This document shows, piece by piece, positions 1 through 64,000 of a DNA stretch of 64,000 nt (the stretch's first letter is position 1; each line of letters begins with the position of its first letter). Source of the stretch: an uncultured Armatimonadota bacterium. GTDB lineage: Bacteria; Armatimonadota; Fimbriimonadia; Fimbriimonadales; Fimbriimonadaceae. Made by a program: the position numbers and the translations under genes. Location of the stretch: contig CAIUHP010000113.1 of assembly GCA_903899015.1 (NCBI GenBank), positions 1 through 64,000 on the forward strand, read 5' to 3'. A model generated the notes under the pieces. It was not told the DNA's origin and ran no database searches. It saw only the letters and a list, made by a program, of their open reading frames with translations.

Positions 1-6
1 AAGCTT

Positions 7-240
7 CGGCCGTTTCGAGTAAAACCGGGGCACAACCCATCCCCGGTCTACAGGATTTTGGACGTTCCGTGCCGCTATTTGGAGCGAATGACTCTTCCCG
101 GTTTCGCTATCGGAAGGATGAATCTCCGTAGATAGGCATCGGCCGTTACGAATAAAAACGGGGCACAACCCATCCCCGGTCTACAGGATTTTGGACGGTC
201 CGTGCCTCTTTTGGAGAGAGAGCCTCTCCGTAGATCGGCT
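7..240. repeat. Tandem degenerate repeat, two full copies plus a partial third
   Basis: Bases 7-74 and 140-207 match closely with a 133-base offset. Both contain an inverted repeat around cacaacccat (CCGGGG...CCCCGG) and the shared block tctacaggattttggacg. A third, partial copy starts at about 226 (ctccgtagat, also at 124) and runs into the terminator at 254. On the minus strand both copies read through as the same peptide core (RPKSCRPGMGCAP), but a stop lies between them and there is no credible start, so I treat them as a dispersed repeat and not a gene. On the minus strand each hairpin is followed by four or five T, so the units may also end transcription. Confidence 0.7.
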
Positions 241-253
241 CCAGGCTTTACAA

Positions 254-294
254 ACAAAATCGGCCCACCTCTAGTTGAGGTGGGCCGATTTTGT
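254..294. terminator. Strong intrinsic terminator downstream of secDF
   Basis: Bases 254-270 (acaaaatcggcccacct) pair perfectly with 278-294 across a seven-base loop, giving a 17-bp GC-cored stem with A/T ends. It lies just beyond the stop of the minus-strand secDF gene and is symmetrical enough to act in both directions. Confidence 0.9.
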
Positions 295-309
295 TATCTT
301 ACCGAGCGA

Positions 310-2844
310 CTAGATGTCGTCTTCGATCTCAATGTGTCCGGGCTTCTGCTGATTTGCTCGGCGACGTACCTGACCGTAGGTTCGACCCGATTCGGAAACC
401 ACATCCGGCTCGGTCATCTTAGTGGTTACCACTTGATGTCGGAGCAATTCTGCATTGGACATTCCAACCAGCGTGTGATCCAAGCCTTTATTCTTCTCCA
501 CCGCTTTGTCCCACAGATAGAGAATCGGTGAGGCATTGTAGATGGAAGAGTAAGTTCCGGAGATGATTCCAATCATCATCGCAAGAACGAAGAACTTCAG
601 GTCGGGCGTAGGCGTTCCGAAGACCACGAGGATCAAGAGGGTTACGATAACCGTTGCCGAAGTATTGATCGAACGTGCAAACGATTGGGTGATCGATCGG
701 TTCACTAAGTGAGCAAAATCTTCGCCTGGCTTCGGTCGGTGCAGGTTCTCACGAATTCGGTCAAAGATAACAATCGTATCGTGAACCGAGAATCCGATGA
801 TCGTCAGCATCGCCGTCAAGAACAACGCGCTGACTTCCCACTTGAAGATGAACCCAACGATTGCCGCCGTACCGATTACGACAAAGATATCGTGAATCAG
901 AGCGCCAATGGCTGAAATACCAAACCTCAAGCCAGGGGCAAATCCACCAAATCCCGTTCCGAATCGAATCGCAAGGTAGAGAACAATGAGGATCGAGCTA
1001 AAGGTTACGCCCTCAATTGCGTTCTGCAACGTTTCCTTCTGAACTTCCGGTCCCACAAACGAGAAACTGGTTTCTTTCGCATCCGCTGGCAAATTAGCCG
1101 ACTTAGCGATAAGCGCCTGGCGATCGGCATCGGTCTTCAGCGCAGTCAATCGTTCATCAGTGGGAACGGTGAGGTAAGCAAGCTTAACATCCTTACCAGT
1201 CGCGTCCTTACTTGTTCCAACTTTAACGTTTCCGCCCTTGAATCCGGCTTTCTCCAGATTCGCGGTGATCTGACCAGCATCGACACCCGTTGCACCAACC
1301 GAGTAGCCCGCTTCATATCCACCACGGAATTCAACGTTGAGCTTGAATCCGCCCATGAAGAAGAAGGGGATGCTAATAACGATCGTGAAGATAGAAATTC
1401 CGAACCATTTCTTCGCCTTCTGTACGACCAGCATCGGTTCCATCGACACAGGATCGAACTTCTTACCGAACCAATTACGATTGACGGCATACCAAGAAAC
1501 GTGGTCGCCAATGCCGGACCCAACGAAAAACATTAGGAGCGAACGAGTAACCGTAACCGCTGTGAACAGTGAAATGAGAACGCCGATAATAAGCGTAGTG
1601 GCAAATCCCTTCACCGGACCGGTGCCGAGATTAACGAGAACAAGCGACGTTAAGATCGTACACATGTTCGAGTCAATGATCGCGGGCAAGGCTCGTCGGA
1701 AACCTAGCTCGATGGCCGATTGAAGCTGCTTGCCAGCTTTGATCTCTTCCTTAAGTCGCTCGAAAACAAGGATATTGGCATCAACCGCCATACCCACCGA
1801 TAGGATGAAACCAGCAATTCCCGCAAGGGAGAATGTCGCGCCGGTAAGCATCAAGACAGTGAGTGAGAAGAGGATGTAAAGGCCGAGTGCGATGAGTGCA
1901 ACGACGCCCGGGAAAGAGTAATAAAGGAGCAGGAATGCGGCGATCAGTGCAAACGCGATTGCACCGGCAGTGATCATCTGCTTGAGTGAGTCAGCACCAA
2001 TAGTTGGGTCGATCTTTTCACTGCTCAGCTTCTTGAGTTCAACTGGCAGCGCACCACCATTGAGCAAGTCGCAGAGTTGCTTGACGTACTCGTGAGTGAA
2101 TGCTGGACCCGAAATCAACGCATTGTCGCTCAAAACTTGTCCGTCTACAACGTACGCAAGGCTCAGAACTTTGCCATCAAGAACGGCAGCAATACCTTCG
2201 CGCTGGTTCTCGTGCTTCTGGCTCCAAGACCGCATCTTTTCAGCACCCGCAGATGAGAACGTCATCTCGGGCTGCTCTTTCGTGCCCTCTAAGTGGCTTG
2301 AAGCAGACTTGAGATCTTCACCTTCAAGGATAAGTTCCCAGCCCTTGATAATGTTCTCATATTCCGGGGTACCCGGCTTAATGAGCTTGCCGCCCGTAAT
2401 ATAATTGCTCTCAAAATTCACACCGGGATCGTTACTCGACTTGTCGTCCACCGACCGATAGGCACGGTAATTTGCCTTTTCGGTGTTGACGTTCTTCGCC
2501 CAGTAGAACTGAATCTTGGCACTCGTACCAATAATCTGTTCTGCTTTGGTGAGATCGGTTTGGCCCGGCAATTCGACGTTGATTTCATCGTCGCCCTTAG
2601 AGGTAATTGGGGCTTCCGCAACACCTAAGCCGCCTCCCGCACGACCGACAAGAATGTGAATTAAGCGCTGTCGAATATCGTCGACCTGTGGCTTTTGTTC
2701 CGGCTTCAGCATCATCTTGTACGTCAGGCGGATACCGCCACGAACATCAAGACCGTAATTGGGCTTTGTTCGTGTGAACAGAAAACCCGCGAGAACGCCT
2801 AAACCTAGAACGAGTAGAAGAAAGAGATAACTTTTAGACCGCAA
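310..2844 (-). CDS. secDF: Fused protein-export membrane protein SecD-SecF
   Basis: SecD and SecF help the Sec translocon pull proteins across the inner membrane using the proton motive force. Here both halves are in one chain: SecD has its first membrane helix, GLDVRGGIRL, a periplasmic P1 region and a five-helix block with GMAVDANILVFERLKEE. SecF follows from about residue 505 of the ORF with FRGG and GFSVHDTIVIFDRIREN. The ORF track starts at 2925, but I prefer TTG at 2844 (codon 28 of that ORF). AGGAGG sits 10 bases before it, a TATACT box at 2883-2888 would put transcription start after the longer start, and the first helix (SYLFLLLVLGLGVLAGFLF) follows at once. Length from there is 844 residues. 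Fused SecDF occurs in several phyla. It stands alone, ended by the terminator at 254-294. Confidence 0.93.
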   Translation of the reverse strand: MRSKSYLFLLLVLGLGVLAGFLFTRTKPNYGLDVRGGIRLTYKMMLKPEQKPQVDDIRQRLIHILVGRAGGGLGVAEAPITSKGDDEINVELPGQTDLTKAEQIIGTSAKIQFYWAKNVNTEKANYRAYRSVDDKSSNDPGVNFESNYITGGKLIKPGTPEYENIIKGWELILEGEDLKSASSHLEGTKEQPEMTFSSAGAEKMRSWSQKHENQREGIAAVLDGKVLSLAYVVDGQVLSDNALISGPAFTHEYVKQLCDLLNGGALPVELKKLSSEKIDPTIGADSLKQMITAGAIAFALIAAFLLLYYSFPGVVALIALGLYILFSLTVLMLTGATFSLAGIAGFILSVGMAVDANILVFERLKEEIKAGKQLQSAIELGFRRALPAIIDSNMCTILTSLVLVNLGTGPVKGFATTLIIGVLISLFTAVTVTRSLLMFFVGSGIGDHVSWYAVNRNWFGKKFDPVSMEPMLVVQKAKKWFGISIFTIVISIPFFFMGGFKLNVEFRGGYEAGYSVGATGVDAGQITANLEKAGFKGGNVKVGTSKDATGKDVKLAYLTVPTDERLTALKTDADRQALIAKSANLPADAKETSFSFVGPEVQKETLQNAIEGVTFSSILIVLYLAIRFGTGFGGFAPGLRFGISAIGALIHDIFVVIGTAAIVGFIFKWEVSALFLTAMLTIIGFSVHDTIVIFDRIRENLHRPKPGEDFAHLVNRSITQSFARSINTSATVIVTLLILVVFGTPTPDLKFFVLAMMIGIISGTYSSIYNASPILYLWDKAVEKNKGLDHTLVGMSNAELLRHQVVTTKMTEPDVVSESGRTYGQVRRRANQQKPGHIEIEDDI

Positions 2845-2965
2845 ATCGGTTACGCCTCCTGGCGCATAAACAGTAGGTAGAGAGTATACCGAGTGGATAC
2901 CCTCCCCTACCCAATTAGGATTCAAGCGAATGGTCTAAATATTCCATTCGCCTGATTTTAGGGAT

Positions 2966-3949
2966 TTAGTCTTTTGCCCAGAACATCGGACCAGCCGACT
3001 CTGAAATGACGGATTCCTTAAGGACGCTTACTGCTTTTCGAAGGCCCTCCATCGAAGACATGAGTCCGTCTTCGTGCTCAATACTAAGCACGAAATCGTA
3101 TCCCACCATGCGCAGATTCGAACAGAAATCCTTCCACCAGGCAGTGTCGTGGCCGTAGCCAACTGATCGGAACACCCAAGATCGGCCAAGGATGTCTCCG
3201 TAAGACTTGGTGTCGAGGTTGCCATTTCGAGCTGAGTTGTACGGATCAATACGAGTGTCCTTCGCATGGACATGATACAAAGCGCCTTCTTTTCCGAGTT
3301 CGCGGATCGCAGCAATCGGATCAATGCCTTGCCACCAAAGGTGCGACGGATCGAAGTTTGCTCCGATTCTATCACCGTTCGCGCCCACGGCATGGCGCAG
3401 TTTTAGAAGAGTGTCGTTTGAGTAGCACACGAAGCCAGGGTGCATTTCAATACAGAACTTCACGTTGTGCTCTTTAAGAAATGCTGCTTGCTCGGTCCAA
3501 TAAGGAATGACAACTTTGCCCCATTGGTAATCGAGAATATCGCGATACTCGTCTGGCCAAGCGCACGTAACCCAGTTTGGATTGATCGCATCAGGTCCGT
3601 CTCCTGGGCAACCGCTGAAGCCGTTGACGCACTCTACGCCCAGAAGGCTCGCCAACTTGACCGTCTTCTGGAAACCTTCATGGTGCAACTCCGCGATCTT
3701 CTTATCGGGATGAATCGGGTTTCCGTGGCACGAAAGTGCAGAAATGGTCAGTCCGCGACTCTCAACTTCATGGATGACTCGGTCTCGCTCGGCTTTGCTC
3801 TCGAGCATTTTGTCCACTGCAAGGTGCGTGGTGTTCGCATAGCCACCCGTACCAAACTCAACCGCTTCAATACCTTCTGCCTTAACGATGTCAAGCGTTT
3901 CGGTTAGGCCTTTATCTCCGAACAACGCTGTAAAGATTCCAATCTTCAT
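2966..3949 (-). CDS. Sugar phosphate isomerase/epimerase family TIM barrel
   Basis: This is an AP-endonuclease-2/xylose isomerase-type TIM barrel, a family that includes inosose dehydratases, tagatose epimerases and related keto-sugar enzymes. Visible metal-site style motifs are CIEMHPGF, NFDPSHLWWQG, YHVHAKDT and a late LSIEHED, each giving an acidic or histidine ligand in the expected order. I use ATG at 3949, not the ORF start at 4009: GGAGG lies six to seven bases upstream and a promoter at 3980-4009 would start transcription inside the longer ORF. That gives 327 residues. The exact substrate cannot be told from sequence. No signal peptide, so cytoplasmic. It appears to be a single-gene unit. 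Confidence 0.85.
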   Translation of the reverse strand: MKIGIFTALFGDKGLTETLDIVKAEGIEAVEFGTGGYANTTHLAVDKMLESKAERDRVIHEVESRGLTISALSCHGNPIHPDKKIAELHHEGFQKTVKLASLLGVECVNGFSGCPGDGPDAINPNWVTCAWPDEYRDILDYQWGKVVIPYWTEQAAFLKEHNVKFCIEMHPGFVCYSNDTLLKLRHAVGANGDRIGANFDPSHLWWQGIDPIAAIRELGKEGALYHVHAKDTRIDPYNSARNGNLDTKSYGDILGRSWVFRSVGYGHDTAWWKDFCSNLRMVGYDFVLSIEHEDGLMSSMEGLRKAVSVLKESVISESAGPMFWAKD

Positions 3950-3979
3950 CTGCTTCCTCCGCAACCCTGCGATGCCCCG

Positions 3980-4009
3980 ATTATGCCCATGAGGGGCCCA
4001 ACCTAGCAA
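3980..4009 (-). promoter_or_regulatory. Candidate sigma70 promoter for the TIM-barrel isomerase
   Basis: Read on the minus strand, TTGCTA (4009-4004) and CATAAT (3985-3980) are 18 bases apart. The predicted transcription start near 3973 leaves a leader of about 24 bases before the ATG at 3949, which fits the ribosome site there. Confidence 0.5.
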
Positions 4010-4120
4010 GGTTATTTCGAATCTTGACTCGACTGTAACGAATCTGTCACGTTTTTGCCCCTTTTTCGGCGTGAATCGTCCTGCATTTGGGGCTTTACTT
4101 CGATCTGGGTTAGTCAGTCA

Positions 4121-4155
4121 TAAAAAAACCGGGATGAACCGTCAGTCCATCCCGG
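4121..4155 (-). terminator. Intrinsic terminator after the peroxiredoxin gene
   Basis: Bases 4129-4136 (ccgggatg) pair with 4148-4155 (catcccgg) around an 11-base loop. On the minus strand the stem is followed by seven T (A-run at 4122-4128). It lies 18 bases past the peroxiredoxin stop. Confidence 0.85.
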
Positions 4156-4172
4156 CGAATATAAACGAGAAC

Positions 4173-4649
4173 TTAAAGTGCGGCCAACGCAGCGGTCACA
4201 GCTTCGAAGTCGGGCATATCACCCAAAGTTGGAGTCTGTTCGGAATATCGAATAATGCCTTCTTTGTCGATGATAAACACCGCACGAGCGACACCCTCAC
4301 CAAGTCCGGCAAAGTCTGCACAAGTAGCGTCGTAGGCTCTCGCGACATCCTTCTGAAAATCGGAAAGTAGCGGGAAACCGATCTGAAGCTTTTTGCTCCA
4401 TTCTTCTAAAACGAATGGACTGTCGTTGCTTACGCCATAAACCTGAGCATTTGCATTCTTATATGCATGAAGTCCGGAGGTCACATCGCACATTTCTTTT
4501 GTGCAAACACCGGTATACGCACCCGGATAGAACAAGAGGACAACATTCTCTTTGCCCTGGTGCGAACTCAAAGTGACATCTACAAGGCCAGATTCGGTCT
4601 TTGTCCGAAGAGTGAAATCAGGAGCCACGGTACCAACAGGTAAAGCCAT
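4173..4649 (-). CDS. Peroxiredoxin, AhpE/AhpC-TSA type
   Basis: Peroxiredoxins reduce hydrogen peroxide and organic peroxides through a cysteine sulfenic acid. The chain has the family opening (GTVAPDFTL) and the peroxidatic site FYPGAYTGVCTKEMC, in which the first cysteine is the expected peroxidatic residue. The FYPxAYTxVCTKE pattern resembles the AhpE subgroup more than BCP. A later cysteine (ATCADFAG) could act as resolving residue, but this is not certain. Start is ambiguous: the ORF begins at TTG 4673, while ATG 4649 gives a 158-residue protein with a normal family N-terminus. Neither has a strong ribosome site. Divergent from the ROK kinase, with about 117 bases shared upstream. Confidence 0.9.
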   Translation of the reverse strand: MALPVGTVAPDFTLRTKTESGLVDVTLSSHQGKENVVLLFYPGAYTGVCTKEMCDVTSGLHAYKNANAQVYGVSNDSPFVLEEWSKKLQIGFPLLSDFQKDVARAYDATCADFAGLGEGVARAVFIIDKEGIIRYSEQTPTLGDMPDFEAVTAALAAL

Positions 4650-4766
4650 GCCACGTTGTACCCGTGAAACCAACTAAAGTTCCACAGTCAACGTCGACTC
4701 ATTCTCTAAAAGATTTGACTTCTAGCCACGCATAAATGAAGTCAATCGCGCTAAAGTCTTCACGGC

Positions 4767-5657
4767 ATGGAAACCTATTGGGGCATCGATCTCGGCGGCA
4801 CAAAGATAGAAGGCGTCGTCCTTCCAAAGGATTCAACGGATCCGATTTGTCGTCATCGCATCGACACCGAGGCGGATAAGGGCTACGAACACATGATTTC
4901 CAGGATTCTCCTCTTGATCGAGGAGCTTGAGGCGAAGTCAGGAATTTCAAGACCGGAAGTAATTGGCATTGGAACGCCGGGTGCGATGGAACCTGCGACC
5001 GGCCTCATGAAGAATTGCAACACAACTTGCCTCAATGGCCAACCCCTTCCGAAAGATCTTGAAATAGTCATTGGCAAGAAGGTCATCGTGGCAAACGACG
5101 CTAACTGCTTTGCGCTTGCCGAAGCGGTTCTCGGGGCAGGAAGAGGCGCTGATAGCGTGTTCGGAGTGATCATGGGTACGGGTGTTGGCGGAGGCATTGT
5201 GGTGAACGGCCGAGTACTCAACGGGGCCCAGGGAATTGCTGGTGAATGGGGACACAACGAGCTTATTCTCGACGGTGAACCTTGCTACTGTGGCAAAAAG
5301 GGTTGTGTCGAAACCGTGCTTGCTGGCCCTTCCCTTCAGCGGTATTACAAATTGCTAACGGGACAAACCCTAACCTTGAAGGAAATAGTCGCTCGAGTGG
5401 ACACCGACCCAGATGCGAAGGCAACTATGGATCGATTGATGTTCTACTTTGGAAAAGGGATTTCTGTGGTCGTCAACGTTCTCGACCCGGAAGTCATTGT
5501 GCTCGGAGGCGGCGTCGGTAATATTGCCGCTTTGTACTCTGACGGGGTTCGTTCGGCCGAAGAGTTCGTTTTTAACACCCAATTGAGAACCAAAATTGTT
5601 CCGCCACTTCTCGGTGACAGTGCGGGAGTGTTTGGCGCGGCAATGCTTACCCGGTAG
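4767..5657 (+). CDS. ROK family sugar kinase (glucokinase/fructokinase type)
   Basis: ROK kinases phosphorylate free hexoses with ATP. The protein has the phosphate loop WGIDLGGTKIEG at the N-terminus, the substrate-loop sequence NDANCFALAEA, a second phosphate region GTGVGGGI, the GEWGHN segment whose histidine binds zinc or sugar, and the ROK zinc motif CYCGKKGCVET. The catalytic Asp is expected in NDAN. At 296 residues it is full length for a kinase and lacks the extra helix-turn-helix of ROK repressors. Substrate could be glucose, fructose or an amino sugar. The carboxyltransferase gene starts 12 bases later, so the two are probably co-transcribed. Confidence 0.92.
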   Translation: METYWGIDLGGTKIEGVVLPKDSTDPICRHRIDTEADKGYEHMISRILLLIEELEAKSGISRPEVIGIGTPGAMEPATGLMKNCNTTCLNGQPLPKDLEIVIGKKVIVANDANCFALAEAVLGAGRGADSVFGVIMGTGVGGGIVVNGRVLNGAQGIAGEWGHNELILDGEPCYCGKKGCVETVLAGPSLQRYYKLLTGQTLTLKEIVARVDTDPDAKATMDRLMFYFGKGISVVVNVLDPEVIVLGGGVGNIAALYSDGVRSAEEFVFNTQLRTKIVPPLLGDSAGVFGAAMLTR

Positions 5658-5669
5658 ACTTTCCAGTTA

Positions 5670-7292
5670 ATGGACCCAATTGTCTCGCAAGTCAACGTCG
5701 ACGACGCGGAGCATCGCGCGAATCGAGATGCCATGGAACCGATCCTGGCTGAATATCGTGTACGCACTCGAAAAACGCTTGAAGGCGGAGGAGTTGACGC
5801 AGTTGCGAAACACAAAAAGCGCGGCAAGCTCCTTGCCCGAGAGAGAATCGAAACCCTCATTGACACTGGATCGCCGTTCCTAGAATTCAGCACTTTGGCT
5901 GCGAACGGAATGTACAACGACGAAGCACCCGGAGCAGGGGTCGTCACTGGCATTGGACGGATTCATGGACGCGAGTGCGTGATTATCGCGAACGACGCAA
6001 CGGTCAAAGGGGGCACCTACTTCCCTATTACCGTCAAGAAGCATCTGCGTGCTCAAGAAATTGCCCTTGAGAACAACCTTGCCTGCATCTATCTGGTTGA
6101 TTCCGGAGGAGCATTCCTTCCTCTCCAGAGTGAGGTTTTTCCCGACAAAGAACATTTCGGACGCATTTTTTACAATCAGGCTCAGATGTCTGCGAAAGGC
6201 ATCCCGCAAATCGCCAGTGTCATGGGTTCTTGCACTGCTGGCGGGGCTTATGTGCCAGCAATGAGCGACGAAACGGTCATCGTAAAGGGCCAAGGCACCA
6301 TTTTCCTGGGTGGGCCTCCTCTAGTCAAAGCGGCAACCGGTGAAGAAGTTTCCTCTGAAGATTTAGGCGGAGCCGATGTTCACACCCGATTAAGTGGAGT
6401 TGCTGATCATATGGCCGAAGATGATCACCACGCACTTGAGATCGTTCGAAACATCGTCGAAGCAACAAAGGGTGGGGTCTACTCGACTCGCCAAAACAAC
6501 CGCAACCAGCCGGCGGTCGCTGAAGATCCATTAGCTCGGGTGGAAGATCTCTATTCACTCGTGCCTTCGGATTCTAAACATCCGATGAATATGCGGGAAG
6601 TTCTTGCTCGAGTTGTGGACGGCAGTCGGTTTCACGAATTTAAGCCTCGGTACGGCACTACACTCATCTGTGGGTTCGCGCGTTTCCATGGCCACCTCGC
6701 AGGTGTTCTCGCCAACGATGGCATCCTTTTCTCAGAATCCGCGCTAAAAGGCACCCACTTCATCGAGCTTTGCTGTCAACGAGGCATACCCATCGTCTTT
6801 CTCCAAAACATCACCGGATTTATGGTCGGTCGTAAATTTGAGAACGAAGGGATTGCTAAAAACGGTGCCAAGCTCGTTACGGCTGTCAGTACGGCAAACG
6901 TGCCCAAGTTCACAGTGATTGTTGGAGGCAGCTTCGGCGCTGGTAATTACGGTATGTGCGGACGTGCATACGGTCCGAGGCAGCTATGGATGTGGCCCAA
7001 CGCTCGCATCAGCGTCATGGGTGGTGAGCAGGCAGCAAACGTGTTGCTGACCGTAAAGCTGGACCAGCTTAGCTTGAAGGGCGAAACAATGTCCGTAGAA
7101 GAGCAACAGGCCTTCAAAGCACCGACGCTCAAAAAATACGCAGATGAATCAAGCGCTTACTTCAGCACCGCTCGAATCTGGGACGACGGCATCATCGACC
7201 CAATCGATACCCGAAAGGTGCTGGCACTTGGTATCGAAGCATCGACGAATGCTCCCTTAGAGCCCGCCGGTTTCAGTCTCTTCCGAATGTAG
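5670..7292 (+). CDS. Acyl-CoA carboxylase carboxyltransferase subunit (methylcrotonyl-CoA carboxylase beta-like)
   Basis: This 540-residue protein has the two-lobed crotonase fold of biotin-dependent carboxyltransferases. Motifs match the 3-methylcrotonyl-CoA carboxylase beta subunit best: [22 protein letters not shown] near the start, [37 protein letters not shown], a second lobe with NITGFMVG and [15 protein letters not shown], and the C-terminal [11 protein letters not shown]. The usual reaction moves a carboxyl group from biotin to a branched acyl-CoA in leucine breakdown. The biotin carboxylase/carrier subunit it would need is not in this window. The gene follows the ROK kinase by 12 bases and precedes a small secreted protein by 17 bases. 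Confidence 0.9.
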
Positions 7293-7309
7293 TTTGAGGT
7301 ATCGAGCGA

Positions 7310-7699
7310 ATGAACATGAAACGAATCGGAATCATCTTTTTGTTGTTCTTACTCGTAATCATCGCCACCGCTAGCGATGTCAATGAAGTTTTGCGAGCCA
7401 AAGAAGACACGTACAAACCACTCAAGCTGACAAAACTTCAGGAAAGCACTCTACATAAGCTCGACGATAAGTACGGATCGGAGTTGGAGAAGCTCAGAAA
7501 ATCGAGGCCGTCGGACTACGTGATCAAGCGAGACTCACTCAACGAGAAATACACTCGCGCATTTATGTCCGAGATGTCCCCGATCCAAAAATCAACCTAT
7601 CGGAAATATATTCGATCACTTCGTCAGACTTATCGGAAGGCCCACCCTGAAATTGATGCCGATAACATCTTCATTTGGGGCGGAGCCAACCTTCTGTAG
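7310..7699 (+). CDS. Small secreted protein of unknown function
   Basis: A 129-residue protein with a clear signal peptide (MKRIGIIFLLFLLVIIATAS) and a highly charged, lysine/arginine-rich, probably helical mature part. I do not recognise the family. A second in-frame ATG at 7316 is a possible alternative start. It follows the carboxyltransferase on the same strand by 17 bases and ends six bases before the convergent GH4 gene, so it is likely the last gene of that operon. Location is probably periplasmic. Confidence 0.7.
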   Translation: MNMKRIGIIFLLFLLVIIATASDVNEVLRAKEDTYKPLKLTKLQESTLHKLDDKYGSELEKLRKSRPSDYVIKRDSLNEKYTRAFMSEMSPIQKSTYRKYIRSLRQTYRKAHPEIDADNIFIWGGANLL

Positions 7700-7705
7700 A
7701 CAGCG

Positions 7706-9232
7706 CTACTTCGCTTTGTCCGATTCGCCGGCGCGCTTTCGATTTTCGTCGGCCTTGGCCTGCATTTCTTCAACCGTCTTAACTTCAAGTCGCGCCGCTC
7801 CTCGATATTCCTTCGTCGGAACCTGAGGTTCTTCTGCGAGGGCTTTCTTGGCGGCCGCTATTCCATCCCGGTACTGAGGGAGCCATTCTTCCCCAGCAAC
7901 TAGTAATTCGTCTGCCATCTGCCAGATTTCCGGTGGATTGCAGACGGCAGCCGTGAGAGGATCGAGCATGATTGCTTGCTTCAGGAGGTTCCGGTCACCG
8001 TGAACCGCGGCTTCGACCCCGAGACGTTGGACGCTGATAGAAGCATTGCAAACCGCGGCGCATCCCAAAGGTAAGTCGCCAACCAGCGGCATTGAGATAC
8101 CGTTTCGGTCCACATAGCCCGGAGCCTCGATAATGGCATCATCGGGCAAGTTGGTGATGATGCCGTTATTCACGACGTTGAAGTGGCCACGATAAACGCG
8201 TCCCGTTTCGAGCGACTCGATGATGTAGCTGCCATGCTCTTCCCCGCGCTTCTCTGGCGCAAACGAATTCGGTTCTCCTTCAATCCAGTTGGGAAAGTCG
8301 TGCTCAAACCATTGGCGACCTTCGGTACAAACCCTTAAGTAGCCTCCTGTTTCGCCGTTGATCCAGCTTCCCATATCGATCCAATCCATGATCTCACTGG
8401 GACGCTTACGGTACCAGGGCACATACTCGCTCAGGTGTCCGTTTGACTCCGTTGAGTAGTAACCAAACCTCTTCAGCATATCGATTCGGACTTTCTCGGT
8501 TCGGCTATATTCAGGATGCATTTGGAAGGCTTCTAAGAGATGTGGGATCATGTCGATTCCTCGCCAAAGCACCTTCACGTACCAAGTTTGGTGATTGATA
8601 CCTGCGCACATAATATCGACTTCCTTCTTGGACACCGTCTCATCGGGACCGATGTGGCCATACTTTCGAGCCCAGCCTTCGATGCACGATGCAATTTGCC
8701 AGTGACCACCTTGCACGCCGTGACATAGGCCTACTGTGTTGACACCGCCGTACTTATTACAAGCCCAAGTCAACATGGCCATTGGATTGGAATAATTCAG
8801 GAAGAGACAATCCGAAGCCGCGACCTCGCGGATGTCCTTACAGAAATCAAGAAGAGCGGGAATCCCTCGCTGGGCGTACATGATGCCACCCGGTCCGAGA
8901 GTGTCTCCAACGCATTGATCGACTCCATACTTGAGCGGAATATCGACGTCGGTGGCAAAGGCCTCAAGGCCCCCGACTCGAACAAACGACAAAACGTAGT
9001 CCGCACCTTCCAGAGCTTCCCGTCGACTCAACGTGGTTTTGATTTTCGCAGGAACTTTGTTCGAAGCGATATCGCGAGCCATGAGCTGCGCAACCATATC
9101 GAGGTTGTGCTGGTTGATGTCGTGATAAGCAAACTCAGTGTCCTGCAATTCGGGAACCGTTAGAATATCTCGACTTATTCCACGCGTGAATCCAACACTT
9201 CCCGCTCCAATGACTGCAATCTTGATGGACAT
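7706..9232 (-). CDS. Glycoside hydrolase family 4 (alpha-glucosidase/galactosidase/galacturonidase type)
   Basis: GH4 enzymes split glycosides by an unusual oxidation-elimination route using NAD and a divalent metal. Seen here: the N-terminal dinucleotide fold IAVIGAGSVGFTRG, the catalytic/metal segments LNYSNPMAMLTW, GLCHGVQG (Cys and His ligands) and GINHQTW (His ligand). At 508 residues it is somewhat longer than a typical GH4 (about 430-480) because of a charged C-terminal tail. The sugar linkage cannot be decided from the sequence, because this family contains alpha and beta, glucosidase, galactosidase and uronidase members. There is no signal peptide, so it is cytoplasmic and acts on imported sugars. 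It is a single gene with no adjacent transporter. Confidence 0.88.
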   Translation of the reverse strand: MSIKIAVIGAGSVGFTRGISRDILTVPELQDTEFAYHDINQHNLDMVAQLMARDIASNKVPAKIKTTLSRREALEGADYVLSFVRVGGLEAFATDVDIPLKYGVDQCVGDTLGPGGIMYAQRGIPALLDFCKDIREVAASDCLFLNYSNPMAMLTWACNKYGGVNTVGLCHGVQGGHWQIASCIEGWARKYGHIGPDETVSKKEVDIMCAGINHQTWYVKVLWRGIDMIPHLLEAFQMHPEYSRTEKVRIDMLKRFGYYSTESNGHLSEYVPWYRKRPSEIMDWIDMGSWINGETGGYLRVCTEGRQWFEHDFPNWIEGEPNSFAPEKRGEEHGSYIIESLETGRVYRGHFNVVNNGIITNLPDDAIIEAPGYVDRNGISMPLVGDLPLGCAAVCNASISVQRLGVEAAVHGDRNLLKQAIMLDPLTAAVCNPPEIWQMADELLVAGEEWLPQYRDGIAAAKKALAEEPQVPTKEYRGAARLEVKTVEEMQAKADENRKRAGESDKAK

Positions 9233-9352
9233 ACCTTAGCTTAACCGTTTGATTGCGTTATTGACATCCGGTCCTGTTACAGATCGTACAGGTTCCTAGT
9301 GTGCTTCCCTATTCTCAACAAGTGTCAGGTATGTTTCACGGAGAGAGAACCG

Positions 9353-9817
9353 ATGAAAATTGCACTTGGATCCGATCACGCTGGCTTTGAGTTGAAAGAA
9401 ACCTTGAAGGGAAAGATCGCTGCGATGGGCCACGAAGTGGTCGACTTAGGCGCACATACCTACGACGCACTTGATGATTACCCAGACTTTGCCGAAAAAG
9501 TCGGAAGATCCGTTGCAGCCCAAGAAGTCGATCGGGGTGTGGTGATTTGCGGAAGCGGAATCGGAGCCTCGATTGCCGCCAACAAGATCGTTGGCGTACG
9601 AGCAGGTATCTGCACCGACACGTACTCGGCGCACCAGGGTGTCGAGCACGACGATGTTAATGTTCTTGTCCTAGCCGCTCGCATTACCGGAATCGAAGTC
9701 GTCAACGAAATCCTTGAGCGATTCTTGGCTGCGACATTCTCTGGTGAAGAACGACATATCCGACGCTTAAACAAGGTTCTTCAAATTGAAAGGAGCTCGC
9801 TCGGAGGAGCTCATTAA
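9353..9817 (+). CDS. rpiB: Ribose-5-phosphate isomerase B
   Basis: RpiB interconverts ribose 5-phosphate and ribulose 5-phosphate in the non-oxidative pentose phosphate pathway. The protein begins with the family signature MKIALGSDHAGFELK and carries the active-site loop VICGSGIGASIAANK, with the catalytic Cys in CGSG, followed by an SAHQGVEHDDVNVLVLA segment with phosphate-binding His and Arg positions. The ORF track begins at GTG 9299, but ATG 9353 follows a GGAGAG ribosome site and gives the normal family N-terminus and 154 residues. First gene of the rpiB-gnd-zwf-pgl block, which supports the assignment. Confidence 0.93.
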   Translation: MKIALGSDHAGFELKETLKGKIAAMGHEVVDLGAHTYDALDDYPDFAEKVGRSVAAQEVDRGVVICGSGIGASIAANKIVGVRAGICTDTYSAHQGVEHDDVNVLVLAARITGIEVVNEILERFLAATFSGEERHIRRLNKVLQIERSSLGGAH

Positions 9818-9915
9818 CAAAGATTTTCCATTCGACGCAACGTTTCTTCTCGTAGGAAAGAATAGGTAATAGTCAGGAGACTTCTTGTCTCACTGCGCAA
9901 ATCACGAGTCAATAT

Positions 9916-11331
9916 ATGGCAGAAACTCAATACGATTTTGGAATGGTCGGGCTAGGAACGATGGGGCGTGCGCTCCTACTGAATATGGCGGATCACGGTT
10001 TCGCCGTGGCAGGACTCGATACGGACACTGGAAAAGTCGATGCACTTCACAGCGAAGGCTCTGGCAAACCAGTCAAGGGATTCACTTCCGCTCAGGAATT
10101 TGTTCAATCGATTCGCAAGCCAAGAGCGATCATGATGCTCGTTCCGGCAGGGGCACCTGTCGATGCGGTAACCCATAGTTTGGCCCCTTACCTCGAAGCA
10201 GGCGACTTCCTAATCGACGGTGGTAACAGCTACTTCAAAGACACCGACCGTCGCGTCAAAGAGCTAACCGCTCAGGGGCTCGGATTCATTGGAATGGGCG
10301 TCTCCGGTGGGGAAAGCGGTGCCCGCCGCGGACCGAGCATGATGCCCGGTGGCACTCCCGAAAACTACGAGCGAATTCGACCGATCGTAGAAGCGGTAGC
10401 CGCCAAATATGACGGCGAGCCATGCGTAGCCCTTATGGGATCGGGATCGGCTGGACATTACGTTAAAACCGTACACAACGGAATTGAGTACGGCGTCATG
10501 CAGCTCATCTCCGAGATTTACGATGTCATGAAACGCGGAATTGGCATGAGCAATGCCGAGATTGCCGACGTGCTTGAGTCGTGGAATCAGGCGGAATTGC
10601 AAAGCTTCCTTGTCGAGATTTCGGTGGTGGTCCTAAGAACAAAGGATGAAATAACTGGAAAGGATCTCGTAGATCTGATTTCAGACAAAGCCAAGCAAAA
10701 AGGAACCGGCAAGTGGACTTCGCAAGATGCGATGGACTTAGGCATGCCCATCCCGACCATCGACGTAGCAGTGGCCGCTCGCGAAATGTCTGGCTTGAAG
10801 GACGAGCGAGTTCAGGCTGCAAAGACGTTGAAGCCTACAACTGCTGGTTACCCGTATCCTAAAGAGGATGCGATCGCCTATCTTAGAAGCGCCCTCCATG
10901 TCAGCATGCTTTTGTCCTATGCTCAAGGACTGGCCCTTCTCCGCGAAGCCTCCAAAGAGTATGGATATGGCACCAATCTCGAAACCGTCGCCAAGGTCTG
11001 GCGAGCCGGTTGCATTATTCGTTCGGCATCGTTAGAAACCATCCGGGCTGCCTATGCTGCCAATCCGGATTTACCCAACTTGCTCATGGATCCGGCAATC
11101 GCCGCAATCGTGTTGGCTCACGAAGCCAACCTTCGCAAGGCAGTTATCGGTTCCATTCAATGCTCGATGCCCGCACCGAGCTTGAGCGCAAGTATCGCTT
11201 ATCTCGATGGATATCGCAGCGAGCGACTTCCGGCAAACCTCATTCAAGGTCAACGCGACCTGTTCGGCGCACACACTTACGAGCGACTCGATATGGAAGG
11301 AAGCTTCCACACGCATTGGGAGAATCAATAA
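9916..11331 (+). CDS. gnd: 6-phosphogluconate dehydrogenase, decarboxylating
   Basis: Converts 6-phosphogluconate to ribulose 5-phosphate and CO2 with reduction of NADP or NAD. Visible: the dinucleotide fold FGMVGLGTMGRALLLNM, GMGVSGGESGARRGPSMMPGG (substrate loop), the catalytic lysine region YVKTVHNGIEYG, and the C-terminal helical domain ending with ANLIQGQRDLFGAH and YERLDMEGSFHTHW. At 471 residues it is the long dimeric form. It ends three bases before zwf and lies downstream of rpiB, so the block carries the oxidative steps together. Confidence 0.97.
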   Translation: MAETQYDFGMVGLGTMGRALLLNMADHGFAVAGLDTDTGKVDALHSEGSGKPVKGFTSAQEFVQSIRKPRAIMMLVPAGAPVDAVTHSLAPYLEAGDFLIDGGNSYFKDTDRRVKELTAQGLGFIGMGVSGGESGARRGPSMMPGGTPENYERIRPIVEAVAAKYDGEPCVALMGSGSAGHYVKTVHNGIEYGVMQLISEIYDVMKRGIGMSNAEIADVLESWNQAELQSFLVEISVVVLRTKDEITGKDLVDLISDKAKQKGTGKWTSQDAMDLGMPIPTIDVAVAAREMSGLKDERVQAAKTLKPTTAGYPYPKEDAIAYLRSALHVSMLLSYAQGLALLREASKEYGYGTNLETVAKVWRAGCIIRSASLETIRAAYAANPDLPNLLMDPAIAAIVLAHEANLRKAVIGSIQCSMPAPSLSASIAYLDGYRSERLPANLIQGQRDLFGAHTYERLDMEGSFHTHWENQ

Positions 11332-11334
11332 TAA

Positions 11335-12837
11335 ATGGCAGCACAGAAACCTGCAATCATCGCCATCTTCGGAGCAACCGGCGACCTGACAAAGCGCAAG
11401 CTGATGCCTGCGCTCTACAACTTATTCCTCGACAAACAACTTCCGCCTAAGTTCTTTATCATTGGCGTTGCGAGGCAGGGTGAGGAAGAAAACTTCCGAA
11501 AATACATGCAAGACGCGATGGGACAATTCTCCCGTCGAGGCGCGGCTGACACTACCAAATGGAGTGAGTTTGTTAGCAGAGTTTCATTCATCTCAGGCGA
11601 GTTCACCGATCCCGCCACGTTCACGAACCTAGCTGAACGAATCGCATCTGAGGAGTCTGAGTTTGGAGAACCAGCATCTCAGATCTTCTACCTCTCCACT
11701 CCCCCGTCAATCTTCGGCACCATCGCCGATGGACTTGGAGCAGCTGGTTTATCGAAAGATATTTCCCGCCAAAGAATCGTTATTGAAAAGCCATTTGGTC
11801 GCGATTACGAGTCTTCGGAGGCTCTCAACAACGAGCTTCTCAAGTCGTTCGATGAGAAGCAGATCTATCGAATTGACCACTACCTTGGCAAGGAAACGGT
11901 TCAAAACATCTTGGCGTTTCGATTTGCCAACGCACTTTACGAGCCGGTTTGGAATCGACGTTATGTTGACCATGTTCAAATCACAGTGGCTGAAGACGTT
12001 GGTGTCGAAAAGCGCGGTGGATACTACGAGACTTCCGGTGCGCTTCGAGACATGGTTCAGAATCACCTGCTACAACTTCTCTGCATGGTTGCAATGGAGC
12101 CATTGGTTTCGTTCGATGCCGACGAAGTACGCAACAAAAAGGTTGACGTTCTCAAAGCAGTTCGTTCTCTCGCCAAGATGAATCCTCACGACTATGCAGT
12201 TCGTGGCCAATACGGACCAGGAATGAAGGATGGCTCTCAGACTCCGGGCTACCGCCAAGAAGATAGCGTCGATCCGATGTCGACCACCGAAACATTTGTT
12301 GCTCTGAAGCTTTACCTTGATAACTGGCGATGGCAAGACGTTCCCTTCTATCTCCGAACGGGTAAGAAACTTGCCCGCAAGCTCTCACAGATAGTGATCG
12401 TTTTCCGCCCCGTGCCTCACCTCATGTTTTCCGCCGATGCTGCCGACAACTTTGAGCCCAACCGACTGATTATTAACATTCAGCCCGAGGAAGGAATTAT
12501 CTTGAAGTTCCAAGCGAAAGAGCCTGGCGCCGGCATGCGACTCAGCACCGTTTCGATGGGATTTGATTACGGAGAAGCGTTCCACGCTCCAAGCCGAGAA
12601 GCTTATGAAACGTTGCTTCAAGAAGTAATCAACGGAGACACGACCCTGTTCATGCGAGACGACCAAGAACGCGTCGCTTGGAACATCGTCGAGCCACTAT
12701 TGGAAGCTTGGCAGTCAAGACCGGCGAACACGTTCCCGAACTACTCCGCAGGAACCTGGGGCCCCGAAGCCTCAGATATGCTTCTCGCCCGTGACGGCCG
12801 ATCGTGGCACAACCCGATGCTTTTCGGAAACGTGTAA
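11335..12837 (+). CDS. zwf: Glucose-6-phosphate 1-dehydrogenase
   Basis: First step of the oxidative pentose phosphate pathway: glucose 6-phosphate to 6-phosphogluconolactone with NADPH formation. The chain has the nucleotide site [20 protein letters not shown], the conserved EKPFGRD segment and the active-site motif [15 protein letters not shown] with the catalytic His in this family. At 500 residues it is a normal length. The start is ATG three bases after the gnd stop, which indicates translational coupling. Downstream are three short hairpins before pgl. Confidence 0.97.
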
Positions 12838-12851
12838 CAAGGAAGCCGGTC

Positions 12852-12919
12852 TGCGGAATTTATTCCGCACATGGCCCCCGGAATTTATTCCGGCTCCGAG
12901 TGTCGAAAGACACTCGGAG
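12852..12919. repeat. Three consecutive perfect hairpins between zwf and pgl
   Basis: The first two are near copies of each other: tgcggaa-ttta-ttccgca (12852-12869) and ccggaa-ttta-ttccgg (12878-12893). The third (12894-12919) is an 11-bp perfect stem, ctccgagtgtc-GAAA-gacactcggag, closed by a GNRA-type tetraloop. No T-run follows on the plus strand. They look like REP-type palindromes or an mRNA processing/stability element inside the pentose-phosphate transcript. Confidence 0.75.
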
Positions 12920-13031
12920 GGTGAATCGCAAAAACGTTAAAGCACAGATTACAGAATTCAAAGCGCCAGTAACAGCTATCCGGCGGCTACAAAAAATCAC
13001 CTTCCACCTCGACCTTTGACCCGTGCCCCCT

Positions 13032-13739
13032 ATGCAGATCTTCCCCGATTTAGAAACCCTCAGCCGAGCCGCGGCTGAAGTATTTGTTCAGATATGCCAC
13101 CAAGCCGTTTCGGACCATGGCCGCTTTGATGTTGCTTTGAGTGGAGGTAGCACGCCTAAGCGAATGTTCGAGTTGCTGAGCACCCCAGACTTTCGGGACC
13201 GTATCACCTGGTCGAACGTGCATTTGTTTTGGAGTGATGAGCGATACGTGCCCCCGACAGATTCTCAGTCAAATGAGCACATGGCACGAGAAGCTCTCAT
13301 TCAATTCATTCCCATTCCCGCGCCGAACGTCCACGGCATGTACAAACCAGGTGGCGTTGAGTTGGCGGCTGCCGCGTACGAGCAGTTGATAAAGGATGAA
13401 TTGGGTGAAGAGCTAGCCCTCGACCTGACACTCCTCGGTATTGGTCCGGATGGGCACACTGCTTCTCTCTTCCCCGGCGAACCCTCCGTTCACGAGAAAG
13501 TGCGACTTGTCGTCGCCGGAATCGGTCACGCAGGAGTTTCAGAGCGGATCACGATGACACCTCCGCTTCTAAACCGCTCTCGAACCGTGATGTTCCTGGT
13601 GGCAGGTACCGATAAGCAGGAACCTCTCAAACGAATTTTCGATGGCCCCGAAGATTGGGACGAAACCCCATCTCAATCGGTAGCTCGACACGCGCCGAAC
13701 ATCATCTGGATGCTCGACGCCAAAGCAGCTGGCGAATAA
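13032..13739 (+). CDS. pgl: 6-phosphogluconolactonase
   Basis: Hydrolyses 6-phosphogluconolactone made by Zwf. Motifs of the DevB/SOL lactonase family are clear: FDVALSGGSTPKRMFELL near the N-terminus, VHLFWSDERYVPPTDSQSN in the middle, and LLGIGPDGHTASLFPG. The ORF opens at GTG 13023; I prefer ATG at 13032 three codons later, though neither has a clear ribosome site. About 236 residues, a usual size. It follows zwf after about 195 bases that hold the hairpin array. Confidence 0.94.
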   Translation: MQIFPDLETLSRAAAEVFVQICHQAVSDHGRFDVALSGGSTPKRMFELLSTPDFRDRITWSNVHLFWSDERYVPPTDSQSNEHMAREALIQFIPIPAPNVHGMYKPGGVELAAAAYEQLIKDELGEELALDLTLLGIGPDGHTASLFPGEPSVHEKVRLVVAGIGHAGVSERITMTPPLLNRSRTVMFLVAGTDKQEPLKRIFDGPEDWDETPSQSVARHAPNIIWMLDAKAAGE

Positions 13740-13770
13740 ACGCACCATAACCGAATAACGTAGTACAGAT

Positions 13771-14643
13771 ATGAGTCTGTCAACTTCATCCAACATTCAT
13801 TCCGCCACAACTGTCGGGCCGATTCGGTTGGCGGTTGCTGATTTGGCTCGGATGACCCGTTTCTACGTAGACGTCATTGGCCTTACCACCTTGCGAGCGG
13901 ATTCGACCTCGGCGGACCTTGGCACCAAAGGGGGAGCATTGTTAGTCCAGCTCACATATTCTCCCGACACCATTCCCGCCACCCGTAGATCGCCGGGACT
14001 CTTCCATCAGGCTATTCTTCTCCCAACGCGCGTCGCGCTTGGACGTTTGCTCCTTCATCTGTCTGAAACTGGTTGGAGACTGTCGGGAGCGGGAGACCAC
14101 CTCGTCAGTGAAGCCCTATATTTAGACGATCCGGAAGGCAATGGAATTGAATTGTATGTCGACCGCCCTCGCGAAACCTGGGAATTCAAAAACGGTCACG
14201 TTCAGATGGACACCCTCCCCGTCGACATCGATTCGTTAGTCAAAGAAGGGCAAACGGACGCGACCCCTTGGACAGGAATCGATGAAGGTGCGACGATGGG
14301 GCATATTCACCTCAAGGTTTCTCACCTTGAAGCCTCGCGGCATTTTTATCAAGATATCCTTGGCTTTAATGTCATGGCGTCCATGCCTCAAGCGCTCTTT
14401 CTGTCTGCAGGTGGCTATCACCATCATCTGGGCTTGAATACCTGGATGTCAGCCGGAATGCTCCCACCGGCTCCCAATGTTACGGGGCTACGCCACTTTG
14501 GAGTCAACGTGCCCGATCTCAAAGAACTTGATCGAATCAAGTCTGCTTTAACAGAGAACGCCATTCCTTTTGAGACTAGAGGTGATGGAATATTCGTGCA
14601 AGATCCATCACAAAACGGCATCTTGATTCAAGTCGGTGTGTAA
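13771..14643 (+). CDS. Two-domain VOC (glyoxalase/CatE-like) protein
   Basis: The protein holds two vicinal-oxygen-chelate domains, at about residues 15-135 and 170-290, and resembles the CatE/extradiol dioxygenase group. Domain 1 ends with DPEGNGIELYVDRPRETW. Domain 2 has MGHIHLKV and GGYHHHLGLNTW, which supply two likely metal-binding histidines. At the position where an acidic third ligand is commonly found, domain 2 reads NGILIQVGV, so metal-dependent catalysis is uncertain. Substrate unknown. It starts 31 bases after pgl on the same strand and may be co-transcribed with it. Confidence 0.8.
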   Translation: MSLSTSSNIHSATTVGPIRLAVADLARMTRFYVDVIGLTTLRADSTSADLGTKGGALLVQLTYSPDTIPATRRSPGLFHQAILLPTRVALGRLLLHLSETGWRLSGAGDHLVSEALYLDDPEGNGIELYVDRPRETWEFKNGHVQMDTLPVDIDSLVKEGQTDATPWTGIDEGATMGHIHLKVSHLEASRHFYQDILGFNVMASMPQALFLSAGGYHHHLGLNTWMSAGMLPPAPNVTGLRHFGVNVPDLKELDRIKSALTENAIPFETRGDGIFVQDPSQNGILIQVGV

Positions 14644-14663
14644 ATGCGGCAGACTGTCTCCCT

Positions 14664-15374
14664 ATGAGCGAATATGTTCTAGGCGTCGATGGATGCACGG
14701 AAGGCTGGCTTTACTGTCGTCTGGAAGTTCAAACTCATAGGGCAAACTTCGGAATTGTTTCGATGTTTTCCGATCTGTTGACAGAATTCAAATCTGCTGA
14801 ATTCATTGGCATCGATATCCCCATTGGACTTTGGGATGAACGAAAGCCAAGGGCCTGCGACGTCGAAGCACGAAAACTCCTGGGCCAGCCTCGCGGATCA
14901 AGCGTCTTCCCTGCCCCCGCACGCTCACTAATTGGACTTGAATCTTACGGCGAGGCGAATTCTGTTTCGAAAGCCCTGTACGGCAAAGGCCTCAGCGCTC
15001 AGGCCCACGGAATCTGCAAGAAGATCCTTGAGGTCGATCAACTGATGGATCCAAGCCTGCAGACACACGTCGTCGAAGTCCATCCGGAAGTGTGCTTTTG
15101 GGGCATCCAAGATAAGCCCCTATCTCATTCCAAGAGAACCTCGGAGGGTTACGAAGAGCGCCGACAACTCCTTCAACCCGTTTTAGGGCTGGAATTACCC
15201 GAACGTTCTAACTGGCGAAGTGTGGGTATCCGGCGAGGCGCCGCACCGGACGACATGCTTGATGCCGCAGTGGCTGCCAATTCTGCCCGCCAGTTGCTCG
15301 CCGGTACTGGACGTCGCGTACCTGAGCGGCCAGAGATTGATCCCCGTGGATTGAGAATGGAGATTAATTTCTGA
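14664..15374 (+). CDS. DUF429 family protein (predicted RNase H-like fold)
   Basis: The N-terminal YVLGVDGCTEGWLYCRLE, the segment FIGIDIPIGLWDE, RGSSVFPAPAR, EVHPEVCFWGI and the C-terminal DDMLDAAVAANSARQL are the marks of DUF429, a family predicted to have an RNase H-like nuclease fold with conserved acidic residues. No biological role is established. At 236 residues it is full length. It begins 20 bases after the VOC gene and converges on the GH116-like gene with a 10-base gap. Confidence 0.85.
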   Translation: MSEYVLGVDGCTEGWLYCRLEVQTHRANFGIVSMFSDLLTEFKSAEFIGIDIPIGLWDERKPRACDVEARKLLGQPRGSSVFPAPARSLIGLESYGEANSVSKALYGKGLSAQAHGICKKILEVDQLMDPSLQTHVVEVHPEVCFWGIQDKPLSHSKRTSEGYEERRQLLQPVLGLELPERSNWRSVGIRRGAAPDDMLDAAVAANSARQLLAGTGRRVPERPEIDPRGLRMEINF

Positions 15375-15384
15375 CGTAACGAGA

Positions 15385-18300
15385 TTAAGCGTCACTAAAT
15401 CTGAGCCAAACGCTTAGCTTTTGACCAGTCTTGACCGTTTGGGCTTCATTGAGGATGACAAGAACCCGAGATTCGTTCACCGCGATTTTCGCCTCAACCT
15501 TCTTGCTACCTAGCCGAACTCCTACTCCCTTGGGAACTTTGTCTCCCGTATCGAAGGCCAGGCGCTGGATCGTAAGTTGTCCATATTTGATTGAGATTTC
15601 CGACTTCTGAGAATCGGCAGATCGCTTTTGAACATAGGTTCCCCAACCTTCTGCAACCGTAAACGGAGCTTTGAAATCCTCAGGAGTTAACCGAGGCGAG
15701 AAACCGATCGTCTGCCTTGGACCGTTGTGCTCGAAGCCACAGATCGCGATGAAGCTGCCGTAGCTGGCCATTGCGCGTGCGTAATGGTCACTGCATTCAA
15801 TCTCATTCCACGGATTACGCAGGTCTGCCCGATACCGATCATGAATCGCTCGGGTGATTGCTAACCCTTCTTCAACCATTCCCTCTGCGATCATGTGAGC
15901 GGCTGCTTGATGCTCAAACCCACTCATGCACTCGTTGAAGTAGCCAAACTGCCATGCGGAAGGGTCACCGAAAGCATCTGGCGTTCGCTTGGGATTCGTG
16001 GTCATGATGAGCCCACCGTCACCCGGAACGGCGTACCAGCGGCCCTCTTTATGCGAGTCGCGCCAAGGTCCGACGTCGGGAGTGAAGTTGTACTTATACA
16101 GCGCCTTTAGGGCCGACACTGTATGAACTCGATCAAGCACGCGTCCCAAACCGACTTGCCAAGCCCAGCCTTGCCCCATCACTTGGTCGATGTGGCAACA
16201 ATCGTAAGTGCCGAGCGCTTTTGGATGAGCCGGGTCGTGAGTCTGGATGTAGTACTCGCCGTTGAATAAATCTCGGTCAATGTTTTTAAAGCCTTGCTGG
16301 AAGATGCCTCGGCAACGCTTTGCAAAGTCTCCATCTCCTAGTTCGAGTGCCATCGCTTCGCCTGCACGCAGAGCAGCAAGATACAAAGATGTGATCCAAG
16401 AGATCTTTCCGAACCATGCTGCATCCAGCGTATTCTCTTGGGCTCCCTGCAAGATTCCTTCGACGTTGGGATCGAGACTGATCAAGTACTCGATCGACAT
16501 CTTAACTTTGGGCCATAGGGCGGTTAAGAACTGGTCGTCTTTGGACATTTGGTGCTCGCGGTAGACGCGTAAAATCGTTCCTGCCTGGCCATCCGCCGCC
16601 GCTTTTCGGTCATATTCCGCTCGATTTCCAATCTGGCCGTCTTTCTCGTTAAATGCGATCACATAGTCGGTGTTGGTACGGACTTCACGTTCCAATTCAG
16701 GAAAAATCCGACCCATTGCCTGTGCGTAGTGCCATACATGGCAGCAGGTACCCGCGCAACAGCCCACTCCTTCCCAGGCATAGAAGCGACCGGTACCAAA
16801 GCGGTGAGCCGTTGTCGTAGCCAGTGTGGACGTATTCGCAAAGGTTCGATCTAAGAACCAATAGGGCAACGTTGAGTCGTACCACGTCTTGTGCCAAAGC
16901 CTCGTCTGATCGGCCAGTCTTGAGCGGTTCTTTGCGACATAGCGGATGACCTCAGCCGCATCGGAATACTTCTTTGCATAGTATCGCCCTGACGTATCGT
17001 CGGGGATTCCAAGTCGCAAATTAGGGAAATTCCAAGCTACCGCGAAAACAAACTCGACCGATCCGCCTGGCTCCAAGGTCACCTTTTTCGAAACGGTTCC
17101 GATATGGTCAGGTTGAGCGGCTGGGTCGATCTTTCCATCGCCCAAGAGCGCGAGTGACATGGTTCCAAAATCTGGAAGTAGATGGAGTGGCTGATCTTGA
17201 GGCGGATTGTCAGACTGAATAATGCGTCCAACGCCAATGTTGCCCCACCCTCCCGAGAGGTTATCGACAATCTCAAGCGTTGCATCCTTGCCCGCGAATT
17301 CCTTAACTGAGAAGAATGCCGTATGAAGCTTATTCTCGTCTCTCCCAGTCGCCGATTGAACAACTTTTCCATCGACTACTAGGTTCATGCAAGTTTGCCC
17401 AGGGTGATTACCACCGCCGATCCAGAAGTTGATGTAGTCTCGCTCGATCTTAAATGGCTTTCTGGTCAGCTTGCCTTTTGCGCCATCTTTATCGCCGATC
17501 GAGGCTCCGGGAGCAGCTGCATGGGAGTTGACAACATGATCTCCTGGTCCACCAACATCGCCTTGGTAGTCTGGCAGTTTGGACTTCAAGATCGGTCCGG
17601 TGCCAAAAGCGGTCCCTTCGACCGTCCAACCGTAGTAGTCCTCCTTATCCCAATCCTCTAGCGGAAGATCAAACCGTTTGACCTCTTTTGACTTCAATTC
17701 TTCTGCCTTGCAAAGAAGCAAGCTAAGCCCGTCCTCCCGGTGCGCTTCGTTGATGAGCTCAAACGTGCCCTTTAGACCGTGCTGGGAACAAACCGCATTT
17801 TGAAGCGATCCCGTTATCTCAACCGTGGAAGCATTTCCTCCTCGGTTGTGGACCGTGTAGTGCATCAAGGTCACGGGCAAACTACTGTCGTCGGCGTTCA
17901 GTGGAATAAACGGCGAAAAGGCCTCCAATTCGACCTGAATCGATGGATGATCGCAGTATTTAACATGAGCAACCGGATACTCGCCGATGAATCGAATATC
18001 CGTGAATCCTCGTTTGTCCAGCGGGCGGGGGGCTTCGGCGTCAACTTGCAACACGAAGTCTTGCTGAAATGGATGAATTTGTTCGGGCGGGGCCACGTAA
18101 GCCGAACCACCTCCTGCGTTGAGCGATGTGCCTCGATAAGTGACCGACTCCTTCATGATTCCAAACTGATTGGAATTGAAGATGTCCCACAGCCACAATC
18201 GTCCGTCGCCTCCGATATAGAGTCCGCCCGCGCAGATTCCGCCAATCGGCATTCCGATCTTGGCGAGTTGTTTCCCGCGATACTCGGCTCGATTGCCACG

Positions 18301-18501
18301 CATAGTGAGTGACTTCACCCAGTCGGGCCGAAGCTTTTTATCGATGGGAATGGAGAACTGAAAGTCCGAGGCTTGGAACGGTCCCGCAAACAGCCACTCC
18401 GGCATCATCAGCCCGAAAGTCGTCACTCCCGCAATCTTCAAAAACGTACGACGAGGTAACCCAGTAGGCTCGCAGCAACTCTGCCCTTCACCACAACTCA
18501 T
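15385..18501 (-). CDS. TAT-exported GH116-like (DUF608) glycoside hydrolase with an inserted levanase-type domain
   Basis: A 1038-residue exported enzyme. The N-terminus carries a twin-arginine signal (LPRRTFLKIAGVTTFGLMM), so it is exported folded. Residues about 68-280 match the GH116 N-terminal beta domain (GMPIGGICAGGLYIGGDGRLW). Residues about 345-432 look like the insertion domain known from GH32 levanases (YINFWIGGGNHPGQTCMNLV, SGGWGNIGVGRIIQSD). The rest is the alpha-helical barrel, with D772 in IDQVMGQGWAW matching the GH116 acid/base aspartate. The usual nucleophile segment is replaced by a cysteine-rich WEGVGCCAGTCCHVW stretch, so I cannot assign the nucleophile. Substrate is probably a beta-glucoside or other oligosaccharide in the envelope or outside. 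No strong ribosome site was seen. Confidence 0.82.
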   Translation of the reverse strand: MSCGEGQSCCEPTGLPRRTFLKIAGVTTFGLMMPEWLFAGPFQASDFQFSIPIDKKLRPDWVKSLTMRGNRAEYRGKQLAKIGMPIGGICAGGLYIGGDGRLWLWDIFNSNQFGIMKESVTYRGTSLNAGGGSAYVAPPEQIHPFQQDFVLQVDAEAPRPLDKRGFTDIRFIGEYPVAHVKYCDHPSIQVELEAFSPFIPLNADDSSLPVTLMHYTVHNRGGNASTVEITGSLQNAVCSQHGLKGTFELINEAHREDGLSLLLCKAEELKSKEVKRFDLPLEDWDKEDYYGWTVEGTAFGTGPILKSKLPDYQGDVGGPGDHVVNSHAAAPGASIGDKDGAKGKLTRKPFKIERDYINFWIGGGNHPGQTCMNLVVDGKVVQSATGRDENKLHTAFFSVKEFAGKDATLEIVDNLSGGWGNIGVGRIIQSDNPPQDQPLHLLPDFGTMSLALLGDGKIDPAAQPDHIGTVSKKVTLEPGGSVEFVFAVAWNFPNLRLGIPDDTSGRYYAKKYSDAAEVIRYVAKNRSRLADQTRLWHKTWYDSTLPYWFLDRTFANTSTLATTTAHRFGTGRFYAWEGVGCCAGTCCHVWHYAQAMGRIFPELEREVRTNTDYVIAFNEKDGQIGNRAEYDRKAAADGQAGTILRVYREHQMSKDDQFLTALWPKVKMSIEYLISLDPNVEGILQGAQENTLDAAWFGKISWITSLYLAALRAGEAMALELGDGDFAKRCRGIFQQGFKNIDRDLFNGEYYIQTHDPAHPKALGTYDCCHIDQVMGQGWAWQVGLGRVLDRVHTVSALKALYKYNFTPDVGPWRDSHKEGRWYAVPGDGGLIMTTNPKRTPDAFGDPSAWQFGYFNECMSGFEHQAAAHMIAEGMVEEGLAITRAIHDRYRADLRNPWNEIECSDHYARAMASYGSFIAICGFEHNGPRQTIGFSPRLTPEDFKAPFTVAEGWGTYVQKRSADSQKSEISIKYGQLTIQRLAFDTGDKVPKGVGVRLGSKKVEAKIAVNESRVLVILNEAQTVKTGQKLSVWLRFSDA

Positions 18502-18620
18502 AGGGTCGTAGGCTACCTAAAATCGACGGAGGTGAGTGGGAACTGCCTTGAACCAAATTGTGTGCTTAAGGCTTTTCCAGAGTCTTTTAAATAGGATGTA
18601 ATTCCGTGGCCACCATCCAA

Positions 18621-18652
18621 CTTCGACAGGTCCCCGAGCGGACCTGTCGAAG
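18621..18652. repeat. Perfect 13-bp hairpin between two minus-strand genes
   Basis: cttcgacaggtcc (18621-18633) pairs with ggacctgtcgaag (18640-18652) around the loop ccgagc. It lies 10 bases past the stop of the barrel-like gene and upstream of the GH116-like gene. No T-run follows on the minus strand, so it may be an mRNA 3' stabiliser or a factor-dependent terminator instead of a classical intrinsic terminator. Confidence 0.6.
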
Positions 18653-18661
18653 TCATCGCCC

Positions 18662-20086
18662 CTAGAACTTAACTGCCACACCCAGAGCATAGGTTGTTTG
18701 CTTTTGCTTAAAGCCATTCACTGGGTTTGCGCCCGCCTGTATTTGGAAGGTGAGTTGTTGGTTCTTCGGCCCAAATGTGAATTTCGCATCCAAGACCTCA
18801 ACCACCGAGCTCGATACTTGACCTCCGCTACTTATTCCAGCACCCCACTTTTGGAGATAGTAAGAATTGATCGTTCCGTCCAAAGTCGCCCCAAATAACG
18901 ATTGTCCCTTCCAACCGAGCGTTAGTGCAGGTCGAACCAGCCACTGCGGACTACCTACAGTCGCGGTCTGGTCAATTCCTTTTACGTTTCGATAGTAGAT
19001 GTAGCCGAGGTCCGGTCCAAATTCTAAATATGTTCCGTTGAGGCAATCTGCGTTTGCTACGTAATCAGAAGCATTTGACCGACGGTCTCCAAGGCGAATC
19101 CGAGGCTTGTAATAAGTGGATACGTTCGTGAACGACTGTTGTGTATCCATCTCAAAGCCTATGATCGTTACTGCATCACCGACATGAACTAGGTCGGTAA
19201 CTCCATCGTATTTCAAGGAAATTTGAGAGTCCTTAACGTCTGACCTATCGTAGAGAGCACCAGAAAGATCTAGGTTGTAAAAGCTCTGCTCTTTGAAGAG
19301 AAACGATTGAAGCGGATTAGGAACACCTGCATAGGTTATTTCTGGGCTAAAGAGAGTTGCATTTGATCTGTCTGGCTTGTTTGCAGGCCCGGTAAAAAGG
19401 TCTTTTGCCGTTGTGCTCAGATTTGACTTCAAAGTAAAGTTCGCCCGTCCGGTCCAAGATAATTCGTCAGAGTCTGTCGTTCTGACGTTCTTAAAGTGGA
19501 CTGCAGAGCTCAGAAAATGTCGATTCCCTTTGAATCCACCATTAACCGCTAAAGCATCAAGATGAGCTAGGTCAAGCGTTACGATGTAGTTCGCGTTGTA
19601 GCTTCCTTGCCCAATGTCTGTCATATTTGACATCTTAAATGCCCTCATGACAGTCGGGTTAGCAACTTTCGGAAGCAGCACGAGAAGGAGCGATTCAGTT
19701 TTCTTTCCTGGATCAACGATCTGCGCCGCTGTGATTTGGACCCCTCCGTCTTTCCCTTGAGATCGAACGGAAAAGGCTGTGTGGAGATCCTTAAAGCCGT
19801 TATCGGGAGCTATAAAGTCAGAATCCGCCCCATAATTAAATGATTTCTTTCCTAGGTAACTGAAGATTGCGGAAGCATACGAATCAATATCGTTAGCAGT
19901 CCTTTCGCCAGCGACTTGTTCGATGTAGGCTTTGAAGTCCGATTTAGTCAACGTCAACCCTACAAGAGGGGTTGCCTTAGTAACAGGCAGACCATGGGCG
20001 CTGATCATCTTTTGACCCGCAAAATAAACGTCTGCGAACTGAAAAGGTACAGGAACTTTCTTTGTGGTGTCTGTTTGAGCCGCCAA
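18662..20086 (-). CDS. Exported beta-barrel-like protein of unknown function, N-terminus broken
   Basis: The open frame encodes 474 residues rich in alternating hydrophobic and polar strands, with many Tyr/Gly/Asn residues and a C-terminal phenylalanine (LGVAVKF), as seen in outer-membrane barrels. I do not recognise the family. The only start in this open frame is TTG at 20086, which would leave out the signal peptide. In the same frame upstream lies ATG at 20158 followed by a signal-like sequence, but codon 11 is TAA (see the next feature). So the gene is either a recent pseudogene, a sequencing error, or translated from TTG without export. Base composition is more AT-rich than its neighbours. 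Confidence 0.6.
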   Translation of the reverse strand: MAAQTDTTKKVPVPFQFADVYFAGQKMISAHGLPVTKATPLVGLTLTKSDFKAYIEQVAGERTANDIDSYASAIFSYLGKKSFNYGADSDFIAPDNGFKDLHTAFSVRSQGKDGGVQITAAQIVDPGKKTESLLLVLLPKVANPTVMRAFKMSNMTDIGQGSYNANYIVTLDLAHLDALAVNGGFKGNRHFLSSAVHFKNVRTTDSDELSWTGRANFTLKSNLSTTAKDLFTGPANKPDRSNATLFSPEITYAGVPNPLQSFLFKEQSFYNLDLSGALYDRSDVKDSQISLKYDGVTDLVHVGDAVTIIGFEMDTQQSFTNVSTYYKPRIRLGDRRSNASDYVANADCLNGTYLEFGPDLGYIYYRNVKGIDQTATVGSPQWLVRPALTLGWKGQSLFGATLDGTINSYYLQKWGAGISSGGQVSSSVVEVLDAKFTFGPKNQQLTFQIQAGANPVNGFKQKQTTYALGVAVKF

Positions 20087-20158
20087 AATCGCTGAAGTAC
20101 AGATAGTGTTGAGTACAACAAGCGATTATAATCTAGTAAATGCAAGTTTAGGACGCAT
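20087..20158 (-). pseudogene. Signal-peptide coding segment interrupted by an in-frame TAA
   Basis: Read on the minus strand from ATG 20158, the frame gives MRPKLAFTRL, then TAA at 20128-20126, then SLVVLNTICTSAILAAQTD running without a shift into the large ORF below. Replacing the stop with any residue would give a textbook signal peptide with an AxA-like cleavage site (LAA-Q). The distance 20158 to 20086 is exactly 24 codons. No strong ribosome site was seen before the ATG. Confidence 0.6.
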
Positions 20159-20411
20159 CTGAGCACGTTACCGGACAGACTTTGTCCTTTGCAAGGTATG
20201 CATGTTAATTTATGCTGCTTAAGATAAATTTGTTCACTTTGAAAGGCCTTCAACTTGATGTGAATGTTAGACTGGCAGCTCAGAAACCACCGCAGTGTCC
20301 TAATACAGCTCAATACTTCCCTGCTTGCTCACGAGGAAGTATCCCGTTGCACCAACCAGAGGATCAGCAAATTACCCGGCAAGAATTTGATGGTGCGGGT
20401 ACGCTGAAAAC

Positions 20412-21131
20412 ATGGCATCCGCAGAATTACAGCGCCTTTGGAAGCTGAGCAAGATCGATTCTGGACTTGTTGAGATTCGGCACAAAGCGGCCAATTTAGA
20501 TGTCGGTAAAAAGATTCTCGCCGAGATTGAAGAACTTAAGAAGCGAGATGCCGCTGATGGCGGAGGCTACCGAAAGTTGGCAGCTGAGCTCGCTGACCTC
20601 GAACTGGCACAAAAGAGCCTCGAAGAAAAGATCAAAAAGGTCGAAAAAGAGCTTTATGGCGGCAAGATTGTAAACCCTCGAGAAGTTGAAAACTTCGAAA
20701 AAGAAATTGCCATCTTCAAGAGACAGCGAGATGCAAACGACGAGAAGATCCTTGCCTTATGGGAAGTCATTCCACCCGCGAAGGAACTCTCTGAAAAGAT
20801 CGACAAGCTAATCGCTATCAAGCAAGCTGAGTTAGCCGAGAAAAAGAAGGCGGCAATCGCTCTTAAAGGACAGTTAGAAACAGAATTCGCCCGCCTAACC
20901 AAACTTCGACCAGACGCGACACGTGGCATTCCCCCGATCTTAATGGCAAAGTACGACGGTATTCGCCAGCGAAATGGTGGCATCGGCATGGCTGAGGTTA
21001 CAAAAAAACAAACTTGCAGCCATTGTGGAACCGTCATGCCAGAAAGGACTGTTCAAGGTCTTAAAGACGACAAGGTGATCTCATGCGAATCCTGCCACTC
21101 AATGCTCTATTACACGGAAGGCGTAGTCTAA
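20412..21131 (+). CDS. Coiled-coil C4-type zinc-ribbon protein (DUF164 family)
   Basis: A 239-residue cytoplasmic protein with a long charged coiled coil (about residues 10-180) and a C-terminal zinc ribbon formed by CSHCGT and CESCHS. The GGKIVNPREVENFEKEI segment in the coil turn and the RNGGIGMAEV lead-in to the ribbon are hallmarks of the DUF164 (zf-RING_7) family. Its precise role is not established. The last 49 bases overlap the start of the following exported protein gene. Confidence 0.88.
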   Translation: MASAELQRLWKLSKIDSGLVEIRHKAANLDVGKKILAEIEELKKRDAADGGGYRKLAAELADLELAQKSLEEKIKKVEKELYGGKIVNPREVENFEKEIAIFKRQRDANDEKILALWEVIPPAKELSEKIDKLIAIKQAELAEKKKAAIALKGQLETEFARLTKLRPDATRGIPPILMAKYDGIRQRNGGIGMAEVTKKQTCSHCGTVMPERTVQGLKDDKVISCESCHSMLYYTEGVV

Positions 21132-21895
21132 AAGCGCTTAGCCTCATCGCAATTGGACTAACTTGCGGCAGTTGCGCCCGGTTCCCAGCATCGGGAGCCG
21201 CCGGTTTTTCTGCCATCACCTTTACCTGTAAGGTCGCTGGAAAGATTAACACGTCCGTTGACAGCGATCCGTCCACTTACTACGTTTACGATGTCGCGCT
21301 TTCCGCATCGCCTGATCCCAATCCGTTGCCTAACCTGGCTCCGGTTCCTGTCATCAACTCAAGTAATCCAAACGGTCGTGTAGCTGGGTCGCCAACTCAC
21401 TTCATCGAATACAATTCCCTGGCACCGACGACTTCGGCCCCCTTCACACTTTATCGGTTTGCAAAGTCTTCAGAGATTTCGAATCCGAATGATCCAACGA
21501 ACCCGATAAACCTTGCGGTCTTTTCCCAATCAACGCGTGGGCAGATCATTAACTTTACGACTCCGTCAACGGGTGGAGATCCGGCAACGCTTTCATTCAC
21601 CGTTTACACAAACATGCTAGCCGACACCGATGCGGACGCGAAAGCGCTTCGATCTTTACAAGTGAATATCCTTTCGATGACTCGTTTGGCCAATCAAGGC
21701 TCAGGCACTCGGGTGATCGACGCTTTAGGAGACAGTCGGTCGGTTTCGGGTCTAAACAACTTCCTCCAAATCAATCTGCTCAGAGCCGGCACCTACAACA
21801 ACTCGGCAAGTTTTGAGCCGACGGGCGACACTTTTGGAGGCACCGATCCGGATATCGATATTGTCGACTATTCGATCACAGTCACCCCTCCTTAG
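21083..21895 (+). CDS. Secreted or lipid-anchored protein of unknown function
   Basis: A 270-residue protein with an N-terminal export signal (RRSLKALSLIAIGLTCGSC) whose CGSC could serve as a weak lipobox. The mature part is Asn/Thr/Ser/Pro-rich and probably all beta; no family is recognised. The start ATG lies inside the zinc-ribbon gene, 49 bases before its stop, in another frame; it is preceded by AAGGTGA, and no later in-frame start would keep the signal sequence. The overlap suggests translation coupled to the upstream gene. Confidence 0.75.
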   Translation: MRILPLNALLHGRRSLKALSLIAIGLTCGSCARFPASGAAGFSAITFTCKVAGKINTSVDSDPSTYYVYDVALSASPDPNPLPNLAPVPVINSSNPNGRVAGSPTHFIEYNSLAPTTSAPFTLYRFAKSSEISNPNDPTNPINLAVFSQSTRGQIINFTTPSTGGDPATLSFTVYTNMLADTDADAKALRSLQVNILSMTRLANQGSGTRVIDALGDSRSVSGLNNFLQINLLRAGTYNNSASFEPTGDTFGGTDPDIDIVDYSITVTPP

Positions 21896-21920
21896 TCGCT
21901 AAATCACCACGAGCAAGTAA

Positions 21921-22853
21921 ATGCCGGGTTTACTAGCGGCAATGCCTCGCGTTTCGATTCTGCTTACGTGTTACAACCATATCAAGTACCTCCCACCATG
22001 CTTGGAAGGGGTGCGGAATCAAACGTTTACGGACTTCGAGATCCTTGCAATCGACGATGGTTCGACCGACGGTACTCGCGAGTGGCTCAGCCAGCAGCCA
22101 GATATTCGGTGCATCTTCAATGAAACGAACCTCGGAACCTACGAAACGCTGAATGTCGGTCTGGCTGAAGCAAAAGGCGAACTCATTGCCGTGCTTAACG
22201 ACGACGACCTGTGGGAGCCGACCAAACTCCAACGTCAGATTGAGCTACTAGATTCCCATCCAAAGGTTGGACTCGTTCACACCGGAGGCACTTTCATTGA
22301 TGGCCAAGGCAACCGAATTGAAGGAAATCCACTTGGATTTGCCTTTCCTCGATTCGAGACGGGCGACATTCTGCTCGGATTGGTCTACGAGAACAAAATC
22401 ATTGCGAGCGCGGCCCTTGCAAGGCGAGCGTGCTTCGATCAAGTCGGAAAGTTTAACTCCGCCTATTTCGGCTCGGGCGATTGGGAAATGTGGTTCCGAA
22501 TTGCCGAGAAGTTCGACGTTGGATATGTGGATGAACCGCTGACCAATTACCGAGTTCATGGTGCCAATGCTAGCCACAAGCTCGAGAAGATTTGGAGAGA
22601 TGACGAGGCGTTGAGAGATTGGATTGCACCCCGTATCAAGGATCTGGGTTCACGTTTTCCAAGCTCAGACGCTCAAAAAGCCCAGGCTTTTAACTTCGCC
22701 GCCCTTGGCACCGTAAGAACATTGAACGGCAACTCGCAACAAGGTAGGCAAGCCTATGCTCAGTCCATCCGGCTGGACCGTGTTCGGTGGAAATCTTATC
22801 TTCGCTATGCGGCTACGTTTCTGCCTAGCAAAGTCTTCCGAAAACTTCTCTAA
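21921..22853 (+). CDS. Family 2 glycosyltransferase (GT-A)
   Basis: The N-terminal half is a standard GT2 domain: VSILLTCYNH, the nucleotide-sugar site DFEILAIDDGSTDGTREWL, the metal-binding LNDDDLWEP and the acceptor-side GSGDWEMWFRIAEKF. It adds a sugar from a nucleotide donor to a growing glycan, probably surface polysaccharide or protein glycan. No membrane helix, so cytoplasmic or membrane-associated. Two starts are possible, ATG 21921 and ATG 21942; the second gives the more usual short N-terminus (MPRVSILL), but neither has a clear ribosome site. The cysteine desulfurase gene begins five bases later. Confidence 0.88.
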   Translation: MPGLLAAMPRVSILLTCYNHIKYLPPCLEGVRNQTFTDFEILAIDDGSTDGTREWLSQQPDIRCIFNETNLGTYETLNVGLAEAKGELIAVLNDDDLWEPTKLQRQIELLDSHPKVGLVHTGGTFIDGQGNRIEGNPLGFAFPRFETGDILLGLVYENKIIASAALARRACFDQVGKFNSAYFGSGDWEMWFRIAEKFDVGYVDEPLTNYRVHGANASHKLEKIWRDDEALRDWIAPRIKDLGSRFPSSDAQKAQAFNFAALGTVRTLNGNSQQGRQAYAQSIRLDRVRWKSYLRYAATFLPSKVFRKLL

Positions 22854-22858
22854 CCCAC

Positions 22859-24019
22859 ATGGCTCGCACGATCCCAAGTCAACGTATCTATCTTGATAAC
22901 GCGGCCACCACTCCGTTGTGCGCCGAATCTCGGCAAGCAATGCTTCCCTGGTTGGAACAAGGTTACGGTAACCCGTCGAGCCTCCATCAAGAAGGCAGAA
23001 AGGCGAAGGACGCGATTGATTCCGCGCGAGAGGTTCTAAGTAATGATCTTGGATGTCTGTTTGCAGAAGTTCTATTCACATCAGGTGGAACCGAGTCGGC
23101 GAACCTTGCAATTGTCGGTACCGCCCTCAATCACGTTGGTTCCTCAAGAAATCGGATCTTGCTTGGAGCAAGTGAGCATCACTGTGTCATCAACACTGAG
23201 TCCACCCTGCGTGCGTTAGGATTCCAAGTCGAATTCCTACCGGTGGACGGTCAGGCAAGAGTTGATATTCAAGCTTTGTCCGATAAGTTGAGCGAAGACG
23301 TTTTGCTCGTTAGTACGATGCATGCTAACAACGAATTGGGAACGATCCAGCCAATTCGCGAAATCGCTGACATCGTTCATGGACAGGGATCAATGCTCCA
23401 CACCGACGCAGTTCAATCGTTCCACGCCCCAGGACAAAACTGGAAAGTCTCAGACCTAGACGCCGATTTAGTTACCATGTCGGCGCACAAGATATATGGT
23501 CCCAAAGGTGCAGGAGCCATTTACATCCGAGCTGGCGTCAAACTCAAACCCTTGGTTGTAGGTGGGGGCCAAGAGCGAGAAATGCGCGGAGGCACCGAAA
23601 ACGTAGCTGCAATCGCCGGTTTCGCTGCCGCGGTTGCTCTTGCTAGACCAAATTCCGACCCCATACAATCTGCGAGAGAAGCACTGATTAGCGAACTAGC
23701 GAATCTAGGTGCAATCGCCACCGTTATCGATCGATCGAATGTCTTGTCAGGACATGCGCACGTACGATTTCCCGATATAGATGCGGAAACGATGCTGATC
23801 GTTTTGGATCGATTAGGACTGAGTGCAAGTAGCGGAGCCGCTTGCTCAAGCGGCAGTATCGAGCCGAGCCATGTACTTGAGGCATGCGGATATTCAGCAG
23901 AAGAATCTAAATATGGACTGAGATTCAGTTTTGGAAGGGACGCTACGGCTGCACTGGCTCATGATGCCATTCAGATTGTTCAGTCTGCCGTCGACCAGAT
24001 CCGATCCCGAAAAGATTAG
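22859..24019 (+). CDS. Cysteine desulfurase (NifS/IscS family)
   Basis: PLP enzyme that takes sulfur from cysteine for Fe-S clusters or thio-modified tRNA. Seen: YLDNAATTPL at the start, FTSGGTESANLA, HANNELGTIQP, the PLP lysine in MSAHKIYGPKGAGA, RGGTENVAAIAGFA, and the active-site loop SSGAACSSGSIEPSHVL with the catalytic Cys. 386 residues, group I-like. There is no scaffold protein or IscR next to it; it is packed behind a glycosyltransferase, so which sulfur pathway it serves is open. Confidence 0.93.
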   Translation: MARTIPSQRIYLDNAATTPLCAESRQAMLPWLEQGYGNPSSLHQEGRKAKDAIDSAREVLSNDLGCLFAEVLFTSGGTESANLAIVGTALNHVGSSRNRILLGASEHHCVINTESTLRALGFQVEFLPVDGQARVDIQALSDKLSEDVLLVSTMHANNELGTIQPIREIADIVHGQGSMLHTDAVQSFHAPGQNWKVSDLDADLVTMSAHKIYGPKGAGAIYIRAGVKLKPLVVGGGQEREMRGGTENVAAIAGFAAAVALARPNSDPIQSAREALISELANLGAIATVIDRSNVLSGHAHVRFPDIDAETMLIVLDRLGLSASSGAACSSGSIEPSHVLEACGYSAEESKYGLRFSFGRDATAALAHDAIQIVQSAVDQIRSRKD

Positions 24020-24073
24020 GCCCGCAAAGACCGTAGGAACCTTATTCGAAACCTTTCCGGTTAATATAGGTCT

Positions 24074-24616
24074 ATGCAACCTCGATCCAAACTTACTTCT
24101 TTGGCCCTAATGGCTACCATGGTCGGTACTTGTGCTCTCGCATCAGCCGCGAACCCTTCCGCAAAGAGCGTTATAGCGGCGGCCTCGGCTAAGGCTAAAG
24201 CAGAGAAGAAAAATGTTATGGTGATCTTCCATGCATCATGGTGTGGATGGTGCCACCGAATGGATGCATTCTTGGAGTCACCGGAATTTAAAGCAGCATT
24301 TGATAAGAGCTACGTCATCACTCACGTCGACGTGTTGGAGCAACCCGCAAAGAAGGACCTCGAGAATGCAGGTGGCGTGGACCTCATGACCCAGCTTGGC
24401 GGCAAAGATGCTGGTCTTCCGTTCTTTGCGATTCTAAATCCCAGTGGAATAAAGATTTCTGACTCACTCCTTTCCGATGGCAAAAACATGGGTTTCCCTT
24501 CAGAGCCTCAAGAAATTGCCGGATTCAAAACTTTGCTTGAAAAGTCCGCACCCAAAATGAGCCGATCCGACATTTCAAAGATCACGGCTTTCTTGTCAGT
24601 CAAGAAAACTCACTGA
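24074..24616 (+). CDS. Exported thioredoxin-fold protein
   Basis: A signal peptide (LTSLALMATMVGTCALASA) is followed by a thioredoxin-like domain with the redox motif WCGWCH (ASWCGWCHRMDAF) and a cis-proline region GLPFFAILNPSG. The order and spacing resemble DUF255/thioredoxin-7-type periplasmic proteins. It probably acts as a periplasmic disulfide reductase or isomerase. 180 residues. Its last seven bases overlap the convergent LolA-like gene. Confidence 0.87.
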   Translation: MQPRSKLTSLALMATMVGTCALASAANPSAKSVIAAASAKAKAEKKNVMVIFHASWCGWCHRMDAFLESPEFKAAFDKSYVITHVDVLEQPAKKDLENAGGVDLMTQLGGKDAGLPFFAILNPSGIKISDSLLSDGKNMGFPSEPQEIAGFKTLLEKSAPKMSRSDISKITAFLSVKKTH

Positions 24617-25893
24617 TTCATGATCTTTATTTCGGGCAGAGGCAATGCCTTGGCTCTGCCCGACTCAACTGAAAACGCAATTCCTCTTGGCATCTCTCCC
24701 AAGGAACTGTATCGATACTGAACTTTGCTTTCAGACAAGATCCGACCTCGTCGATCAACAGTTACCGATTCAAGACTATCCAAAAGGTGGTTATCTTCTC
24801 GTACGAACAGGGCCGTACTCGGATTCACTTTTGATATTTGGATGATCGAAGCCATGCCGTTTCCGGTATCCACGGCTCCTTTCAGCGCCACGGTTGCCTG
24901 AGTTGGGAATAGGTCGCCAAATGGAACGCGATTCGCCACGATCTTTCGAATAATCGGGTCAACTTCGCATCCCACTGCAACCACGTATTCGGCGATTAAC
25001 GGTCGCGGCGCTTTGCCTTGATAAAACTGTTTTGTCCGCTTGTTGAAAACGGAGAGGATGGTCCCATCATACGACCAAACAAAGGTCGCACGGTCTTCCT
25101 TGAGACGTCGTCCGCCCATATAAAGGTGGCTTGTTCCTTCTTTAGAAGCAACTTCGACTACGCCGAACTTTAGGCCCGCGTAGGCTTTAGTCATCTTGTC
25201 GACCACCGATTTAGCAGCGGCATTTGCAAATTTAGGAGGTGCGGCCTTGACCGTGAACGTGTAGACCTGATTCGCGTCTTTCGGAATATGAAGCCCAAGC
25301 GAAACGGCTGATTGGTAATGAAGCATCCAATGGAGTTTCGACTTTGGAATTCGAATCATGACCTCAGACAGAAGGGGCTGGGCTCCCTCGAAGCGGAACA
25401 TCGTTTCCGAATCCTTGGACCTTCTTAAGAGCGTTGTAGTGCTACCGTTCTTACTGATACTCCAATCTCGAAACAATCGAAACTGGGCAAAGAAATTCTT
25501 CATCGTCGCCGGATCAAGCGCCAACGTCAATGCATCGGGAAGGGGCCCTAAGACGCTGACGAGGCGAGTCGTGACCGAACCGTTTTCTTTATTTGATCGA
25601 GTCAAATACTCGTTCGCAACTGCGTCGTAGGCGGTCAGCTTATCTTGAGTGAGCAATATCGAACGGTCACTACGATCAACCGCTTGGGTCGCCGGCTCTC
25701 TCAAACGCAGGAGCGAGGTGGACTTCATCGTCGAGAAGTTGAAAGTCACCTGTTCATGCTTGCCAGGCACGGTCGTGTCTGTTTGAACTTGAACCGAGTA
25801 AGTGGTCAGGCGGATTCGGGCCGCAATAGCCGAATCAAAGATTTCCTGAGCATTCGAACGAGCCAGTAACAGGACGACAGTTGCCGCGATCAT
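24610..25893 (-). CDS. Exported protein with two LolA-like halves, function unknown
   Basis: A 427-residue protein with a short N-terminal signal (MIAATVVLLLARSNAQE). Two consecutive halves (about residues 20-205 and 215-420) each look like the LolA/DUF2092 half-barrel that binds lipids: long beta hairpins, FRFEG-type turns, then SVTVDRRGRILSES near the end. This is a fold-level guess from pattern only. It is the last gene of the gltX-hisD-ABC convoy, 19 bases behind the second permease. Confidence 0.65.
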   Translation of the reverse strand: MIAATVVLLLARSNAQEIFDSAIAARIRLTTYSVQVQTDTTVPGKHEQVTFNFSTMKSTSLLRLREPATQAVDRSDRSILLTQDKLTAYDAVANEYLTRSNKENGSVTTRLVSVLGPLPDALTLALDPATMKNFFAQFRLFRDWSISKNGSTTTLLRRSKDSETMFRFEGAQPLLSEVMIRIPKSKLHWMLHYQSAVSLGLHIPKDANQVYTFTVKAAPPKFANAAAKSVVDKMTKAYAGLKFGVVEVASKEGTSHLYMGGRRLKEDRATFVWSYDGTILSVFNKRTKQFYQGKAPRPLIAEYVVAVGCEVDPIIRKIVANRVPFGDLFPTQATVALKGAVDTGNGMASIIQISKVNPSTALFVREDNHLLDSLESVTVDRRGRILSESKVQYRYSSLGEMPRGIAFSVESGRAKALPLPEIKIMNQ

Positions 25894-25912
25894 CCGCGCG
25901 ACTTTACCATTC

Positions 25913-26752
25913 TCAAGGCTTCCCTAGCCCGGCAGGAGTCCGATTTCTACCAAGAAGCCCCGCCAAAGCGATAATCGTTACCAAATAAGGCAATGCTGCC
26001 CATAGCTGGGAAGGAAGTTGAGCTCCAAAAAGTGGCGTACCCTGAAGCTGAAGGCGAAGCGCGCTAAAGAACCCAAAGACGACGCAAGCCATAAACGTTG
26101 GCAAGGGTCTCCATCCACCCAAGATCAGAGCCGCTAACGCGATATAGCCTCGACCAGACGTCATGTTGTCGGTAAAGACTCCGGTGTAGGCAACAAGTTC
26201 GACTCCTGCGATACCCGTCAAAATTCCGGTTGCAAGTAACCCAAACAGCCGAACCCTGATCGGCTGGATACCCATTAGTCGAGCCTTGTCTGGGTCGCTT
26301 CCGACTGCCATCAGCCGCAGTCCACCTCGAGTCTGACGCGAGTAAAACCACAGCAAAAATGGAACGACGATTCCTGCGACACAGAACACGGAGATAGGCA
26401 GGTGAGGCAAACCGCTTCCGTGCGCCGGATCGCTCAGCTTGAGATAAAGGAAATTTGTTCCGCCGGCAGCAACCGCATTGATCGCCATTCCTGAAATAAC
26501 GTGGTCTATGTGATATACCTGGGTGGCTAACCAATGGACGAAGCTCAGCACAGTTGCGGCTACGACTCCAGCAATCATCTGCCCGACTGGACCGTAATGG
26601 GCCGCCGCAAGAGCTCCGACACAAGCCGCCATCAACATCATGCCTTCAAGACCAATGTTGATCACGCCGCCACGTTCACTGGTATATCCCCCCATTGCCG
26701 CAAGAATGAGTGGCGTAGAAAACAGGATCGTGAGAACAAGCAAGTTAAGCAT
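25913..26752 (-). CDS. BMP-type nucleoside/sugar ABC importer, permease 2
   Basis: Belongs to the branched-chain amino acid/ribose permease superfamily, YufQ/NupQ/BmpD type. Motifs: SERGGVINIGLEGMML near the N-terminus, GLRLMAVGSDPDKARLMGI in the cytoplasmic loop, and TSGRGYIALAALILGGW. About eight to nine membrane helices. Start ATG 26752 (ORF track start 26788 is inside the preceding gene's end); it overlaps the stop of permease 1 by eight bases, so translation is coupled. Confidence 0.9.
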   Translation of the reverse strand: MLNLLVLTILFSTPLILAAMGGYTSERGGVINIGLEGMMLMAACVGALAAAHYGPVGQMIAGVVAATVLSFVHWLATQVYHIDHVISGMAINAVAAGGTNFLYLKLSDPAHGSGLPHLPISVFCVAGIVVPFLLWFYSRQTRGGLRLMAVGSDPDKARLMGIQPIRVRLFGLLATGILTGIAGVELVAYTGVFTDNMTSGRGYIALAALILGGWRPLPTFMACVVFGFFSALRLQLQGTPLFGAQLPSQLWAALPYLVTIIALAGLLGRNRTPAGLGKP

Positions 26753-27740
26753 CCTTAGACACCTTGCGATATCGAATCGCGGCTGCAATCAGAATCAACA
26801 TTCCAAGGACAACGGTCGTGATTCCCTTCGGAATCCCGTCAATCTGCAAGGCAGTTCCCCCTTTGCTCAGGACACCAAAAAGAAAGCTTGAAGGCAAAAC
26901 CGCATAGGCGCTATTCCCTGCGAGAAGCGCGACACCTAACGCATCAAACCCGTAACCAGGAGAGAAGCCATCATAGAACCGTCCTTCATAAGCAAGGACT
27001 TGAATTGCGCCTGCGAGCCCGCCCAGGGCCCCCGAGATCGACATCGCTACGACGGTAACTTTTTGAGGCGAGATACCCGCAAACCTTGCGGCGATTCGAT
27101 TGGCACCAACCGCTTGCAATTCATATCCAGCGACCGTTTTCTTCAGCCAAATGGCCATGCCCACTGCAAGCAAGATTCCGATGACCAATGCAAAGTTGAT
27201 TTGAACGGGAGGGTTGCTATAAATCCACGGTAAACGACTTGAAGCATCGACATAAGGCGTCGCGGTATCGGCTTGCTTTGGGTCCTTGATCGGCCCTGAA
27301 ACCAGCGCTGCGGCGAAGAGCGCCGCGACGTTGTTGAGCATGATGGTGGTAATCACTTCGTGCCCGTTTCGATAAGCTTTAATCAATCCCGCAGGAAGGG
27401 CCCATAACGCTCCTGCCAACATCCCCACAAGCACGCCCAGTACCATGCCTAGAATTCCATGAAATCGTGTGGCAACGATCGCACAACAACACGCGCCCGC
27501 CAGAAGTTGACCTTCGACTCCAATATTGAAGAGTCCCGCTCTTAAAGCAATGAAGACTGCTAAACCGCATATCAAGAGCGGGGTCGTCTCTTTGAGAGTG
27601 CCGGCAATCGCCGAAGGCGTGCCCAAGCTTCCATGGATCAATGTCTGAAGACTTTCAATTGGGCTTGCATGAGCCACTAAAACCGCGCCTGCCAAGATCG
27701 CGCAAGCTCCTACGATTAGGGCGATTAATCTCCAGATCAT
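26745..27740 (-). CDS. BMP-type nucleoside/sugar ABC importer, permease 1
   Basis: Partner permease (YufP/NupP type). Motifs: ALRAGLFNIGVEGQLLAG, NGHEVITTIMLNNVA and the cytoplasmic loop AVGANRIAARFAGISPQKV. About nine to ten helices. The ORF track starts at 27842, but ATG 27740 (MIWRLIALIVGACAILAGAV) overlaps the ATPase stop in an ATGA arrangement and starts directly with the first helix. Probably forms a heterodimer with permease 2. Confidence 0.9.
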   Translation of the reverse strand: MIWRLIALIVGACAILAGAVLVAHASPIESLQTLIHGSLGTPSAIAGTLKETTPLLICGLAVFIALRAGLFNIGVEGQLLAGACCCAIVATRFHGILGMVLGVLVGMLAGALWALPAGLIKAYRNGHEVITTIMLNNVAALFAAALVSGPIKDPKQADTATPYVDASSRLPWIYSNPPVQINFALVIGILLAVGMAIWLKKTVAGYELQAVGANRIAARFAGISPQKVTVVAMSISGALGGLAGAIQVLAYEGRFYDGFSPGYGFDALGVALLAGNSAYAVLPSSFLFGVLSKGGTALQIDGIPKGITTVVLGMLILIAAAIRYRKVSKDA

Positions 27741-29236
27741 TGCGCGCCCACCATGAGTCGGCCGATTGCATCCCGGTCCAGTGAGTCTTGCGCTCTTGGT
27801 TCCAGCAGTTTTCCATTGTTCATCGCAACCACCCGATCGCATTGCTCAAGGAGTTCGTCAAGGTCGAAACTGACAACCAAAGCCGCCGAACCATTTCTAC
27901 AAGCTTCACGAATGCCATCGTAGACCTGTTGAGTGCCCTTAATGTCCAACCCTCTCGCTGGCTGGAAGGCAAGGATTAATTTGGCGTTTAAGCAAAGCGC
28001 GCGTGCGGCAACAAACCTCTGTTGGTTGCCTCCCGAAAGGCTCGACATCGGCAACTTCAACCCACCTCGTTTCGTTTTGAAGCGGTCTGCGATTTGCTCT
28101 GCCATCTCGAATCTCGCCTTGCCATCTACTCTTCCCTTGTTCGCGAAGGGAGCTAATCGCTGTAGTCCCAACGCGGCATTTTCGTCAAGGCTCCAATCTT
28201 CGACAACACCTTGTGCATGGCGGTCTTCAGGAATCAAGCGAAGACCGTTTCGAATCCTCTCGGCGGCATCCCAGGAAAGGCAATCTGAGCCGAGCATTTG
28301 CATCGACCCATGCTGTGTCTGAACGAGTCCCGCAATCGCTTCAAAAAGTTCCCGTTGCCCGCTTCCATCTACTCCGGCAATCCCAAGAACTTCTCCCGAC
28401 CGCAAAGTTAGGTTCACTTCTTTAAGTGCCTGTTCACCGTGATCGCCTTTAACGACTAGGCCAGTAATTTGTAATAAAGTCGTTCCCGGCTCAAATGGCT
28501 GAGAGCGATCAGGCTCAACAATGGCTTCTCCCACGATGAGGGTGGCGAGTTCATTTCCGTTCGTATCGACAACCAACTTCTCGTCAATTCTTCGCCCACC
28601 GCGTAAGACGGTTACTCGACTGCAATGATCGAGGACTTCAGGTAGTCGGTGCGTGACGAGAATTATCGTAGCGCCTTCGTTGGCCAAGCGGTGCAAGCTT
28701 TCAAAGAGTGCGGCCGCATCAGCAGGGGAAAGCATGGCGGTGGGCTCGTCCAAAATCATGATCCGAGCATTGCGCCACAGAAGTTTGAGGATCTCCAATT
28801 TTTGAGCACCCGCAGGGCTCAAGGTAGATGCTTCTGCATGCCAGTCAAACGTAAAGCCCATTCTAGCTGCAAGTGACTGAGCTCGCTCTTCGGCGACTTT
28901 ATTCTTTAGCACCAGACCGCCTTCCGCTCCGAGGATCAAGTTCTGAAGGCAAGTGAGTTCGGGAATGATTCCGTAGTGCTGACTCACCATGCCAACTCCC
29001 GCCTCGATCGCCTCTCTTGAAGTGCCGAACCGGACCGTGTTTCCTTCGACCTCCATGGATCCCTCGTCGGCGGCGATAGCCCCATAAAGCACCCGCATGA
29101 GGGTGGTTTTACCGGCACCGTTCTCGCCAACCAACGCGTGAATGGCGCCTTGTTCCACTTCTAGATCGACTCGATCAAGAGCGGTTACAGTGCCAAATCG
29201 CTTGGTTATGCCAAGCAGTCGAACGGCAAAACTCAC
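27737..29236 (-). CDS. BMP-type nucleoside/sugar ABC importer, double ATPase
   Basis: Two fused ABC ATPase domains (about residues 1-245 and 255-499), as in RbsA/YufO. Domain 1 has Walker A GENGAGKTT and Walker B IMILDEPTA, but its signature is LSPAGAQKLEIL instead of LSxGxxQ. Domain 2 has a degenerate Walker A (GVDGSGQRE), the normal signature LSGGNQQR and ILAFQPARGLD. The pattern of one poor site is usual for this family. Start is GTG 29236, overlapping the previous gene's stop by four bases (GTGA). No substrate-binding lipoprotein is found in the window, so ligand identity is unknown; nucleosides are the family's common cargo. Confidence 0.92.
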   Translation of the reverse strand: MSFAVRLLGITKRFGTVTALDRVDLEVEQGAIHALVGENGAGKTTLMRVLYGAIAADEGSMEVEGNTVRFGTSREAIEAGVGMVSQHYGIIPELTCLQNLILGAEGGLVLKNKVAEERAQSLAARMGFTFDWHAEASTLSPAGAQKLEILKLLWRNARIMILDEPTAMLSPADAAALFESLHRLANEGATIILVTHRLPEVLDHCSRVTVLRGGRRIDEKLVVDTNGNELATLIVGEAIVEPDRSQPFEPGTTLLQITGLVVKGDHGEQALKEVNLTLRSGEVLGIAGVDGSGQRELFEAIAGLVQTQHGSMQMLGSDCLSWDAAERIRNGLRLIPEDRHAQGVVEDWSLDENAALGLQRLAPFANKGRVDGKARFEMAEQIADRFKTKRGGLKLPMSSLSGGNQQRFVAARALCLNAKLILAFQPARGLDIKGTQQVYDGIREACRNGSAALVVSFDLDELLEQCDRVVAMNNGKLLEPRAQDSLDRDAIGRLMVGAQ

Positions 29237-30105
29237 TCGGCGGCACCCATTTCTAGGATTGTCTCATATAGAATCGCGGTCGTGAGTTCGTTTTGACCGG
29301 ATGATTCAGCTCGCTTGAGTAATTCATCAACCAGCATGGTGCCTGGTATGGCTGCATTGATCGCTTGAGCCGCCTCCGCACAGTAGCCGAAGTCTTTTAG
29401 TTGGTTCTTCACGCTGAATCCAGGCGTCCAATCAGAGGCCAAAATCTTCAGCCCGTAGTTCTCGAAGGCCCAACTACCCGCCGCACCACCGCCTACTAAC
29501 TCGCGAGTTTGAGCAAGATCTAACCCTGCTTTCTTAGCGAACGCAAGTGACTCACAAAGTGCGAGAAGTGCCCCACCAACCGCGATCTGGTTGACCATCT
29601 TCATCATTTGCCCGGCCCCGGCCGGCCCTACTCGCTCAGCGCGTTTGGCATAAGCGTTGAGATATGGCATGGCTTCTGCAACATCGCTCTCGGTTCCCCC
29701 ACAAAAAATCGTCAGCTGTCCTTTTTGCGCGCCCATACTGCCCCCGGTTATCGGAGCATCAACGAACCGAAAACCCTTGGAAGTCAAGAAGGCGTTTAGA
29801 TCAAGTGAGGCATTGGGAGCGATCGTGGAGTGGTCGACAATTAGGGTCCCGGCTTTGGCGTTTTGGATGATTTGATCGACGCATTCCCCGACGTCTTCTG
29901 ACCGGTTAACGCACACGAAAATAATCTCGCATTGCTCACCAAGTTCGGCAAGGTTAGAAGCAACCGTTGCTCCTAATTCGGCAAGTGGTTCAGCTTTAGA
30001 GGGAGTTCGGTTCCAAACAATGACGTTATGCCCAGCCGACACGAGGTGTCCCGCCATCGGTCCCCCCATCACACCTAAACCAACAAAACCAACTGTCTTA
30101 GACAC
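29233..30105 (-). CDS. NAD(P)-dependent beta-hydroxyacid dehydrogenase family protein
   Basis: Member of the 3-hydroxyisobutyrate/tartronate semialdehyde reductase family. Motifs in order: VGFVGLGVMGGPMAGHL (dinucleotide), VWNRT, DAPITGGSMGAQKGQLTI (substrate loop), and GAGQMMKMVNQI with the catalytic lysine. I start it at GTG 30105 (VSKTVGFVGLG) instead of 30189, since that avoids a 62-base overlap with hisD and gives the normal family N-terminus; 291 residues. It lies 22 bases after hisD and is coupled to the ATPase gene below. Confidence 0.86.
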   Translation of the reverse strand: MSKTVGFVGLGVMGGPMAGHLVSAGHNVIVWNRTPSKAEPLAELGATVASNLAELGEQCEIIFVCVNRSEDVGECVDQIIQNAKAGTLIVDHSTIAPNASLDLNAFLTSKGFRFVDAPITGGSMGAQKGQLTIFCGGTESDVAEAMPYLNAYAKRAERVGPAGAGQMMKMVNQIAVGGALLALCESLAFAKKAGLDLAQTRELVGGGAAGSWAFENYGLKILASDWTPGFSVKNQLKDFGYCAEAAQAINAAIPGTMLVDELLKRAESSGQNELTTAILYETILEMGAAE

Positions 30106-30127
30106 GAGCGTAATCGTACCAGTCTCT

Positions 30128-31429
30128 TCAGCGCGAGAGCCTGATAGTGGCACCTCTTGCGTGAGTTGGAAAGCCTTCCATCTCGCCAAATGCCTCGATC
30201 GTTGGGATTAGCTCGATCAATTCATCGAAATTCAAATGACTGACACTCTGGACCTTCCAAAAATCCAGGATGTTGACCGGACTTCCAAATCGAGCCGCGC
30301 CCGCAGTCGGCAATGTGTGAGAAGGCCCCAAAACATAATCGCCTGCGCTTTCTGGGGTGTATTCGCCAAGCAAAATGGCACCCGCGTTTTGAATCCGATC
30401 GACGATCTTCTCGGGGGATTTGATGGACACCGTAAGGTGCTCAGGAGCAATTGCATTCACGATGTCAATCGCCTGGGTCATATCTTCGGCAATAAATGCG
30501 ATGCTCTCATTGGATAGGGCGACTCGCATACTGGCCTCACACCTTGCACCATTCAGTTGGCGATCAACGGCAGCAAGCAATTCGTTCAAGACAGTTTCGG
30601 AAGTCGTGACGATAAATGCCGCGTTGTCATCGCTGTGCTCGATCTGAGTTAGCAAATCTGCCGCCGCCCACTCAATATTCGCGTCCTCGTCCAGCAATAC
30701 GCAGACTTCACTTGGGCCGGCATATCCATCGAGTCCAACCCGTCCCCAAAGCTGTCTCTTTGCCTCATTAACAAAGCGATTTCCTGGTCCCACGATCTTG
30801 TCTACCCGAGGCACAGATTCAGTTCCGAATGCCAATGCTGCGATTGCTGCTGCTCCACCAACCTTAAACGCCTTTTCCACCCCTGCCCACTTCAACGCGT
30901 ACAAAACGGCGGGAGAAAGCGCGCCATCTGAACGGCACGGGGTCGTCACAAATCGATGATCTACCCCGGCGACTCTCGCCGGCAATACGTTCATTAAGAC
31001 GCTGCTCGGATATGTCGCTCTCCCGCCTGGTACGTAGACACCGACTTTCGAAAGAGGTCGAACGATCTGTCCTAATGAACCGTGACGCCATCCGAAACAA
31101 GAGCCCTGTGGCTCAAGTCCGGCTGTGAAATTTGCTAACTGAAGCGTGTGAAAGTCTTCGATCCGTTTTCCAGCAAACTGGATCGCTGACTCATATTGAG
31201 TCGGCAACTCAGTTGAGTTCATCTCCTCGTCCGTCACAAGGATGGAAGTGAGGTGAGGTGAATCGAATCGCCTACTTGTTTCAAGCAAAGCTTCGTCGCC
31301 TCTCGTTCGAACGTCTTCAATGATCGAAGCGACTACCCTTTCGGTCGCTTCGTCTCGAACTATCTGGCGTTTGCTGAGGCACTCGAAGGGATCCTCGGTC
31401 CGAGCATCAAGAATTCGACATAAAGCCAT
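30128..31429 (-). CDS. hisD: Histidinol dehydrogenase
   Basis: Last two oxidations of histidine synthesis, L-histidinol to L-histidine with NAD. Typical motifs: PGGRATYPSSVLMNVLPA, KVGGAAAIAALAFGT, VDKIVGPGNRFVNEAK, DGYAGPSEVCVL, LLTQIEHSDDNAA, PEHLTVS and GEYTPESAGDYVLGPSHTLPT, including the His/Glu zinc and catalytic positions. 433 residues, full length. No other his gene is nearby; it sits three bases after gltX. Confidence 0.96.
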   Translation of the reverse strand: MALCRILDARTEDPFECLSKRQIVRDEATERVVASIIEDVRTRGDEALLETSRRFDSPHLTSILVTDEEMNSTELPTQYESAIQFAGKRIEDFHTLQLANFTAGLEPQGSCFGWRHGSLGQIVRPLSKVGVYVPGGRATYPSSVLMNVLPARVAGVDHRFVTTPCRSDGALSPAVLYALKWAGVEKAFKVGGAAAIAALAFGTESVPRVDKIVGPGNRFVNEAKRQLWGRVGLDGYAGPSEVCVLLDEDANIEWAAADLLTQIEHSDDNAAFIVTTSETVLNELLAAVDRQLNGARCEASMRVALSNESIAFIAEDMTQAIDIVNAIAPEHLTVSIKSPEKIVDRIQNAGAILLGEYTPESAGDYVLGPSHTLPTAGAARFGSPVNILDFWKVQSVSHLNFDELIELIPTIEAFGEMEGFPTHARGATIRLSR

Positions 31430-31432
31430 GAC

Positions 31433-32980
31433 TTATCTCAATAACTCCATCGCTCGCTCGACGCGTGTTCGAATGCGCTCGGGTCCCAAAACCGACATGA
31501 GTTCAAAAAGTCCGGGACCAGTCGTCTTGCCCGTGAGCGCAACCCTGGTCGGATGCACCACTGGACCTAACTTGTCTAATCCTTGAGCCGTTTGAAACTC
31601 TCGAAGCGCTTCCTCATAGACGGATGGCTCCGAGTCTGGCCCGAACGTACTGTTGCACTGATCAAGAAGAAATTCAAAAAGGGCACGGGTAGTTGGTTGT
31701 GAGAACCATTTGTCAACCGCTTTTTCTTCCATCGCGAGAGCGTCCACAAAGAAAAACTCGCACTCAATCCCAAAATCAGCCAACGTGTGAACGCGTTGTT
31801 GCTCGAGTTTGATTGCCTCTAGGGCATAGCCACGATCATCTTGAATGGCCCGATCCAGCAGTATTAGCGTCGCCTCAACCCTCTTCGGATCTGGCTGTCC
31901 AACCTCCGGCTCAAGTTGATTGAAATATTCCAACGTATAAGGAGTTCGAAGGTAATCAATCAAAACATCCAATAAATCAACGGGATCCAACGCGCGAATC
32001 GCATTGCCGTTTAGCCAACGCAATTTCTCGATATCAAACTTGCCAGGAGAAGGCTGCAGACCCTTCAAATCAAACGCATCTACCAACTCCTGCTCACTCA
32101 AGATCTCTCGATCGTCGCCAGGCGACCAACCGATGAGCGCGATGAAGTTTTTGAGAGGACCTTTCAAGAAGCCTTGCGCTGCATAGTCAAGTACACGAGT
32201 CGCTCCGTGTCGCTTTGAAAGTTTCTTCCCATCCGTTCCTACGATGACCGGACAGTGAACAAAAATCGGTCGTTGCCAACCAAAAGCATCAAAAAGAGCT
32301 GCATGTTTGGGAGCGGAAGACAGCCACTCTTCACCGCGAATAATGTGAGTGATCTCCATCAAATGATCGTCTACCATCGAAGCAAAGTGGTACGTCGGCA
32401 TGCCGTCCGCCTTTATGAGAACTGGATCATCAATCGTGTTGCTATCCCACTCAACGTGCCCCCTAATGGCATCCTCAATAGAAATCGTGGTGTCTCGAGG
32501 TATGCGTTGCCGAATCACATAGGGCTTCCCGTCGGCAATGGCTGCTTCGACCTGATCGGGAGTTGCATCTCGCCAGATACCGCCAAAGTATCCCGTCGAT
32601 TGCTTCTGCGCGGTCTGAATTTCGCGCATTTGCTCCAATTCTTGGGCGGTGTCAAAAGCCTTGTAGGCATATCCGAGTTCCAAGAGCTTCTCAATCCAGC
32701 CAGCATAGATGCCTGCTTCCTTTCGCTCACTTTGGCGATACGGCGCGTTTGGGCCGCCAATATGAGGCCCCTCATCGAACTCAATTCCAACCCAGGACAG
32801 CGTGTCGATAAATTCTTGTTCTGACTCGGGCGAATACCGATTTCGATCGGTATCTTCGATGCGCAGGATATTTATCCCACCGTTGTGCCGAGCAAACAGG
32901 GACTTAAAAAGGGCATCCCGTAATGCTCCCACGTGAAGCATTCCGGTAGGACTTGGTGCAAAGCGAACGCGTACCGACAT
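31433..32980 (-). CDS. gltX: Glutamate-tRNA ligase
   Basis: Class I aminoacyl-tRNA synthetase that charges tRNA(Glu), and in many bacteria also tRNA(Gln). The HIGH motif appears as SPTGMLHVGALRDALF, the KMSKS motif as GKKLSKRHGATRV, and the substrate region SERKEAGIYAGWIEKLLELGY is present. 515 residues, slightly longer than usual. It heads the minus-strand convoy (gltX, hisD, dehydrogenase, importer, LolA-like) and should therefore have its promoter in 32981-33114, where I see no clear consensus. Confidence 0.96.
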   Translation of the reverse strand: MSVRVRFAPSPTGMLHVGALRDALFKSLFARHNGGINILRIEDTDRNRYSPESEQEFIDTLSWVGIEFDEGPHIGGPNAPYRQSERKEAGIYAGWIEKLLELGYAYKAFDTAQELEQMREIQTAQKQSTGYFGGIWRDATPDQVEAAIADGKPYVIRQRIPRDTTISIEDAIRGHVEWDSNTIDDPVLIKADGMPTYHFASMVDDHLMEITHIIRGEEWLSSAPKHAALFDAFGWQRPIFVHCPVIVGTDGKKLSKRHGATRVLDYAAQGFLKGPLKNFIALIGWSPGDDREILSEQELVDAFDLKGLQPSPGKFDIEKLRWLNGNAIRALDPVDLLDVLIDYLRTPYTLEYFNQLEPEVGQPDPKRVEATLILLDRAIQDDRGYALEAIKLEQQRVHTLADFGIECEFFFVDALAMEEKAVDKWFSQPTTRALFEFLLDQCNSTFGPDSEPSVYEEALREFQTAQGLDKLGPVVHPTRVALTGKTTGPGLFELMSVLGPERIRTRVERAMELLR

Positions 32981-33114
32981 CTTCTACAGGGTACCCGTCC
33001 AAAGAATTTCGACCTGAAGGGGCGAGTCACCCTCAGGCCAAGATTCGCGTCACTTTAGCCCCTTCGCAACGTGGTGCGAGACACCCCTAATGTCTCAGGC
33101 AATCCGAATTGGAC

Positions 33115-34056
33115 TCACGACTCGTCATGATTCGCGTCTGACTTTGAGGAGTCATCGGGTTCAGAGTCGGTAGTCGAACCTGGACCGTTTTCATCTTCTG
33201 TGTTAACCGGCGCTTCAAAATGAAATCGGATCTTTTCGTTCGGCGCCCCTCCGCCCTTACACGGAACAAATGGTCGAGTGTGGCCAAGGTGAAATTCTAG
33301 GGCTTTCGGATCGGGTTCATCTTCGTCAACCATGACTAAGACTTCCTCGTCTCCTCCCATGTGCCTCAACCTTTGGTTCAAGACTTTAATGTTTTGATCA
33401 TGTTGTTCACAAAAGGCACAAGGACCAGACCAAGTGTCTTCCACGACTGTAAAGCTGCAACTATCAACATTTAGCAGCCATTCGAACCAATCGTTATGAA
33501 TGAAGAAAGCGCCATCGTGGTTGTCCCAAATGATTGAGTAATGGTCTCTTCCTCCTGAGGCTTGAAAGATGAGTTTATTTCTGGAAGTAGCGTTAACAAT
33601 AGGGCTTGCGAACTTCTTCCCTTCGCCCTTTGCCGCAAAACTCGTTTGAATCGTTTCGATGTTGGCGATCTTCGCAACCGGTACTTTCTCAGATTTCTCA
33701 TGTTGCTTTCGTGGCTCAACGACTTCTCCCGGCTTAAACGTTTCTGAATATCGTTGGATGCCATCGGCAGCTAATTGCAAAACTGCGCCACAAATTAAGG
33801 CAACATCCGCTACCCCTTCGGCTGGTATCACCGGAACCAAAAGCGCGCCCAAAGTGCTTATAGCTTTGCCGGCGGTATCCGTAGTTTTCGCAACCTCCCT
33901 TAGTAACTCGCGGTCTACATGGTCTTGGCTGTTTGAGTCGCACCCGTTTCCAATTAATGAAAGTGATCCAACAACTCTGCTCGCGATCGAGACTTGGCCG
34001 ACCGACTTGATAAACGATCGTCTAGTAATCTGATTAACTCGCCGATTAGCACTCAC
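33115..34056 (-). CDS. TAT-signal protein of unknown function
   Basis: The N-terminus has the twin-arginine motif ITRRSFIKSVG followed by a hydrophobic stretch and LIGNGC, which might be a lipobox. The middle contains SGPCAFCEQHDQN (a CxxC that may bind a metal) and HYSIIWDNHDGAFFIHND; the C-terminus is Asp/Glu/Ser-rich and probably disordered. The family is not recognised. I use GTG 34056, because GAGGGG sits seven bases upstream, giving 313 residues; the ORF track start is TTG 34071. It lies about 125 bases downstream of the ABC-2 permease on the same strand. Confidence 0.72.
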   Translation of the reverse strand: MSANRRVNQITRRSFIKSVGQVSIASRVVGSLSLIGNGCDSNSQDHVDRELLREVAKTTDTAGKAISTLGALLVPVIPAEGVADVALICGAVLQLAADGIQRYSETFKPGEVVEPRKQHEKSEKVPVAKIANIETIQTSFAAKGEGKKFASPIVNATSRNKLIFQASGGRDHYSIIWDNHDGAFFIHNDWFEWLLNVDSCSFTVVEDTWSGPCAFCEQHDQNIKVLNQRLRHMGGDEEVLVMVDEDEPDPKALEFHLGHTRPFVPCKGGGAPNEKIRFHFEAPVNTEDENGPGSTTDSEPDDSSKSDANHDES

Positions 34057-34180
34057 TGCAATTCCCCTCAAATTGCATTGTAAGCAATAAAAGCAGAACG
34101 CGTCAACAAGGCACGATTTTTCTGCCCGGGCGACGTCAATACGATGTCTTGACGCCGTCGAGGAGATTTACATTCTAAGA

Positions 34181-35347
34181 CTAAGCGGGCTCAGGATCCC
34201 ATTGAATGCGCTTGTAAGCAATGGTTCCGAAGGCGGCTGAGAACCCAATAAGTACCACGGTAGAAACGAGAGCGTCTTGCAAAGGAAGCCCTCGCCAAAT
34301 CATGCCGTCGAACCCATCAACCGCCCAAGCGATGGGTATCAATTTGCTGACCATTTGGAACGCAGTCGGCATGAGTGAGATTGGGAACCAAGCTCCTCCT
34401 AACATGCACATTCCAAGAACCGCAAGAATAGAGAGGCCCCTACTTTGCTGTTCATTTTTGCCAAGGGCTGCCACGAATAGACCAAATGTTGCCGACATGA
34501 GAGAAGCCGCAATCGCCACGAGGAAAAATCCTACATAGTTACCTGCCGTCGGTTCGATGTGGAATTTGAAGACCGCCATTCCGACCCCAAACACGACACA
34601 TAAAATTGCCATGGCTCGAATCGCGGCACTCATTCCCTTGGCAAGCAAGAACATAAATGGACTGACAGGCGACGATCTTAGACGCCTCCAAATTCCCATT
34701 CTGCGCTCTCGAAGCAAGGTCATAGCACTTTCAATTGCCCAGAACAAAAGCCCTTGCATCGCCATGCCTGCAAAGGCATGAGCGGCCGGACTAGAATCGC
34801 CCTTATGGTCAGCGGCTTGGGTTTCGTCCTTAAGGTTAAAGGGTAATTGCGAATCTTCTACGCGAGCGGATGATCCAAAGACCTGCTTCGTAACGGACTG
34901 CATGGTCAAGCGAATCAACGAACCTTTGGCCATTCCGACCACAATGCTTCGAGACGGATCTTCCAACAGTCTAAAGTCAGGCGGAGTTGTGTGCTCGGTC
35001 ATTGCTTGAACGGCTTTATCCGAGAATCCCTTCGGCACAACGACGGCAAGCGCGACATCCCCTTTTGAAACTTTCTGTTGGGCAGTGGCTTCGTCTGCCT
35101 CCTTGAGATTGAAGGCAGAACTCTTCTTGAGTCGAGCGATGAGATCGGTGGAAAGATCCGTATGGTCCTGATCAACCACTAATAAGTCCACCTTCGAGGC
35201 CTGAGCCGACTTGCCCGTGTTTTGAAACAGGTAGCCAATGAAGCAAGCCAAGATAACCGGTGTGACGAACGAGATCATCACTGATCGGCGATCAGCGATG
35301 TAAATTCTAAGGTCTTTTCTAACGAGTTCCCAAAGTAAGTTCAGCAT
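34181..35347 (-). CDS. ABC-2 type exporter permease
   Basis: One N-terminal helix (SVMISFVTPVILACFIGYLF), a large extracytoplasmic domain (about residues 45-190), then five helices typical of ABC-2 permeases of the YhhJ/DrrB-NatB type, with the cytoplasmic loop RERRMGIWRRLRSSPVSPF. 388 residues. Together with the ATPase three bases upstream it forms a drug, lipid or polymer exporter; cargo unknown. Confidence 0.9.
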   Translation of the reverse strand: MLNLLWELVRKDLRIYIADRRSVMISFVTPVILACFIGYLFQNTGKSAQASKVDLLVVDQDHTDLSTDLIARLKKSSAFNLKEADEATAQQKVSKGDVALAVVVPKGFSDKAVQAMTEHTTPPDFRLLEDPSRSIVVGMAKGSLIRLTMQSVTKQVFGSSARVEDSQLPFNLKDETQAADHKGDSSPAAHAFAGMAMQGLLFWAIESAMTLLRERRMGIWRRLRSSPVSPFMFLLAKGMSAAIRAMAILCVVFGVGMAVFKFHIEPTAGNYVGFFLVAIAASLMSATFGLFVAALGKNEQQSRGLSILAVLGMCMLGGAWFPISLMPTAFQMVSKLIPIAWAVDGFDGMIWRGLPLQDALVSTVVLIGFSAAFGTIAYKRIQWDPEPA

Positions 35348-35350
35348 CTA

Positions 35351-36271
35351 TTAATCTCTCAAGGACCGTCCTGTGAGGTGCAAGAAAACCTGTTCCAGAG
35401 AGCTTTCCTGAGTTCGAATCGAGGCAAATTGCAATCCTAATTGGGCGAGGGATGCGAGAGCCCTCGGTAAATCCTTCGTCAGATCATCGACTTCGAGAGT
35501 CAATTGAGTTCCATCCAGGTGGTGGGAAATCGTTCCGATGATCGGATCGAGTGGGATCGACAATGGATTCACGAGCTCGACAAACACTTCATTCTTTGCG
35601 GGCATCAGCCGTTTGATATTGGACATGGATTCTTGGGCAATCACCGTTCCGTTGTCCATAATCGCAACCCGTTGACAGAGTCTTTCGACTTCTTCCATAT
35701 AGTGGGTGGTGTAGATGATCGTCTTTCCCTTGGAATTGAGAACTTCAAGCGCATCAAAAATAGCGTTTCGACTTTGCGGATCAACGCCTACTGTCGGCTC
35801 ATCTAAAATGACCAAATCAGGTTCATGTAGAAGTGCTGCTGCAATGTTAAGCCTCCGTTTCATTCCCCCCGAGAAATTCGCGACTGGTTCGTTCGATCGA
35901 TCTTTCAACCCCGTTAATTCAAGGCAAGATTCGATTCTGTTGGTGAGGTGTTGTCCTACTAATCCGTAAAGTGATCCGAAGAACCTCAAGTTATCAATCG
36001 CATTGATTTCAGAATAGAGGGCAAGATCTTGCGGTACGTATCCGATCTTCCGCTTCGGAGCGGGATTGTTCACTGAGACAAGCTCTCCATCAAGCAGAAC
36101 CGTCCCACCATCGGCATCCAAAGTGCCGGTAAGAATGGAAATCACCGTTGTCTTGCCGGCTCCATTGGGTCCAAGTAACCCAAAACAAGAACCAGGCTCA
36201 ACGCTAAAGGAAGCGTTCTTTACCGCGACGGTGTCGCCAAATGATTTACGTAAGCCAACTACTTCTAGCAC
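35351..36271 (-). CDS. ABC-2 type exporter ATPase
   Basis: Walker A LLGPNGAGKTTVISIL, Q-loop region GYVPQDLALYSEINA, signature NFSGGMKRRLNIAAAL, Walker B LVILDEPTVGVDPQSR and the switch histidine in TTHYMEEVERLC. 306 residues, with a C-terminal regulatory extension of the CcmA/DrrA kind. Start is GTG 36271. Pairs with the permease gene three bases downstream. Confidence 0.94.
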   Translation of the reverse strand: MLEVVGLRKSFGDTVAVKNASFSVEPGSCFGLLGPNGAGKTTVISILTGTLDADGGTVLLDGELVSVNNPAPKRKIGYVPQDLALYSEINAIDNLRFFGSLYGLVGQHLTNRIESCLELTGLKDRSNEPVANFSGGMKRRLNIAAALLHEPDLVILDEPTVGVDPQSRNAIFDALEVLNSKGKTIIYTTHYMEEVERLCQRVAIMDNGTVIAQESMSNIKRLMPAKNEVFVELVNPLSIPLDPIIGTISHHLDGTQLTLEVDDLTKDLPRALASLAQLGLQFASIRTQESSLEQVFLHLTGRSLRD

Positions 36272-36324
36272 CGTAAGCGATACGCTACTGTGGAGTGAGT
36301 AGGTTGCAAACGAACCAATTCAAA

Positions 36325-37272
36325 CTATTCGACACCCCCGCCTGTTGGCAGGAACTTTTCATATCCTTTTGGAGGCGAATAGGGCCGATCCGGGTTCATG
36401 CCGTTCCAAATCAATCCACATAATTTCCGGATGATGACATCGCCCTCATTTGTCTTTGTCCACGACTGATCCTTCTGATCATCGGTATAGATTGTGAGGA
36501 TGTAGGGCTGGTTTGTAAAAACAAGGGCGACCTCGCTCCTACTTCGATCAATGGCCCCTGACTTGCTCGCAACCTTGACATCAACAGGAGTAGTGATGCC
36601 GGTGTAATCATCCCAATATTGGTGGCTGAGTATCCGAAGTAGCTTTTCAGAACCCGCTTCAGAAGCTGCCTTCTTCGTGTAAATGAGTTCAATAAGTCGG
36701 TTCATTTCGACGGGTGTGGTCATACCAAGTCCGAACTGAGATCGTAGCTTTACCTTGTCTGGCTCGTCGGGTGGAAAGTTGTCCCACAAAACCTTGGTGT
36801 GTGAGAGTCCTAAGTTGGCCAGCCGAGCATTAACGTTGTCAGGTTTCAACCATTCTCTCAATACCATCGTTGCGGTGTTGTCACTCACCGTGATCATGAG
36901 ATTTACCCAGCCATCGAGGTCTAAGACGGTGCCGTCTTTAAAAAAATAGGACCACATACTGAACTGTCGCCCATCCATTGGGGGCACAGTCCATTTGTCA
37001 GACCAAGACAATTTGCCTTCCTCCACTTGTCTTATAGCTTCTAGAGCAACCGCGGTTTTGATCGTGCTCGCAGTTGGAAACACATCATTGCCGTGCAAGC
37101 TAATTTGCTGATGAGTCTTAAGATCCGTGACGCAATAACCAATGCGTCCATGAAATGGAAGACAGGCCTGATCGAGCTTCTGCTTGAGAACGGGCAGTTT
37201 GCTAGATGGATGAATCAGGTGTTCGAGCTTTCCGTACGTCAGCAAATTCAAACCGAGGGCTAGACACAGCAT
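36325..37272 (-). CDS. Serine hydrolase of the class A beta-lactamase fold
   Basis: An N-terminal signal or anchor helix (LCLALGLNLL) precedes a penicillin-binding-type fold with the three marker motifs: STIK (nucleophile Ser and Lys; FPTASTIKTAVALEA), SDN (TVSDNTATMVLREW) and KSG in place of KTG (VASKSGAIDRSRSEVALV). An omega-loop ExxxN motif is not obvious, so whether it hydrolyses beta-lactams is open; it could be a peptidase-like relative. 315 residues, periplasmic. It lies 53 bases upstream of the exporter ATPase on the same strand. Confidence 0.85.
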   Translation of the reverse strand: MLCLALGLNLLTYGKLEHLIHPSSKLPVLKQKLDQACLPFHGRIGYCVTDLKTHQQISLHGNDVFPTASTIKTAVALEAIRQVEEGKLSWSDKWTVPPMDGRQFSMWSYFFKDGTVLDLDGWVNLMITVSDNTATMVLREWLKPDNVNARLANLGLSHTKVLWDNFPPDEPDKVKLRSQFGLGMTTPVEMNRLIELIYTKKAASEAGSEKLLRILSHQYWDDYTGITTPVDVKVASKSGAIDRSRSEVALVFTNQPYILTIYTDDQKDQSWTKTNEGDVIIRKLCGLIWNGMNPDRPYSPPKGYEKFLPTGGGVE

Positions 37273-37313
37273 TTGAACAGTTTAACGCTGTCATCACGAA
37301 GCCGAAAACGCAT

Positions 37314-37347
37314 TAAAAAAAAGATCGGCCCTTTCGGGCCGACCTTT
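37314..37347 (-). terminator. Intrinsic terminator after the 62-residue gene
   Basis: tcggccc (37325-37331) pairs with gggccga (37336-37342) around tttc, with three more flanking A-T/G-C pairs across one mismatch. On the minus strand a run of about nine T follows. The stem begins within the stop codon of the small gene. Confidence 0.85.
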
Positions 37348-37534
37348 AGTTCTTCAAGTCTTCTTTGAACATCAGTCCAACTTGGTGCTCGAACATCCTG
37401 TTGTAGGATTCCAAGAAACCTGCTGGCTTTTCCTGTTCCAGACTTACTTTCGGTTCATTTGACCGATTTAATTTTGCACGTCTCGCGATCCGCGGGAGCG
37501 TGATACTTGTCCATCTTCGTACTGAGACGATCAT
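37346..37534 (-). CDS. Small basic protein of 62 residues, unknown function
   Basis: A short ORF starting MIVSVRRWTSITLPR and ending in KEDLKN, basic in its first half. It is a real gene by context: CAGGAGGT lies five bases before the ATG at 37534, and a strong terminator begins at its stop. I recognise no domain, membrane helix or signal peptide. Its leader (about 37535-37660) has a gcagac...gtctgc hairpin (37578-37597) and a TATACT box near 37655, so it may be a regulated single-gene transcript. Confidence 0.75.
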   Translation of the reverse strand: MIVSVRRWTSITLPRIARRAKLNRSNEPKVSLEQEKPAGFLESYNRMFEHQVGLMFKEDLKN

Positions 37535-37726
37535 GGCGACCTCCTGTCGTTTGTCGCACTTAACCCGTGCTGTGGGCGCAGACGAATCTTTGTCTGCTAC
37601 TCAGGAGTCAACTGTGAGCTGAGCGGTCTACTTTGATCACTTGTTAGTATACCCCGGTGGTGATACCAGGTCCGGAGTCCCATCTTTGTGCGACACTCGA
37701 TCTTAACGTTGCCCTAACAAACGATA

Positions 37727-37757
37727 AGCCCGCGACAAATTCAATTTGTCGCGGGCT
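37727..37757 (-). terminator. Hairpin after the TlpA-like gene
   Basis: agcccgcgacaaatt (37727-37741) and aatttgtcgcgggct (37743-37757) are perfect inverted copies around one base, so a stem of about 12 bp with a short loop forms. On the minus strand it follows the TlpA-like stop by 18 bases, with only an imperfect T-rich tail (ttatcgtttgtt). Confidence 0.7.
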
Positions 37758-37775
37758 CACATTAGCGATTCGAGA

Positions 37776-38285
37776 CTACTTTAAGAGGGACTTGATAGTC
37801 TTCTCGAACGATGGATAAAGCATGTCAATGTTGCTCGGAACACCGGTTTCGGTACGAGCGACCTTACCGTCCTTGCCGATGATCACAAATGCAGGAATGG
37901 CTTCAATTCCGAGCTTCTTCGTGAGTTCATCGTTGTTCGTTGTGAACGTGTAAGTGTACTTGTGCTCCTTTGCGTAGGCTTTTGCACCAGCGGGAGCGCC
38001 ATTCTCAAAAGTCTCTGCTCCAATGACTACCAAGCCCTTAGAAGCGTACTTCTGATGAAGTTTCTGCATCGTCGGGGAAGCCATCTTGCATGGTCCGCAC
38101 CATGTCGCCCAGAAATCAAGAACAACTACTTTCCCTTTAAGGCTCTTATTTGTCCAAACATGGCCGCTTGTATCAGTCATCTTGAAAGCAGGTGCTGGCT
38201 TTCCTACCAAGTGGTTCAAGTCCTGAGCAAACGAAGTTGTCGCTAAGAGGGAGGCGACAACGATAAATGTGCTTGTGTATTTCAT
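37776..38285 (-). CDS. TlpA/ResA-like exported thioredoxin
   Basis: Signal peptide (TFIVVASLLATTSFA) plus a TlpA-like thioredoxin domain: PAPAFKMTDTSGHVW, the redox motif FWATWCGPCKMA, and the cis-proline loop IEAIPAFVIIGKDGK. It reduces periplasmic disulfides, for example in cytochrome c maturation, though no such genes are near. AAGG lies six bases before the ATG. 169 residues; separate transcription unit ended by the hairpin at 37727. Confidence 0.92.
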   Translation of the reverse strand: MKYTSTFIVVASLLATTSFAQDLNHLVGKPAPAFKMTDTSGHVWTNKSLKGKVVVLDFWATWCGPCKMASPTMQKLHQKYASKGLVVIGAETFENGAPAGAKAYAKEHKYTYTFTTNNDELTKKLGIEAIPAFVIIGKDGKVARTETGVPSNIDMLYPSFEKTIKSLLK

Positions 38286-38406
38286 GGAATGCCTTGTTAA
38301 ACGTCGATTCTCTGCGTATCGTGCCTTAGATTATGGCAACTTGGGCTGACATGGTTGGTTAGCCCCATTGAGTAAGGCCACAGTGGGTCGCAAAGTTCCG
38401 CGATGA

Positions 38407-39822
38407 ATGAGTGGCAGCATAACGGTAGGAATCAGGCATAATCCGCCCGTGAAGCGCTGGTTCGGAGCATTGTTGGCAACGGTTTTAGCCTGTATTCCAC
38501 TCCTGCTTCATCGATCGAGCCATCAGAGCCTCCTTGCCGATTCAGACACCAAGGTTTTACTGGAAACCATCCGCCATCGCAATGCACCCTTGAGCTGGTT
38601 CACCGGAGATTGGCCCCTTCAAAATCACTTCTATCGTCCAATTTCTACGTTATCGTTTGAACTTGACAATCGACTCTATGGTTCAAACGCAGCCGGATAC
38701 GGGCTTACCAACGCGCTCTTGTGCGTGGCTTGCGTGTTGCTCCTATTTTGGTTTCTCCGAGAACTCACCGACAACCCGATTCTTTCAGGGACCGCCTCCG
38801 TCCTTTTTGCATTCCAGCATGTCGGCTTGCAAGATGCCTTCCTTATTTGGATCAATCCGCTGATCGCATTGACGATTATCATCGGATTGATCCGCCATCG
38901 TTCCAAGGTTCGAAACTGGCTTCCTGCTTGTTTAGTGCTCACCTATTGTGCGGTTGAAATTGGAGTGGTGGAAATAACTGCGTATGGTTCTCTGGGTGCA
39001 GGCACCATTGGCTGGTTACCAGGGCGAACTGCGACCGTAATGACAGTGTTTGCACTTGCCGCCATGGCCTCCTATGCGCGCTATGAACGACTCAGCGCTG
39101 AACGCACGCTCCTAGAACCGTCTCCACTCGATCCGCCCGCTACAAAGAGTCGAAAGGAGACTAAAAGTGCCTCTCGATTGACTTGGGGGTGGGTTGTTTT
39201 CAGTGTCATCTGCCTTGCCTGTGCCCTTGGATCGTATGAGCAGGCCGTAATGTTGCCGGCTGCGTTGTTAGCAGTCGCAGTCACGATGCGCTCGAACCGA
39301 TTCAAGGTTCGTTGGCTCTGGCAAGTCGCTTTCTGGAGTCTGTTGGTTGGCTACTTAGTGCTTCGAAAGGCAATCATTCCGGCTGGAGCATCCAGTTATC
39401 AGCTGCAGCAATTTCGGAATGGACCAGGCGTTCGCCTCGCTCTGTTTAGCTATTCCTTACCGTTCCTCAACGGCATCAACGGCTTCCTTGCCAACGCAGA
39501 TTCAGGAATGCTCATGTTGGTAACCACCGGCCCGTATCTATTTTTCTTGGCCGCCGCTTCAAACCTAACTGCGTTTTACCAAGCCCGACGAAGGTGGGTT
39601 TTCGCTCTCGCTGGATACGGAATCTCGATTATCACGTTTCTGCCAATGGCTTGGGTAAAGCCGTTTGCGCACTACCATTACTGGCCACTTGCCATGAGAT
39701 CGCTCTTCACGGGCACTCTCTTATGGGTTGCAGCCGAACTTCTTGTTACCGCGTGGTCGCCCCAATCTTTCCGAGCGCCGCAACGGCTATCTCCCGCACC
39801 TGGTTCGCTTCCTCGTCCGTAA
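38407..39822 (+). CDS. Multi-pass membrane protein, GT-C glycosyltransferase-like
   Basis: About ten hydrophobic helices. After the first helix there is an extracytoplasmic stretch with QNHFYRPISTLSFELD and a helix starting GSNAAGYGLTNALLC; this RP...NP-x-GYHL-N arrangement resembles polyprenol-sugar-dependent GT-C transferases and related Tmtc proteins, and an acidic residue early in the first loop (LLADSDTKVLLETI) could be catalytic. So it may glycosylate proteins or lipids, but this is a fold-level guess. Its last 77 bases overlap the convergent pheT gene. Confidence 0.65.
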   Translation: MSGSITVGIRHNPPVKRWFGALLATVLACIPLLLHRSSHQSLLADSDTKVLLETIRHRNAPLSWFTGDWPLQNHFYRPISTLSFELDNRLYGSNAAGYGLTNALLCVACVLLLFWFLRELTDNPILSGTASVLFAFQHVGLQDAFLIWINPLIALTIIIGLIRHRSKVRNWLPACLVLTYCAVEIGVVEITAYGSLGAGTIGWLPGRTATVMTVFALAAMASYARYERLSAERTLLEPSPLDPPATKSRKETKSASRLTWGWVVFSVICLACALGSYEQAVMLPAALLAVAVTMRSNRFKVRWLWQVAFWSLLVGYLVLRKAIIPAGASSYQLQQFRNGPGVRLALFSYSLPFLNGINGFLANADSGMLMLVTTGPYLFFLAAASNLTAFYQARRRWVFALAGYGISIITFLPMAWVKPFAHYHYWPLAMRSLFTGTLLWVAAELLVTAWSPQSFRAPQRLSPAPGSLPRP

Positions 39823-41791
39823 AGGTCGAATCTAGCTTTCGAAGCTGAAGCGCAATTCCAAGGGCTCGCTTGCCTTCTGGAATGCCTTGGCCCGTAAATT
39901 CATCAAAGAGCCATTGATGTTCAAGAATCGATCCGACCGATTGAGCGATCGTCCTAGAGATGGTTTCATAAGAAACGGTCTTATCCGCAAGTACAGAAAC
40001 GTCTCGACGCACTGCCGGGTGACGACTGACTGAACTCAATTTAAGACTCGCGTTTCGAGATTCATACGCTTCCCTTGCTAAGATCTCAAACGCCACCGTT
40101 TCGACCGGCAGACCGCAGTCATGGGCAATGTCCGGGTGGAGCTGCCCGATAACACCGATCTTGGTTCCTGACGCAACGATTGTTGCTTGGCGAGTGGGAT
40201 GGAATCGTGCATCAAGAATCTCGGGAGGAGTTAACGAAATGGAGACGCCAACCGAAAGGGTGATCTCTTCGAGAGTGCCCTTCAGAGTAAAAAAGGATGC
40301 CGTACCGCTCGGCGTTAGGCTCCATCCTCCCGCTTCAATCGGTCCGCAGCTCAAGCCGCCAAGCCGAATCGTCTCCACGTACTTGCCTTTCTCGCCAGCA
40401 AAAACTCGACCAAGTTCAAAGACATGAATATCTTTCGCACCATTTCGACGGGCTGCATCGGCAAGCGAAGGTAGCAGTGAATTTCGAAGATAGGCCGTAT
40501 CGGGCGAAGCCGGAGTACGCGGCCCAAGGCGCTCTTCGGAAACTTCATCGAGGGGATGAATGTCTCGGAGCGAATGGCTAATCGTTTGACTCAGACCGGA
40601 TCGAAGACAAGCTTCTCTGAGCCAATCGGTCCACAACTCGAAACCTTGAGGGCCGCCCATCTTAGTTGTGCCTTCGAGGAGTTGTTCCGGAATAAGTTCG
40701 TACCCGTGAACACGCCCTAGTTCTTCAACTAAATCCTCTTCTCTAACGATGTCGGGACGCCAAGTCGGCGGCATGACCGTGAGAACATTTGCAGAATCGA
40801 TTGAAGCCTTGAATCCCAGTCGACTGAGGTAATGCTCCGCCTGCTCGGCCGTGATTGGCATTCCAAGCAATTTCGATGCGCGATCCGTTCTCAATGTCAG
40901 CGAACTACGTTCGATTTTGCCTGGATAGTGATCGATGACAGCGGTTGACGTCACACCAGGATCTGCTTGCTTCACGAGATCAACGCATCGGATTAAGGCT
41001 GCCACGACTCCATCTGGGTCGACGCTTCTTTCAAATCGATAGGACGCTTCGGTGCTTAGTCCCAACTGCTTTCGAGTCTTTCGAACACTTGTATTGAGAA
41101 AATTAGCTGACTCAAGAAGGACTGTAGTAGTGGTTTCGGAAACCTCCGAATCTGCCCCACCCATGACACCGGCAACTCCAACCGGTCGCTCGGCGTCGCA
41201 AATCATCATCTGCCCCGCTTGCAAGTTGTGCTCGACGCCGTTTAGAGTCGTAATCGTCTCATTTGGTTGCGCTTCGCGAACAACAATGCGGCCACCGGCC
41301 AATTTCTCAAAATCGTAAGCGTGTAGAGGCTGCCCCAATTCCAACATGACGTAGTTGGTGATGTCCACCATCAGACTAATCGGACGCATGCCAGCACGTC
41401 GCAGGCTCTGTTGCATCCAGTCTTCAGAACTCTTCCGCGAAACATTTGTAAGCATCAAGCAAGCAAAACGCTTGCACGCCTCGGTTTGAATCGAGACCGA
41501 AGTTTGTGGGAGCTCCAACCCTGGGTTTAGACCACTAAATCGCTCGGCAGCGCGAACGTACAGTTCAGTGGGTTTGGCGGCAGAGTCTTTGGCGAGGACT
41601 TCCCGTGCGAGCCCAAAAATGGAGAGTCCGTCTCCTCGATTGCTCATGACCTTGATGTCAAGAACGGGATGGTCTTCAACTTCTTCGATACCTTCCAATT
41701 CGAAACCCGCCATGGTGAGCAAGTCCCCAACTTCTTCCGCAGAAAGGGAGGTATCAACAAAACCAAGCAACATCGAGTAAGGGAACTTCAT
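39746..41791 (-). CDS. pheT: Phenylalanine-tRNA ligase beta subunit, lacking the OB domain
   Basis: Motifs of PheT in order: MKFPYSMLLGFVD, MAGFELEGIEEV, IKVMSNRGDGLSIFGLARE, the B3/B4 region (MVDITNYVMLELGQPLHAYDF and GVMGGADSEV), the synthetase-like catalytic-fold region, and the C-terminal anticodon-binding domain (SRHPAVRRDVSVLADK). The EMAP/OB domain that normally follows GIEEV (about 110 residues in E. coli PheT) is absent: VEDHPVLDIKVMSNR follows directly. 681 residues instead of about 790. pheS is not beside it; the 350 bases upstream are AT-rich. It charges tRNA(Phe) together with PheS encoded elsewhere. Confidence 0.93.
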   Translation of the reverse strand: MKFPYSMLLGFVDTSLSAEEVGDLLTMAGFELEGIEEVEDHPVLDIKVMSNRGDGLSIFGLAREVLAKDSAAKPTELYVRAAERFSGLNPGLELPQTSVSIQTEACKRFACLMLTNVSRKSSEDWMQQSLRRAGMRPISLMVDITNYVMLELGQPLHAYDFEKLAGGRIVVREAQPNETITTLNGVEHNLQAGQMMICDAERPVGVAGVMGGADSEVSETTTTVLLESANFLNTSVRKTRKQLGLSTEASYRFERSVDPDGVVAALIRCVDLVKQADPGVTSTAVIDHYPGKIERSSLTLRTDRASKLLGMPITAEQAEHYLSRLGFKASIDSANVLTVMPPTWRPDIVREEDLVEELGRVHGYELIPEQLLEGTTKMGGPQGFELWTDWLREACLRSGLSQTISHSLRDIHPLDEVSEERLGPRTPASPDTAYLRNSLLPSLADAARRNGAKDIHVFELGRVFAGEKGKYVETIRLGGLSCGPIEAGGWSLTPSGTASFFTLKGTLEEITLSVGVSISLTPPEILDARFHPTRQATIVASGTKIGVIGQLHPDIAHDCGLPVETVAFEILAREAYESRNASLKLSSVSRHPAVRRDVSVLADKTVSYETISRTIAQSVGSILEHQWLFDEFTGQGIPEGKRALGIALQLRKLDSTFTDEEANQVREIAVAALGKIGATTR

Positions 41792-42141
41792 TCGAACACT
41801 AATTGTATCCCGTGCAGCGTCTTGTAGACCGCTTGGAACAGTTTCAAATGATATTCGTCTAAGTCACAAAGACAAGAACTGCTATTGCAAATTGACAAAC
41901 TAAACAAGCTAAGTCGGTGTTGAGGTTTAAAGCTACTCTGATACGTTAAATGCTAAATATATTCATCTATTGGATTAGCTTGTAGATTATAGACAATTCG
42001 TGTATTCTATTAAGAATCCCTTAAGTTGACCTGATAACATTTCAGTCTCCTTATAGATTTTATTCCCCTAGAAAACCTCTGATCCTTTCCCCGTCCCAAG
42101 GAGAAACTGTAATCCGTAATAAACCTCTATTCCGTCGAATA
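41792..42141. other. AT-rich intergenic region between pheT and the three-repeat gene
   Basis: About 350 bases, clearly richer in A and T than the surroundings, especially 41870-42110. It should carry the divergent promoters for pheT and the plus-strand gene at 42142, but I found no convincing -35/-10 pair. An AAGGAG at about 42099 precedes no usable start codon. No RNA gene was recognised. Confidence 0.5.
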
Positions 42142-42903
42142 ATGCCCTTCTTAGAAGCTTTCGGAGAAAGAAAGCCCATGCTGGATTGGTCTCGTGATCC
42201 CCGATGTGTCGTTAAATATGGCACCTTAGTCTCTAGAATTAACGACGGATGGGATCCGGAAGCTGCTCTTACTCAAGCGGTTGAAAGAAAAGAGCGTAAG
42301 TACAGCCGCCCTCCCATCATCGTGGATGCTTTTGGCGAATCAAAGCCCGTCACTGAATGGAAAGATGACCCGCGTGTCACCGTGGGGATGAACGTGTTCA
42401 TTCGGAGAATCCAACATGGCTGGTCACCCGAGGCAGCCCTTACAACTCCGCTTTCGGCAAATCGAGGAAGAAAGGAACCGTCTGGACCGTTGTTCGAAGT
42501 ATTTGGCGAGTCAAAAACAATTCGAGAGTGGGCTCAGGATGAACGATGCACGGTCTCAGAAATGACGCTGCGCAAGAATCTCCAGTCAGGTATTCCCCTC
42601 CAGGATGCATTCCAGTTCCGACGTCGACCAGGTCGAAGTCTGAGCGCTGGTAAAGAAGACATTGGTCGAGAAGTAGACGACATCAAGACTGTTCTAAAAA
42701 TGATGTCGGATTCGGGTGAATTGTGGTTGTACGACACGGGAGGATCAAGACGCATTTCGTTGATCTACCAAGACATTCGCCACATCATCGCTGAAGAAGC
42801 CTTTGAAGAGATGCAGTCGCTGAATTACCTCTCGATGGTGTTTGAAACCGATACGATCAAGAACTTTGAGCTGAGCCCAGAAGGCACAGCTGCCGCCTCC
42901 TAG
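42142..42903 (+). CDS. Three-repeat protein, probably DNA-binding, unknown function
   Basis: The first 160 of 253 residues are three copies of a 40-residue unit (about 5-45, 62-102, 119-158) with consensus F/A-FGExK-x4-W-x2-D-x-R-C-x-V-x4-LxxRIxxGWxPExALT. Examples: EAFGERKPMLDW, DAFGESKPVTEW, EVFGESKTIREW. Each unit is predicted helix-turn-helix-sized. I recall this FGExKxxxEWxxDxRC pattern from phage and accessory-region proteins, but not from a named family. The C-terminal 85 residues (EVDDIKTVLKMMSD...) form a separate helical domain. Isolated gene behind an AT-rich leader, in a region of mixed composition. Confidence 0.75.
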   Translation: MPFLEAFGERKPMLDWSRDPRCVVKYGTLVSRINDGWDPEAALTQAVERKERKYSRPPIIVDAFGESKPVTEWKDDPRVTVGMNVFIRRIQHGWSPEAALTTPLSANRGRKEPSGPLFEVFGESKTIREWAQDERCTVSEMTLRKNLQSGIPLQDAFQFRRRPGRSLSAGKEDIGREVDDIKTVLKMMSDSGELWLYDTGGSRRISLIYQDIRHIIAEEAFEEMQSLNYLSMVFETDTIKNFELSPEGTAAAS

Positions 42904-42914
42904 GCTCCATGAGA

Positions 42915-43235
42915 TTACCGAGCAGCCTTTGGATACCACCAAAGGCTGTTGTCGGTAGGATTGACCACTAAAAATCCATCCTCAAGTAATGGCGAGCCAG
43001 CACCGTTTGCTCCGCTTGCCAGTAAGTTCCCCGCTCCAATCAGTTGCCGCACTGAGCTTAACTCGGGAGTGTCTATGGCTGTGCCTTCTATCATTGCTTT
43101 GACCGACCAAGGATCGGCGTGATGAATAGCAAATTTAACGGGTACACGCTCATTCAATTGCTTCCGACTTCCAGCCAAGCAAAAAGCCGACGAAATGAGT
43201 AAAAACGAGAGTCCGAAGGTGAGGCTTGCGCGCAT
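42915..43235 (-). CDS. Small exported protein of unknown function
   Basis: 106 residues: signal peptide (LTFGLSFLLISSAFCLAGS), then KFAIHHADPWSVKAMIEG and a C-terminal GFLVVNPTDNSLWWYPK. The HADPW and NPTDNSLWWYP motifs look like a small conserved module that may pack against a secretin or other envelope protein, but this is a guess. Converges on the three-repeat gene with an 11-base gap. Confidence 0.6.
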   Translation of the reverse strand: MRASLTFGLSFLLISSAFCLAGSRKQLNERVPVKFAIHHADPWSVKAMIEGTAIDTPELSSVRQLIGAGNLLASGANGAGSPLLEDGFLVVNPTDNSLWWYPKAAR

Positions 43236-43327
43236 ACCAAGTAAACGCTTCAGTTACCCAACCGTTACTTGTAAATCTCGGCCTAACTTCGAGCAAAAAT
43301 TCTCACTCTTGGGCCAAAATAGATTCG

Positions 43328-43621
43328 ATGCCTCCTAAATTCCTGAGACACGAGACGAAATTCGCCATGTTTATGGCTTGGGTACTTGGGCCAGTCCTGT
43401 TGACATTGCTTGGGTTTTATCTCGGAACCATCTTTGGCAACCGAGAGCACAAGTTTGACCTTCAAGTTGCCGACATTCACAACGGTGCAACTTATGCGGT
43501 TGTTTTCTTTGCCGTCAGTATTGTCGTGGCCATCCTGGCAACGCTGATCGTTCCTTCGGTCGTTGAGAGAGACTATGCGACCCGAGAGGAAAAGTGGGCT
43601 CATAGCGGCGAACACCACTAA
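43328..43621 (+). CDS. Small two-helix membrane protein
   Basis: 97 residues from ATG 43328 (ORF track start 43226 overlaps the upstream convergent gene). Two hydrophobic segments, at about residues 14-35 (AWVLGPVLLTLLGFYLG) and 50-75 (YAVVFFAVSIVVAILATLIV), with charged ends. No family recognised. A good intrinsic terminator follows at 43645. Confidence 0.7.
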   Translation: MPPKFLRHETKFAMFMAWVLGPVLLTLLGFYLGTIFGNREHKFDLQVADIHNGATYAVVFFAVSIVVAILATLIVPSVVERDYATREEKWAHSGEHH

Positions 43622-43644
43622 TAATCGATCCAATAGGATTAGAC

Positions 43645-43679
43645 AAGGTCGAGTGCATAAGTGCATTCGACCTTTTTTT
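43645..43679 (+). terminator. Intrinsic terminator after the two-helix protein
   Basis: aaggtcgagtgca (43645-43657) pairs with tgcattcgacctt (43662-43674), with one G-T pair, around a four-base loop, followed on the plus strand by seven T in all. Confidence 0.88.
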
Positions 43680-43763
43680 GTGAACTTCCCGTCCATTTAC
43701 CGTCTAAAGCTCAAGATCTGATGGCTTGATCCGGAAGGCTGCTCAGATAGAGACGGTGACAGC

Positions 43764-44762
43764 ATGATCCAAGCAAGAGCAATTGCCTTCACAGACATTC
43801 ACCAAGCCCATATGGTTGACGTTCAATTACCGGCTGTCGGCCCCGGCGAACTACTCGTTCGAACAGAGATTTCTACGGTCAGCCCAGGCACTGAACTTCG
43901 GTGTTTTGCGGGACTTCAGCCAGATTCGTTACCCTTCCCTTTTATTCCCGGTTATTCTCTTGTTGGAATCGTTCAAGCAGTCCACGATGGCTGCCCAATT
44001 GCAGTTGGTGAACGAGTCTTCGTTTCGGGAACGAAACGAGCTAGCATCAACCTGCAATGGGGAGGACACATCTCCAACGCAATCGCGGATGTGAATTCCG
44101 TGTACCGAGTCCCATTCGAATGTTCACCTAAGGCCGCCTCTTTTGCCAAGCTGGTCGCAATCGCGTTGCGGGGGTTGGTCGTTTGCCAGGCAAAGCCCAA
44201 AGACAAAGTAGTTGTTATCGGACTTGGACCGATTGGAATGCTTTCGGCTCGCTTGCACCAAGCAATGGGGGCCGAAGTTTTAGCCGTTGACGTCGAACCC
44301 ATTCGGGTGCAACTCGCACAAAATTCTGGTTTGACGGCTTCAGCCGCCCACGATTCGATAGTGGAAACGGTGCGAACCCATTTTGGAGAACTTGCTGATG
44401 TCGTGGTCGACGCCACCGGCAACTCAGCCGTCTTACCATTTTCGATGGCGGCGGCAAAAACCCCCGATTGGGGAGACGGACGAATCGGACAGTCGAAACT
44501 TGTTATCCAGGGATCGTATCCTGAAACATTTACTTTGCCTTATCAGGAAGCGTTTCGAAAGGAACTGAACATCTTTCTGCCCCGAGACACAACTCCAGTT
44601 GAAATTGCTGAAGCAGTCAAAATGATAACCTCCGGATTTATAACGGTCGAGGATCTCATTTCTTGGTGCGGCCATGCTTCTGCAGCGCAGTCAGCATATG
44701 ACTTACTCCGATCAAATCGCTCCTCAATGTCAGTATCATTTGATTGGAGAATTGATGGCTAA
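43764..44762 (+). CDS. Medium-chain (MDR) dehydrogenase family protein
   Basis: A GroES-like N-terminal domain (GPGELLVRTEISTVSPGTELRC, IPGYSLVGIVQ) and a dinucleotide domain (VVVIGLGPIGMLSARLHQAMG). The usual Cys/His zinc ligands of alcohol dehydrogenases are not clear, and the SPGTEL pattern resembles the bacteriochlorophyllide dehydrogenase/sorbitol-like MDR subgroup. Reaction and substrate unknown. 332 residues; no signal peptide. The following gene starts eight bases before its stop. Confidence 0.83.
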   Translation: MIQARAIAFTDIHQAHMVDVQLPAVGPGELLVRTEISTVSPGTELRCFAGLQPDSLPFPFIPGYSLVGIVQAVHDGCPIAVGERVFVSGTKRASINLQWGGHISNAIADVNSVYRVPFECSPKAASFAKLVAIALRGLVVCQAKPKDKVVVIGLGPIGMLSARLHQAMGAEVLAVDVEPIRVQLAQNSGLTASAAHDSIVETVRTHFGELADVVVDATGNSAVLPFSMAAAKTPDWGDGRIGQSKLVIQGSYPETFTLPYQEAFRKELNIFLPRDTTPVEIAEAVKMITSGFITVEDLISWCGHASAAQSAYDLLRSNRSSMSVSFDWRIDG

Positions 44763-45225
44763 CGACAACACGAAAATTAGCGTGAACTTAGGGCAGTTGA
44801 TGGTTTCAATGCAGACCCACGACTATCTAGACAGTCACTACCTCGACATTACAACCGGGGACATTTTAGTCACCGTCGATGGCATCGTTGCCGGACAGGA
44901 AATGGATATAGACGACCTTCTCGATGAAGAACCCGATCGCTATCGACTGATTGAGCCTGTATCGTCTTCCGTTGCCTATCAAGTCATGGAAGATTTTGTC
45001 GATCATCTTCCTCACGGAGTTGCCCAAACCGTACTTCGGCACGCAATCGAAAAATCGAAGCCTTTCCGACAATTCAAGGACGCGCTCGCCGAACTTGGAG
45101 AGGTACGCGATCAATGGTCCGAGTTTGAATTAAAGGCCTATCAGCGTTTTGCCGAGAAATGGCTTAGCATAGAAGGAATTGAGGCAACGCTCTCCCTACA
45201 ATCCAAAGTCGAATCTGAGGTTTGA
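44755..45225 (+). CDS. UPF0158 family protein
   Basis: Starts ATG 44755 after GGAGAATTG, inside the end of the MDR gene; the longer ORF start at 44674 would be wholly within that gene. 156 residues with acidic, tryptophan- and tyrosine-rich composition (DYLDSHYLDITTGDILV, DDLLDEEPDRYRLIEP, VYQVMEDFVDH-like, KPFRQFKDAL, WSEFELKAYQRFAEKWL) typical of the UPF0158 family. Function not established. Coupled with the MDR gene by an eight-base overlap. Confidence 0.82.
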   Translation: MANDNTKISVNLGQLMVSMQTHDYLDSHYLDITTGDILVTVDGIVAGQEMDIDDLLDEEPDRYRLIEPVSSSVAYQVMEDFVDHLPHGVAQTVLRHAIEKSKPFRQFKDALAELGEVRDQWSEFELKAYQRFAEKWLSIEGIEATLSLQSKVESEV

Positions 45226-45231
45226 TCCGAT

Positions 45232-45364
45232 ATTGTCCTCCGTCTGCTACGCCTGCTAGTGCGTATTGACACCAATCTAAATGGGCTTCTAAGTTCAAAT
45301 TGCCGCTTGTAAGGCGACGATACGAAACTTCCGTCGCCTTCTACTGACCGAGACGGAGGACAAT
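45232..45364. repeat. 133-bp element with perfect 14-bp terminal inverted repeats
   Basis: attgtcctccgtct (45232-45245) is the exact reverse complement of agacggaggacaat (45351-45364). Inside is a second hairpin, aaggcgacg (45311-45319) with cgtcgcctt (45332-45340). It fills the gap between two convergent genes. No T-run and no clear target-site duplication were seen. It could be a small non-autonomous transposable element or a structured 3' RNA shared by both transcripts. Confidence 0.6.
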
Positions 45365-45368
45365 TTCT

Positions 45369-45986
45369 TTATCGCTGCCGTTGTCTAAGTCGGGTCCAGG
45401 GTTCAAGTGCCCGTCCTAGTGCAATTTGAACGGCTCGTTGCTCACGGGGAGTTGCCGGACCACCACTCACGGTTGTCACCAACGGCGTTACCAACACGGA
45501 AAGAACAACCTTGAGCGCCTGTTCTTTCTCATCGCTTCTACCCTCGACACCCCGCTTCTGAAACGTCACCGATCGTGTCCGGTCGTCGTAAACATAAACG
45601 TCAACAGATGCCGTTGAGATCGTTTTGGGACCAGCACCGACCCAGATGCTCCTGGTGTGCCAGTTTGTGTTTCCAAAAATAATGATGTTTGCGTGTACCG
45701 CAGCTGCAAAGCGAGCTAGGTCCGACTTTATCGGCAAGCCTTTTCTAAGCGCCACTGCTGGCACAAGTGAATTGAACTTACGCTTGACCGCCTCATGCGG
45801 CAGAACCGTATATCCGCTGTGCTCCGCAATCTTCCTCACGGTTTCAAAGACCATCTCTCGCGATGTGACGTTTCCATCTTTGAAATCCCAGGGATAAACC
45901 GCGATCTTATTGGAGTATTGAGCAAAACAAATCGAACTTGCCAATCCTAGAAACGATGCTGCCAGAGTCAAAGTAATTTTCTTCAT
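45369..45986 (-). CDS. Exported protein of unknown function
   Basis: Signal peptide (LTLAASFLGLASSICFA) followed by a 185-residue alpha/beta domain: IAVYPWDFKDGN at the mature N-terminus, HSGYTVLPHEAVKRK, ARFAAAVHANIIIFGNTNWHTR and SVDVYVYDDRTR. The order of strand, helix and a nucleotide-free pocket resembles small periplasmic proteins that sense or assemble lipoproteins (CsgG/TolB-like), but I cannot name the family. Stop lies five bases from the inverted-repeat element. Confidence 0.65.
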   Translation of the reverse strand: MKKITLTLAASFLGLASSICFAQYSNKIAVYPWDFKDGNVTSREMVFETVRKIAEHSGYTVLPHEAVKRKFNSLVPAVALRKGLPIKSDLARFAAAVHANIIIFGNTNWHTRSIWVGAGPKTISTASVDVYVYDDRTRSVTFQKRGVEGRSDEKEQALKVVLSVLVTPLVTTVSGGPATPREQRAVQIALGRALEPWTRLRQRQR

Positions 45987-46150
45987 AGCTTTCTTTACCG
46001 TCCACTTCCACGATCAAGATACAACAAGATTTTACGCTTCAAAGCTCTTAGATTGTTTCAGCCCAATCGTTTACATGTTCGAAAGCCCCATATGTTCTGG
46101 ACCTAAATGGAATGAGACTGGAGTGGGCCAGAAGCTGACATACACCAAAG

Positions 46151-46177
46151 AAAAGGGACCCCATTTCGAGGTCCCTT
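46151..46177 (-). terminator. Intrinsic terminator after the small lipoprotein gene
   Basis: aagggacc (46153-46160) pairs with ggtccctt (46170-46177); the minus-strand stem is followed by tttctttgg. It ends the lacI-pseudopilin-lipoprotein unit. Confidence 0.8.
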
Positions 46178-46198
46178 CTAAATACAATCTACCGATAC

Positions 46199-46498
46199 TT
46201 ATCGTGTAGGAACATTGCTTGCCTCAGTCTTTCCAGCTTTAGCTTTTATATCGTCGCCCGGCATCGCAACAGCCGGACCGCCCATCTTGGCTTTCATCAT
46301 CGCCTTAGTCTCAGGCGTGATATTGGGCATCGCATCGATTGCGGCTTGCCGCTTCGCATCAGCCGCAGCGCCCTCTGCCGCCGTTGGGTTACGATTCTCT
46401 TCCCCACTGCATCCAACAACTAAAAGAGCGACACTCGCCATCATGACGAGACCGCAACACGTGAGGTTAAGTGGCCACTCAACAGATACCAATTTCAT
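46199..46498 (-). CDS. Small lipoprotein of unknown function
   Basis: From ATG 46498, preceded by GGAGAAAACG. Lipobox LLVVGC with cysteine at about residue 29, then a mature part of about 70 residues rich in Ala, Glu, Lys and Pro (ITPETKAMMKAKMGGPA). The ORF track start at 46690 would overlap the pseudopilin gene's coding region. It is the third gene of the unit with the LacI regulator and the pseudopilin, about 120 bases after the pseudopilin stop. Small lipoproteins next to DUF1559-type pseudopilins are frequent in these phyla, which hints at a shared surface or secretion role. Confidence 0.8.
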   Translation of the reverse strand: MKLVSVEWPLNLTCCGLVMMASVALLVVGCSGEENRNPTAAEGAAADAKRQAAIDAMPNITPETKAMMKAKMGGPAVAMPGDDIKAKAGKTEASNVPTR

Positions 46499-46619
46499 CG
46501 TTTTCTCCAATCCTCTGAACGAATTTATCAAGTTAGGTTCGCCTAACAGTCTTGTGGGGACGGAGGAGAGCAACTCTCCACCGTCCCCCAAGAAACTCAA
46601 CGAGCCCTTTGGTTTGCCC

Positions 46620-47531
46620 TTAGAATGGCTCTTGTGGGTAGTACCAGCCATAAGTCCAGCTGTTGCTGGTAATGCCTGACCGTTGAACATAAATGTTCTT
46701 AAACCACTTCAATCCGCCTTTTGTGACCGACTTCACGTGCCCATCGCTGTAGGCAAAATTCGCATTACCGTTGTAGCGATATCGAGGGTGGGCTGCGCAC
46801 TCCCATTTTCCATCAGATGCACTGTTGCAATCCGTGTCAAACCAAGGAGTATACAGAGCCCATGATGGGTCCTGAGACCGGTCACCATCTCGATTGACAG
46901 TCGCAGCATTGCCTGGCGTTGTTGCGATCGAATCGATGTACTGGAACTGCCAATCCACGAACCAAGGGTATTGCCACCCAGCCGCTGACGAGTTTAGTCC
47001 TTTCTCAGCCATGATGATCTTGTCGGCAGGTTGATCGACTTCGGACGAAGTCATGGAAGGCAGAACCTGTCCGTTACCATCAAACCAGGATTCGCCGCCG
47101 TTATAGTTGGCTGAGCAGATCAGTCGATTGACTCCGAAGTAGTAACCTTCCTTTGAAACGTCGGTCTGGCTGACCTGGGGACCAGCCGGATCCTTGAAGA
47201 TTCCGTCTTTTCCGGTGGAGACTTTATTGCCTGAAACAGGATCGGTAAGTTGGTCGCCATTCTTCACGTAAGGGAAAATGTTCGTCGTCCAAGTGATATG
47301 GGGCGTTGCAGATGACCAACCGTCCCCGTATTCGGACATTGGGAACATGTCGTCTGAATCTCCCGAATACATTAGCAAGCCAAGATTTGCCTGCTTCATG
47401 TTGCTCAGACATTGCGTCTTCTTCGCGGCCATTTTAGCTTGGGCAAATACAGGGAAAAGGATCGCCGCCAAAATAGCGATGATCGCGATAACAACAAGTA
47501 GCTCGATGAGCGTGAAAGCTTTACGGTTCAT
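46620..47531 (-). CDS. DUF1559-type pseudopilin (prepilin-like N-methylation motif)
   Basis: Starts ATG 47531 behind GAGGAA; the track start at 47579 lies in the LacI gene. N-terminus RKAFTLIELLVVIAIIAILAAIL is the type IV pilin/pseudopilin helix with the glutamate at +5 and cleavage before phenylalanine (preceded by Ala and not Gly). Then a globular domain with AKKTQCLSNMKQANLGLLMY and a C-terminal FAYSDGHVKSVTKGG, as in H-x9-DG pseudopilins. 304 residues; inner-membrane anchored or assembled into a secretion pseudopilus. ATG overlaps the lacI stop by 11 bases, so translation is coupled. Confidence 0.9.
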   Translation of the reverse strand: MNRKAFTLIELLVVIAIIAILAAILFPVFAQAKMAAKKTQCLSNMKQANLGLLMYSGDSDDMFPMSEYGDGWSSATPHITWTTNIFPYVKNGDQLTDPVSGNKVSTGKDGIFKDPAGPQVSQTDVSKEGYYFGVNRLICSANYNGGESWFDGNGQVLPSMTSSEVDQPADKIIMAEKGLNSSAAGWQYPWFVDWQFQYIDSIATTPGNAATVNRDGDRSQDPSWALYTPWFDTDCNSASDGKWECAAHPRYRYNGNANFAYSDGHVKSVTKGGLKWFKNIYVQRSGITSNSWTYGWYYPQEPF

Positions 47532-48585
47532 TTGATTCCTCAGCATTGAGATAGATTGCAGTCGATCCCCGCACATCAAAAGTGCAAGGGAATATCTTCG
47601 AAAATTGGCCAGAATCCCGGCCCGAGATTAAATCGAGTAACGCTTGAGTAGCAAAGGCAGCCATCTCTCGAATGGGCTGCCGTACCGCGGTCAAGCGCGG
47701 CGTAGTTGTTTCGCAGTAGAGGGTTGAGTCAAATCCAACGACGCTCATTTGAGCTGGCACTTCTATGCCTGACTCCGAAAGCCTTTGTAACAATCGATCG
47801 GCAACGCTCTCCGTCCAGCCGACCGCGGCAGTGCAGTTATTCGCCTGAAGGTAAGCAGGAACACTGTCTAAAAACCACTGAGATTCTGTGACGAAAGGCG
47901 TGCCACCTCTCTTCTTAATCGCCGCTTCGTAGCCTCCGAGCCGCGCAATGCAGTCAGGAGTGTTTCGCTCTTCCCATTCGTGAACGAAAGCAATGTTTCG
48001 ATGTCCGAGGTCCCACAAGTGAGCGACCGCTAACTCCATTCCACCTTCATTGTCACAATTCACGTAAACCACATCTGAACCTGGCTCAGGTGCGGCTGCA
48101 TTGAGTGCTACGATCGGTATGGGGGTTTTGCGAATGAGGTTGATGGTCTCTTCGTCGCGGGCCAACTTGCACCAGATCACCCCGTCCATTTGGCCATCGC
48201 CTAGCGACCCAATCACATTATCGTGGTCCACCTCAGCCAGAACACTCAGGCGATATCCATTTTTGAAAAGTACGGAGGATACGCCGTCCAGCAAGTAGGT
48301 GATATAAAGCGGTCCGTCACTTAGGCCCTTGAGGTTCTCAAATAAAACTCCGATGGTATGCGACTTACTCATGCGAAGGTTGCGGGCAACCGCATTCACG
48401 CGGTAGTTCATTCGCTCAGCAACTGCACGGATCTGCTCGGCGCGAACTTCACTGACACGCACACTGCTTCCGCCGCCATGTAGGACACGAGAAACCGCCG
48501 CTGTTGATACATTGGCGGCCTCCGCAACATCTTTTAATGTTACGGGTCGGCTCGGGCGCTCTAGTTTTGACTTATCTACTGCCAT
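47521..48585 (-). CDS. LacI family transcriptional regulator
   Basis: N-terminal helix-turn-helix VTLKDVAEAANVSTAAVSRVL with the hinge NYRVNAVARNLR, then a periplasmic-binding-type sugar domain (IGVLFENLKGLSDGPLYITYLLDGV, DGVIWCKLA, VYVNCDNEGGMELAVAHLWDLGHRNIAFVHE, VVGFDST). 354 residues. It probably represses its own promoter: a 28-bp palindrome begins at the predicted transcription start. Its stop overlaps the pseudopilin start. The inducer is probably a sugar or sugar phosphate but cannot be named. Confidence 0.95.
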   Translation of the reverse strand: MAVDKSKLERPSRPVTLKDVAEAANVSTAAVSRVLHGGGSSVRVSEVRAEQIRAVAERMNYRVNAVARNLRMSKSHTIGVLFENLKGLSDGPLYITYLLDGVSSVLFKNGYRLSVLAEVDHDNVIGSLGDGQMDGVIWCKLARDEETINLIRKTPIPIVALNAAAPEPGSDVVYVNCDNEGGMELAVAHLWDLGHRNIAFVHEWEERNTPDCIARLGGYEAAIKKRGGTPFVTESQWFLDSVPAYLQANNCTAAVGWTESVADRLLQRLSESGIEVPAQMSVVGFDSTLYCETTTPRLTAVRQPIREMAAFATQALLDLISGRDSGQFSKIFPCTFDVRGSTAIYLNAEESNEP

Positions 48586-48646
48586 GTGCGGTTGAACTTC
48601 TCTGTTCGCTTGCGTCGAGTGACCACTACTTAGTGAAACACTATTC

Positions 48647-48674
48647 GATTAATCCTTAGGTTTAAGGATTAATC
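48647..48674. promoter_or_regulatory. 28-bp palindromic candidate LacI-type operator
   Basis: gattaatcctta (48647-48658) and taaggattaatc (48663-48674) are exact inverted copies around ggtt. It lies immediately downstream of the promoter below, from about +1 to +28 of the lacI transcript. Its position is what a self-repressing operator would require; binding by this LacI is inferred. The half-sites differ from the common LacI CG-centred core. Confidence 0.65.
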
Positions 48675-48681
48675 ATCAATG

Positions 48682-48710
48682 ATTATACGATCAATCAAGC
48701 GAAATCGTAA
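48682..48710 (-). promoter_or_regulatory. Sigma70-like promoter of lacI
   Basis: Minus strand: TTACGA (48710-48705) and TATAAT (48687-48682), 17 bases apart, with a predicted start near 48675 and a 90-base leader. Confidence 0.7.
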
Positions 48711-49041
48711 GGCAAATATTGACGAATTTTTATTCGAATTCGGAAGTAATGCGTTCCTCGGAGGCAAATTCAAGCCGGTGTCCGAGGAATAAAAGCGAAA
48801 AATATGCCCTTATGACCTGATCTGATCGGTAACGAGTCGGCATAAAACTGTCATAGCAATTCAACTTCTTCTAGCTAAGGGCTCCAATAAGTTGGCTCAG
48901 ATCTCGTTAGCCGTGTTGGCATATGAATATTGCTACGCAATGCTTGGCCACGAAACTACCGGGTATGTAATACCGCATCAACACTTCCTGAACGAATCAC
49001 AAAGCGCGGCACGAGAGTCGAAGCCGCACTGCCGCGCGCAC
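48711..49041. other. Non-coding gap between the LacI unit and the kelch gene
   Basis: About 330 bases with no ORF of note and no RNA gene recognised. It contains short imperfect inverted repeats (tcggaggca...gtccgagga near 48757-48790) and a GC-rich patch near 49010-49035. Nothing else seen. Confidence 0.5.
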
Positions 49042-49079
49042 AAAAACAGAGAGGATCACCCATCAAGGTGATCCTCTCT
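49042..49079 (-). terminator. Intrinsic terminator after the kelch gene
   Basis: agagaggatcacc (49048-49060) pairs with ggtgatcctctct (49067-49079) around catcaa; on the minus strand ttttt follows after one base. It lies 19 bases past the stop. Confidence 0.9.
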
Positions 49080-49097
49080 AATTGTTATGTTTCCTGA

Positions 49098-50969
49098 CTA
49101 GGCGTTGATCTGGATGACGTCTGCACTGAGTACAAACGGAGCCGTAGTCAAGCGAGGAGGAACAATCGCTCGTAGGATGGCTTTTACTGAATTGCCAGGA
49201 CCTACGAATCGAGTGGCTGCAAGGGTCGGGCTTCCCGTCAGACCTGCTTGGGCTGTGCTGAAGTTAGCTGCGTTTACCATGACCCACGTCCTACCGACGA
49301 AATCATAGAGGTACAGCTGACCAGTCACGCCTGCCATCGCTGAACCAGACGCTGTTGCGGTGATGGAGCTAATGGCACTATTCGCAAGAACGAAGTCGGC
49401 TTCGATTGAGACCGTTTGGCCAGCGGGAGTCAGAACGGACTTCGCTTTGTAAACTTTACTGTCTGCGATGGCGATATCGGTAACCGCACCGCTAACATAA
49501 GTGCCTTGATAGACCGAGACTGAAGATGCAGCCAACGGAGGTCCGACTGTAATAGTTACTGGCTTAGAAGCAAGTCCATTGCAGACAACTTCGATGATGC
49601 TCTTTCCAGTCTCGATTGACTTTGGAACTTGGAAGTTCGTCGAAACAACCTTTGAGCCAGTTTGAACGGCGTAAGTGCTTGGATTGAACGCTCGGCAATA
49701 GACAACCGTGCCGGACTTGGCATTGGTGATCCTAACCTGAGCATAGTTCGTGTAGTTCTGTTGGTCGTCTCCGTAAGCAGAAGCACCGGACATACCATTG
49801 AACTGCAAACCTGAGATAGCGTAAGAGGAACCAGGTACAACCGTCGAAGGCGATGCCGTGATTGATGGGTACCAAGATGGATCTGGGGTTCCCTTCGAAG
49901 TGTACAGGTACATGCTTGGGCTCTGATTCGTGTAGAGCAATTCACCTGTAGGCAACGTCAAGAAGTTACCGGTGAAGGAAGTGTCACCTGATGAAGTCGG
50001 AAGTCCGACAACCTGATTCAACTTCGTTCCATCCCACTCGAAGAAGACAACTCCGCTCTGCGCGAAGCCAGGGCTGGTTGCACAAATGACGTTACCGCTC
50101 GGCAGAAGACAGGCAGGAGCGTCTGCGCAGTCCAACTGACCAGCAGTTATAGATGGGAAGTCAGGTGCGGCTGACCAAGTGCCTGTCTTGGTGTTGTAAA
50201 CCGAGTTGTGCTGAGAACCACCGAAGCAGATAACCGTTCCATCTGGTCGCAAAACCATTGGACCGATTTCTTCGGTCTTGTCTTGAACGAGGTTATTGAT
50301 CGTGCTTCCACCCGCTCCCCACTGGAGCGTGGTCGAATTGAAAATTTCTGAGTTTGGCGTCTTCACTGCGTCGACAGTCAAAACATTGCCGTTTGGCAAC
50401 AATACCAATCCTTCTTCATCATTACCGTCGGCTTTACCGTTCGTAAAGGGCTGACCAAATGTGCTGGTTGCAGGATCGAAAATGACGCACTGATTAGATA
50501 GCGGATCCGCAATCAAAAGCTTGCCCTGCGGCAACATGATGCTGCCGGTGTCTCCCATCTGAGTCCATGCGGCGGGCGCGGTTAGCTGGGACCAAGTATC
50601 TCGCACCGGATCGTACATGTAACCGAGGTTCTGCCAATTGTTGTTGCCGAAGTTATACTCGCCGCCCATCGTGAAGACACGACCATCGGGGAGTACAGAA
50701 GATGCGTAGTAGAGAGGTCCGTAGCCAGGAGTCTTTGCTAATTGCTTCCAGGTTCCGTTTGAATAGCTTCCCTTCTTGTCGGGGGTTAATTTCCACCAAA
50801 CGTCGTTGTCTCCGTCTTGAACCATAACGGTGCCGTCAGTGAGAAGGGTCGGGTTGTACGCCGAGATGCTTGGCGTATTGTTGAGCGGGGTCCACGTTTG
50901 AGAAAACGCTGCCGCAGACATCAAGGTGAGACATGAGACTATCAGTCCGGCACTTATATTACGATTCAA
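49098..50969 (-). CDS. Secreted kelch/galactose-oxidase-like protein
   Basis: Signal peptide (LIVSCLTLMSAAAFSQ), then a beta-propeller of kelch-type repeats (about residues 25-370; FTMGGEYNFGNNNWQNLGYMY, LIADPLSNQCVIFDPATSTF, VICFGGSQHNSVYNTKTGTW), then a galactose-oxidase-type C-terminal beta domain (SYAISGLQFNGMSGASAYGDD, RAFNPSTYAVQTGS) and an extra 120-residue beta module. Copper-ligand Tyr/His pairs are not obvious, so it may be structural or binding, not an oxidase. 623 residues. Start is TTG 50969: GGAGG stands seven bases before it. Own promoter and terminator. Confidence 0.85.
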   Translation of the reverse strand: MNRNISAGLIVSCLTLMSAAAFSQTWTPLNNTPSISAYNPTLLTDGTVMVQDGDNDVWWKLTPDKKGSYSNGTWKQLAKTPGYGPLYYASSVLPDGRVFTMGGEYNFGNNNWQNLGYMYDPVRDTWSQLTAPAAWTQMGDTGSIMLPQGKLLIADPLSNQCVIFDPATSTFGQPFTNGKADGNDEEGLVLLPNGNVLTVDAVKTPNSEIFNSTTLQWGAGGSTINNLVQDKTEEIGPMVLRPDGTVICFGGSQHNSVYNTKTGTWSAAPDFPSITAGQLDCADAPACLLPSGNVICATSPGFAQSGVVFFEWDGTKLNQVVGLPTSSGDTSFTGNFLTLPTGELLYTNQSPSMYLYTSKGTPDPSWYPSITASPSTVVPGSSYAISGLQFNGMSGASAYGDDQQNYTNYAQVRITNAKSGTVVYCRAFNPSTYAVQTGSKVVSTNFQVPKSIETGKSIIEVVCNGLASKPVTITVGPPLAASSVSVYQGTYVSGAVTDIAIADSKVYKAKSVLTPAGQTVSIEADFVLANSAISSITATASGSAMAGVTGQLYLYDFVGRTWVMVNAANFSTAQAGLTGSPTLAATRFVGPGNSVKAILRAIVPPRLTTAPFVLSADVIQINA

Positions 50970-50998
50970 TTACGATCCTCCATAAACACTTGGCACAA

Positions 50999-51028
50999 TT
51001 TATAATTTCGAGGGAAAGACGGGAGCAA
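50999..51028 (-). promoter_or_regulatory. Candidate promoter of the kelch gene
   Basis: Minus strand: TTGCTC (51028-51023) and TATAAA (51004-50999) are 18 bases apart, placing the start 25-30 bases before the TTG start codon. Confidence 0.45.
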
Positions 51029-51196
51029 CCTAAAATGGTCGAGCCATATAATACGATAATTCACTCTATGCGGGTGTTAGAATTCCTTCAAGACGATCGC
51101 CCAGCAAAACTACTGGCAACATACTCGTGCCATAAAGGGCCCTAACATCACAGATTAACGACTCAAATTACTGAAAATTCGTTCGCCGCATTAGTT

Positions 51197-51442
51197 TCAT
51201 TGAGAAGCTTCGACGACAAGTTTTACAAATCTTCCGTGAGATGGAGAAATAATGTCACCGGGATAGAGTTTGCGACCCCGTCGAATCTCCACTTCGTCGT
51301 TTACCAAGACCACGCCCGTGCTCAAGACATCCCTTACATGAGCACCTGATTCGACGAGCCCCAGCGCTTTAATTAGCTGCCCGAGCGTAATCATTTCACT
51401 CCACAGGAAGAATAATTCGGTGCTGTGATCGTATGTGCTCAT
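51197..51442 (-). CDS. S4-domain RNA-binding protein (YaaA-like)
   Basis: 81 residues, essentially one S4 fold: ITLGQLIKALGLVESGAH, VLVNDEVEIRRGRKLYPGDII. This matches the YaaA/S4-like family, which binds structured RNA and is often near dnaA/recF in other genomes, though not here. A second start, ATG 51394, has GGAG four bases before it and gives 65 residues; the longer start keeps a family-like N-terminal extension, so I leave it open. The divergent short plus-strand ORF at 51433 is unsupported. Confidence 0.85.
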   Translation of the reverse strand: MSTYDHSTELFFLWSEMITLGQLIKALGLVESGAHVRDVLSTGVVLVNDEVEIRRGRKLYPGDIISPSHGRFVKLVVEASQ

Positions 51443-51733
51443 TGGCGAAAATTCCAGATATATTCATTTTGACTAACTTGGAGGGCGATACATTCAAATC
51501 AACACTTGTCGAAGCACCGCCTGATTTTATAGACGCAGACACAAAAACTGTCCTCCTAACGTGTGCCCATATGTGGGTGACTCGTAAGTTCGAAAATTGG
51601 ACCGTACACTCAATGCGCAGAGATGGCAGTTTGAGAATAGATAAAGGATCGATGGTTTGTTTCTGAAATGCCGGTTCACCAAATAGAGTTGATTCCGTTC
51701 AGAATAAAGACCCCGTAACTACTTGGATCGAAA

Positions 51734-54382
51734 TTGACAGATTCACACCGGTTTATATACAACGAGGGCTACGAATGGCTCACAAACTCCGATGCGGTCG
51801 AAACGTTTGTTAGCCGTCTCACGTCGCCGATTGGTACGTCATCCGATATAACCTTTGATCAAGCAATGCAGGCTCTGATAGCTGCTCAAGAATCAAAAAA
51901 TGAGATTGCAGAGGCCGTATTACGACGCGGTTTGTGCGAATGGCTCCGGGAGTCGGGAAAGCTCATCGAAGCCATTGATTACGGTCAAATTGCCCTCGAA
52001 ATCTTTGACAAGCATTCAGCCTTTGTAGAAAAGACGCGCGTACTTCTCAGTCTTGCCGGGTGCCGGATTCACATTGGAGACCAAGCGGGGGCATTCGCGC
52101 ACCTTGCGGAAGCAGAAAGTATTGCTCGAACCTATGGTCCAAGATCCCAACTCGCCCAAGTCTTAGTTTCCATGGGCGCCTACTATGGGAGAGTTAAGGC
52201 GGCAGAAAAATCCCTCGAATACTCGCTCCTGGTGGAAGAAGAATTTTCTGACACCCTCCAGACTGCAAAGCGAATCAACATCCTCAACAATATCGGCGGT
52301 AGCTTAAACGACCTACAGCGCTTTGACGAAGCTCTGCCATACATTGAAAAAGGTCTCCAGTTAGTTGACCAAATTGACGACCTGCTACCAAAAGCTTTTC
52401 TCCTCGGAAACAAAGCTGTCGTTTTGAGCCGGGCAAAGAAAATTCAAGAGATAACGGACATCATCGGTCAAGTTGAATCTATCTCTCAGCGCACAGGAAA
52501 ACCATTTGTGTACGTAGCTCTCATGGAAGAGTTGGGAGTTTCCTATCTGAGTACGGGCTACTTAGATGACGCAATCGAATGCTTGATTCAAGGCAAGCGA
52601 TTGGCTGAGCAATATTCGTTTCGAACTCAATTACGCAATTCCAGCAAGCATCTCGCTCGCGCCTATGAGCTGTCTGGCGAACCCCAAAAGGCCCTCAAAG
52701 AGTTACATGATGCTTTGGAAATCGCGGAAGAATCGTTGAATCACGATGTCGATGTCGCGATTAAGAATGCTCTTTTACGACAGGATGCCGATTTCGCAAA
52801 ACGCCAATCTGAGTTGATGCGAGTTGCAAAGGAAGAGGCAGAAAGTGCCAGCCGAGCAAAGACAGAGTTTCTTGCCAACATAAGCCATGAAATCAGGACT
52901 CCTCTAAACGGTGTTCTTGGTATGACTTCACTTCTGTTAGACACCAACCTCTTGCCGGACCAACGGGAATATGCGAACTTGATTCGGGTGTCAGGAGATG
53001 CCCTACTTGGCGTAATCGGCAATGTGCTCGATATTTCAAAAATCGAAGCTGGCAAGTTAAGCTTCGAGAGCAAAGAACTCGATTTTATTGAACTCTGTGA
53101 CGATGTAATTTCAGCCCTGGCAGTTCGTGCTCATGAAAAAGATGTCGAACTTTCAGTTGTAGCGCCTCCCAACTTCCCTGCGATGGTGAAAGGAGACGGC
53201 AACCGCATTCGACAAATTCTCATCAACTTGATCGGTAATGCGACGAAATTTACGGAAGCCGGGGAAATTTCAGTCGAGCTTTCCTCAACTCAAGAAGCAG
53301 AAGACAAAATTCGGATTAATGTCCAAGTTACCGACACCGGAATAGGCATCCCTGAGCACCAACTTCAATCAATTTTCGAAAGCTTTACTCAAGCAGATGG
53401 TTCGACAAGTAGGCGATTTGGAGGATCAGGCTTAGGTTTAGCGATTAGCAAGAAGCTTGTTGAGATGATGGGTGGCACCATCGGTGTCACGAGTAAGGAG
53501 AACATTGGAAGTACATTTTGGTTTGAGATCCTCCTCGAAAAAGGTGTAAAACGATCGCGACACGTGTGGTTCCGAGATGCGTCCGATAAGCAGGTGGCGA
53601 TTGTCAGTTCCCGCCCTCGGACCATCGAAGTGCTTAGAAATGGACTCGATGGCATCGGAATTCAATTCGAGACATATCATGAAGTTGGCGAACTCAAAAA
53701 AGTTCCCGATTTGATCATTCTTGATCTTGCCACCCAAGAGTCAGAGTGGATTGAAACTATCCATCAAACCCGAGCACGGCTTGATAAATCTGATCTTCCG
53801 TTTATTGCTCTCACCATGATTGGCAGTAAGTACACGGAGCTATCGGGCAACGTTGCTCCCCACGTAACGCTTATGCTCAAACCCGTTCGCCGACGGAATC
53901 TCAGGTTGGCGGTTGGAGAGTTGCTCAACTTAAAATCCGTTCACTCCGGCCCCGAGCGGCGCAGCGAAAAACCATCTTTCCATCAACTCCGGGTCCTTGT
54001 GGCTGAGGACAATCTCGTCAATCAATTAGTGGCCGAAGCTTTATTAAAAGGTTTGGACTGCGAAGTAACGGTAGCCAATAATGGAGTAGAAGCCGTCGAA
54101 AAATTTAGAGATGAAATATACGATTTCGTCTTTATGGACTGCCAAATGCCAGTAATGGATGGATACCAAGCAACTATCAAGATGAGGCGGATGGAAGCTC
54201 TATCCAAACGTCGAATTCCAATCGTCGCGATGACAGCAAATGCTTCGGAAGCTGATCGTGATGCTTGCATCGCTTGCGGGATGGATGATTTCCTTCCAAA
54301 GCCAATTTCGGAAACCGACCTTATCGAATCTTTGCGGCGCAACCTTATGATTGGAACACTCATGAGATCGCGCATTCGATAG
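51734..54382 (+). CDS. Soluble hybrid sensor histidine kinase with TPR sensor
   Basis: 882 residues, no membrane helix. Residues about 55-340 are TPR-like repeats ([34 protein letters not shown]). The kinase core has H385 in [16 protein letters not shown]-box [12 protein letters not shown]1 DTGIGIPE and G2 [12 protein letters not shown] first receiver-like domain (about 610-735) keeps one aspartate (LIILDLA) but is divergent; a second at about 755-875 is canonical ([32 protein letters not shown]). It should phosphorylate a downstream partner or itself; no histidine phosphotransfer protein was seen. Start TTG 51734. The STN-like gene 47 bases downstream may be its partner. Confidence 0.93.
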
Positions 54383-54429
54383 AACGCCGGTGGACGCACT
54401 TATACAGCAAGTTCAACCGTCCATCATAG

Positions 54430-56412
54430 GTGCTTCTTCCAGCCCTCGCATTAGTGTTTAGCTTGAATTCTCCGAGCGTCACGCTCACTTTGCCCGCTAC
54501 ATCTGTTCCAAGAGTTTTTGAGAATCTCTCGCGAGTAACGGGCTCGAGAATTGTTGCGAGTGAAATATTTCGAGACGAAGTTTTGGTTATCCATTTGGTG
54601 GATGCGCCTTTGGATGAAACGCTGACACATATCGCCAAGGTATTGGTCGGCAAATGGACGATCGCGAAAGACGGAGCCAGGATGTTAGTTGCAGATACAG
54701 TCGCGAGCCGCAACCAGAAAGCCAAAGCTGACGCCGAGCAAAGGAAAATACTTTCCAACGCACTCGACCGGTTACAAAAAAGTGTCGGAGCACAGCCTTC
54801 GGAACTGGATCAGAAGGCGATCTTTGACTACCGGCAAAAGCTTCATGCTGCACAATCTCGTCAAGAAGCAGCCGAAGTAAATCACGATTATCGAGCGGCA
54901 TCGCTTACATCTGAAGTATTGAAGATGTCACCTGGTAGTCGCGCAGTTTCTCGCTTGGTTCTGAGTTTAGGTTTTAACGCGCTCAACGAAATGGTCAACG
55001 ATCAAGTTTTGGTTTGGAGCGAAAATCCAACTTCCGTTCAGCGAGCGATGCCAGAAAGCAGTAGTTCTATTCTGGCCCGGTATCGAAGGGAATTAGGACT
55101 GCTGAATCCAAATCTGGACTCTCATAGAGTCAAATTGCAGGTCACAAAATGGGAAGTTACAAATTGCTTCAATGTGGAACTGATCAATCAGGACTCATCG
55201 GGGAAAATCGTCGACCGAGCCGGATTATCGTTGAGAGATGACATTGCAGAGAAGCGTTATGCAAGTAGCACTTGGCAACAGGCTAAACCTAATCTGGGCG
55301 AGGCAAAACTTCAAGTTGAAACCGATAACTTGGAAGTTCGAGTCGCGCTTACTCCGATCTCAAAAAACCCTCACCACGAAGACTTTCTACAAAAGTGGAA
55401 GTCAAAGCTCTTAGACCCGGTTCTCTTTGAACCGATTCAAAACCACACTTGTGCGAATCTCCTCGCATTAGCCAAAACTCTCCACAAGAACCTTATCGGC
55501 ACAGCGACCGATCTGTTGGACATCGATTACTGGGAAGACGACATGCTACCTCCAAGCCAATTCTTACGAAAGCATGGCGAAACAATTGATCAGGCCCATA
55601 GTGGATGGCTCGTCGTCAAAAACAATCAGGCTTGGGAACGAGTATCTCGAACCCAAGGGCGCAATTTAATTAATAGCGCGATCATTCAAGGAGGTCTGAG
55701 TCTAGACGATGCGGCTCAGTGGACTGCCATAAATCCGAGTCGGTATCCCTTCCTAAACTGGGTGGGGGACTATCTTCGGGCAATGTTGACAGGCGGTGGA
55801 CCATATAGCCCGCTTGCACTTCTTCTCAACGAGCAGCCACTTCGGTTATGGAGCAGCCTTGGCCCCGGAACGCGCTCAGTGTTAAGGCAATTTGGGACTG
55901 TTCCGCTTTCAAACCTTAATCCCGAAGCTCGTCAGCAAGTCTCAGAAAATGTGTATTGGTTCGGCGGTCTCGACGGTGAGGACATCGATCCAACCGACAA
56001 ACTGCCAAACGGCGTACACGAAGGCACATTGACCCTAACCACCCATGAGATACCAGTAATATTAGGATGGTCTTCGAGAGAGGGACAAAACCACATCAAG
56101 ATGCCGATTGATGCGTCGCACTTCGGACATGCTCTTTCAAAAGGCAGCACGTATTGGGAATTCCCTCCAGAATACTACCGATCTTGGGACCGGTTTTTAG
56201 TGGGAGTTAATCGCGCTTATGAGCTACATTTCCTGTTCCAACGGGGATCGATTCCCATGACAATCAAGTTATCTGAAACGTTCTTCGACCCCAAAAAACA
56301 ACCTATAAGCCGCCTGCCAGATGAAATTCAAGCCCAGGTCGATTCCGCTCGCGCGGAAGCAGATTCAGAGAAGAAGCCCATTCAAGGTAAGGTTGTGGTC
56401 CCACCAACTTAA
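54430..56412 (+). CDS. Large exported protein with an STN-like N-terminal domain
   Basis: 660 residues. After a short export signal (ALALVFSLNSP) comes an STN/secretin-N-like unit of about 65 residues (VTLTLPATSVPRVFENLSRVTGS, VLVIHLVDAPLDETLTHIAKVL), found in secretins and TonB receptors. Then a long helical stretch and a C-terminal part with LTLTTHEIPVILGWSSREGQ that is otherwise unrecognised. It may bind a cell-envelope partner. Start is GTG 54430 without clear ribosome site. The stop overlaps the convergent epimerase gene by four bases. Possible partner of the upstream kinase. Confidence 0.7.
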   Translation: MLLPALALVFSLNSPSVTLTLPATSVPRVFENLSRVTGSRIVASEIFRDEVLVIHLVDAPLDETLTHIAKVLVGKWTIAKDGARMLVADTVASRNQKAKADAEQRKILSNALDRLQKSVGAQPSELDQKAIFDYRQKLHAAQSRQEAAEVNHDYRAASLTSEVLKMSPGSRAVSRLVLSLGFNALNEMVNDQVLVWSENPTSVQRAMPESSSSILARYRRELGLLNPNLDSHRVKLQVTKWEVTNCFNVELINQDSSGKIVDRAGLSLRDDIAEKRYASSTWQQAKPNLGEAKLQVETDNLEVRVALTPISKNPHHEDFLQKWKSKLLDPVLFEPIQNHTCANLLALAKTLHKNLIGTATDLLDIDYWEDDMLPPSQFLRKHGETIDQAHSGWLVVKNNQAWERVSRTQGRNLINSAIIQGGLSLDDAAQWTAINPSRYPFLNWVGDYLRAMLTGGGPYSPLALLLNEQPLRLWSSLGPGTRSVLRQFGTVPLSNLNPEARQQVSENVYWFGGLDGEDIDPTDKLPNGVHEGTLTLTTHEIPVILGWSSREGQNHIKMPIDASHFGHALSKGSTYWEFPPEYYRSWDRFLVGVNRAYELHFLFQRGSIPMTIKLSETFFDPKKQPISRLPDEIQAQVDSARAEADSEKKPIQGKVVVPPT

Positions 56413-57410
56413 GGTTGTGCGGATTGATTCCAAGTTCGAAGAAGCTCGATTTCGCGCTCAGCTTTTAGTCCGGCTCTCCATGAGTGATCCGCTGATCGAG
56501 TCTTTGCATAGGCTAACGTGTCCTTCGTTGTCATTTCGAGAGATCGAATGGTCAGCCCAGTCGCAAGCGCTCGATCAATTGAAGCTCGCATCATCGATTT
56601 TTCGCTGACGTCCCCCCCGAGATAAAGCGGCAAATCCATCCATGCGCCTACGCCATTTTTCGCGAGAAATTCATGAGAAACAGGAACGCAAACGGCATTT
56701 GGGTTTACAGCATCCCGAATCATTTCTAGTGCGTGGTTCAACATGTAAGCTTCTTCTGGCGCAGCTAGGTTGAACGTTCCGCCAACTTTGTTGGTTACTG
56801 AACGTACGATCCATGCAGCAAGATCTCGCACATCAATTACTTGAAGGGGTTGATCAACCGCATCTGGGACGAGCACTTCCCCACCCCGATCGAACCGGAC
56901 CGGCCAGTATGTAAACCTATCAGAAGCATCATCCGGGCCAACGATCAAACCAGGTCGAACAATCAAAGCCCGATTTTTAAATCCGTTTGTTACTTCCTGC
57001 TCGCAGAGCGCTTTTAAGGGGCCATAGGTTTCCCCGGTCACTTGCTCAACGGTGGGATCCTCCATCGTCAGAACAGGGTCCCCTTCTTCAACCTTTGGCT
57101 TGTCCGAAGTCTTGTAAACCGATACGGAAGATACAAACGTGTAATGATCGACCGAGGCCGATAATGCCTCGACTGAGGCTTTCACAACCCGAGGGACATA
57201 ACCGCAAGTGTCGATCACCGCATCCCATCGACGACCCTGCAGCCGATCAAGTTCGCCGTCGCGATTTCCATGAATCTGTTCGATATCTGGGAAAGTTGCA
57301 GGTCGGCTCGTTCCACGGTTGAACAGCGTAACTTCATGTCCTTGTGCCAGAGCGGCTAGCACAACATGCTTGCCAACGAAAACGGTCCCACCTAAGATTA
57401 GTAACTTCAC
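56409..57410 (-). CDS. NAD-dependent epimerase/dehydratase, extended SDR
   Basis: Rossmann start MKLLILGGTVFVGKHVVLAAL (GGTxFVG), VIDTCGYVPR, FVSSVSVYKT, and the catalytic YGPLKALCE (YxxxK). 333 residues. The family acts on nucleotide sugars, mRNA-binding-like targets or chalcone-type substrates, so the actual reaction is open. Stands 50 bases after the membrane protein gene on the same strand. Confidence 0.88.
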   Translation of the reverse strand: MKLLILGGTVFVGKHVVLAALAQGHEVTLFNRGTSRPATFPDIEQIHGNRDGELDRLQGRRWDAVIDTCGYVPRVVKASVEALSASVDHYTFVSSVSVYKTSDKPKVEEGDPVLTMEDPTVEQVTGETYGPLKALCEQEVTNGFKNRALIVRPGLIVGPDDASDRFTYWPVRFDRGGEVLVPDAVDQPLQVIDVRDLAAWIVRSVTNKVGGTFNLAAPEEAYMLNHALEMIRDAVNPNAVCVPVSHEFLAKNGVGAWMDLPLYLGGDVSEKSMMRASIDRALATGLTIRSLEMTTKDTLAYAKTRSADHSWRAGLKAEREIELLRTWNQSAQP

Positions 57411-57460
57411 CCAATTGCTCCTTTAGCGCCTTTCCGATCGATCATCCAACTTCGTACGTA

Positions 57461-58147
57461 CTACGCGAATTCCTCCGAATTTGCACCCTGAGAAATGTGT
57501 ACGATCACGATGCTCCACGCCGCTTCTGCAAGCTGAGCGGTTAGGAATTGAAGATTAACTGGCAGACAGTAGATCGCTGAGACGACCGGGATCCATATCA
57601 TCCAGTTAGGCAGAAGCACCTTGATGTATCGGTCCCAATATCCTCCACCAGAAAATGCTTCGCACATTTTTGTCCATGAAAATCCAACGTCCTTCCAGGT
57701 AAAGGCGACAACGGTGGTGGATACGGCGATAAGGGGACAAAACACTCCCATATCTGAGGCTGTCTTCTTCAGAATCGTGAGCGGCTCATGTCCCATTCCG
57801 TAAATGCGTCCAAAGAACGTATAGAGAATGTCAACCGAAAAACCCATGAAAGCGAAGTAGAGAGATACGCATGCCACCTCTTGCCAAGTTTGCTTTTTCG
57901 ATCCATTGCCTGTAACCCACTTCACGAATTCAGGAATAATCCCTCCCGCGAAGGCACCTGCTAGTGCGGCAAATGGCAGTCCGCCCTTTGCCTTGAAATC
58001 GGCGAGTTCAGAACACCAAGATTGCAACCCTCGAGATTGGTAATAGATTGCTACCAGCGCGACTGCCCCAAGTTGGATGAGGAGCATCGGTTTCCAGTTT
58101 GCAAATACGGCACGGACCGCTGGCTTTACATGTTCTACTAAGGTCAT
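57461..58147 (-). CDS. Integral membrane protein of unknown function
   Basis: 228 residues with five or six hydrophobic segments. The last part (LLPNWMIWIPVVSAIYCLPVNLQF, AEAAWSIVIVHIS) is weakly like the Mpv17/PMP22 C-terminal signature (P-x-W ... P ... W), but the match is too poor to name it. Lies between the SDR and GH106-like genes on the same strand. Confidence 0.6.
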   Translation of the reverse strand: MTLVEHVKPAVRAVFANWKPMLLIQLGAVALVAIYYQSRGLQSWCSELADFKAKGGLPFAALAGAFAGGIIPEFVKWVTGNGSKKQTWQEVACVSLYFAFMGFSVDILYTFFGRIYGMGHEPLTILKKTASDMGVFCPLIAVSTTVVAFTWKDVGFSWTKMCEAFSGGGYWDRYIKVLLPNWMIWIPVVSAIYCLPVNLQFLTAQLAEAAWSIVIVHISQGANSEEFA

Positions 58148-58226
58148 TAGAAACTAGGCGAAGCAAGAGTCTATCTCACTTCGCCTACGTCTTAGCTTTC
58201 TTACTCGGTTTTCAAAAAATCAACGT

Positions 58227-61200
58227 TTAGAATTTGACGATAACTTTTTTGGCCGACATGAGCTTGACTGGCCCCATCATTCCCGACTCGAGCAATGGAG
58301 AATCCTTGCCCCAGAAGTGCCAGGTTGCAAACGCAACTCGTCCTGTCTTGGGCCTAGGCTGACCATTCAGTAACCATGAGGGCCATTTCGCTAAGTGACC
58401 ATCTTGCCACTCGACATCGGCAGGCAACTGTTCGTCACCGATCAATCGATTGACCCAAAGGTTGGTTACCTTAACTTCCAGATGGTTGACACCTGCACGA
58501 ATGAATTTCGTGACATCGAGAGCAAATGGTGGCTTCCAAAGCACCGCGACTTCTTTTCCGTTGAGGACAACCGTCGCAAAATTCTTAACGTGACCAAGAT
58601 CCAAACGGATGGCATGGCCCTCGGAAACAAACGATGCGGGGACGGTAAACGACTTGGCATAGGTTGCTGATCCTGAGAAGTACTTGATGCCAGAGTCGGC
58701 ATTCGCCGTCCAAGAAGCAAGCTTGTCGAACGTAGTCGAAGCAGGAGCACCCAAGTGCGGAGGGAAAGTCACCTTCCACTGTCGGCTCAAATCGATCGCA
58801 GTGGGAGTTTGTCGAATATCAAGGGAATGCCTCACACCAGACGTGTCATCGAACAAGAACGAGGCTGGCTTCCAAGCTGTCAAATCGAAGCTCGATAAGG
58901 TTCTCTTAACGAGGTCAAATGCAGTTGCTTCCGGCTTTGGATGCTCCGAATGGATAAGGTCCAGCGAACCATTTTCTGCGGCTGTTCCAACCATCTTCTT
59001 TCCACCGAGCCGATATTCCACGACGAGGTGCTTCACCACGTTGACAACTGGGTCCCCGTACACACTATTTGAAGAAGGAATCTCACGCTGACCTTCCCGT
59101 ACCATTTCTTTTACTTTGTCCGTTACGTCCACTCCACGTCCGTCCAAGGTTTCGTATCGTGCCTTGTCGATAATCAGAATAGGAACACGAGGCGCGCTTC
59201 GAATAGCTTGCACAGGTCCGAAAAACGTCAGATGCTTAGATTTGACGGCCTTTCGAAACACCACAAAAACAGATTCGGAAGGCGCAAACCGAAGTTGAAC
59301 AACAGACTGGCCATTCCTTGTTGAATATGCGGGAGCATCTTCAATCTGCCCCGACTCAGGATGCCAAAGTTCAGGGACGCGGTCTCCCGAACGGAAGGTA
59401 CAAGTCGCTAGTGTGTTCCTCTGATTTTGGTTTGAAACGAAGTACACATCCGTTCCTTGAACCTTTCGATGGATGTAAACCAGCTTCGTCCCGTAATCGT
59501 GAGGAGCAAATTCAAAATCGGGTTTTACATTCAAACCCTTTAAAACATCACCAAGTGGCTTGCCCGAAACCACTCTTCCTTTTCCATAAATATGGACCAG
59601 CGGATCCGACTCCTTACCCGGTCCCCAGACCTGATCAGCGATAACAGAGATTTGATTATCGCAAGACGGATAACCTTGAAGACTTGGGGATTTCGAGGGC
59701 TTGGGCGCGACCACCGTCGCGCCAGCTTTCACGAGTTCTCTTACCTTGGCCGCCACCGCGGGAGTCATAAACTTCGATTCAGGCAAGACCAGAACCGCGT
59801 AAGACATGCCGCTTGGGAGTTGAATTCTCCCATCCTTGACCGTCATCGATTTAAAGGTTTTCAGATCACAACCGTCGTAGTCGAAACCAGCAGGAAGCTT
59901 TGGAGAAAGGGCTGGGCCGTAACGCAGGTCGTTCGGTGCATCTTCGCCATAGAAGTAGCACGCATCCGCCACAAAGCGACCCGATTGAAGCAGATACTGA
60001 CATCTCTGGATGTACTTCATCCAAGTTGCCGCTTCTGTCCACCAGGTTTGAGTTCGCTCAAGATGAGTCCCCCAGGGCCCCATGGTCATACCCGGTTTTA
60101 GGTTCGTCCAAGGTTGCATTGCATACCGATGGAAGATGTAACGGTTGATGCCCAGGCTGAACGCCATGTCGCCGAGTGCTTTCAAGTCGTAAGGTTCTTC
60201 AAGCCATCGCCCTCGAACGTCGTCGCCCGTAAATGATTCCGCTCCAATGACTGGCCGACCGTACACGTGACCGGTCGAAGCTGCTAGTTTCGCAGTCTCG
60301 AGAGTTCCTCCGCCGAGCCAGAACTCGCCCATCGGGATATCTGCGGTCCCTCCCGCCTGAATGTTGTCAAAACCGCCGTTGCCATAAGGCTCCGTCGAAA
60401 AGAGCAAACCGTTCTTATGGCAAAGTTCGGCCATATGACCGAAGTAGTTATCGGCATAGAGATCCGCGATCGTTCTCCTCAGATCCCACAGAAATCTCTC
60501 GCTCTTTTCTCGACTATCAATCGTGCAACCCGTAATGACCGGCAGAAATGGCAGTGGATCATATCCTCTGCGATGCAAGAACTCTTCACGGAATTTAGGG
60601 CTCCAATTCTGATCACCCACTTCGTAGCTGTCGATCAATACATTATTTAAAACTTTGCCCGAGAGTTTTCCGGAGTCAGCGACCACTTTGGCCATCAGGC
60701 CCGCCCAGTGGGTGTCCAAAGCTTCCTTACTCAGCTTGTCAACCTCAAGTCCATCTCCTTCTGGCGGAGCAGGGTGGTTATGAACACCCGTTGGCACGTG
60801 ACCGACCCGCAAGATCGTCCAAGCTCCTTCTGGTACGTCCCAAGTGAGCCTTCCGGAGGAATCAAGATGCTTCGTCAGCGTAATTAATTCAGATGAGGGG
60901 ATCGCCATTCCACTAGCTGTGGGAGAAGTATCGATGGTCAAGCCATCTCCCCGATTCACGCCTGTCTTGTCTAGGAAACGGTCAGTTTTGGCTCCCTGCG
61001 TGTCACCCTCGGACGGTGTTCGATAGGCATAGACGGCAATATCTTTGTGATAGTTAACGACCGAATCAACCTGAGGCGCCTTAATCGGAGGCAACGTCTC
61101 GGAGTAATGCTGGGGTCCGTTGACATTCACTCGGTACCACGCGATGACTTGCATGGCATATTCCGGCTTGATCCAAGGTCCACCACTGCTCGACCAACCC

Positions 61201-61523
61201 GCACCATTGTGAATACAAAGTTCGAGACCGAGCCGGGCGGCCTCTTTGACTGCATATGCGGTCATTTCTCGCCAAAGTGGGCCGACATATTTTGCTGGTC
61301 CAGCCGGCACCCCTTGATCGACGGTAAACATTTGGGCACCACCGATCCCCACTTGCTTCATCGCTTCCAAGTCAGCGGTAATTCCGGCCTTGGTAACGTT
61401 GCCATTTAGCCAGTGCCACCACGTATGAGGTCGCGCAGATAAAGGCGGAGTTGCAAACCCAAGTGCAAGTGGATCTTGGGATGGAGAGGAGGCGGTAGCG
61501 AGAAGGATCAAGGCAGTTAGCAT
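58227..61523 (-). CDS. GH106-type alpha-L-rhamnosidase-like protein
   Basis: 1098 residues from ATG 61523. Signal peptide (LTALILLATASSPSQ), then the GH106 opening: FATPPLSARPHTWWHWLNGNV and DLEAMKQVGIGGAQMF, followed by LELCIHNGAGWSSSGGPW and a (beta/alpha) barrel with AESFTGDD; the C-terminal part (SGSATYAKSFTVP, VVLNGKEVAVLW) is a jelly-roll sugar-binding domain as in beta-galactosidase/rhamnosidase tails. GH106 enzymes remove terminal L-rhamnose, for example from pectin. Exported or periplasmic. The ORF track start 61535 is TTG; ATG 61523 is adopted. Confidence 0.85.
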   Translation of the reverse strand: MLTALILLATASSPSQDPLALGFATPPLSARPHTWWHWLNGNVTKAGITADLEAMKQVGIGGAQMFTVDQGVPAGPAKYVGPLWREMTAYAVKEAARLGLELCIHNGAGWSSSGGPWIKPEYAMQVIAWYRVNVNGPQHYSETLPPIKAPQVDSVVNYHKDIAVYAYRTPSEGDTQGAKTDRFLDKTGVNRGDGLTIDTSPTASGMAIPSSELITLTKHLDSSGRLTWDVPEGAWTILRVGHVPTGVHNHPAPPEGDGLEVDKLSKEALDTHWAGLMAKVVADSGKLSGKVLNNVLIDSYEVGDQNWSPKFREEFLHRRGYDPLPFLPVITGCTIDSREKSERFLWDLRRTIADLYADNYFGHMAELCHKNGLLFSTEPYGNGGFDNIQAGGTADIPMGEFWLGGGTLETAKLAASTGHVYGRPVIGAESFTGDDVRGRWLEEPYDLKALGDMAFSLGINRYIFHRYAMQPWTNLKPGMTMGPWGTHLERTQTWWTEAATWMKYIQRCQYLLQSGRFVADACYFYGEDAPNDLRYGPALSPKLPAGFDYDGCDLKTFKSMTVKDGRIQLPSGMSYAVLVLPESKFMTPAVAAKVRELVKAGATVVAPKPSKSPSLQGYPSCDNQISVIADQVWGPGKESDPLVHIYGKGRVVSGKPLGDVLKGLNVKPDFEFAPHDYGTKLVYIHRKVQGTDVYFVSNQNQRNTLATCTFRSGDRVPELWHPESGQIEDAPAYSTRNGQSVVQLRFAPSESVFVVFRKAVKSKHLTFFGPVQAIRSAPRVPILIIDKARYETLDGRGVDVTDKVKEMVREGQREIPSSNSVYGDPVVNVVKHLVVEYRLGGKKMVGTAAENGSLDLIHSEHPKPEATAFDLVKRTLSSFDLTAWKPASFLFDDTSGVRHSLDIRQTPTAIDLSRQWKVTFPPHLGAPASTTFDKLASWTANADSGIKYFSGSATYAKSFTVPASFVSEGHAIRLDLGHVKNFATVVLNGKEVAVLWKPPFALDVTKFIRAGVNHLEVKVTNLWVNRLIGDEQLPADVEWQDGHLAKWPSWLLNGQPRPKTGRVAFATWHFWGKDSPLLESGMMGPVKLMSAKKVIVKF

Positions 61524-61626
61524 AATGCGCACCAAATCGTGAGAATGAATTGACTATAGCCGCTCCGAATAAACTCGAACAACCGCAAATAGAGTCGATG
61601 GCAACACCTACCGTCTAAAATAGGAT

Positions 61627-62142
61627 ATGAGTCGACCAAAAGCAGACGTGACGCCTGCGGATAGAATTGGGTTCTGGAAAAAGTTATGGGGCACTCCCCA
61701 GCGAATGACTCAAGATGCGACGGACTTAGCATTTGAAGAATTTCAGGATGAATTCGTACCGCGGCATATGCATAAGGCGTTTTTGAAAACGTTTGGCGCG
61801 CCAAAAGCAAAGTTTAACAACCGTTTCTTCTCCGACGATGCCGTATATCAAAACTGGAATACGCGCCTTGAGCAACTCGCACCAGGAGAGCAAGGTAAAG
61901 CTGAAGTCATTGTGATTTACGGTTCGACTGAACGCCTAGAAGCACATTTACTCCATGGCGAGCTAAGAAGGAGTTTGCGCGACGTGATCATGGATGACTG
62001 GCATCCTGCCTGTGCAATCATTCGAACTAGCCGGGCTACCCTCTATCTGTTTGTAGAGTCAAAAATGAGAGGTTGCCTGATTAAAACTGTCAAGCACCAA
62101 CGTGATGCCGAGCCCACCGAAGAACCTGACGACATCGAGTAA
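61627..62142 (+). CDS. Cytoplasmic protein of unknown function
   Basis: 171 residues, no signal or membrane helix; starts MSRPKADVTPADRIGFWKK. Hydrophobic core segments VIVIYGSTERLEAHLLHGE and ATLYLFVESKMRGCLIKTV suggest a small alpha/beta fold. I do not recognise it. Divergent from the GH106-like gene, with about 100 bases between. Confidence 0.6.
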   Translation: MSRPKADVTPADRIGFWKKLWGTPQRMTQDATDLAFEEFQDEFVPRHMHKAFLKTFGAPKAKFNNRFFSDDAVYQNWNTRLEQLAPGEQGKAEVIVIYGSTERLEAHLLHGELRRSLRDVIMDDWHPACAIIRTSRATLYLFVESKMRGCLIKTVKHQRDAEPTEEPDDIE

Positions 62143-62253
62143 TTCAACTGGGCTCAATTGTTAAGAACGTTGAAGATATCTTCCTCATTCAAGAAACCTT
62201 CTTAGGGTCTTTTAAGACGGGGACCCTATTTGATAAGCCAAAATCGCAACGGC

Positions 62254-63870
62254 ATGCAATTTCGACTTTATCGTGCATACGCTCTTCCCGCACTTCTACT
62301 TCTGGCGATCGGATGTGGTCCTAAAGCGGCCCCGGCTGGAGAAGGAGACGACAAATCAGAAGGAGCAGCCGTTGCAGTAGAAACATCCCCGGTTTCGGTC
62401 CGGTTGATGCGATCAACAATTCAGGCGCAGGGAATCTTTGTTGCACCGCAAGGTGGCTCGGTAAAGGTCGGAGCCGTTTCCGCGGGCCGAATCGCAAAAA
62501 TTCTCGTCGTTGAAGGCGATCAGGTGCAGCCTAATCAACTCGTCGCAGTGCTCGATAACAAGATTTCAAGCGCCCAAGCTCAAAGCGCAGCAGCAGCGTT
62601 ATCGATGGCTGAATCCACCGCAAAACAGTCTGTTCTCAATGCGAAGTCAAGTGAACTTGAGCAGGCTTCAAACTTAAAAATTGCCTTACTAGCCCAACGA
62701 TCTGCGAAAGCCGAGCGGGAAGCAAATATCCGACTGGCAACACTTAATTTAGCCTCCGCCCAAGTTGCATTGACTCGCGCAACCGCCGGAAATCGACGAC
62801 AAGAGGTTGCCCAAGCCGAACAAGCCGTTCGACAGGCTCAAGTCACACGTGATAGCGCAGCACGGGATGAAAAGCGCAATGAGCTTCTGCTTGAAAAGGG
62901 CATTGTTTCCCAGAAGACGTACGACGACAGTAAGACCGCACTGGCGAACGCCGATGCCAGCCTCAAGAGCGCCCAAGCTCAGTTCGACCTTGTTAAAGAG
63001 GGCACCCGCTCTGAAGATATTGAATCGGCCAGACTCGCAATGCAGTCGGCCAAGCAAGCCTTAAAAAGCGCAAAAGAAGTTGGCGACCAAAAGGTTGAAC
63101 AAGCGGAAGAGGGCCTTCGTCAAGCGCAACAAGCGATCCTGCAAGTTCAAGCAAAGCGGCTTGAAGTCGAGGCGAATCAAAAGAGCGTTCTTCAGAAATC
63201 TGCGGATGCAGGCGCTGCCGTCGCAACCCAAGCGCTCACCGAAATTCGATCTCCTATAGCTGGCAGAGTAGCTCGACGACTGCTCAACCCAGGTGATACG
63301 CCCGATAATACCAACCCAATCCTAGAAATTGTCAGCGAAAGCAGTGGCTTAGACTTCAACGCTTCACTCCCGCCAACGGACGCGACGAACCTAGCTCCTA
63401 ACCAAATTGTCCTGATAACGACTGCCGGCTCTGAGGCAAAAGAGGTATCCGGAGTGGTGTTGAGTGTCGGGTTAGTCGACCCTCAGACTGGGCTGTTATC
63501 GGTTCGAATTCACTGCTCCAAGCCACCCCAAATCATCAAACCGGGAACATTTGGAACCGCTCGCATTATCGTTTCTCAAAATGCCAATGCACTAGTTGTT
63601 CCCAAACAAGCGGTCTTAGCGAAGGACAATGACGCCATTGTTTATGTCGTTAAGGGCGACAAAGCCTCAATGATCAAAATTCAGACTGGATCGGAAGAGG
63701 ACGGTTTTGTGGAAGTTAAGAAAGGCCTCGATAAGTCACAAACAGTAATAACCCTCGGAAATTACGAATTAAGTGATGGAAGCCCCATCAAGTTGCCAGA
63801 CGAAAAGAAGGAAGGCGGCAAGACCGAAGGCGACAAAGACGAGAAGCCAACCGGTGCAAAAGACAAGTGA
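62254..63870 (+). CDS. RND efflux periplasmic adaptor (membrane fusion lipoprotein)
   Basis: HlyD/AcrA-type adaptor that links an inner-membrane RND pump to an outer-membrane channel. Lipobox LLLLAIGC places the lipidated cysteine about 20 residues from ATG 62254. Then the biotinyl-lipoyl-like domain (VAVLDNKIS), an unusually long coiled-coil hairpin rich in Gln/Ala/Glu (about residues 110-320), the return lipoyl half (IRSPIAGRVARRLLNPGD), a beta-barrel and the MPxxxV-type membrane-proximal domain (VVPKQAVLAKDNDAIVYVV). C-terminal tail is Lys/Glu-rich. 538 residues; ORF track start TTG 62230 less likely. Its stop overlaps the pump start (GTGA). Confidence 0.92.
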   Translation: MQFRLYRAYALPALLLLAIGCGPKAAPAGEGDDKSEGAAVAVETSPVSVRLMRSTIQAQGIFVAPQGGSVKVGAVSAGRIAKILVVEGDQVQPNQLVAVLDNKISSAQAQSAAAALSMAESTAKQSVLNAKSSELEQASNLKIALLAQRSAKAEREANIRLATLNLASAQVALTRATAGNRRQEVAQAEQAVRQAQVTRDSAARDEKRNELLLEKGIVSQKTYDDSKTALANADASLKSAQAQFDLVKEGTRSEDIESARLAMQSAKQALKSAKEVGDQKVEQAEEGLRQAQQAILQVQAKRLEVEANQKSVLQKSADAGAAVATQALTEIRSPIAGRVARRLLNPGDTPDNTNPILEIVSESSGLDFNASLPPTDATNLAPNQIVLITTAGSEAKEVSGVVLSVGLVDPQTGLLSVRIHCSKPPQIIKPGTFGTARIIVSQNANALVVPKQAVLAKDNDAIVYVVKGDKASMIKIQTGSEEDGFVEVKKGLDKSQTVITLGNYELSDGSPIKLPDEKKEGGKTEGDKDEKPTGAKDK

Positions 63871-64000
63871 ATATCAGCGCTTTTGCTACCAAAAATATCA
63901 AGGCGATTCTATTCGTCACCGTTGCCTTATGCTTAATGGGCGTAGCAGCGTATCGGGTGTTTCCGGTCTCTATCCTCCCAGATGTAACGTTCCCTCGCGT
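63867..64000 (+). CDS. RND efflux pump, start of the gene (truncated by the window edge)
   Basis: GTG 63867 overlaps the adaptor stop by four bases. Only the first 44 residues are visible: NISAFATKNIKAILFVTVAL and the hallmark FPVSILPDVTFPR, which is the first helix plus the periplasmic entry of AcrB/CusA-type pumps. The ORF is not on the track because it runs off the end. With the adaptor it makes a tripartite exporter. Confidence 0.85.
   Translation, partial: MNISAFATKNIKAILFVTVALCLMGVAAYRVFPVSILPDVTFPR

Follow-up and report, generated by a model that had tools for sequence, protein, structure and literature searches.

A protein of three repeat units related to a phage HNH endonuclease module, with a probable conserved ATC/ATT start codon, in a Fimbriimonas-like bacterium

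The window analysed here is a stretch of 64,000 nucleotides from an uncultured Armatimonadota bacterium of the family Fimbriimonadaceae (assembly GCA_903899015.1, contig CAIUHP010000113.1, positions 1 to 64,000). It contains a gene for a protein with three repeat units. In the window genome and in three relatives (G018, G020 and G022), this gene is flanked by pheT on one side and by the same short gene and small membrane-protein gene on the other; the names pheT and membrane protein were assigned from sequence. The features of the gene are as follows.

42000–42008, plus strand: GTGTATTCT, a candidate extended −10 promoter element some 105 nt ahead of the start codon
42098–42103, plus strand: Shine-Dalgarno AAGGAG, 8 nt before the ATC
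42112–42114, plus strand: proposed start codon ATC (ATC, ATT and ATT in three orthologs), 30 bp ahead of the previously reported ATG
42112–42903, plus strand: full coding sequence, 263 aa plus stop
42151–42282, plus strand: repeat unit 1, from the repeat HMM (residues 14–57 of the 263-residue frame)
42322–42453, plus strand: repeat unit 2, from the repeat HMM (residues 71–114 of the same frame)
42493–42624, plus strand: repeat unit 3, from the repeat HMM (residues 128–171 of the same frame)
42661–42897, plus strand: C-terminal domain, residues 184–262, with the predicted order b-a-bbb-a-bb-a

An initial annotation, made from the letters of the window, had described three tandem repeats followed by a separate C-terminal domain, and both are present. 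Ungapped pairwise comparison of the units gave 21/46, 14/46 and 14/46 identities (z = 14.8, 9.2 and 9.8 against 2000 shuffles); the unit-versus-unit scores lie 9–15 standard deviations above the shuffle mean and were equalled by none of the shuffles. The spacing between units is exactly 57 residues, and the units are near-neutral in charge. The motifs described as common to all three are less uniform. The DxRC cysteine is found in units 1 and 3 but is replaced in unit 2, which has DPRV, and the GWxPExAL-like end claimed for every unit occurs in units 1 and 2 but not in unit 3. Across orthologs, unit 3 is the most conserved of the three, with 29 of 46 positions invariant.

The gene had been taken to begin at ATG 42142, which is probably wrong. 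The four orthologs, from the window genome, G018, G020 and G022, are all 263 residues long and align without gaps from an ATC or ATT, and this codon 1 is the only canonical or near-cognate codon common to all of them. An in-frame stop about five codons upstream in three orthologs confines the position of the start. The Shine-Dalgarno duplex energies are −6.3 to −9.3 kcal/mol with identical spacing in the four orthologs, and the 16S tail of the window genome carries the matching CACCTCCTT. The first in-frame ATG, GTG or TTG appears no earlier than codon 34 in G020 and codon 57 in G022. Between these two genomes, codons 11–36 show 17 synonymous and 3 non-synonymous codon differences, and unit 1 has been kept with mostly synonymous change. 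For comparison, 47 ORFs from this part of the contig that have a relative in the other genomes were examined, and the 16 that were flagged were sorted by eye. Those other than the repeat gene were short stretches near the aligned start, one low-complexity stretch and antisense frames; inspection by eye found no comparable pattern in any other ORF of this one contig region. The comparison of four orthologs, three of them from metagenome assemblies other than that of the window, strongly argues that translation starts at the ATC/ATT codon 1. The more distant homologs do not clearly share this start: G007 has ATG and G021 is ambiguous. In the G021 homolog (L034/L052, around L052:2947-2989), a strong GGAGG precedes an in-frame GTC by 9 nt and a TTG by 12 nt.

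Within the upstream region, GTGTANNCT is the sole well conserved block in the four orthologs, and GTGTATTCT may act as a promoter element. The upstream DNA was said to be AT-rich, and its composition bears this out (39% G+C in 41750–42249); the region looks like an ordinary intergenic leader. No Rfam match was found in the leader, and RNAalifold on the four sequences gave no convincing conserved structure. Coupling to an upstream ORF was rejected: inspection by eye showed short upstream ORFs in G018, G020 and G022, which share neither position nor frame, and showed none in the window genome. In the three leaders (L031, L032 and L033), the ends of these ORFs coincide with the Shine-Dalgarno region or fall just short of it, probably by chance.

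Structure prediction agreed with the suggestion that each unit has the size of a helix-turn-helix (HTH). Each unit is modelled as a beta-hairpin leading into three helices, an HTH-like arrangement, with a pLDDT of 96 for the single-unit model; the predictions were made from shallow alignments of 14 and 33 rows. Predicted viral proteins resemble the unit model with best TM values of 0.7–0.8, although so small a domain keeps the Foldseek E-values at 0.04 or above. They include HNH endonucleases, an HTH homing endonuclease and PVL ORF-50-like proteins. The structure search found no solved structure resembling the unit model. A PPR or alpha-solenoid array, built from two-helix repeats of ~35 residues, was rejected, as the PDB profile matches span 22 residues, with some 3 bits for each copy, and the model shows a hairpin and separate units instead. 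Helix 2 differs from unit to unit within the protein, and its positions tend to be invariant across species (19/27 versus 55/111 elsewhere, a borderline p = 0.056). A helix that is specific to its unit yet tends to be conserved would fit a protein whose units each read a separate sub-site. The whole-protein model has a pTM of 0.34, so the placement of the units relative to one another is not defined by it. The C-terminal domain is predicted with an AlphaFold2 pLDDT of 88–96 across most of its length. The order of its elements is winged-helix-like, and comparison of its fold gave weak matches (the best at E 0.07), several of them to winged-helix proteins.

A profile search with the repeat, proposed in the initial annotation, identified its closest kin. 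In PHROGs, three stretches match phrog_3377 (HNH endonuclease) at E 3.4e-11, and the match is confined to profile positions 101–190 of 196, its C-terminal half. Searches of Pfam, NCBIfam and PDB sequences gave nothing above cutoff. By sequence, the unit is kin to the C-terminal module that phages attach to HNH endonucleases, which it resembles in predicted fold as well. The phage enzymes carry an HNH part, whereas the window protein has three tandem units and a private C-terminal domain; Pfam detects no HNH, and the units, their linkers and the C-terminal domain account for all 263 residues. An HNH-type sequence is joined to the unit in Rhodococcus phage Peregrin gp61 and to two unit copies in the Nostoc plasmid protein WP_179075733.1, and a similar HNH-type sequence with two units occurs in a relative from the same bacterial family (L043). 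The HNH part of these proteins escapes Pfam, so their label rests on the PHROG description and the sequence pattern. In a Streptomyces protein, the unit is fused to a GntR regulator. With the consensus unit, tblastn gave matches in one phage and three plasmids only, and a scan of viral contigs with the full-length protein gave none. The PVL ORF-50-like family (PF07768) and PHROG 1065, phage proteins of unknown function, match the unit weakly in sequence, below the Pfam cutoff, and match its fold at the level of the single unit, but they differ from the window protein in architecture. An Lsr2-type DNA-binding domain was discarded, its Pfam E-value of 0.083 being below cutoff.

The interpretation we lean towards, by a little, is that the gene encodes a low-abundance nucleic-acid-binding regulator with three hairpin-HTH units and an AUC start under initiation factor IF3. 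Nucleic-acid binding itself is likely; because no solved structure of the unit was found, the case for it rests on kinship. Three contacts may fairly be supposed, since the modelled units are HTH-like and their kin are C-terminal modules of phage HNH endonucleases. The three units would contact three sub-sites via their second helices, and the C-terminal domain, with its winged-helix-like topology, would provide dimerisation or a further contact. Translation would start at the AUC behind the strong Shine-Dalgarno, IF3 would discriminate against this codon, and the protein would be scarce, its level following IF3 and translation status. In such a scheme, a vertically kept chromosomal gene of a Fimbriimonas-like bacterium would have turned a homing-endonuclease-type module into a scarce regulator, the regulatory role being suggested by these features together.

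Other explanations were weighed against this one. The protein could begin at the reported ATG 42142 (codon 11), with the upstream ATC/ATT a coincidence, and codon 11 is indeed ATG in the window genome and in G018. It is GTT in G020 and ATA in G022, however, and it has no Shine-Dalgarno, with −0.2 and −1.0 kcal/mol compared to −8.5 and −9.3 for codon 1. Residues 1, 5, 9 and 12 are invariant in the four species, and a start at codon 11 is improbable. We consider it less probable still that the gene is a piece of a phage or mobile-element protein, gained recently and lacking a host function. Presence is patchy, the C-terminal-domain architecture occurring in 6 of 20 genus genomes (the three-unit form in five and a two-unit form in the sixth). 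Conjugation-type genes (Replic_Relax and TraG-like), or restriction-type and other genes (an HSDR_N protein, NERD/UvrD), are found close to some of the other multi-unit proteins; the link of multi-repeat proteins to mobile elements raised by the initial annotation thus applies to some family members but not to the window protein. Against recent acquisition, the four species share the neighbours described above, and these are 47–68% identical, having diverged about as much as the repeat gene; the four species that share the syntenic locus are 52–71% identical. Coding G+C is ordinary, and change in unit 1 is predominantly synonymous. Neither the recent acquisition nor the isolation from any operon previously proposed is supported. 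With the same neighbours kept in four species, and a related locus in G007 where a two-unit homolog lies about 1.5 kb from a homolog of the same short gene, the comparison indicates that the gene is vertically inherited within the subclade and was not recently acquired. Synteny and purifying selection largely refute the recent-acquisition reading; an older gain in a common ancestor is possible.

The nature of the ligand is the other point of choice. The units could bind RNA or a protein partner instead of DNA, for instance in a post-transcriptional regulator, and their near-neutral charge and the lack of a related solved structure are compatible with this. Elsewhere, however, the unit is joined to HNH-type endonucleases and to a GntR regulator, partners that act on DNA, and an RNA- or protein-binding role appears unlikely, though less so than either alternative above. 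Between the two nucleic acids, DNA is the somewhat better supported ligand.

A short secreted-looking protein ending in FLVVNPTDNSLWWYPK is encoded at 42915–43235 on the minus strand of the window. It has no Pfam match, occurs in 8 of 20 genus genomes and is kept beside the repeat gene.

The proposed control of the regulator by its start codon has precedents in other bacteria. The GTC-started sigR of Streptomyces is repressed by IF3, and changing its start to a canonical one leaves the regulator unbalanced (PMC5472188). In Staphylococcus, infC, ccpN and cvfC1 start with AUA, AUA and AUU, and the non-canonical-start reporters tested gave about a tenth of AUG output in poor medium (PMC13009471). 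E. coli pcnB is described, in work cited there, as a second chromosomal AUU case (PMC13009471). Like the window gene, all five have a conserved non-canonical start behind a Shine-Dalgarno, and sigR and ccpN encode transcription regulators, a regulatory role being proposed for the window protein too. They differ from it in protein and lineage. In four orthologs, the window gene combines a conserved start other than ATG, GTG or TTG with a good Shine-Dalgarno. Given the precedents of sigR, ccpN, cvfC1 and pcnB, IF3-throttled translation would be the likeliest control, and we put it slightly above an even chance; output of the protein is probably held deliberately low. Within the genus, infC starts with ATA in eight and ATT in one of the nine genomes with a readable start, which sits two codons after an in-frame stop, and the usual IF3 autoregulation arrangement therefore appears to be present. 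Because of this ATA (ATT in one genome), standard gene finders would annotate infC of the genus from a later GTG or incorrectly; the loci are L059 (G000:C80:8943-9431, minus strand) and L087–L098.

Conserved non-canonical starts are known for few bacterial genes; gene finders, which accept no start other than ATG, GTG or TTG, overlook them. If the ATC/ATT start is true, the usual programs would lose unit 1, wholly or by half, in G020 and G022. The repeat proteins also offer a further case of a phage endonuclease module multiplied into arrays, and these may be natural modular nucleic-acid readers. Across 291 genomes from the phylum, the units were found in 21, in proteins of 1–11 units. It is conceivable, if doubtful, that the phylum's proteins of 2–11 units are modular sequence readers derived from the phage endonuclease module, in which every unit would recognise a short DNA word of its own and array length would set site length, with the window protein a three-word member kept scarce by its AUC start. 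Arrays of 8–11 tandem units with no other recognised domains are found at L036 (G033:C1:88184-90310), L018, L039, L045 and L008. On a plasmid of Streptomyces sp. NBC_00470 (L108:1711-3594), a protein annotated as Cse1/CasA (type I-E) carries a partial unit copy after its Cse1 match, and the next gene belongs to the TnpB family.

Follow-up and report, generated by a model that had tools for sequence, protein, structure and literature searches.

What is a sugar-type repressor gene doing directly ahead of a pseudopilin gene, and through which DNA element might it act? The window analysed here, a 64,000-nucleotide stretch from an uncultured Armatimonadota bacterium, carries on its minus strand a lacI gene (47521–48585) for a 354-residue LacI-family regulator, a pseudopilin gene (46620–47531, 303 residues) and a gene for a small lipoprotein of 99 residues with the lipobox VVGC (46199–46498). 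As the original prediction had described, the lacI stop overlaps the pseudopilin start by 11 nucleotides (lacI runs from 48585 to 47521, and the pilin ATG lies at 47531), and the lipoprotein gene and an intrinsic terminator-like hairpin (46151–46179, minus strand) complete a three-gene unit. The regulator joins an N-terminal LacI helix-turn-helix (PF00356) to a periplasmic-binding-protein-like core (PF13377), both above cut-off, and its structure matches are CcpA, RbsR, PurR and LacI. Residues of a sugar-type pocket are kept, with equivalents of R197 and D274 (numbered on the E. coli LacI sequence) present in 105/106 and 103/106 sequences, respectively, the window's included. The pseudopilin possesses a class III prepilin signal (PF07963) and a DUF1559 domain (PF07596), again above cut-off, as well as a TIGR02532 match; the C-terminal H-X9-DG motif TIGR04294 scores 14.5 bits (cut-off 19), and an AlphaFold model from the single sequence reaches a pLDDT of 38. 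In its C-terminal part, tryptophans and a pair of cysteines are conserved, several of these residues being particular to this orthologous group, a pattern compatible with a ligand-binding head. Searches with the lipoprotein returned no domain or family match.

The coupling of a LacI regulator to a pseudopilin had been put forward as uncommon, and comparison with related genomes reversed that impression. The window's own 4.94-Mb genome encodes 76 prepilins, and the suggested search of it for matching pairs was productive: 7 of its 11 lacI genes lead directly into a prepilin gene. The pairing is the norm in the lineage, where 69 of 107 LacI-like genes, sampled in this genome and in related ones, have a DUF1559 prepilin immediately behind them, although this sample leans towards close relatives because it was drawn by matches to the window's LacI. 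To define orthologues, we collected 27 genes from the same genus and family at E < 1e-75, the window's own included. A prepilin follows directly in 23 of these and one ends at a contig edge, while in the remaining three (genomes G013 and G004) the intervening DNA encodes a small protein, alone or together with a second LacI. The lipoprotein partner belongs to one alignable family of small lipoproteins or membrane-anchored proteins, found at 25/27 orthologous cassettes either ahead of lacI, between lacI and the pilin, or after the pilin. Judged by these comparisons, the lacI–pilin–lipoprotein unit is conserved across the bacterial family. A LacI search of the genome contigs found only distant LacI proteins.

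The surroundings of the cassettes are less uniform. Genes flanking the orthologous cassettes showed no enrichment in carbohydrate enzymes, and FHA-domain proteins lead the tally. Upstream of lacI, the window holds a gene with its own terminator for a Kelch-repeat protein (49098–50969) weakly matching the radical copper oxidase GlxA; no operator was found at this gene. Two prepilin genes elsewhere in the same genome (L169 and L203) stand immediately behind genes that, judged by eye, encode GntR-type regulators, so regulator–prepilin coupling is not limited to LacI.

We then asked which element controls the unit. The proposed perfect 12-4-12 palindrome is indeed present on the minus strand at the predicted +1 of lacI, its arms occupying 48647–48658 and 48663–48674; on the coding strand it reads, from 48674 to 48647, GATTAATCCTTA-AACC-TAAGGATTAATC. 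The -10 box TATAAT (48682–48687, minus strand) places the +1 at ~48675/48674, approximately where the repeat starts. This half of the suggested TTACGA-17-TATAAT promoter held up, whereas the -35-like hexamer TTACGA (48705–48710, minus strand) is poor, agreeing with TTGACA at 3/6 positions and absent from the promoter-scan listing; two orthologues (L018 and L021) are laid out in the same way and have a perfect TTGACA-16-TATAAT. Taken alone, the palindrome's length is weak evidence, since the window contains 13 inverted repeats with arms of at least 12 bases (nested counts) against ~0.075 expected by chance, an excess that probably reflects terminator hairpins. Nor did the search for further copies succeed: the 28-bp sequence occurs once in the 4.94-Mb genome, even allowing up to three mismatches.

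Conservation resolved the element into something smaller. The full 28-mer, expected upstream of orthologous lacI genes, is absent from nearly all of them, but a 16-bp site persists: only genome G005 keeps a version of the palindrome, shortened to AATCCTT-AAACC-AAGGATT, and G013 has the 16-mer without the other arm. A palindromic motif learned by expectation-maximisation on 26 orthologue upstream regions, with the window excluded, gave the consensus GATTAAACGTTTAATC (strong positions GAT--A----T--ATC). Applied to the 64-kb window, it ranks first a site that we call O2 (48659–48674, minus strand, GATTAATCCTTAAACC, 17.4 bits), which lies at the +1, forms the left 16 bp of the palindrome and is identical in G005. 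A second site, O1 (48681–48696, minus strand, GATTGATCGTATAATC), ranks third with 16.3 bits, contains the TATAAT box, whose placement is the same in orthologues, and recurs as an identical 16-mer in the orthologue of G015; the next site drops to 10.3 bits. O1, which the original prediction did not include, starts 22 bp from O2. The palindrome's overlap with an operator motif learned independently of the window counts as strong evidence. As the conserved operator, the 28-bp palindrome was ruled out, its conservation being limited to its left 16 bp; judged by motif and conservation, the conserved control element is instead a tandem pair of 16-bp LacI-type operators (GATNNANSSNTNNATC).

The site ranked second (51845–51860, 16.7 bits) falls inside a TPR histidine kinase gene (51734–54382), within its reading frame, and is probably a chance match; it sits 2 bases ahead of an in-frame ATG at 51863 and could be real if the kinase gene starts there.

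Might the palindrome instead work mainly as RNA, a 5'-end hairpin that stabilises the message or attenuates transcription? The predicted hairpin is stable (-14.3 kcal/mol, z = -6.0), begins at the predicted +1 and was flagged by a loose terminator scan. However, the stem is followed by no U run, and the right arm that would close it is not conserved in orthologues whereas the 16-bp DNA site is, leaving us to give this explanation very little credence. Since the hairpin is not conserved, it would be an accessory at most.

Several observations connect these operators with LacI itself. The tandem 16-6-16 pattern occurs in 10/20 genus genomes, almost always at orthologous or related lacI cassettes, while a reversed control pattern gave no hit, and the exact core GATNNANNNNTNNATC lies upstream of 35/107 lacI genes against 0.32 in shuffles. 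LacI position 18, in the recognition helix, covaries with operator base 5 (p = 7e-7, shared descent ignored), which is what binding of each site by its cognate LacI would predict. The palindromic 16-bp operator at the promoter is thus what one finds in the LacI family, and the self-repression originally proposed gains from operators placed at the lacI promoter and conserved in orthologues; autoregulation of lacI is well supported by these sequence patterns, with repression as its presumed mode.

Other sites were seen across the genome. A relaxed whole-genome search for a regulon, allowing one mismatch, gave no signal over the reversed control (52/57 versus 47/47), and four operator matches away from lacI genes (L223, L224, L241 and L251) were discarded as lying in or at coding sequence. 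Three weak operator-like sites occur within 3.4 kb of G000:C69. An operator-like site at G000:C30:3319-3334 (L197, GATAGACCGGTAAATC, 18.1 bits), ~190 bp upstream of a prepilin gene with no adjoining lacI, is possibly a further target in trans. The same genome also contains a second lacI–prepilin unit (L090/L001, G000:C18:69197) whose promoter has CG-centred repeats of another type (GCTCAAACGTTTGAGC); by its sequence, it is a parallel cassette with a distinct operator specificity.

Genome-wide, the best operator site outside lacI promoters (GATTAAACCTTAAATC, 22.1 bits) lies 11 nucleotides ahead of a GH5 gene (G000:C86:41936). The encoded protein is nearest to exo-1,3-beta-glucanases (best match 4.4e-20) and carries an NEP motif followed further on by an IGEF glutamate, which we take to be the expected GH5 catalytic pair. 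Among the 19 genus genomes that have this GH5, 11 carry an operator within ~400 bp of where the match begins, compared with 0/19 in downstream controls and a background of 1.7% per 400 bp (p ~3e-15, shared descent ignored). Two further genomes place the gene inside the cassette itself, in the order lacI–pilin–lipoprotein–GH5 (G017) or lipoprotein–lacI–pilin–GH5 (G006). With these two left out, operators stand at the GH5 gene in 11/13 genomes with a LacI orthologue and in 0/4 without one (p = 0.006, relatedness ignored); G002 and G010, which have both the LacI orthologue and the GH5 gene and no operator at the latter, count against the model. Where LacI paralogues lack a pilin, they lead into GH52 genes or sit ~1.3 kb from GH116 genes. 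Together, the GH5 operator, the GH5 genes within cassettes and the GH52 and GH116 neighbours make a glycan ligand likely, with a beta-1,3-glucan oligosaccharide as the best guess. The idea of sugar dependence thereby acquires real support in the operator common to the glucanase gene, and a beta-glucan would be the presumed signal. Separately, in G019 a GH5 homologue lies 11 nucleotides upstream of a non-orthologous LacI gene (L104, 8080-10296).

A simpler scheme would have LacI control only itself and GH5, with the pilin and lipoprotein as passengers that are co-transcribed by position and have no function in common. The variable gene order and the differing surroundings of the cassette between genomes are in keeping with this, but a passenger would hardly be expected to follow lacI directly in 23/27 orthologues or to be accompanied by one lipoprotein family at 25/27 of them. 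Moreover, G004 and G013 have a further tandem operator directly ahead of the structural genes, and LacI and pilin sequence distances are correlated (r = 0.71, permutation null maximum 0.13), which indicates that the two proteins diverged together. We consider the passenger scheme quite improbable.

Between the pilin and lipoprotein genes lies a strong stem-loop (46550–46593, minus strand; z = -4.95 for 46545–46612), another addition to the original prediction. Stem-loops of unrelated sequence occupy the same position in most same-order loci that have an intergenic gap (L071, L073, L075, L078, L081, L082, L102 and L110 among others). Such a recurring structure is what one would expect if it stabilised the message or partly terminated transcription, so that more pilin than lipoprotein was made.

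Overall, the reading that we favour, and hold to be reasonably probable, is that of an autoregulated, glycan-responsive LacI cassette that co-controls itself, the pseudopilin, the lipoprotein and the GH5 glucanase. When no ligand is present, LacI dimers would occupy the two 16-bp operators, two helical turns apart, with O1 over the -10 box and O2 at the +1, and would shut off transcription of lacI, pseudopilin and lipoprotein, presumably by occlusion. The same LacI would repress the distant GH5 exo-beta-1,3-glucanase-like gene through the operator just before its start codon. Binding of an oligosaccharide, putatively derived from beta-glucan, to the LacI core would free the operators, and glucanase, dedicated pseudopilin and lipoprotein would be made, the intergenic stem-loop probably keeping pilin output above that of the lipoprotein. 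The pilin would presumably be assembled by the general prepilin machinery and, more speculatively, may help to capture or hold polysaccharide near the cell. The operators, the layout, their conservation, the residue–operator covariation and the operator common to GH5 can be read from the sequences, while repression, ligand and pilin role belong to the model.

The same circuit could also serve the cell's own beta-glucan matrix or adhesion rather than nutrition, with GH5 trimming the matrix and the pilin acting as an adhesin. Pilins frequently have a role in adhesion, and the cassette has no transporter or glycan-uptake gene as a regular neighbour; against this, the related LacI genes that lack a pilin and stand ahead of GH52, a family known as beta-xylosidases, suggest feeding on external glycans. 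On balance, we regard a matrix function as unlikely, and return to the glycan-responsive cassette in comparing the locus with known systems.

Local LacI control of carbohydrate genes is already known, and the cassette shares with the LacI/GalR local repressors of carbohydrate operons the domain layout, palindromic 16-bp operators over the core promoter, autoregulation, the ligand-pocket residues and a glycoside hydrolase among the targets. It differs from them in that the main co-transcribed genes encode a pseudopilin and a lipoprotein rather than transporters or enzymes, and in the exact 22-bp spacing of its two operators. With the DUF1559 / H-X9-DG prepilins, which are expanded in Planctomycetes and relatives, the pilin has in common the class III prepilin signal, the DUF1559 match, a DG motif near the C-terminus (TIGR04294 being below cut-off here) and the many copies per genome; unlike those, a subset of copies here has a dedicated LacI gene and operator and an associated small lipoprotein family. 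The open-licence papers searched gave no account of LacI-controlled prepilins, nor of LacI control over a pseudopilin–lipoprotein pair that recurs in a lineage with diverged operators. The new element is the LacI-type operator common to the lacI–pilin cassette and the GH5 exo-beta-1,3-glucanase-like gene, which suggests that a dedicated pilin is made when a particular polysaccharide is sensed. In some phyla, a single genome can encode dozens of DUF1559 prepilins. Coupling of prepilins to glycan sensing, one repressor at a time and through readable operators, makes it possible to approach the function of each pilin directly, by way of the ligand that its LacI binds and of the enzymes carrying the same operator; a beta-1,3-glucanase is where the first link of this kind points.

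Finally, the locus recalls the Sus-type polysaccharide utilisation loci of Bacteroidota, where a glycan-responsive regulator, a surface lipoprotein and a glycoside hydrolase likewise come under one control; here the hydrolase appears to be co-regulated through a shared operator or a shared operon with GH5. Neither SusC nor SusD was found among the cassette genes or the 25 most frequent Pfam families in the flanking genes, a pseudopilin is the candidate for the surface component, and the GH gene usually lies elsewhere in the genome, for which reasons we propose a resemblance in function only. Extending the comparison, the lineage might, as a tentative possibility, carry many parallel cassettes that each combine a LacI with an operator specificity of its own, a pseudopilin with a distinct C-terminal part and a lipoprotein; together they would constitute a pilin-based counterpart of Sus-type polysaccharide capture, each dedicated pilin being displayed solely in response to its cognate glycan.
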